Origin: a virus
Length of the DNA: 25,824 nt
Virus record (IMG/VR): IMGVR_UViG_3300047362_000564
Coordinates: 1 to 25,824 of that record
Strand: one strand, 5' to 3'
In this document: one piece after another, positions 1-25,824 of the stretch
How the letters are laid out: every line of letters begins with the position of its first letter
How positions within the stretch are numbered: position 1 is the first letter of the stretch
Made by a program: the position numbers and the translations under genes
Notes under the pieces: generated by a model
What the model was told of the DNA's origin: nothing
Seen by the model: only the letters and a program-made list of their open reading frames with translations
The model's database searches: none

Positions 1-3000
1 AAAATCTCTTTCACGCATATTATATAAATCTGCTGTAGCGGAAAATGTATATTCGCTTCCATCATGTCCTATAAAACTAGTAGACTCAACAGTGATATTA
101 TGAGGAAGTCCTAATCCTAGTTTAACCAAACTTGCAGGAACATTAGAAATGTCTTCCATATCATTTGTATGAATAGTAAGTGTCGCATCTATTCCTGCTG
201 CTGGTTGCGGAGTTATAATAAGTGTAATGATTCCATTATTAACGGTATAATCTATATCTTGCTGTAATAATCTCTCTGTATGATATCCCAATCCATGATA
301 ATTATCACTTAGATATACATATAAATGATCAGTAATAATATCGTCACTACAATAAGAATGTATTAGTTCATAACTTGGCGAGCCCGGTATTAAATTAATA
401 ACTTGTTCTTTATTTGTATTGTAATAAACCATGTTCGAATTAGCATGTAAATCGTTTGTTCGTCTAATAGTTGTAAAACTTTTTAAGGCATCGCTTACAA
501 GTTCTCTGACATTTAGATAAGAGTTGCTTGTATACAAACGCTTAACCTGTGCTACAAACCTACGCTTGAATGCCCAGTACTCTTTTGCCTGTCTAAATAA
601 ACTTTCTCTTATATCAATACGAGGATCAGCATAATTTAAATCATGCATAATACTAATATTGTGGTGTTTAAATATTGTTCCGCCTACATTTTCATGCTGC
701 ACACGTTTGTGATAATTATTAATACCAAATGATTCACCGCTAAAATCATTAACACAACGGATAAAACTATTCCAATGGTCAAACGTTTCACTGATAGTAA
801 ACTCTGTTAGTGTTTTATTTGTTGGGTTATGTTCATGTATTTCAGGTGTGACCGTTGTTAAACTTGCAGTTTCATTATTAGGATAGTACTCAATATCTAT
901 AATACTATTTCTAGTGAATAATGAATTAGAAATCTCAATACTTGTTGCATTAATTGTATATGTTGTAGGATCAATATACTTACCATCAATATAAAGTTTA
1001 TGCAAGTACTGGTCTTCACCATCTGTTATAATAATTTTTCCTTTTTGTCCTGTAGGATATCCATAATATAATACTTGCTCGGTTAACGGAGCCGCAAATG
1101 TAATTACTTCATTATAACTATCGTTGTTGTCGTCTGCTCTTGTGATACCATTTGTTAATACTGTTGTTTTATCTTCAGCATAAAAATCTAATTGTGTACT
1201 AGCATCAACACCTTTTAAATCATAGAACTTATATGTTTCTCCAGCGGACAGAATAATTGTAGGAGCATCCTGCTGTCTTTCATTTTTAAGACCATTGTCC
1301 GTAACCTCTTGAACTGTAAACGTACTAGGTGTTCCTTGGGAATAACAAATAAAGTCCTTTGTTGTTCTCCAATTATTATAACCGATATCATCAATAGTAT
1401 AGTTTGTGTATGCCGATCCCGGAATACATTGCTTCTTGACTTTTGCTCCAAGATTGTATATAGTATTATTATAAATGCTTCTTAATTTACCTTTAGAAGT
1501 GTAATGATATGTTCCTGGGATAAACGCCTCTTTAACATAACCCTGTGTACTAGTTCTAACAGAATATTCTACTCTATCGGTTTCGATAAATGTTTGGAAA
1601 ACATAATCTGCTTTTGATCCTACATCCTTATATACAAGCGGAAAATCTAATTCGGTGTCCGCTGTTCCTGTTCCAACTTTATATCCGAAAATTTTGTTTC
1701 CAGTAAACTCACTATCAGAATATGTAGAATCTCCTAAATAAACTTCGTTATTATCATACAATTTAAATAATGGTGCCTGATTGGGTTTTGTTTTTGTTTG
1801 TCCAACACTCCAATCATTTGTAAATGAATTCCAGTATACATCTTGAAATCTATATGTTTGTCTATAACCGTTTGATAATGCATTCATAACCAATAGTGTA
1901 TCGCCATCGTTAAGTGTGTGTAATACATTATGACCTGTTTGTGTCTTTTCTCTAATTTCATTATTTCCAAGAATAATATAAGAGTTGCCAATTACTAGAT
2001 TAGAATTGTCGCTATCAAATTGTAGTATAAAATCTACAGGTCCTTTCCAAACTTCGCTTCCTGATTTATTCCTATGATCATATAATGATAATCCACTATT
2101 AAATTCAATAATCGGACGTCTTGCTTGTTTTTCCGGAACCAGATAATCAGCAACAACCATGTTAGTAACTAAACTATCAACAGTTAGTAATGTGTCTCTA
2201 TGTATCCAAAAGTTACCTCTACTCCATGCTGTAGCAACTGAATCCGAACGGTCAATCACCAAATAATCTTTTTCAGCATTTGGTTCATATAAGGTATCCC
2301 ATGCATATAGATCCCAATTATAACGTCCTAATTTTTCTACGGTTTTTAATTGCGTAGCGGACAGACCAGATGCTGTAGTTTGCACAACGTTTCCATTTGA
2401 ATCATAGGCAGCATCAATTAGTTTTGTAAACACATAACCGTTTGATGTAAACGAAACTTCAAAAAGTTTGTAAGAATCTAACGTATTCAACGCTGTCCAA
2501 GTATTACTAAAACGTATTAGCATACCATCTGCTAGGTATCGTTTTTTACTAAGTTGGCTATCATAAAAATACATTAACGGAGCAGTATTACCTAAATTGT
2601 TCCATTTACTAGTTGTAAATGTACTATCACTATTTGCAATAGTGCAAGAATAAACTTCGTCATTGTATTTTACATAATCACCAATGTTATAAGTTGTATT
2701 TGCTACCCAGGATATTGCTGTATAACGTTTGTTATATTCATCCTTAATAGCGTACGGTTGATCTAAAATATTCCAATTTGTTGGGCGAACATCTGTATTG
2801 CCATTGATTTGATTTGTCCAATCAATAATTTCTATTCTATCCCAAAAACCACTAACAGTGTCCTTATAAACACTGTGGTCAGTCCATACAGGTTCTTCTT
2901 GATTTGTTACAGGATTAAGTGTACTATATAAACGTAATTCAATATCCTTACCTACACCTGTAACCAAGTAAGAATTTCCAGTTAATGCTCCATAACCTGC

Positions 3001-3612
3001 TTCCAAGTTAATACGCATACCATTTTGTAATTCAAATGTATTGTTGTCGTCTGTAAAAGTATGTGTTACTTTGTGGTTGATATCAGTAATAACATCGGTA
3101 GTATAAACACCAGTACCGTTTGTATTATCACTCTCAATTACAGGAAGTTTTGGCGCCCAAAAATAACTATTATAGTTAAAAAACTTATCTTTATCAACTG
3201 GCGGATTATAAACATAACTTTGTGAATTATATGCGTTATGGTAATTATAATCGTCAAAGTAATTATTAATAGCATTTGAAATATCATCATATTGTAATGT
3301 ATTAACGTAATCGCCACTTTCGTCTTTTGTTATAATACCAGGTTGTAACTGCGGCACATCATTATATGAACTAAGGTACGTGTCGCCGATTTTATTATAC
3401 TTGCTGTGTCTATCACCAATAAATGCGTCAATATCTTCTAGTGCACCTTTTGATACCATACGGTCCAGTGTGCTATCCAACCACTTTTTGTTTAAGTTAG
3501 TTTGGAATACTCTTGGAAGAAAGTCGCTTGATTTAACGTCGACAGTTTTATAATTACCTGCTCGCTTTTTGCTTATTGCGTTTTTTCTTTTCTTAGAACT
3601 ATAGTCTGCCAT
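1..3612 (-). CDS. Very large virion structural protein (baseplate/tail), 3' part missing
   Basis: An open frame starts at an ATG at 3612-3610 and runs 1204 codons to the left edge without a stop, so the C-terminus lies outside the window. The N-terminus is Lys/Arg-rich. Residues ~27-75 contain FLPRVFQTNLNKKWLDST and an IDAFIGDR segment, a pattern I associate with large structural proteins of marine T4-like phages. The rest is rich in Asn, Thr, Tyr and Asp, with short beta-like repeats and no membrane segment. It starts 10 nt after the gp6 stop, with a weak purine-rich ribosome site (AAGAGA). In T4 the gene after gene 6 is gene 7, a 1032-residue baseplate wedge protein, so a gp7-equivalent or a fibre/wedge connector is the positional guess. 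I see no specific gp7 motif. The structural role is fairly safe; the exact identity is not. Confidence 0.75.
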   Translation of the reverse strand, partial: MADYSSKKRKNAISKKRAGNYKTVDVKSSDFLPRVFQTNLNKKWLDSTLDRMVSKGALEDIDAFIGDRHSKYNKIGDTYLSSYNDVPQLQPGIITKDESGDYVNTLQYDDISNAINNYFDDYNYHNAYNSQSYVYNPPVDKDKFFNYNSYFWAPKLPVIESDNTNGTGVYTTDVITDINHKVTHTFTDDNNTFELQNGMRINLEAGYGALTGNSYLVTGVGKDIELRLYSTLNPVTNQEEPVWTDHSVYKDTVSGFWDRIEIIDWTNQINGNTDVRPTNWNILDQPYAIKDEYNKRYTAISWVANTTYNIGDYVKYNDEVYSCTIANSDSTFTTSKWNNLGNTAPLMYFYDSQLSKKRYLADGMLIRFSNTWTALNTLDSYKLFEVSFTSNGYVFTKLIDAAYDSNGNVVQTTASGLSATQLKTVEKLGRYNWDLYAWDTLYEPNAEKDYLVIDRSDSVATAWSRGNFWIHRDTLLTVDSLVTNMVVADYLVPEKQARRPIIEFNSGLSLYDHRNKSGSEVWKGPVDFILQFDSDNSNLVIGNSYIILGNNEIREKTQTGHNVLHTLNDGDTLLVMNALSNGYRQTYRFQDVYWNSFTNDWSVGQTKTKPNQAPLFKLYDNNEVYLGDSTYSDSEFTGNKIFGYKVGTGTADTELDFPLVYKDVGSKADYVFQTFIETDRVEYSVRTSTQGYVKEAFIPGTYHYTSKGKLRSIYNNTIYNLGAKVKKQCIPGSAYTNYTIDDIGYNNWRTTKDFICYSQGTPSTFTVQEVTDNGLKNERQQDAPTIILSAGETYKFYDLKGVDASTQLDFYAEDKTTVLTNGITRADDNNDSYNEVITFAAPLTEQVLYYGYPTGQKGKIIITDGEDQYLHKLYIDGKYIDPTTYTINATSIEISNSLFTRNSIIDIEYYPNNETASLTTVTPEIHEHNPTNKTLTEFTISETFDHWNSFIRCVNDFSGESFGINNYHKRVQHENVGGTIFKHHNISIMHDLNYADPRIDIRESLFRQAKEYWAFKRRFVAQVKRLYTSNSYLNVRELVSDALKSFTTIRRTNDLHANSNMVYYNTNKEQVINLIPGSPSYELIHSYCSDDIITDHLYVYLSDNYHGLGYHTERLLQQDIDYTVNNGIITLIITPQPAAGIDATLTIHTNDMEDISNVPASLVKLGLGLPHNITVESTSFIGHDGSEYTFSATADLYNMRERDF

Positions 3613-3622
3613 TTATTGTCTC

Positions 3623-6600
3623 TTACTGTCTACGAATGTTAGCATATGTGATATTATCAATAATATCAATGTCTGTTACAGAAATATCTGGAATTAGTAA
3701 TTCATCTCCATTTGGTGTTATTTGGAATAAATGACCAAATGTGTTTTGTCCTTCCGGAACAATTACAAAACTACTAATAATTCCTGACAGTTCTTTATGT
3801 ACAAAAGCCGCTAACTCTGTAAAGTAAAAAGTTTCGCCAAAGTCCCAATTACTATAATCAAAATAGTCTGTAACTGCCTGTACTGTTTTTTCTTTAATTT
3901 CACTATCTGTAAAGTTTGTATCCTTTACTTTAATTATTCTAAATCTAGCCTGTAAATCTGAATTTGATTGAGGGCCAAATATTGGTTTGTACTTAACTGG
4001 TCTGTATATAATACTATCACTCATTGCTTTTTTATTTTGCTGTGGTGAAAACATTTTGTTTAGTTCCTCAATAGTTAATGGTGTAGGTTCAGTTCCGCTT
4101 GAATCTACACGCAACCAGTTTCTATATTCTGTATCATATAATCTAGTTAAAACGTAAACGTCTATTAAGTTAGTAAAGCAAGGATCAACAAGTTCATTAC
4201 TATCAGGCACATGTCTCCATTCAAAGCGTAGATTTGACTGAGTATCGCCACTAGCAATAATATCAGTAAATGCCGCAGGATTTGATGGCCTGTCATCTGA
4301 TGAATCTTCAAGTGTTAGTATAACTTTATTTCTATTATAAATTCCGCTTTTATCTCCGTTGCTTTCAAATTCATAACCCCAGATAAAAAACTTTGCTGTT
4401 GGTAAGTTTGCATTCGAAACATCAATAATATCTATAACATCGCGAGCTCTCTTTTTAGTATCTTCATCTAATGCATACTCATTTGCAATATTACTAAATT
4501 CAATTTGATTGCTCGTTAACGAATAACGTACTGTTCGTACATTTAATTCCCATCTATCAATTCCTGATGCACTATCAAAAGTAACATGTATTAACCAATT
4601 GTTATCTTGGTTAGGTGTGTTTGGATCATTATCATGGTCAATTGTAGTAGTAATATCAAATACTGCCGGCATCGGTTGTGGGATTGTTGCATTGGCGTTG
4701 TTTGGATCTACAATCCTTGGTGCTGTCGGCGAAGGATCTCTTTCAATAATATCCCAGGAAGTATTAATATAATCATATTTAATTGCAAACGGAATCTTTG
4801 CTTGTAAGAACGTAATAATGTTTGAACGCTCTATATCATTAAACTGTCTAGCAAGTGGAGGATAAATTAACTCTAATGTAGCGTTATCAGGAATTTCTGC
4901 ATCTAATGCAATTGCGCCTTTACCATCAGGTGTAAGTCCACTTGGGTCACCCTGGTTATCATCAACACCAAGTCCACTAGCATACATGCTAACAACTCGT
5001 GCAAACAATGTTGTTCCTGAACTATCAAATTTTAATATACTACCTACACGACAATATTTTAAATAATTGCTTTGTATTTTTCCTGCTCTAGTAATAATAG
5101 GAATACTTTGTGTATCAATAAAATATCCTGTTTTTGTATAAGTGTTAGATTTTTGCCATACAAAACTTGAATCGATTGCTGAAAAGCCCGACTTCAATGC
5201 TGTAAATGACGATACAAACTTATCGTAATATAAGTTCATTAATTCATCATCAGCAATATATTTTTTAAAATAATTATCAAAAGCGGCTGTTGCACTTGCG
5301 TTGTTTACAAAAATTGTTTTTGTAAGTTCTTCTCTTGTTAGTGTTCCATCAGTAGCGAATAAATGTAGATTACTATTTGTTCCAGTTGGATCATTTAAAT
5401 CTAAGTATCTACTAAAACCGCTATGTGTTCTATTAATGCTTTTTATTTTGGCAATGTCATCGCTTTGACTTAACAAATAATTATTATAATCATCTGCTGT
5501 AATCATTCTGTCTTGACTAGCAAATATACGAGGAGCGTTTAGTTTAATATCTGCTAAACTTTCTGCACTACTAGCATTACTAATATTTTCTTTTAACTGG
5601 ATTGTAAAGATTGCAGTATATGTATTATTATCACTACCTGTATAATTAATACTAATACGTTTCGTTTGTATATCTTCCGGACGTAATGTATATGTTCTGT
5701 TTAAACTACTTCTATACCATACACGAATAATACCTGAAGGTACATTACCAAATGTTGTTTCAGGAAACATAATACTAATTTGTCCATCTTCTCTAGATTT
5801 CACAGCATATATATCTCTATTGCCACTTGCAATAGTATTATAGACTGCACTACTGCCGTATACATTATCAACTTTAGTCAACTCTTTTAATACGGTACCG
5901 TCTTCATTAATAGTTTGTACCCAAACATCTGTAGTGTTAATATGATTCACATCAATATCTAAACTCATACCACTTACAGGAGATTGTATTGTAAAATCTT
6001 GGAATTCTAAATCTCCTTGTTTTAACCCTACAAAAAATCCTGTGTTATTACTACCTAATCCTTGCCCATCATTTTTATAGATAATTGAAAAACTTGATTG
6101 AGGGTCTGGCATTGTTTCATAATAATTTCTTTGTTCGGTGTCGTAATTCAATCCAACAACATTAAATGTTGTACTTTCACCTTGTGCTACTCCTTGAAAG
6201 GATAATGTAATTTGATCTGAGGTATTTTTTAAACCATAAAACTGTGTGATAATATTACTCTCACTAATTTGTTTTCTAGGAGATCCAAATTGGTTATTAC
6301 TGTTAAACACTGAGTTCATAATAGTAATAAAATTATCTAAGTTATCAGCAGTAGTTGTGTTTTCAAATTGTATATCTTGACCACTTAGTGTTATACCACT
6401 GTTACCAATAATTTGTTCGTTGGTACGAACAGCCGTAACTTTAGCAAAACCAAACGGTGTTATATTTCTACGTGGTTTATAGCCTAAAAACTCTGCAAGT
6501 TTATAAACACTTTCTTGGCGCTCGGCAGTGCTTAAAAAATTATTGCGGCTGTTAAGGTCTACACGATATGCTAAACTATGTCCGAACTGTGCTATTACAT

Positions 6601-6796
6601 CTAGCAGTGATACGAACTCTGCACTTTCTACCCAGTCGTTATAACTTTCTGGATAAGTGTCTCTAATATAATTAACCATCGCTTCGCGAATTGTATCGAA
6701 ATCATATGCTTGAAAGTTAGCATTAATATACGATTCATACACCGCTGTGTAATCTTCTGCAGCGAACAGTCTACTTTGTCTTTGAATTTGCGCCAT
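3623..6796 (-). CDS. gp6: Baseplate wedge protein gp6
   Basis: This 1057-residue protein is the T4 gp6-type baseplate wedge subunit, which forms the dimeric ring of the baseplate periphery. The N-terminal 130 residues carry the family pattern: MVNYIRDTYPES, then a WVESAEFVSLLDVIAQFGHS block, then RVDLNSRNNFLSTAERQES and KLAEFLGYKPRR. T4 gp6 has about 660 residues, so this one has roughly 400 extra, spread through the middle and C-terminal half. The start is one base after the gp25 stop (TAACATG), with CAAGAGA as ribosome site, so translation is probably coupled to gp25. The order gp25-gp6-large structural protein matches the T4-type wedge module. The identification rests on the N-terminal half; the C-terminal half was not recognised separately. 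Confidence 0.92.
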   Translation of the reverse strand: MAQIQRQSRLFAAEDYTAVYESYINANFQAYDFDTIREAMVNYIRDTYPESYNDWVESAEFVSLLDVIAQFGHSLAYRVDLNSRNNFLSTAERQESVYKLAEFLGYKPRRNITPFGFAKVTAVRTNEQIIGNSGITLSGQDIQFENTTTADNLDNFITIMNSVFNSNNQFGSPRKQISESNIITQFYGLKNTSDQITLSFQGVAQGESTTFNVVGLNYDTEQRNYYETMPDPQSSFSIIYKNDGQGLGSNNTGFFVGLKQGDLEFQDFTIQSPVSGMSLDIDVNHINTTDVWVQTINEDGTVLKELTKVDNVYGSSAVYNTIASGNRDIYAVKSREDGQISIMFPETTFGNVPSGIIRVWYRSSLNRTYTLRPEDIQTKRISINYTGSDNNTYTAIFTIQLKENISNASSAESLADIKLNAPRIFASQDRMITADDYNNYLLSQSDDIAKIKSINRTHSGFSRYLDLNDPTGTNSNLHLFATDGTLTREELTKTIFVNNASATAAFDNYFKKYIADDELMNLYYDKFVSSFTALKSGFSAIDSSFVWQKSNTYTKTGYFIDTQSIPIITRAGKIQSNYLKYCRVGSILKFDSSGTTLFARVVSMYASGLGVDDNQGDPSGLTPDGKGAIALDAEIPDNATLELIYPPLARQFNDIERSNIITFLQAKIPFAIKYDYINTSWDIIERDPSPTAPRIVDPNNANATIPQPMPAVFDITTTIDHDNDPNTPNQDNNWLIHVTFDSASGIDRWELNVRTVRYSLTSNQIEFSNIANEYALDEDTKKRARDVIDIIDVSNANLPTAKFFIWGYEFESNGDKSGIYNRNKVILTLEDSSDDRPSNPAAFTDIIASGDTQSNLRFEWRHVPDSNELVDPCFTNLIDVYVLTRLYDTEYRNWLRVDSSGTEPTPLTIEELNKMFSPQQNKKAMSDSIIYRPVKYKPIFGPQSNSDLQARFRIIKVKDTNFTDSEIKEKTVQAVTDYFDYSNWDFGETFYFTELAAFVHKELSGIISSFVIVPEGQNTFGHLFQITPNGDELLIPDISVTDIDIIDNITYANIRRQ

Positions 6797-6797
6797 G

Positions 6798-7181
6798 TTA
6801 AATCTCTTGTAGTATACCTGCTTCTCTATCGAACTTCAACTGTAACTCAGTTACAGTGGTTGTTGGTACATAAATTAAAGTACAAATGACTGTAACAAAA
6901 CTATCATCTTCTTGTACCAATACTTTTTTCTCTGTAACTTCAAACCTAGGGTCGTATGAAATTACATCCGTTACATCATCATTAATAAGTTGTACCGTTG
7001 CATCATCAAGTGGCTCCATGATATAGTAAGGTAAGTTACTACCAAACTCTGGGTTTGTCCACTTTTCTCCTTTGCGTATTGCAAAATGATTAGACAAATC
7101 TCGCTTTGCCAACTCGATCCCTGTGAGTTGGGTAACTGTGTTTGTGCTGTTCGCGGTTGTATATCCTATTATTGTATCCAT
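6798..7181 (-). CDS. gp25: Baseplate wedge protein gp25
   Basis: At 127 residues it is close to T4 gp25 (132). It belongs to the GPW/gp25 family, the wedge component that contacts the inner sheath ring and gp6 in contractile injection systems. The typical pattern is visible: IELAKRDLSNHFAIRKGEKW, then NPEFGSNLPYYIMEPLDD (residues ~44-61), a central NDDVTDVISYDPRFEV, and a C-terminal strand ending in LQLKFD. It lies directly before gp6 with a 1-nt gap. No Shine-Dalgarno sequence precedes the ATG. Instead a perfect late-promoter-type octamer ends five bases upstream, so the predicted transcript would begin at or next to the start codon. Confidence 0.93.
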   Translation of the reverse strand: MDTIIGYTTANSTNTVTQLTGIELAKRDLSNHFAIRKGEKWTNPEFGSNLPYYIMEPLDDATVQLINDDVTDVISYDPRFEVTEKKVLVQEDDSFVTVICTLIYVPTTTVTELQLKFDREAGILQEI

Positions 7182-7186
7182 ATTAA

Positions 7187-7194
7187 TATTTATG
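7187..7194 (-). promoter_or_regulatory. Late promoter candidate upstream of gp25
   Basis: On the minus strand the octamer reads CATAAATA, matching the T4-type late consensus (TATAAATA; NATAAATA in relatives). Five bases separate it from the gp25 ATG. With T4 spacing the transcription start would fall on the A of the ATG. No -35 element is expected for gp55-dependent promoters. Confidence 0.6.
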
Positions 7195-7225
7195 CTTTAA
7201 AAATGACGTTTTTTGGTAAATCAAT

Positions 7226-7765
7226 TTATGCGGCTATTTTAAGCAAATCTTCTGGCCATTGTAGGTAATTCTGCCATTCTGCGTCAGGAATTGTTAGCGT
7301 ATATATTTTTGAGTTGTTATGGATTTCAAAATAACGAGGTTTATGGGGAATTCTTATTGGTTTTATTAATTCTTTGCCCTTTGATACATTGCACTTCTTA
7401 CATGCTGTAGTACAGTTTGTCCAAGTTGTCATTCCTCCTAACCAACGAGGCAACACATGGTCAATAGTTAGTTCGCCCGGGTGAAACAATGTATCACAGT
7501 ATTGGCATATATATTTGTCTCTTATGTACATATTCCGCCGAGAAAACTTTGGGCTTTCTGGTATTTTATGAAAGCGTTTTAGCATTACTACACTGGGCAT
7601 AGGCATGTCAAAATTTGCACTATGAATTATTTTATCTTCATAGTTTTTTACAATTTTTACCTTGTCTAGGAAATATGCTTTTATTGCCATTTGCCAACCA
7701 ATCGTACTAAGCGGACTTAAACTTATAGGTGTGGCATTGGCATTTAGTAGGAGTACGCTTTGCAT
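7226..7765 (-). CDS. HNH endonuclease
   Basis: This 179-residue protein has a complete HNH core. It shows C87-x-x-C90, then IDHVLPRWLGG with the DH pair at 102-103, a central Asn at 117, and C122-x-x-C125 followed by NVSKG. The two Cys pairs probably bind zinc beside the ββα-metal active site. The N-terminal 75 residues, beginning MQSVLLLNANATPISL, form an extension also seen in bacterial and phage HNH proteins of this type. It lies between gp25 and the lysozyme-like gene and has its own late promoter candidate. It could be a free-standing homing endonuclease or a late DNA-processing enzyme; the sequence does not decide. Like gp25 it lacks a Shine-Dalgarno sequence. Confidence 0.9.
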   Translation of the reverse strand: MQSVLLLNANATPISLSPLSTIGWQMAIKAYFLDKVKIVKNYEDKIIHSANFDMPMPSVVMLKRFHKIPESPKFSRRNMYIRDKYICQYCDTLFHPGELTIDHVLPRWLGGMTTWTNCTTACKKCNVSKGKELIKPIRIPHKPRYFEIHNNSKIYTLTIPDAEWQNYLQWPEDLLKIAA

Positions 7766-7770
7766 GTAAA

Positions 7771-7778
7771 TATTTATC
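7771..7778 (-). promoter_or_regulatory. Late promoter candidate upstream of the HNH gene
   Basis: On the minus strand the octamer reads GATAAATA, a full match to NATAAATA. It sits in the 18-nt gap between the 7784 stop and the HNH ATG, again five bases from the start codon, as at gp25. A start on or next to the ATG is predicted. Confidence 0.6.
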
Positions 7779-7783
7779 GTTGG

Positions 7784-8518
7784 TTAAAATGGTAGTCCGG
7801 TGGCTTTATATAAATCCACTATTTCTTTTTTTCTTGATTGTGTTAAGTTAGGCAAAAATCTTCTGGTTTCATAATAGTAAACATATTCTGCTTGTTGTTT
7901 TGCTTTGTTATCAATAAATCTATCTGGGTGTAGAGCTCTTAAATTTTCAATACCCTCTGCTTTTAATGTTTCTCTGCTTTTAGGTTTGCCATAATCAGCA
8001 AGCATCATAATCTTTGCTTCGCGTTGTCGTTGTAATCTATCAAAACCTGAAAGAACCATGATACTAGCAACTTCTCTCCATGATTCTTTTTCGATATATG
8101 ATATTAAATTGAAACGTCTTTTCTCATTACCTACAAATTTAATATCGCCCGTAAACCAGTATAGACTTAATAAACTATCATAAACTGTTTGACTAATATT
8201 GTCAAGTGGTAAATCTTTTTTAAACTTACGCTCTGTTTTTTTAAACTCGTCAATGAAGTATCCGTATGCTTCGTTTTCGGGTGTGCCTGATGAATTTATA
8301 TTAACATTTGTTCCGTAACCCATTTTAATTTCACCATCAGAATATCTATGTCCAGTCCAACCTATTCTATTAATAATTGTTAATAATAAATTAGAGCTCG
8401 CTTCTAGGTTTTTCTTTTGTACTAATGTATCCGTGAGAGTTTGATTTAAGTTTGTGAACAAATCAAACTCAATTAAGTCAGCGTTACTTAATGTATTAGG
8501 TAATCTAAACTCTGCCAT
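7784..8518 (-). CDS. Baseplate-linked protein with a degenerate GH24-lysozyme-like fold
   Basis: This 244-residue protein lies directly after the gp5-like spike gene (TAATG overlap, AAAGGT ribosome site). Residues ~50-70 (HRYSDGEIKMGYGTN) resemble the GH24/T4 lysozyme core around Y-x-D-x-x-G-x-x-T-I-G-x-G-H. A later YDSLLSLYWFTGD block, and a MVLSGF...QRQREAKIMMLADYG block, resemble the C-terminal lobe. The Asp equivalent to T4 lysozyme Asp20 is present. The Glu11 position is Ile in a gap-free alignment, the Thr26 position appears to be Lys, and the GxGH histidine is Thr. The fold may be kept while catalysis is lost. In T4 the lysozyme domain is inserted within gp5; here it may be a separate polypeptide. 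The similarity is by eye and weak; a plain hub-associated structural protein is the alternative. Confidence 0.6.
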   Translation of the reverse strand: MAEFRLPNTLSNADLIEFDLFTNLNQTLTDTLVQKKNLEASSNLLLTIINRIGWTGHRYSDGEIKMGYGTNVNINSSGTPENEAYGYFIDEFKKTERKFKKDLPLDNISQTVYDSLLSLYWFTGDIKFVGNEKRRFNLISYIEKESWREVASIMVLSGFDRLQRQREAKIMMLADYGKPKSRETLKAEGIENLRALHPDRFIDNKAKQQAEYVYYYETRRFLPNLTQSRKKEIVDLYKATGLPF

Positions 8519-9735
8519 TATGTAACATTACCTTTTGATGTATTAAATGATTCTTGTATCTTACTTGCACCTTTCCAAGGATGATGCTCAGGAACACGGC
8601 TTGCCGCACTCTTTAAAATATTTTTATTTTCTACTAATTGATTTTCCAATACACGGGTTGCAGCATCAGCAACTGGTCCATTCATATCAATACGGCCTGC
8701 TGTTTCTTTATAGTTGCCGCCCGCTTTAACATTTCCATTAAGGGCCGCTTCTATTTTAAAGTTTTGACCAGCATATAAGTCTACGTTTGCTGTGGTTGAA
8801 TCTATTTTAATTCCCTCACCACCAGTTGAACGTATGTTTACCCCTTTATCAGATTGCATATTAATGTCTCCTTTACTATGGACATTAAAATTTCCTTCTG
8901 TATGTATACTCATATCTGTCTTACTATAAACATCAATTCGCCCGTCATCTCCTAATTCAACCCAAGCACTACCGGCTTTGTTGTTTACAAATATAAAACC
9001 ATTGGTGTCATCAATTAAAATTTGTGCGCCACCTCTTGACCTGATGCGTATATTATTACTAAGTCCATCTTTATCACCATCATCTAACGATACTACATGG
9101 CCGCTCCTGGTTGTTATACCGAATACATTACTTGGTGATTCTCGTCTAGCACTACTAGCACTGTGTCCTCGGGCATAATCATTTTCAAGTCCTTGATCAA
9201 AAAGTTGTTGAAGTCTAACAGGATCAACCGGTTTGCGATCTGGATCATTTGGGTCATAAGGATTCTTTTCGCCTGTTGGTGCCAGCGTTCCTTCTTGTGC
9301 GTAGTTTTCTGAACTGGCGCGGCCACCCATCATATGATTTCTATCAACAGGAATAACAGTTCCAATTAAAAATCCCTGTTCACTTTTGGTAGTAAAAGCA
9401 ACCAATACTTCTGAGCCAATTGCAGGAGGTTGAGGCCACATACCGTAACTTTTTGGTGTTCCGCCTGATGATTGTCTGTCTAAACCATATGCTGTTTCTT
9501 CAGAACTTGCACTCTTAACTTCTGTTACACCGCCAAAAGGAGTTGTTAGTAGAACAATATAAGTTGCTGTAGGATTTCCTAATTCCGGAATATGTACTTT
9601 AACTCTTCCGGTATAAATGCTATCAGAATTATTTGTTACAATACCAGTATATACGCCATGAAGTAAGTTAATACCGTCACCACCGCCTTGTTTATATTTT
9701 GCTGATATATTTCTACCTGAATTTAAAATTGACAT
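8518..9735 (-). CDS. gp5: gp5/VgrG-like central spike protein (OB fold plus beta-helix)
   Basis: This 405-residue protein is the central spike of the baseplate. Residues ~25-130 form the OB-fold domain: HGVYTGIVTNNSD, GRVKVHIPELG, MWPQPPAIGSEVLVAF and QGFLIGTVIP. A Pro/Asp/Gly-rich linker (~135-195) follows. Residues ~200-335 make a repetitive beta-helix of the gp5C/VgrG kind, with repeats such as SGHVVSLDDG, GGAQILIDD, WVELGDDGRIDVYS and GDINMQSDKGVNIRS. T4 gp5 has about 575 residues and carries a lysozyme domain between the OB fold and the helix. Here only a ~60-residue linker fills that place. Both flanking junctions are TAATG overlaps, linking it to the hub candidate upstream and the lysozyme-like gene downstream. 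Confidence 0.88.
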   Translation of the reverse strand: MSILNSGRNISAKYKQGGGDGINLLHGVYTGIVTNNSDSIYTGRVKVHIPELGNPTATYIVLLTTPFGGVTEVKSASSEETAYGLDRQSSGGTPKSYGMWPQPPAIGSEVLVAFTTKSEQGFLIGTVIPVDRNHMMGGRASSENYAQEGTLAPTGEKNPYDPNDPDRKPVDPVRLQQLFDQGLENDYARGHSASSARRESPSNVFGITTRSGHVVSLDDGDKDGLSNNIRIRSRGGAQILIDDTNGFIFVNNKAGSAWVELGDDGRIDVYSKTDMSIHTEGNFNVHSKGDINMQSDKGVNIRSTGGEGIKIDSTTANVDLYAGQNFKIEAALNGNVKAGGNYKETAGRIDMNGPVADAATRVLENQLVENKNILKSAASRVPEHHPWKGASKIQESFNTSKGNVT

Positions 9736-11645
9736 TATAAGTTCTCTAATTCTTTTCCTATTAATAACGTTACTACGTTTCTGTTTCTCAAACCATGTAA
9801 AGTTTGTGTAAATTCACCACCCATAAATTTACTTTCAACCTTAACAATCTCATAAAGTCCACTGGAAATATAATCCAGTTTTCCTCTATGTTGGCCTTCT
9901 GTATAAGTCACTGCTTCGGTTGGTTTATATGTTAAAAATATTACATACTGACTTGATCCTTTAAAATTTGAACTGCTTAAAGTTGTTCCTGCTGTTTTGT
10001 TTCCAGGGGTACCAATCCAAAAAGGATCTCCTCTTATTTCTGCTGTAAAATTAATAGCGTCAAGTTCTCGACTTGCAAGTTGTTGATATCTTTCTACCTC
10101 TGGATCTTGTTTATTACTTTCAGTAACATGTTGATCTTTTGCACTTTGCGTATCATATGCATATTGTAAGTTTTCTATTACAAAAGGTTCAAAATCATCT
10201 CTTTGACTTATAAAAATTGGTTTGTTAGATACTGTACTAACTTGTTGTGGTTTACTTGGTCTATGTGTTTCAGCAGGGCCTGGATACGCAGATCCCTGTT
10301 GTGGATCTAACGGAACAAAGAATATATTATTAAAGTCAAGTTCAAAGTTTAATACTTCGCTATTTTTTCCACTATAAATCCAATGATATTTCTTTAATAT
10401 GTAATCACTATTTTGCCTAATCCAGTTAACTTGTTTCTTTTTGTTTTCTAACCATGCGTTTTGTTCTGCTGGAGTTGTTGCTGGAACTTGTGTACTATAA
10501 TGTATGCTTAATGTAATTTTTACTTTTATCTCAGGCTGATTAGTTTTGGGGTCTATTTCTGTACCAAAAGAAACTTCCGGACTAGCCACAAGTTTTGGAA
10601 CCTTTTTGTTATTCTTAGAACTTTGAAGTACGAAGTTCCTCCATTCAGGAACCTCTTTTGTAATCTTTGTAACTAACCAGTTTGCAATATTTGAACCTGC
10701 CGTAATAGTTGTAGTACTTGCTAACTTATCGTTATCTGATTGATTCTCTGTGTTTTGTACTCCTTTAATTTGGTCCGGAACATCTACAGCATTTAAATCA
10801 ATGCCCTGCAAACCACCACTACTTCCTGCGCCACTGTGCATTAACTTTTCATTAAGATTAAACCCAGTACTTGCCTTCGTTCCTACATTAGACCTAAACA
10901 TCATTTCGTCTTGTGTTTTATCTCTTGTATATTCTGTGGTTCCGGTTTCGTCAATAATGATTTCCCATTTTTTGTATGACTTAACTGGTGCATCATTACC
11001 TGGTTCTTTTCTTGATTCAACTTCAAAATCATTTAATGCTTTTGCAGTACTGGTTATAAATTCTCCAACTGTTTTATATTTTGTTACTGTTACACTAGAA
11101 TTAATTTTAGATTGTATTAGTGCATAGTTAGAATTATTAAATGCAAGTATACCATATCTTGTTCCATCAACTGTAGTTTTTGCCTGAATCTCTTTTAATA
11201 ATAGACTAAAAAAGAACACACCAGGATATTTTACAGGTTGTTTGGTATCAGGATTTCTACCTTTAAATTCTAGTTTAATAACAAACTTAGCACTAGCAAA
11301 CGTAGAATGATTAAACTCTCTACTGTAACTTAATACTAAATCAAGCAAATCAAAACCTAAGACTTCTTGTATTTCAAACTGGACAACGCTAATTGTTGTG
11401 CTTAGTGTTTGTGTTCCTTGTCTCAAGTAAGAAGTAAACTGTAAATTATCCGTAGCAAATTTAGTTGTAACACCTGATTGTGATATTATTACTGCTTTTC
11501 CAGATTGTAACGTACTCTGTTCTGACTTATCTAAAAATCGTGCAGGATCTCCCCAAACATCTGGATTGCACAAGTACAATGAGATATTATAGGTAGACAG
11601 GTCAATTGTAGATAACCAATTTTCTGTTAGGTTTTGTGCTTTCAT
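9735..11645 (-). CDS. Baseplate hub protein candidate (gp27-like position)
   Basis: This 636-residue protein is encoded immediately before the gp5-like spike, with a TAATG overlap. In T4 the spike sits on a trimer of gp27 (391 residues), and hub proteins commonly neighbour spikes. The C-terminal end (GLYEIVKVESKFMGGEFTQT, then LHGLRN) looks like the last strands of a gp27/gpD-type hub, in which a Y-x-V-x-x-V-x-H pattern precedes a Thr-rich strand. A low-complexity linker is present around residues 270-330, and a Pro-rich stretch with Arg-Pro-Ser-Lys around 470-490. It lacks a signal peptide and membrane segments. I did not recognise the N-terminal half. The structural role is firm by context; the gp27 assignment is an inference. 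Confidence 0.65.
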   Translation of the reverse strand: MKAQNLTENWLSTIDLSTYNISLYLCNPDVWGDPARFLDKSEQSTLQSGKAVIISQSGVTTKFATDNLQFTSYLRQGTQTLSTTISVVQFEIQEVLGFDLLDLVLSYSREFNHSTFASAKFVIKLEFKGRNPDTKQPVKYPGVFFFSLLLKEIQAKTTVDGTRYGILAFNNSNYALIQSKINSSVTVTKYKTVGEFITSTAKALNDFEVESRKEPGNDAPVKSYKKWEIIIDETGTTEYTRDKTQDEMMFRSNVGTKASTGFNLNEKLMHSGAGSSGGLQGIDLNAVDVPDQIKGVQNTENQSDNDKLASTTTITAGSNIANWLVTKITKEVPEWRNFVLQSSKNNKKVPKLVASPEVSFGTEIDPKTNQPEIKVKITLSIHYSTQVPATTPAEQNAWLENKKKQVNWIRQNSDYILKKYHWIYSGKNSEVLNFELDFNNIFFVPLDPQQGSAYPGPAETHRPSKPQQVSTVSNKPIFISQRDDFEPFVIENLQYAYDTQSAKDQHVTESNKQDPEVERYQQLASRELDAINFTAEIRGDPFWIGTPGNKTAGTTLSSSNFKGSSQYVIFLTYKPTEAVTYTEGQHRGKLDYISSGLYEIVKVESKFMGGEFTQTLHGLRNRNVVTLLIGKELENL

Positions 11646-11646
11646 G

Positions 11647-11928
11647 TTAACTAAACTTATTCGGTATTTGGATTTCTAACCCAGAAACAAAATCTAAAAT
11701 AGGATCCTTTAATGAATCAGGATTAAATTCTGCAAACACCCACCATAATTTAGAGTTGCCATATAAATCATATGCGAGGACGTCGGGTCTGTGGTTATAT
11801 TTAGGTTCTATTATAAGTGGCCTTACACTATAGTTTTCTTTATCAACAATAGTAGGCTCTAAAATATCCAAGTATTTACCTTTAGTAATTGGCGTGTTTC
11901 TGTATAAACTATCATCTCTATATTGCAT
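11647..11928 (-). CDS. gp53: Short gp53-like baseplate wedge protein
   Basis: This 93-residue protein matches the N-terminal LysM-like part of T4 gp53, a baseplate wedge protein of 196 residues. The diagnostic stretch is HRPDVLAYDLYGNSKLWWVF followed by AEFNP, comparable to RPEELANAIYGNPQLYWVLLMCN in T4. The remaining ~100 residues of T4 gp53 are absent. The C-terminus ends cleanly in a VSGLEIQIP strand, as in short LysM-type tail proteins. It starts with a TAATG overlap onto the 599-residue gene and an AAAGGT ribosome site, and ends one base before the hub candidate (TAACATG). It looks like a natural short form: no frameshift is seen. Confidence 0.75.
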   Translation of the reverse strand: MQYRDDSLYRNTPITKGKYLDILEPTIVDKENYSVRPLIIEPKYNHRPDVLAYDLYGNSKLWWVFAEFNPDSLKDPILDFVSGLEIQIPNKFS

Positions 11929-13727
11929 TATATAATACCTTTATTTTTTAATAATTCGCCATTGGCATAATTTTTAATACTAAAGTTGTCCCTAATATAT
12001 GATGGAGGATACTGGATACCTAACTCAATTTGTACTACAAATGTTGTTGGTATGGTTGTCATTTCCTCTGACTTAGCAGTGCGTTGAGCACCATACTCTC
12101 CATCATTAAACTCTGTTGCTTCTACATTCATTTGTTGTACTTCACTATATGTATAGTAAACTCCAGCAATGACTCTACCTGGTGTTCCTACAGTGACATA
12201 ATCTACATCCTCTGGGAAGGTGTAGTTTATATTTTTAACTATAACTGGAACATTTTTTGCATTCGCCGAGCCGTAACCACTAAACATTAAAACGGGAGGA
12301 GGAGTACCAGCATCTGTATTTCTTGCTGTTCCTGGGCCATTTAAAAATGCTCCAAAATCTGATTTAGTTGCCCATTTTAAGAAATGTAAACTTGCTATAG
12401 CATATGCTGCTTCTGTGGTAGTGTTTGCTGAAAAATTGGCTGTGATACTAATACTAGGGTTAGTAGTCATATTATAAAAATGTGGCTGATAATTACTGTG
12501 AACTATATCATATGTTCCATAATTGGCGACATGGCCCCAGTTAATTGTAGGTGTATACGGAAACATAATTCCGTTGCCTGTTCTAGTTAACATGCCCATA
12601 AAGCCGCCGTCTTGTTCGTTTCCTAATGCACTAGCATCTTTTGTAAACAATCTAACCTTGTTTGATGCGGGCACACCTGCAACACCGCTTGCTGTTTCTC
12701 CTAATCTAACCTCCTGGGGTGTTACATTATTGGTAGTATTTGCCTCAGTGTTATTAGCAGGTCCTTTTGTTGAACTTTTAGAATATATATTATTTTGATC
12801 TTCGTCATCAACTAAATCACCCATTGATGATAGCCCTTTACCTTCAGGGACTGGCCAGTTTCCTTTTTCTACAGCCTTTTCTTGTCCACGTAATTGCATT
12901 AGTGCTTTTCTTTTTAATGAACTTTTAACACGACCTTGGTCATCTAATTTCTCAATTTCATCCTTAGTAACATACTTGATTCCATTTGTTCCTTTTATTG
13001 GATTTCCAGAATCATCTTTTTCAGGAAATACCAACATTGCAACTTTGTCAGGATCAGTCGTAGGATTTGGAGACGTGCCGCCTTGGCCGTTTGAAATGCC
13101 CTCGTCTTCTGCTTTTCTATCACTTCGTATATCTGTAGAATCTTTTGTTACTGAGCGTTTATCTGAAGCAAGTGGTTTAGAGCTAACTGTTGTTTCTTCT
13201 TCAATAGGTACTCTATTAACAACCATTCCATCATTAGTAACTGCCTCACTAGGCGTAATCTTGCCTGAAATAACGTCTTTTTTGTATCTGTCATGTGATA
13301 ATATTTCTACAAACGGAGTTCTAAACTTTGCTTTTCTAGACTGGCGATACGTTGGACTACCTCTATGTTCTCTAACAGGAGGCCAGGGTAGGTCATTGTA
13401 TGTGCCAGGTTCTTTGCCAGGTGTTTGAGCTCTATAATATATAGATCCGTCTGCATTTCGGAACTCAGTAATTTTATTTACATGTAATCTTTTATTATCC
13501 CCTGTGCCTGGATAAATTGTAGTTCCTGTAGCACTGTGAATTTCTGTATATTCCTTAACCTTTGATCTATAAATTTCATTATAGGCCGGGTCCGTTTCAA
13601 CAACCCTTGGATTATATCCTTGAATGTTACCTCCCCACTTTTTATTTGTGGTTGTTCTGGTAACAGTCGTAGGTTGCTTAGAGTTTTTTCTATTTGCCTG
13701 TTCTTCTGCTGAAACTACATCTGCCAT
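11928..13727 (-). CDS. Baseplate tail-tube-initiator-like protein (gp48/gp54-type C-terminus)
   Basis: This 599-residue protein has two parts. Residues 1 to ~365 are hydrophilic, low-complexity and charged, with several Thr/Ser/Asn-rich stretches and no recognised domain. Residues ~370-585 form a compact beta-rich domain with MFPYTPTINWGHVANYGTYD, HSNYQPHFYNMTTNPSISIT, TTEAAYAIASLHFLKWATKS, PPPVLMFSGYG and VPVIVKNINYTFPEDVDYV. This pattern is typical of tube-associated baseplate proteins in many large contractile-tailed phages, equivalent to T4 gp48/gp54. Placement among gp53, hub and spike fits. The long disordered N-terminal half is unusual and may be a connector. The ribosome site is GAGG, 9 bases before the ATG. 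Confidence 0.65.
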   Translation of the reverse strand: MADVVSAEEQANRKNSKQPTTVTRTTTNKKWGGNIQGYNPRVVETDPAYNEIYRSKVKEYTEIHSATGTTIYPGTGDNKRLHVNKITEFRNADGSIYYRAQTPGKEPGTYNDLPWPPVREHRGSPTYRQSRKAKFRTPFVEILSHDRYKKDVISGKITPSEAVTNDGMVVNRVPIEEETTVSSKPLASDKRSVTKDSTDIRSDRKAEDEGISNGQGGTSPNPTTDPDKVAMLVFPEKDDSGNPIKGTNGIKYVTKDEIEKLDDQGRVKSSLKRKALMQLRGQEKAVEKGNWPVPEGKGLSSMGDLVDDEDQNNIYSKSSTKGPANNTEANTTNNVTPQEVRLGETASGVAGVPASNKVRLFTKDASALGNEQDGGFMGMLTRTGNGIMFPYTPTINWGHVANYGTYDIVHSNYQPHFYNMTTNPSISITANFSANTTTEAAYAIASLHFLKWATKSDFGAFLNGPGTARNTDAGTPPPVLMFSGYGSANAKNVPVIVKNINYTFPEDVDYVTVGTPGRVIAGVYYTYSEVQQMNVEATEFNDGEYGAQRTAKSEEMTTIPTTFVVQIELGIQYPPSYIRDNFSIKNYANGELLKNKGII

Positions 13728-14332
13728 TAAGTTAGCCTCTGTTGTATGAATTTGTAAACTTCTGGATCAAACTTTCCAAAAAATTCTGTAAATTTTTTAA
13801 TCTTATCCTCATCAGAAAGTTGAGGATTTTTTATAGCATCTCGGAAATCTGTAGCACTCATTCCAGCATTATTTGTAGGCATTGTTACAAAATATACACG
13901 AGGTGTTTCGGCACTCTCAAGACCTTTAAGATCATCTGGTAATTTTCTTAGTGTTTCTGTTTCTCTTAAACGACCTGCGTCTTTATCACTGAATGCAAGG
14001 ACAAGTGCGGTGTTGGCAGGATCTCTGCCTACTTTATCTAGCTCTGGTTTATATGGTTGTGTATCAATAACATGGTCCACCGGTATGCCAAACATTTTAT
14101 TCATTAACTGTGCTTTCTCATCAAACGTGAATGGATTTTTGTCTTTATCAGCACCACCTGCTAACATTGTAGCAATAAATACATTGTCTGCTCCAAAGCG
14201 ACTAGTTAATTGATTATACAATTGAAAATGCCCATCATGCATTGGTTGGAACCTACCACCGTAAAATACAGCAATATTGGTTGCTGGCGCTTCATTAAGC
14301 GTCACTTCGTATATAATTTCAGAAACTTTCAT
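13727..14332 (-). CDS. Nucleotidyltransferase of the HxGH (NMNAT/cytidylyltransferase) superfamily
   Basis: This 201-residue protein has the two hallmark motifs of the superfamily. Near the N-terminus is FYGGRFQPMHDGH (residues 23-35, HxGH at 32-35), and near the C-terminus is MSATDFR (158-164), the S-x-T-x-x-R phosphate-binding motif. Such enzymes join a nucleoside monophosphate from ATP or CTP to a phosphorylated acceptor. NMN adenylyltransferase, phosphopantetheine adenylyltransferase and cytidylyltransferase all remain possible. Residues 1-15 precede the enzyme core and end in L12-N13-E14-A15, which fits the LxE|A cleavage consensus of the T4 prohead protease. It is the first gene of the leftward late block, has a GGAGA ribosome site six bases before the ATG, and overlaps the next gene by TAATG. 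Confidence 0.85.
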   Translation of the reverse strand: MKVSEIIYEVTLNEAPATNIAVFYGGRFQPMHDGHFQLYNQLTSRFGADNVFIATMLAGGADKDKNPFTFDEKAQLMNKMFGIPVDHVIDTQPYKPELDKVGRDPANTALVLAFSDKDAGRLRETETLRKLPDDLKGLESAETPRVYFVTMPTNNAGMSATDFRDAIKNPQLSDEDKIKKFTEFFGKFDPEVYKFIQQRLT

Positions 14333-14350
14333 AATTACTCTCCGTTATTG

Positions 14351-14358
14351 TATTTAGC
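14351..14358 (-). promoter_or_regulatory. Late promoter candidate for the leftward structural block
   Basis: On the minus strand it reads GCTAAATA, one mismatch from NATAAATA. With T4 spacing the start lies near 14345, giving a ~13-nt leader that holds the GGAGA ribosome site (14343-14339) before the ATG at 14332. Confidence 0.45.
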
Positions 14359-14372
14359 ATTCAAAAAACCGG

Positions 14373-14401
14373 TTGACAATCAACATGTTAGGTATTAGTA
14401 T
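14373..14401 (+). promoter_or_regulatory. Sigma70-type promoter candidate for the gp55-gp47-gp46 operon
   Basis: A perfect TTGACA lies at 14373-14378. Seventeen bases later is TAGTAT (14396-14401), matching four of six bases of the -10 consensus. It would start near 14408, just before the AAAGGA ribosome site of gp55. Host-polymerase early or middle expression of the late sigma gene is plausible. The promoter is divergent from the late-type element facing left. Confidence 0.5.
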
Positions 14402-14423
14402 TAATTATACAAAGGACATTTAA

Positions 14424-15260
14424 ATGGCAAGAAATCACTACCTATCTAACAAAGAATTACTAAAAGAGATACATAACTCTAAAATGTCTTACTGTTACGT
14501 TGAAGATCCTATGTATTTTAAGCACGATGTTATTGTTGATTCATTAGATGAAATTGACAATGATAAAATATTCGAAGCAAAAGAATCACGTGCTAGTAGA
14601 ATACAAAAAGAAGAACACGAAAAAGCAGTAAAACTATGGGAACAAGGCTTAACTGGACGAAAAACAAAGCCCAGAGCAATAGACTATGCCGTGGACCCTA
14701 ACACAATTAATGAATTTGACCTAGTTATTAGGTTGAATACATACGAACACATTCCAAAGGAAGACCGAAAGGCTAATCCAAAACAAGAAGCAGATTATCA
14801 TTCAAGAGTCAATTTTCCTCCATTCAAACATTTTGCATTAAAAGGAAATGATTGGGCAGAGGTTGCTAGAAGCCACTGGAAAGGGGACTTGACAGATGGC
14901 GAATTTAGTGTTACACATGGTAATACAAATGAAAAACTTGCAAGAATGTATCTAATGTTATGCAATAGATATAGTATGCGAGGTAATTGGCGTGGCTATA
15001 CATACGTTGATGAGATGCGAGGACAAGCAATTGTTCAGTTAACCAGGATTGGCTTACAATTTAACGAAGCAAAAAGCCAAAATCCGTTTGCATATTATAC
15101 GGCGGCAATTCACAATGCATTTACTGGTGTGTTGAATACTGAAAAACGTAATCAAAACATTAGAGATGATTTGCTTGAAGAAGAGGGATTAAACCCAAGT
15201 TTCACTCGTACATTTAATGCAGAGTGGGCAGCAAAACAAAAAAACGGTGAAGTAAAGTAA
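14424..15260 (+). CDS. gp55: Late-transcription sigma factor gp55
   Basis: This protein is the T4 gp55-type sigma, which with the sliding clamp directs RNA polymerase to TATAAATA-type late promoters. The N-terminus has SNKELLKEI, like NNKELLQAI in T4. The core from ~167 on reads TNEKLARMYLMLCNRYSMRG, then NWRGYTYVDEM, GLQFNEAKSQNPFAYYT, NTEKRNQNIRDDLL and GLNPSFT, the usual gp55 pattern. At 278 residues it is far longer than T4 gp55 (185). The extra residues lie between the N-terminal helix and the core (~20-165); they include charged helices and a PPFKHFALKGNDWAEVARSH segment. The ribosome site AAAGGA is seven bases before the ATG. Six late-type octamers in this same window fit its expected specificity. 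Confidence 0.9.
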   Translation: MARNHYLSNKELLKEIHNSKMSYCYVEDPMYFKHDVIVDSLDEIDNDKIFEAKESRASRIQKEEHEKAVKLWEQGLTGRKTKPRAIDYAVDPNTINEFDLVIRLNTYEHIPKEDRKANPKQEADYHSRVNFPPFKHFALKGNDWAEVARSHWKGDLTDGEFSVTHGNTNEKLARMYLMLCNRYSMRGNWRGYTYVDEMRGQAIVQLTRIGLQFNEAKSQNPFAYYTAAIHNAFTGVLNTEKRNQNIRDDLLEEEGLNPSFTRTFNAEWAAKQKNGEVK

Positions 15261-15270
15261 GGATTAAGGT

Positions 15271-16308
15271 TTGTTTTTTGATGAAGTAGTAGTCTTCACA
15301 GACATTCATTTTGGTATGAAGAATAATTCTCGTCTACACAATAAAGATTGTGAGGACTTTATCATATGGATGATTGAAGAAGCACATAAGCGTAATATTA
15401 AAAAATGTATTTTTATGGGAGACTGGCACCATCACAGGGCTAGTATTAACGTAAGTACATTAAATTATACTGTGAGTAACCTCAAACGGTTAAATGAAGC
15501 ATTTGAGGAAACTTACATGATTATGGGAAATCACGATCTATATTATAGAGAAAAACGTGAGATTAATAGTATTCCAATGGCATTGGAATATCCTAACATT
15601 ACTGTAGTCAACGACAGTGTATTAGAGATTGATGATGTTGCTATTGTTCCTTGGTTAGTTGACGATGAATGGAAACGTATTAAGGATATTAAATGCAAAT
15701 ATATGTTTGGCCATTTTGAACTCCCTAATTTCTATATGAATGCTATGGTACAAATGCCAGACCATGGACATGGACTAAAAGCAGAACATTTGCAAAAACC
15801 TGATATGGTTTTTAGTGGACATTTCCATAAACGCCAAGAAACAGGCAACGTCATCTACACAGGCAATGCTTTCCCACATAATTACAGTGATGCGTGGGAC
15901 GATGATAGAGGACTTATGTTCCTAAAATGGGGAGGAAAACCAGAGTTTGTGCGTTGGCCCGAAGCACCTAAATATAGAACAATAAGTTTATCTAGACTTA
16001 TTGATAACCCTGAAAGTGTGTTATCTAATAAAACACATTGTAGAATTACATTAGATGTTCCTATTACATATGAAGAGGCAAACTATATTAAAGAAACATT
16101 TGCACAACAATATGATTTACGAGAAATTGCACTTATGCCTGGTAAAAAAGAAGAACATGCTCAAGACTGGAGTGCAGGAGTTGATATTGAAGTAGAAAAC
16201 GTTGATCAGATTGTACTTAATCAATTAAAAACAATTGAAAGTTCTACTATAAAAAGCGATACGCTAATACAAATTTATAACGGATTGAATATTAATGCTT
16301 ACAATTAA
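15271..16308 (+). CDS. gp47: Recombination endonuclease subunit gp47 (Mre11-like)
   Basis: This 345-residue metallophosphoesterase matches T4 gp47 (339). With gp46 it resects DNA ends for recombination-dependent replication. All metal-binding motifs are in order: TDIHFG (D11, H13), FMGDWHHHR (D51), MGNHD (N87, H88), FGHFE (H148) and SGHFHKRQ (H184, H186). The start is TTG at 15271: the next ATG in frame (15316) would remove the first metal motif, so the TTG must be used or initiation lies further upstream. AAGGA lies shortly before it. The gene begins 10 nt after gp55 and overlaps gp46 by 14 nt. Confidence 0.94.
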   Translation: MFFDEVVVFTDIHFGMKNNSRLHNKDCEDFIIWMIEEAHKRNIKKCIFMGDWHHHRASINVSTLNYTVSNLKRLNEAFEETYMIMGNHDLYYREKREINSIPMALEYPNITVVNDSVLEIDDVAIVPWLVDDEWKRIKDIKCKYMFGHFELPNFYMNAMVQMPDHGHGLKAEHLQKPDMVFSGHFHKRQETGNVIYTGNAFPHNYSDAWDDDRGLMFLKWGGKPEFVRWPEAPKYRTISLSRLIDNPESVLSNKTHCRITLDVPITYEEANYIKETFAQQYDLREIALMPGKKEEHAQDWSAGVDIEVENVDQIVLNQLKTIESSTIKSDTLIQIYNGLNINAYN

Positions 16309-18064
16309 AAATATTACTGTAAAAAACTTTATGAGTGTGGGTAATGTTACCCAAGCGGTTCAGTTTGATAACGCAGGACTTACACTAGTACTAGGAAATA
16401 ACATAGACCTAGGCGGTGATGGTTCTCGTAATGGTACAGGTAAAACAACTATTGTTAATGCACTGAGTTATGCACTATATGGCAATGCGTTATACAATAT
16501 TAAGAAAGATAACCTAGTCAACAAAACAAACAATAAACAGATGTTAGTTACTGTTGACTTTGAAAAAGATGGTCAAAGTTATCGTATTGAACGTGGACGT
16601 AAACCTAATGTATTTAAATTTCTTGTTAATAATACAGGCACTGAATCTACTGATGAAATGCAAGGAGAAGGCAGACAAAGTCAACAAGTAATTGAACAAG
16701 TTCTTGGTATGGGACATATTATGTTCAAACATATTATGGCACTTAATACATATACTGAACCTTTCCTAAGTATGAGAGCAAACGATCAGCGAGAACTTAT
16801 TGAACAACTGTTAGGTATCACACAACTATCACAAAAAGCAGACGTACTAAAAGAACTTCTGAAACAAACAAAAGATGGCGTACAAGAAGAAACATATAAA
16901 ATTAAAGGCATAGAAGAAGCAAACGAAAGAATCAATAAAAGTATTACTGATTTAGAACGTAGGCAACGAGTGTGGGGATCAAATAAAGAAACTAAACTAC
17001 AAGATTTAAATTTCTCTTTAACTTCATTGTTGGAATTAGATATTGATAATGAATTACAAGCACATAAAGACTTTACTACATTTAACAATAAGAAATCACA
17101 AATTGATACGTTAAACGGAGAAATTGCTAGGCTTACCACAAGTATAAGTCGAGAACAAAAACGGTTAGATAAAGCACAGGCAGACTTGGATACTACATTA
17201 GATCACAAATGTTATGCATGTGGACAAGAGATTCATGACGAACAACATGAAAAAATTATAGCACAAAAGACAGAATTAGTAGAAGATTCGGTAAGGCATA
17301 TTGCTTCTGATACAGAATTGCTAAATGAATATAAGAACGCTTTAACGGAAATTGGAGATTTAGGTAATGCTCCTTCATTACATTATAATACTGTAGAGGA
17401 AGCATACGAGCATCAAAACAAAATAACAAACACTCAATGGGAATTAGAGAAATTTAAAAATGAGACTGATCCCTACATTGAACAAATTGAGGCACTAAGC
17501 AAAACAGGACTACAAGACTTAGATTGGTCAGAAGTTAATCGCTTAACAGATTTAAAAGATCATCAGGAGTTCTTGCTAAAATTGTTAACTAACAAAGATA
17601 GTTTTATTAGAAAACGTATCATTGAACAAAATCTACAGTTTTTAAATAAGCGGCTAGAATACTATATAACAAGGCTGGGATTACCTCATGAAGTACAATT
17701 CCAACCAGACTTAACAGTTAGTATTATACAATTAGGACAGGATTTAGATTTTGATAACTTATCACGTGGTGAACGTAACAGACTTATACTAGGTTTAAGT
17801 TGGGCGTTTCGTGATGTATTTGAAAGTATGAACAATCCTATTAACTTGATTTGTATTGATGAACTGGTTGACAGTGGTATGGATACCATTGGTGTAGAAA
17901 GTGCATTAGGTGTATTAAAGAAAATGGAACGAGAACGTAATAAAAACATTTTGCTTATTTCGCATCGTGATGAACTTGTGGGTCGTGTTAATAACGTATT
18001 ACAAGTTACAAAAGAAAATGGATTTACAACGTTTAGTACAGAAGTGGAAATTGTAGACGCATGA
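16295..18064 (+). CDS. gp46: Recombination endonuclease subunit gp46 (Rad50-like ATPase)
   Basis: This 589-residue SMC/Rad50-type ATPase is similar in size to T4 gp46 (560). Walker A is GSRNGTGKTT (~43-52). Long coiled-coil arms flank a zinc hook, C306-Y-A-C309. The ABC signature LSRGERNRL begins at ~489, and Walker B is LICIDE (D522, E523). A later LLISHRDEL contains the switch histidine. ATP binding closes the heads and controls the gp47 nuclease. The start lies inside the end of gp47 (14-nt overlap) and the stop overlaps the next start by ATGA, so translation of the whole set is probably coupled. Confidence 0.95.
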   Translation: MLTIKNITVKNFMSVGNVTQAVQFDNAGLTLVLGNNIDLGGDGSRNGTGKTTIVNALSYALYGNALYNIKKDNLVNKTNNKQMLVTVDFEKDGQSYRIERGRKPNVFKFLVNNTGTESTDEMQGEGRQSQQVIEQVLGMGHIMFKHIMALNTYTEPFLSMRANDQRELIEQLLGITQLSQKADVLKELLKQTKDGVQEETYKIKGIEEANERINKSITDLERRQRVWGSNKETKLQDLNFSLTSLLELDIDNELQAHKDFTTFNNKKSQIDTLNGEIARLTTSISREQKRLDKAQADLDTTLDHKCYACGQEIHDEQHEKIIAQKTELVEDSVRHIASDTELLNEYKNALTEIGDLGNAPSLHYNTVEEAYEHQNKITNTQWELEKFKNETDPYIEQIEALSKTGLQDLDWSEVNRLTDLKDHQEFLLKLLTNKDSFIRKRIIEQNLQFLNKRLEYYITRLGLPHEVQFQPDLTVSIIQLGQDLDFDNLSRGERNRLILGLSWAFRDVFESMNNPINLICIDELVDSGMDTIGVESALGVLKKMERERNKNILLISHRDELVGRVNNVLQVTKENGFTTFSTEVEIVDA

Positions 18065-18912
18065 CGCACGTCTTTGAAAAATGTGTAGTGTGGCAGGCTG
18101 GTTCTAGTGGTAACTTTATCATGGCACAAAATTTGCCCGAATCAGAGGTAGTATCATTACAAGCAAACGAATATAAAATCGCAAACAATTTTAAGCATTT
18201 TTTAAGAGTTAGTAAAGAGTTACTGCCTGAACAAAAAATACTTGCGGCACATCCTTTTCCAACGCAATGGCTTACAGAGAATGATGTCCATGTAAATGAA
18301 TTAATTATGTTAAAGCCAAGTTGGTTTACTGAATTATTGTTGTTTACAAAACGTATGTTACAATATAGGACATCACCAAATGATTTAGTTTGGATGGTAC
18401 AAAAAATTTATTATCTATCCAAAGGCAAAGAAATAGATTGGCACAATTTTAAAGATGTTATTGGACTAGTTAGAATAACAGAAAGAATATCAGAAGAATT
18501 TGGTTTAGATGTTGGCGGATTGCAAAAACAAGTTACGTTATGTGTTTTGTATATGGTATGGATTAGAGCTAATAATTTAGAGGATAACAATGATAATCTT
18601 GCTAAATTTATTACGTCAGAAATTATTGAACCATGGAACGGAAAAACTATTAAACATTTAGATCATGAACCATATGATGTAGCAGAGATAGAATTAAAGA
18701 ATACGGGAAAAGTAGATAACGTGTATAACGTTGTTTACGAAGATTTGTTTATTGATTGTAACGTAGTTATGGGATTAAACAAATCAGCAGTAAAAGAGTA
18801 TAGTTTAAAAAATATTGACATTTTAGAAAAAATATGTACAATGGCTAAACATACAGATACTTTGGATCGCTTGAGCGGTTATAGAGCAAGACTAGAGGCA
18901 GTGAATGGGTGA
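18061..18912 (+). CDS. Unrecognised protein with a P-loop-like N-terminus, in the gp46/47 operon
   Basis: I do not recognise this 283-residue protein. It begins after an ATGA overlap with gp46. The N-terminus, CVVWQAGSSGNFI (residues 8-20), resembles a beta strand followed by a glycine/serine phosphate-binding loop. Further on are AAHPFP (62-67) and NVVYEDLF (223-230). The combination of an N-terminal Ser/Gly loop and a later YED-strand recalls sulfotransferase-like P-loop proteins, but the classical sulfotransferase motif is not exact. Residues 85-170 are mainly helical and rich in aromatic residues. There is no signal peptide. It may be carried in the recombination operon for co-expression only. 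Gene reality is supported by its length and by tight overlaps on both ends; function is open. Confidence 0.8.
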   Translation: MTHVFEKCVVWQAGSSGNFIMAQNLPESEVVSLQANEYKIANNFKHFLRVSKELLPEQKILAAHPFPTQWLTENDVHVNELIMLKPSWFTELLLFTKRMLQYRTSPNDLVWMVQKIYYLSKGKEIDWHNFKDVIGLVRITERISEEFGLDVGGLQKQVTLCVLYMVWIRANNLEDNNDNLAKFITSEIIEPWNGKTIKHLDHEPYDVAEIELKNTGKVDNVYNVVYEDLFIDCNVVMGLNKSAVKEYSLKNIDILEKICTMAKHTDTLDRLSGYRARLEAVNG

Positions 18913-19105
18913 CGATACTACTATCTATACTATAGATACTACTGTTGTAGATGACACGTTCCTTACGTCTGCACCTAGTACTATAACGATAACATCACCC
19001 GAAGAAGAAATTTTTGCTAGTTACCCAGATTTTGAAAGCCATAGCGTTAAGAATGCGTTAGGTGCTGATATTATACAGGTATTAAAAGCAAAAATAGATG
19101 AGTGA
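18905..19105 (+). CDS. Small acidic protein of unknown function
   Basis: This 66-residue ORF overlaps the previous gene by 8 nt and the GIY-YIG gene by 8 nt, which supports it as a real gene. The first half is Asp/Thr-rich (DDTTIYTIDTTVVDD), encoded over a 9-base direct repeat. The second half, EEIFASYPDFESHSVKNAL then GADIIQVLKAKIDE, looks like amphipathic helices. It has no Cys or membrane segment. No family was recognised. A small partner or inhibitor of a neighbouring enzyme is possible but unsupported. Confidence 0.65.
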   Translation: MGDDTTIYTIDTTVVDDTFLTSAPSTITITSPEEEIFASYPDFESHSVKNALGADIIQVLKAKIDE

Positions 19106-19511
19106 TTGGGTATTTGAAAACAAAATCGTAGACGAACTTCCGGAAGATTGTGTGGGTTTTGTTTACTTAATCACGAATACAACAAACAATAGAAAATACA
19201 TTGGCAAAAAACTGGCACGATTTAAAAGAAGTAGACCACCACTTAAAGGCAAAACTAGAAAAAGACGTTATACAGTAGAATCAGATTGGCGAGATTATTG
19301 GGGCTCAAACGACGAATTAAAGGCAGACGTAGAAAATTTAGGCACAGAAAAATTCACAAGAGAAATATTATATTATTGTAATTCAAAGGCAGAATGTAGT
19401 TATATTGAAGCACGAGAGCAATTCTCAAGGCAAGTTTTAGAAACCAAAGAATATTATAACGGCATTATTCAAATCAAAGTACACGGCTCACATATACTAA
19501 AAGAAGGCTAA
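19098..19511 (+). CDS. GIY-YIG nuclease-domain protein
   Basis: This 137-residue protein carries a GIY-YIG core. GFVYLIT (20-26) and KYIGKK (33-38) are the two signature strands, followed by a very basic loop (residues ~41-58). An SYIEARE helix around 101-107 could supply the catalytic Glu, and a YYNGII strand (119-124) supplies the conserved Asn. It lacks any additional DNA-binding domain, so it is a minimal nuclease like several phage stand-alone GIY-YIG proteins (homing or Seg-type). It overlaps the preceding gene by 8 nt and is the last ORF before the structured intergenic region, whose first paired bases begin five bases after its stop. Confidence 0.8.
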   Translation: MSDWVFENKIVDELPEDCVGFVYLITNTTNNRKYIGKKLARFKRSRPPLKGKTRKRRYTVESDWRDYWGSNDELKADVENLGTEKFTREILYYCNSKAECSYIEAREQFSRQVLETKEYYNGIIQIKVHGSHILKEG

Positions 19512-19830
19512 TATAGGCTAACATGCTCAGTTTGGTCGAGGTTGCTCGACCCACCTTGAGGTCTGCCAACGAGAGTTGTAGCCGACAGATCTGGTGTGCA
19601 TAAGAATTAAACAATGAGTGAGCTCTGTTGGACCATTACAACTCACAGGTAGCACAAAGTCGTCGTTAGGCAATGTGTGTTCCAGCGTTTATAAGCAGTA
19701 AGTAAAGACGTTTAGCGTAACCGCGTCTCCCTGTAAAAAGGTTTTACTATAACGATGTGTTTGACTTTGACGGGAAAAGTTGAATTTGCACTTGGCCTTA
19801 TTCAGGCTAAGTGTGAATGACAGATTAAGG
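19512..19830 (+). ncRNA. Candidate structured RNA between the GIY-YIG gene and the next ORF
   Basis: No convincing ORF lies here. By hand count GC is 44/80 in 19521-19600, against 18/60 just upstream and 17/80 in 19841-19920. Clear stems follow one another: 19526-19530 with 19556-19560, enclosing a perfect 7-bp stem (19534-19540/19545-19551, loop GTTG); 19561-19565 with 19586-19590, enclosing 19567-19570/19575-19578 with a GAGA (GNRA) loop; 19595-19599 with 19652-19656, enclosing 19618-19622/19642-19646; 19701-19705 with 19744-19748, enclosing 19706-19710/19724-19728; 19764-19768/19776-19780; and a 15-bp hairpin at 19784-19818. GGCTA at 19516-19520 could pair with TAGCC at 19579-19583 as a pseudoknot. 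It is not a tRNA, tmRNA or RNase P RNA by any motif I can see. Strand is assigned from the genes on both sides. Ends are approximate. Confidence 0.6.
19784..19818 (+). other. 15-bp hairpin closing the structured region
   Basis: Positions 19784-19798 pair with 19804-19818 (three G-U pairs) around a TATTC loop; the central ten pairs run CACTTGGCCT with AGGCTAAGTG. There is no T-run after it on either strand, so it is not a standard intrinsic terminator. It could mark or protect the 3' end of the RNA. Confidence 0.6.
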
Positions 19831-19839
19831 AAAAGTACT

Positions 19840-19847
19840 AATAAATA
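19840..19847 (+). promoter_or_regulatory. Late promoter candidate for the gene at 19926
   Basis: AATAAATA matches NATAAATA. With T4 spacing the start would be near 19853, giving a ~73-nt leader ending in AAGG and a hairpin over the ATG. The rest of 19848-19917 is very AT-rich and I see nothing else in it. Confidence 0.5.
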
Positions 19848-19924
19848 CTAACATAATAAAATACCATTAAAAAAGTTCGAAACTTATAAAATACGCTTAA
19901 TAGAACGAAGTGATATTAAGGCGT

Positions 19925-19941
19925 GATGCTCGTAGAGCATC
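19925..19941 (+). promoter_or_regulatory. Hairpin over the start codon of the 19926 gene
   Basis: GATGCTC (19925-19931) pairs perfectly with GAGCATC (19935-19941) around a GTA loop. The 5' arm contains the ATG at 19926-19928, so this stem could hide the start codon. The AAGG ribosome site (19918-19921) stays outside the stem. Confidence 0.5.
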
Positions 19942-20420
19942 TGTTAATAAGACAACAAGAAACATTGATACATACCATGACTTTCGCTATCTTCAAAGAA
20001 ACCTTCCTTAAATGGACGGAAGAGGTAATTGAGGCAAAACAACCGACAGGTTTCCCTATATGTCCTTTTGCACGAAAGGCTAGACTGCAAGGAAAAATAC
20101 AGTTTATAGATGCCTTAACCAATACAAGAGAACAATTAGAAACTTTTGATAAAAACAAATATGAAATAGGAATAGCGTGGGTTGGAGATCAATTCAATGA
20201 GTCTGCTATTCAACTTGAACTAGATTTTCTTAAAGAAAAAAACCCTGACTTGCTATACTTTATTAGTACAACAGAATCAGGGCACTTTGCTAAAAATTTT
20301 ACCAATTGTGTGTTTATTCAATTGCGTGGGGATATTAATAGTAAACGAGAATATTTACAAACTACCAGTTATTATGACAACTGGCCTAAGGAATATTTTA
20401 ATTCTATTTTCGATGCTTAG
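19926..20420 (+). CDS. Protein of unknown function, CPFA motif
   Basis: This 164-residue protein is not assigned to a family with confidence. FPICPFARKARLQGKI (about residues 42-57) resembles the N-CPFA-x-x-x-x-x-G core of DUF1415-type bacterial proteins, a loose similarity by eye. The N-terminal helix (FKETFLKWTEEVIEAK) and a C-terminal VFIQLRG strand are other features. The start at 19926 was chosen because AAGG lies four bases before it. GTG at 19923 leaves no room for a ribosome site. An ATG at 19977 (MTFAIF) is the alternative and would remove 17 residues and avoid the hairpin, but has no visible ribosome site. The 3' end overlaps the oppositely oriented neighbour by 17 nt. Confidence 0.75.
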   Translation: MLVEHLLIRQQETLIHTMTFAIFKETFLKWTEEVIEAKQPTGFPICPFARKARLQGKIQFIDALTNTREQLETFDKNKYEIGIAWVGDQFNESAIQLELDFLKEKNPDLLYFISTTESGHFAKNFTNCVFIQLRGDINSKREYLQTTSYYDNWPKEYFNSIFDA

Positions 20421-20631
20421 CCATCGCTGCATTTTGTTCTTCTGTTTTCTTATTCATTCTTTCAATCATCAAAGCGATACTGCTGACCGGCATTTGCATA
20501 ATATCGGTCCAACTTACAGCACCACCACTATAAAGGACAAGGTCTATATATTGTCCTTCTGTACTACTTAGATCTTTTTTATATCTTTCAACAGTTTCGA
20601 CAATCTCCTGCGGCTGACTAGTAGCGATCAA
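20404..20631 (-). CDS. Small protein in the gp26 operon, possible hub-assembly factor
   Basis: This 75-residue ORF follows the gp26-like gene with a TTGA overlap (start TTG 20631-20629, gp26 stop TGA 20630-20628). The protein is helical. It contains YIDLVLYSGGAVSWTDIMQM, then PVSSIALMIERMNKKTEEQN. A compact helix, an MP turn and a charged C-terminal helix resemble small proteins after gp26 in T4-like phages. In T4 the gene after 26 is 51, a baseplate hub assembly factor of 249 residues; equivalence is positional only and the size differs greatly. No better start is visible. Convergent with the 19926 gene, overlapping by 17 nt, with no terminator between them. Confidence 0.65.
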   Translation of the reverse strand: MIATSQPQEIVETVERYKKDLSSTEGQYIDLVLYSGGAVSWTDIMQMPVSSIALMIERMNKKTEEQNAAMAKHRK

Positions 20632-21464
20632 CCTGCGAAAAAATTTGCCATATCCAGTTCTACATTAGTTTGCCACGTATGCGAACATTCTTGACATGTT
20701 GCTGTAAATTTATTATCGATTGGATTTTCGCTTAAACTTTCAACAGCGTCTCTTATATCATCATAATCCTTTTTACTAATAGACTGTAACCATTCTTTAA
20801 TTACAGCATTATCAGTAATTGGGTCTTCAAGATCAGGTGCTACTACACTAGCGATACAATTAGCAATAAGTTCGACAGTTAATGCGGCTAGTTCTACAAA
20901 TGTTTGTCCGAACTGCTTTTGTCTTTCTTCATCAGACAGTTCTTCGTCTTGTAAACTTTGCAATAACCGTTGTTGTTTTACTTGTTGTAATTGTAAGCGA
21001 GTTCTATCTGTAAGCGTATAAGGCTTTACATTAACTTTAAAGTCGTTAGGTAACTCAACAACATCTGGGTTTTCATTCTTTTTTATTGTACTAAGCAATC
21101 TATTAATATCAATTGCCAACTGATTCATTTCTGTACATTCTGGACATCTTATGTCGATATCGATTTCATCACCATAACTTGCCTGTCTAATTGCAATTAA
21201 TATTACTAATAGATCGTTTACGGGCATTGTTTCTGGTTCTAGAATGTCAGGACAGCATGACTTGATTAATGCTATGGTTGCTTCTCCATTGAACAAAGCA
21301 TCAGGAGTTTTCGTTATAAGTTCGTCCCTAGCACTCATAGGATAGATAGCAAGTTCACCATCTACACTCAATTTGGGCGGATTTTCGTACCATTTGCCCT
21401 CAGAGGGAAGATTTACATAAACTGCTGGCTTTTTATAAGCGGCAATTAGCGGATTCGTGCTCAT
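20628..21464 (-). CDS. gp26: T4 gp26-like baseplate protein with zinc-ribbon cysteines
   Basis: This protein fits the T4 baseplate (gp26) family. From the ATG at 21464 it has 278 residues; T4 gp26 has 208. The N-terminus shows the usual VNLPSEGKWY and MSARDELITKTPDALFNG, followed by LIKSCCPDILEPETMPVNDL. Two Cys pairs, C107-P-E-C110 and C257-Q-E-C260, probably form one zinc ribbon. The frame is open to a TTG at 21479, but the ATG at 21464 is preferred because GGAG (21477-21474) lies 9-10 bases before it and would be inside the longer frame. A late promoter candidate lies about 38 nt before the ATG. It is followed by the 75-residue gene (4-nt overlap). Confidence 0.85.
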   Translation of the reverse strand: MSTNPLIAAYKKPAVYVNLPSEGKWYENPPKLSVDGELAIYPMSARDELITKTPDALFNGEATIALIKSCCPDILEPETMPVNDLLVILIAIRQASYGDEIDIDIRCPECTEMNQLAIDINRLLSTIKKNENPDVVELPNDFKVNVKPYTLTDRTRLQLQQVKQQRLLQSLQDEELSDEERQKQFGQTFVELAALTVELIANCIASVVAPDLEDPITDNAVIKEWLQSISKKDYDDIRDAVESLSENPIDNKFTATCQECSHTWQTNVELDMANFFAG

Positions 21465-21478
21465 GTGTGTTTTCTCCA

Positions 21479-21486
21479 AATAAATA
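21479..21486 (+). promoter_or_regulatory. Late promoter candidate for the first tape-measure gene
   Basis: AATAAATA matches NATAAATA. With T4 spacing the start would be near 21492, 44 nt before the ATG at 21536. A second weaker element, TATAAATG, lies at 21492-21499. Confidence 0.5.
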
Positions 21487-21507
21487 CATTATATAAATGC
21501 ACAAATG

Positions 21508-21515
21508 TATTTATC
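21508..21515 (-). promoter_or_regulatory. Late promoter candidate for the gp26-like gene
   Basis: On the minus strand it reads GATAAATA. With T4 spacing the start would be near 21502, so the leftward transcript and the rightward one starting near 21492 overlap by about ten bases at their 5' ends. Confidence 0.55.
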
Positions 21516-21535
21516 CATTAAATTAGTAGTTAATT

Positions 21536-24500
21536 ATGACAGAACAAGAAATTTATACATTATTGAAGACTTTGCCACAATGGGCAACGGAAGATACATT
21601 ATCTTTACTTGCCAGCGGCGAAGAGTCTCGTGTTCGCAACAATTTACAAGAAATTAACAGAGTTGCTAAAAAATTAGGACTTGACGACTTAGTAAAAACT
21701 ACTGATGAATTAATAAAGAGAACCCAAGCACAAAAAAGTAAGGCTCGACGCACTGCTGAACAATTAAGGCGCGAAGCAAGAAAAATAAATGTTAACGCTG
21801 TTGATCCAGTTAGTGGAATTGCAGGCGCAGTTACAACTGCTGGAAATGTATTCGGAGCAGTCGGCGGAGGAATGCGTGACATTAGTAAAAAGATTCCTAT
21901 TAAACATGTAAGGAGTTTACTTGGGTTTGCTGGTGGATCATTACAAATGGGGGGCAAAGGGGCGGCCGCACTAGCGGCATTTGGGGGAGCATTGTCTCCT
22001 ATTATTATTGCACAAGAGAAACAAGCAAGAGCTCTAATAGATTTTGGTATGGTAACCAATGATAGTTTAGAAGCATTTTCCTTATTGCGTAGGACATCTG
22101 CTGAACTTGGTATGAGTATTACAGAAATAATAGAATCGCAAGCACAATTTAGTTCATTGATTGCAAATATGGGAGGCGGATTAGTTGCTGACGGTGTTAT
22201 GAGAATGGCACAGTTTGTTAAGGCTATGGATGGCGATAGCCAGTTTAGTAGATTCGGACACAATTTGTCAGACTTTAATTTAAGATTGTTACAAGAAGCA
22301 AACTTGCTATTTCAGTCTGGAAGCATTACAGAACTTAACATGCATTCCAAAAGACGTATTGGGGAATCATATACCACAGCATCTAAGTTTGCATTATTTT
22401 TAGCAGGTATTAGTGGTGAAAATAGAGAGTCTATAATTCAACAAGGATTAGAAGCAATGGGCAATGCTGATAATAATGCGGCGTTGTTAAGAAACCGAGA
22501 TAAAATGGATGAAATATTTGGCAAAGGTGCAGCAGACGTAGCAAATATAAATCTTCGCCAAACAACACAATTTTTTAAAGCAATTTTTCCTAGTTTGGCG
22601 TCAGCAAACGATGAAACTATTACAAAGTATCTAAACGATATTAACTTAACACAAGAAGTTGGATATCAAATGTCGGGAGAATTACAAGAACTATTTAAAA
22701 TACTAGGACCTGAATCATTAGAATTATATCGTGATATCATTAAAGGAATACCAACAGATTCTTCTGAAGGCAATACTTTAAAAATGATACAGTTGGCAAA
22801 GATAATAAAAAATAATAGAGAAAATTTAACAGGCGGAAATGACGAAGTACTAAAGGCTGCCAGAAAAGTAAGAGCAGAAGCACAGTATAATTTCACTGAT
22901 GATTTGGATAATATATCAAATATTACTGAAATTAAAACAATGTTAGATAACACCGAAACTGCTAGTGATAAAGCAGATGATATGATAACATCTATGGATA
23001 ATGTTAGAATTGGTTTTAGAAAAACTTTTGATAGAGTAATACCAGGGTTTGAAACTATGGGTGCATTGTTTAGTCCTATTTCAACAGGAACATTGGAATT
23101 AATCGAAACAATAGAAAGCGTAACTGACATTGTATTTGGTAGTGCAGAAGGACAAGCTCGTAGAACAGAATTAAAAGATCATCTGCAGAAATTACCTGGA
23201 AGAGAAAAGAATTTATCTAAAGTAACGTTTGATAAAATTGAAGAACTAGAAGCAGAAAAATTAAAGTTCCTTGAAGAAAGATCTAAGTTAATTAACGAAG
23301 CCATAAAACATAATGCTAACGGCGATGTAGAAATGGAAAAGGCAGCATTGGATAGAGCAGAAAAAGCCGAAGATGAAATGAAGAAACTTGACCAGCGTAT
23401 ACGTTTAGAAGCTCTATCATTTCATCAAAAACTTATTTCAATTAGAACAACTGGTGCTATGTCGGAAGTTACACAATCTATAATAAAAGATCAAACAGAT
23501 TTAGAAGTAGAACAGTTATTTGGAAAATATCTAAAAGAGGGAGATATTGTACCAGTGGCTCCTCCTGTAGTAAAACCAGGAGTTCAACCTGACCGTACTC
23601 CGGAAGTTGAGACTGGAGAAGTATCTACAGGCTTCGAGCATATTGTTCCTCAAACACATATTGTTCCTGATGATATTAAAGCAAAAGAAGATTTGGGAGA
23701 TGGTATCACACCAAATACTATTACGGAAACCATTAAAGAGGTGTTAATTGCTGGTTTGCCAATTGAAGAAGGAAAACCATTTACTGAAGATCAAATAACA
23801 GCCCTCATGGCTAAACAACTTATACAACCAAATGAGTGGTATAAAAATTATCCGGAATGGGTACAAAAACAATTTAAAGAACAACGAGAACAAGGAACTG
23901 TTAACGGAACCCCAATAGCAGAATATAAAGAACCAATAGTTAGACCAAAACTAAGACCTGATAATTTAACAATGCCAGAAGGACATTACGAAGGCGACGG
24001 GCACGATCATGGAGAAGTTACTGGACTAGAATATGGTGTTAATTTAAACCCAAACATGAGTCCATTGACAACATTATCTGGTTCGAGTTATATGACAAAT
24101 CCAAATGCGGCAAATAATATGTCTGATCTATTAGACAATGAGTACCAATTTTTACAAATGTATTTTGGAGATAAAGTATTAATTAATGATGCTATCGCAA
24201 AACAAGGCACCAGTAGAGAAACAAAAACTCCTGGATCACAACACTTTCAAGGAACTGCTCTTGATTTGAGTACTGCCGGAATGAATGATCAGGAAAAATT
24301 AGATTTAATAAGATCAGCACAAGACGCAGGATTTACTGGATTTGGTTTAGGTAGGAATATATTACACGTTGACACCGGGCCGGCTAGAACATGGTCTTAT
24401 GGAAATGACTCATATGGTGGTTTGGATATTGCTGATGCAAAGAAAATGGCACTGACTCCGAATACATATAACTATCCGGCAGATACTAAATTAGGTATCA

Positions 24501-24700
24501 GTGAACGACTAAAAGCAAGACTAGCAGACGCCGAGGCATTGTTAGCACTAAAAACACAGGAACGTGATAATAATTGGCTTCCTGACTTTAGTTTAAATTC
24601 AGAAATAAATGAACTTGACGTAGAGATAGCAAGGTATCAAAAACAACTTAACGCTATATTAAATCAAGCAAACAATGAGGAGTTGATAGATGCCAATTAA
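21536..24700 (+). CDS. Tape-measure-like protein with M15-type peptidase domain
   Basis: This 1054-residue protein has an N-terminal PQWATEDTLSLLASGEES block, a Gly/Ala-rich hydrophobic region (~92-165), long helical middle parts with charged coiled-coil stretches (~545-645), and a Pro-rich linker (~675-820). Near the C-terminus lies a D-Ala-D-Ala carboxypeptidase/M15-like domain: SQHFQGTALDLS (H903, D910) and ILHVDTG (H944, D946) fit the zinc ligands and catalytic acid of M15 peptidases. After it comes a final coiled coil (~985-1045). A tape-measure role is inferred from size, composition and the gp26 neighbour; T4 gp29 has 590 residues. No clear Shine-Dalgarno sequence precedes the ATG at 21536. 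The 3' end overlaps the next paralogous gene by 11 nt. Confidence 0.75.
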   Translation: MTEQEIYTLLKTLPQWATEDTLSLLASGEESRVRNNLQEINRVAKKLGLDDLVKTTDELIKRTQAQKSKARRTAEQLRREARKINVNAVDPVSGIAGAVTTAGNVFGAVGGGMRDISKKIPIKHVRSLLGFAGGSLQMGGKGAAALAAFGGALSPIIIAQEKQARALIDFGMVTNDSLEAFSLLRRTSAELGMSITEIIESQAQFSSLIANMGGGLVADGVMRMAQFVKAMDGDSQFSRFGHNLSDFNLRLLQEANLLFQSGSITELNMHSKRRIGESYTTASKFALFLAGISGENRESIIQQGLEAMGNADNNAALLRNRDKMDEIFGKGAADVANINLRQTTQFFKAIFPSLASANDETITKYLNDINLTQEVGYQMSGELQELFKILGPESLELYRDIIKGIPTDSSEGNTLKMIQLAKIIKNNRENLTGGNDEVLKAARKVRAEAQYNFTDDLDNISNITEIKTMLDNTETASDKADDMITSMDNVRIGFRKTFDRVIPGFETMGALFSPISTGTLELIETIESVTDIVFGSAEGQARRTELKDHLQKLPGREKNLSKVTFDKIEELEAEKLKFLEERSKLINEAIKHNANGDVEMEKAALDRAEKAEDEMKKLDQRIRLEALSFHQKLISIRTTGAMSEVTQSIIKDQTDLEVEQLFGKYLKEGDIVPVAPPVVKPGVQPDRTPEVETGEVSTGFEHIVPQTHIVPDDIKAKEDLGDGITPNTITETIKEVLIAGLPIEEGKPFTEDQITALMAKQLIQPNEWYKNYPEWVQKQFKEQREQGTVNGTPIAEYKEPIVRPKLRPDNLTMPEGHYEGDGHDHGEVTGLEYGVNLNPNMSPLTTLSGSSYMTNPNAANNMSDLLDNEYQFLQMYFGDKVLINDAIAKQGTSRETKTPGSQHFQGTALDLSTAGMNDQEKLDLIRSAQDAGFTGFGLGRNILHVDTGPARTWSYGNDSYGGLDIADAKKMALTPNTYNYPADTKLGISERLKARLADAEALLALKTQERDNNWLPDFSLNSEINELDVEIARYQKQLNAILNQANNEELIDAN

Positions 24701-25824
24701 TATTATGGGAGAACAGTTTCCAGACTGGGCAACCGAAGATACATTAAGAAAATTAGTATCGGCTACTGACCAAAATCAAGTATTGCAAGATACGTTATTC
24801 AAAACTATGAATAACTTAGATAGTGATATCGGAGAACTCTCTTCTAAGTTTGATGATTATTCAAAAGCAGATGCAGAGAAAGAATTAATTGACGATAGTT
24901 TATCAAAAGCAACTAGTCGTGTTGCAAAGGGAGCCGTAGATTTAGCATCAAAATTTGATGATACTAAAAAGCCATTATCTAGTATGGTAGATATGGTAGG
25001 AAATTTAAAAGAAGGTGCATCAAACTTAGGTAAAGGTTCCGGAGCACTAGCAAAGTCTGCAAAAAAGGCGACAGAAGGTCTAACAGGAATGATGGGCAAT
25101 TTCTTGCCTGGTTTGGACTTAGCAACAGATGGTATGTTAGCATATGCTGGTTTTGTTGCTGCTAAGGCAGAACAATTTGCAGAAGCACAAGGAAAAATGA
25201 TAGACAGTGGTGCTATATTTTTTGCATCAGCACAATCCTTTGAAGAATTAAAAGACCTATCGTACAAAGCGGGTGTTACATACAATCAGTTTGCTGAAAC
25301 TGTTAATGGTTATGGAAGAGCAATGACTGCACTAGGAGATGGTGTGTCGGGAGGTGCTTCTCGCTTTTTAGATTTGTTTACTAATTTAAATATTGCAAAT
25401 GACCAATTTGGAGACTTTGGTTTATCTAATCAAGAAATGATGAGTAGTTTTGCTGAGTTTATTGAGGCACAACGAGCAAGTGGTGATTTAGATAGATTGA
25501 TTGCAGGTTCCGGTATGGGCTTGTTAATGGAATATCAGAAGTTACAAAAAGAGTCGTCTGCGTTGGCAACGGCTACTATGTTTACCAATAAACAAATTGT
25601 TGGTGCAAAAATAGAAGCGTTGCAAGATGTTGACTTTGCTTCTGTTGCTTCTATGTTAGATGAAACAAGACCTGATGTTGCGGCCGCGGCAAGAACAATT
25701 GCTGGAGATTTAAAATTATTATCTCTCGATAATGCACTAGGTGCAGAACTGGGAGGGAAACTATCCTCTGTCTTTACTGACGGAATGGAAGAGTTTAGAA
25801 AAACTGGTGAGTTTACCTTAACAG
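24690..25824 (+). CDS. Second tape-measure-like paralog, C-terminal part missing
   Basis: An open frame of 378 codons runs from ATG 24690 to the right edge. GAGGAG (24677-24682) lies seven bases before it, inside the end of the previous gene. The N-terminus FPDWATEDTLRKLVSATDQN parallels PQWATEDTLSLLASGEES of its neighbour. The later pair SFEELKDLSYKAGVTYNQFA and SLEAFSLLRRTSAELGMSIT also aligns, so the two are paralogs. It has the same layout: charged N-terminus, Gly/Ala-rich region (~85-155), then helical segments. No peptidase motif is seen in the visible part. It may be the actual ruler or a second internal tail protein. Confidence 0.75.
   Translation, partial: MPINIMGEQFPDWATEDTLRKLVSATDQNQVLQDTLFKTMNNLDSDIGELSSKFDDYSKADAEKELIDDSLSKATSRVAKGAVDLASKFDDTKKPLSSMVDMVGNLKEGASNLGKGSGALAKSAKKATEGLTGMMGNFLPGLDLATDGMLAYAGFVAAKAEQFAEAQGKMIDSGAIFFASAQSFEELKDLSYKAGVTYNQFAETVNGYGRAMTALGDGVSGGASRFLDLFTNLNIANDQFGDFGLSNQEMMSSFAEFIEAQRASGDLDRLIAGSGMGLLMEYQKLQKESSALATATMFTNKQIVGAKIEALQDVDFASVASMLDETRPDVAAAARTIAGDLKLLSLDNALGAELGGKLSSVFTDGMEEFRKTGEFTLT

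Follow-up and report, generated by a model that had tools for sequence, protein, structure and literature searches.

A predicted pseudoknotted RNA of large T4-like phages with two identical short segments that vary between phages

Background

GOLLD and ROOL are large complex RNAs of phages and prophages; their function is unknown, and they frequently lie near tRNA islands (PMC12286853). The manA and wcaG motifs, structured RNAs of marine T4-like cyanophages, are placed in the 5' leaders of metabolic genes (PMC2864571). In RAGATH-18, the TnpB reRNA and other nuclease-linked RNAs, the structured RNA is situated just 3' of a nuclease gene (PMC11061315).

Here we describe a candidate RNA gene from a viral contig of IMG/VR. 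The whole stretch of DNA analysed, 25,824 nt, is called the window. Like GOLLD and ROOL, the RNA is large, complex and encoded by phages, but it is smaller than these, has no Rfam match and lies beside recombination genes instead of tRNA islands. With manA and wcaG it shares the occurrence as a structured RNA in marine T4-like phages; however, leaders of metabolic genes are the place of those motifs, and the RNA described here matches nothing in Rfam. It also resembles RAGATH-18 and the TnpB reRNA in lying directly 3' of a nuclease gene, but this nuclease is of the GIY-YIG or PD-(D/E)XK type and is exchangeable, and no guide extending into flanking DNA has been shown. Finally, the replication primer of ColE1, RNA II, is in work attributed to Masukata and Tomizawa (1990) a structured transcript, one segment of which is complementary to template DNA farther downstream.

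Results and discussion

Conservation and coding potential

The first-pass annotation of the window had proposed a new structured RNA of a T4-like phage in a GC-rich region without a usable ORF. This region and its surroundings contain:

19098..19511, + strand: SegE-type GIY-YIG nuclease gene upstream of the RNA (PF19835, E 2e-36)
19512..19847, + strand: whole RNA element, late-promoter-like 3' edge included (about 98% identity in close relatives against about 80% in the flanks; nhmmer family)
19925..19941, + strand: tail hairpin GATGCTC-GTA-GAGCATC, separate from the RNA and of a type conserved 3' of it

The GC content is indeed elevated, 0.51 at 19500-19599 compared with 0.25-0.38 to the left and right of it. 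The longest ORFs of the family members have a median length of 40 aa in subtype 1 and 39 aa in subtype 2 (the subtypes are described below), compared with 41 aa and 33 aa, respectively, in shuffled sequence. By this comparison there is no conserved reading frame in the element, in agreement with the claim that it has no usable ORF. The tail hairpin is possibly a terminator of this phage group. Most loci have a second hairpin without a U-run 3' of the RNA, often preceded by a word resembling GAGCGATAGCGA.

The folding energy of the element has z -1.9 on the + strand, with 5 of 100 shuffles equally good, and z -0.6 on the - strand. By itself this is marginal and would not have proved a structured RNA. 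The proof, as inferred from sequences, is comparative, namely near-perfect conservation in relatives together with covariation. Five contigs of close relatives were found by an exact 24-mer and six by the upstream protein, these being the same five and the contig L011. The element is about 98% identical in the close relatives, whereas identity of the coding flanks drops to about 80%. In L011 the element diverges in places and carries a compensatory change, TGAG/CTCA to TAGG/CCTA. The comparative data make it nearly certain that 19512-19847 encodes a structured non-coding RNA of a real, previously uncatalogued family, and the initial proposal is backed by conservation, by covariation and by synteny.

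Secondary structure and pseudoknots

The predicted structure consists of the following elements:

19523..19601, + strand: domain 1, P1 ATGC/GCAT (19523-19526/19598-19601) around P2, P3 and P4; covariation of P1
19534..19551, + strand: P2 hairpin GGTCGAG/CTCGACC, the sequence signature of the family; covaries
19552..19596, + strand: P3 CACC/GGTG (19552-19555/19593-19596), closing the variable hairpin P4; covariation of P3
19618..19646, + strand: P6 GTGAG/CTCAC with an inner 2-bp helix and a conserved CTCT...AA internal loop; covariation
19648..19683, + strand: P7 hairpin (19652-19656/19674-19678 and 19659-19661/19669-19671); covariation
19663-19668, + strand: P7 loop TCGTTA, the 5' strand of pseudoknot K1; covariation of K1
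19687..19692, + strand: 5' strand of pseudoknot PK-A, GTT-T-AT; four significant pairs
19697..19748, + strand: three-way junction of helix H (19697-19701/19744-19748), P8 and P9; H and P8 covary
19706-19710/19724-19728, + strand: P8 hairpin, whose loop GTAAC (19717-19721) pairs in PK-A; covariation
19730-19732/19739-19741, + strand: P9 hairpin within the three-way junction
19750..19755, + strand: 3' strand of K1, TAACGA; top-scoring helix of the subtype 2 scan
19784..19818, + strand: P11, the final hairpin, 14-15 bp; fold and helix scan

Covariation was analysed by a test with a tree-based null, by an energy-free helix scan, and by comparing the pairing of a phage's own strands with that of strands swapped between phages. 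In subtype 1, the first test produced 27 significant column pairs, of which 23 are canonical; four fall in PK-A and two in helix H. The scan recovered the same helices and additionally the kissing pseudoknot K1. Own strands of subtype 1 pair with z 18.4 for K1, 14.4 for P6, 12.3 for P3, 12.0 for PK-A, 8.7 for P1 and 8.4 for H, and none of these scores was reached in 2000 permutations. The values for subtype 2 are 10.9 for P7, 10.7 for K1, 7.7 for P6 and 6.3 for PK-A, with weaker ones for P1 (3.3) and H (2.7). Each of the five pairs of P6 has 12-22 double-changed sequences and few broken ones. Covariation in homologues, which had been suggested as a check of the proposal, was thus found by all three approaches; as far as sequence data can tell, it supports P1, P3, P6, P7, P8, the helix of the three-way junction, and both PK-A and K1.

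Since G-U greatly outnumbers A-C in the helices (62 against 2 in PK-A, 118 against 0 in P8), the folding strand is the + strand of the window. The excess of G-U does not separate RNA from single-stranded DNA as the folded molecule; RNA is the simpler reading.

Two hairpins singled out earlier are present, one capped by a GNRA loop (CAAC-GAGA-GTTG, 19567-19578, the P4 loop of the window) and the long closing hairpin P11. The fold had been described as consecutive nested stems, which is true in part, but the actual fold contains at least two pseudoknots. Many members of subtype 2 have an H-type pseudoknot 5' of P6, seen by eye and absent from the window. P4 (19558-19591) is wholly swapped in L011, the two RNAs being otherwise nearly identical, and resembles an exchanged module.

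Members of the family

The family was collected from IMG/VR by profile searches and pattern scans, with the P2 signature as the scan pattern. It has more than 200 member loci, 88 of them non-redundant, and falls into two subtypes; the window belongs to subtype 2. Near-full-length loci number at least 149 in subtype 1 and at least 63 in subtype 2, where some contigs, fetched by different searches, are counted more than once. After removal of near-duplicates, at least 64 and 24 loci remain, respectively. Among the later-scan matches listed are 152 new viral loci, and the family profiles recognise 147 of these. The length of the RNA is roughly 330-420 nt.

All members are viral contigs, up to 340 kb long. 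Pattern matches in contigs of cellular genomes (18) are due to chance, as none of the 18 matched the family profile. Six contigs of 186-340 kb each have a single strong match to the CM of P6-P7 (E 1.7e-14 to 2.7e-6), so the RNA is a single-copy gene, occurring once per contig. The CM match to the window has E 6.5e-11, the window being part of the training set. BLASTN of cultured phages with probes taken from the window and from four other members found no member. No description of this RNA was found in open-licence PMC papers; an earlier report elsewhere is not excluded.

Comparison with known RNA classes

The search of Rfam 15 used permissive E-values for the window together with 10 homologue loci, and gathering scores for 9 more loci. 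This comparison, also suggested by the first-pass annotation, assigned no family to the element, the window or the 19 homologue loci; the window has only two chance matches, outside the element, with E up to 5. The suggested membership in GOLLD, ROOL, HEARO or IMES was therefore not borne out, and for GOLLD, ROOL, HEARO and all other Rfam 15 families no score on the element reaches the gathering cut-off. ARAGORN found no tRNA or tmRNA in the window, and Rfam has no match to either. RNase P deserved attention, as subtype 1 contains words similar to CR-IV and CR-V. However, Rfam gives no match, and the order of helices is different: the helices supported by covariation line up as successive domains, and none of them connects the two ends, whereas the ends of RNase P are joined by P1 and it has a long-range P4. 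The absence of tRNA, tmRNA and RNase P signatures had been annotated correctly. A group I intron, with its P3/P7 core and position interrupting a host gene, does not fit either: there is no Rfam match, the element is intergenic, and its pseudoknots are arranged in another order.

Genomic neighbourhood

The RNA adjoins DNA-recombination genes in many large T4-like phages. The usual gene order is late sigma gp55, gp47, gp46, sometimes further genes, the nuclease, the RNA, and, in the opposite orientation, gp26 (T4_baseplate). The nuclease of the window and of most members is of the SegE-type GIY-YIG family (PF19835) and usually ends 0-130 nt upstream of the RNA. Most members without GIY-YIG have PDDEXK_15, a RusA-like Holliday-junction resolvase, in this slot, and cultured jumbo phages have a RusA-like, EndoVII or other resolvase within the same interval. 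Judging from this exchange, the GIY-YIG protein may stand in for a Holliday-junction resolvase. In a comparison of the slot after gp46 in the window, L107, L103, L113, L138 and L227, it was occupied by GIY-YIG or PDDEXK_15/RusA-like genes. Amid the baseplate genes of the window, at 7226-7765 on the - strand, there is a gene for an HNH endonuclease (PF14279, PF01844).

The RNA stays at its site even where the upstream nuclease gene switches family. In L113, L089 and L292 the RNA has other neighbours, the upstream nuclease being moved or missing; because of these loci it is not simply a UTR. It is likely that the RNA is an independent gene and not the leader or tail of one gene.

Diverged homologues in cultured phages

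The nearest gp46 proteins of cultured phages belong to jumbo phages (about 48-50% identity). In PA5oct (NC_071039), the P6 motif GTTGCTCTGGTAGAAAAAGATCAAC lies in the syntenic gap together with a P7-like hairpin, and TTCCG comes next. In its degenerate form, this motif is found once in the 287 kb of PA5oct; in 11 phage records it occurs at RNA loci only, and the reversed-pattern control gave no occurrences. The CMs have no significant match on PA5oct. The locus was found by synteny, and the link rests on synteny and on the motif being unique in the genome; on these grounds it very likely holds a diverged homologue of the RNA. Eleven nearly identical Pseudomonas phage records carry the PA5oct-type locus, and the Pseudomonas jumbo phages PA5oct, Paride and Callisto probably have a diverged homologue at the same site. 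PA5oct (L372) also contains a perfect 14-nt complement, 9678-9691 with 10153-10166, linking a P1-like RNA strand to a segment just past a terminator-like hairpin. Sinorhizobium phage Phosso has a GC-rich non-coding gap of about 800 nt (L373:9480-10280) at the syntenic place, with a resolvase gene on one side and that of RNase HI on the other; its fold is strong (z -3.7), and homology to the RNA has not been shown.

Direct repeats R1 and R2

The final hairpin is enclosed by two copies of a short word:

19773..19780, + strand: direct repeat R1, GGAAAAGT, just 5' of P11
19829..19836, + strand: direct repeat R2, GGAAAAGT, 3' of P11
19839..19847, + strand: T4 late-promoter-like TAATAAATA, immediately 3' of R2, by sequence

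The repeats are 6-10 nt long, the same within one phage and different among phages, and their spacing is fairly fixed, about 51-67 nt. Among close relatives they change by single bases. A late-promoter-like element similar to TAATAAATA follows R2 in many loci of subtype 2. The columns of R1 and R2 surfaced independently in the tree-null test as non-canonical pairs.

In subtype 1, the repeats were anchored by a loose pattern that leaves R1 and R2 free to differ, which placed 63 of the 64 members. R1 equals R2 at bases 1-6 in every one of these 63, whereas at the most variable positions repeats swapped between phages agree in only 54-71%. CTC and TCT, the triplets just before the repeats, never agree, so the borders of the repeats are sharp. 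The repeats of subtype 2 were found by inspection (GGAAAAGT in the window, TGGTAAAG in L093, GGCAAGTT in L023, GGCGAAAAA in L213) and themselves served as anchors, hence only the presence of a repeat counts there. The longest words shared within a phage measure 7.3 against 5.9 (sd 0.16) in subtype 1 and 6.9 against 5.4 (sd 0.24) in subtype 2. To our knowledge, concerted direct repeats are not known as a covariation signature from any RNA family.

No complement of R was found inside the RNA above chance, and nothing in the 25.8 kb window is complementary to the exact R. A cis switch, with R1 and R2 competing for one complement, is rejected for lack of such a complement in the RNA. Reading R as a match to tRNA anticodons fails opposite position 37 of the anticodon loop, and one R has TAA. 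The diverged homologue of PA5oct has no clear R1/R2 pair.

Possible function

A role in infection or packaging, raised in the first-pass annotation, would be conjecture; the genes beside the RNA are recombination genes. The reading we favour, though we would stop short of calling it probable, is a stand-alone pseudoknotted RNA gene that works through its two identical short segments, a hybrid of R1 and template DNA affecting replication or recombination; both expression and function are inferred. The RNA would be made during infection. As R1 has the sequence of R2, the R1 segment of the RNA would be the complement of the DNA template strand at R2. When the polymerase passes R2, the folded RNA would offer R1 to the exposed template, and a short RNA-DNA hybrid could form with P11 looped out. 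Such a hybrid might act as a primer or regulator of phage DNA replication, or feed into the recombination machinery encoded next to it. The likeness to ColE1 RNA II is the complementarity of R1 to downstream template DNA (R1=R2 in 63/63 of subtype 1); the differences are the lack of any sequence relation, the spacing of about 55 nt, and the fact that an origin role has not been shown here.

Sites that are required only to equal each other are the expected trace of an RNA pairing with its own template. Nevertheless, the pairing step is a tentative inference by analogy, made without transcript or R-loop data, and use of the RNA as a replication primer is unlikely. The shortness of R, only 6-10 nt, and the PA5oct homologue without a clear repeat pair both count against the pairing. 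The recombination neighbourhood and the RNase HI gene of Phosso are consistent with a hybrid but prove nothing, and the support from Phosso is weakened further by the unproven homology of its gap. Three of four long contigs show GC-skew extrema close to the RNA, but these disappear after gene orientation is regressed out; since orientation explains them, the skew gives no signal for an origin at the RNA.

Equality of R1 and R2 would also be maintained if the RNA acted in trans, with two copies of one seed for a host or phage RNA or DNA. The target would differ between hosts, and R would vary while R1 = R2 stays. The location of R between hairpins, its sharp borders and its single-base changes among close relatives agree with such a role; on the other hand, three sequences would have to change together, and the exact R has no complement in the window (the hosts are unknown). 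We consider a trans-acting seed rather unlikely. A phage protein could also bind at both repeats, candidates including the adjacent nuclease and a dimeric RNA-binding protein; this would account for direct repeats at a fairly fixed distance and for the nuclease gene just upstream in most loci. However, R is highly variable though the flanking triplets are fixed, and the nuclease may be GIY-YIG or PD-(D/E)XK, which leaves this explanation quite unlikely.

The RNA could be purely structural, a cage or scaffold like ROOL and GOLLD, with the repeats as docking sites. It is large, pseudoknotted, phage-encoded and conserved, but it lacks Rfam similarity, and no tRNA lies beside it in the window, unlike the frequent siting of ROOL and GOLLD (PMC12286853); such a role is very unlikely. 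The weakest case is that of a cis element, belonging either to the nuclease gene as its 3' UTR or to the next gene as its leader. It is suggested by the usual distance of 0-130 nt from the nuclease stop codon, and can hardly be reconciled with the persistence of the RNA where the upstream and downstream genes both change.

Implications

With this family, a broad group of large phages gains a class of large pseudoknotted RNA that Rfam 15 lacks, and the probable relative in cultured Pseudomonas jumbo phages makes this class testable. Pairing of R1 with template DNA would go further, defining a new class of phage RNA in which a duplicated, freely evolving segment of 6-10 nt pairs with the template of its own gene and starts or steers replication or recombination; as a whole, this is somewhat unlikely. 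Concerted direct repeats may nevertheless reveal RNA-DNA pairing from sequence analysis alone: if the template pairing is true, co-evolution of RNA and DNA would show as identity, not as complementarity.
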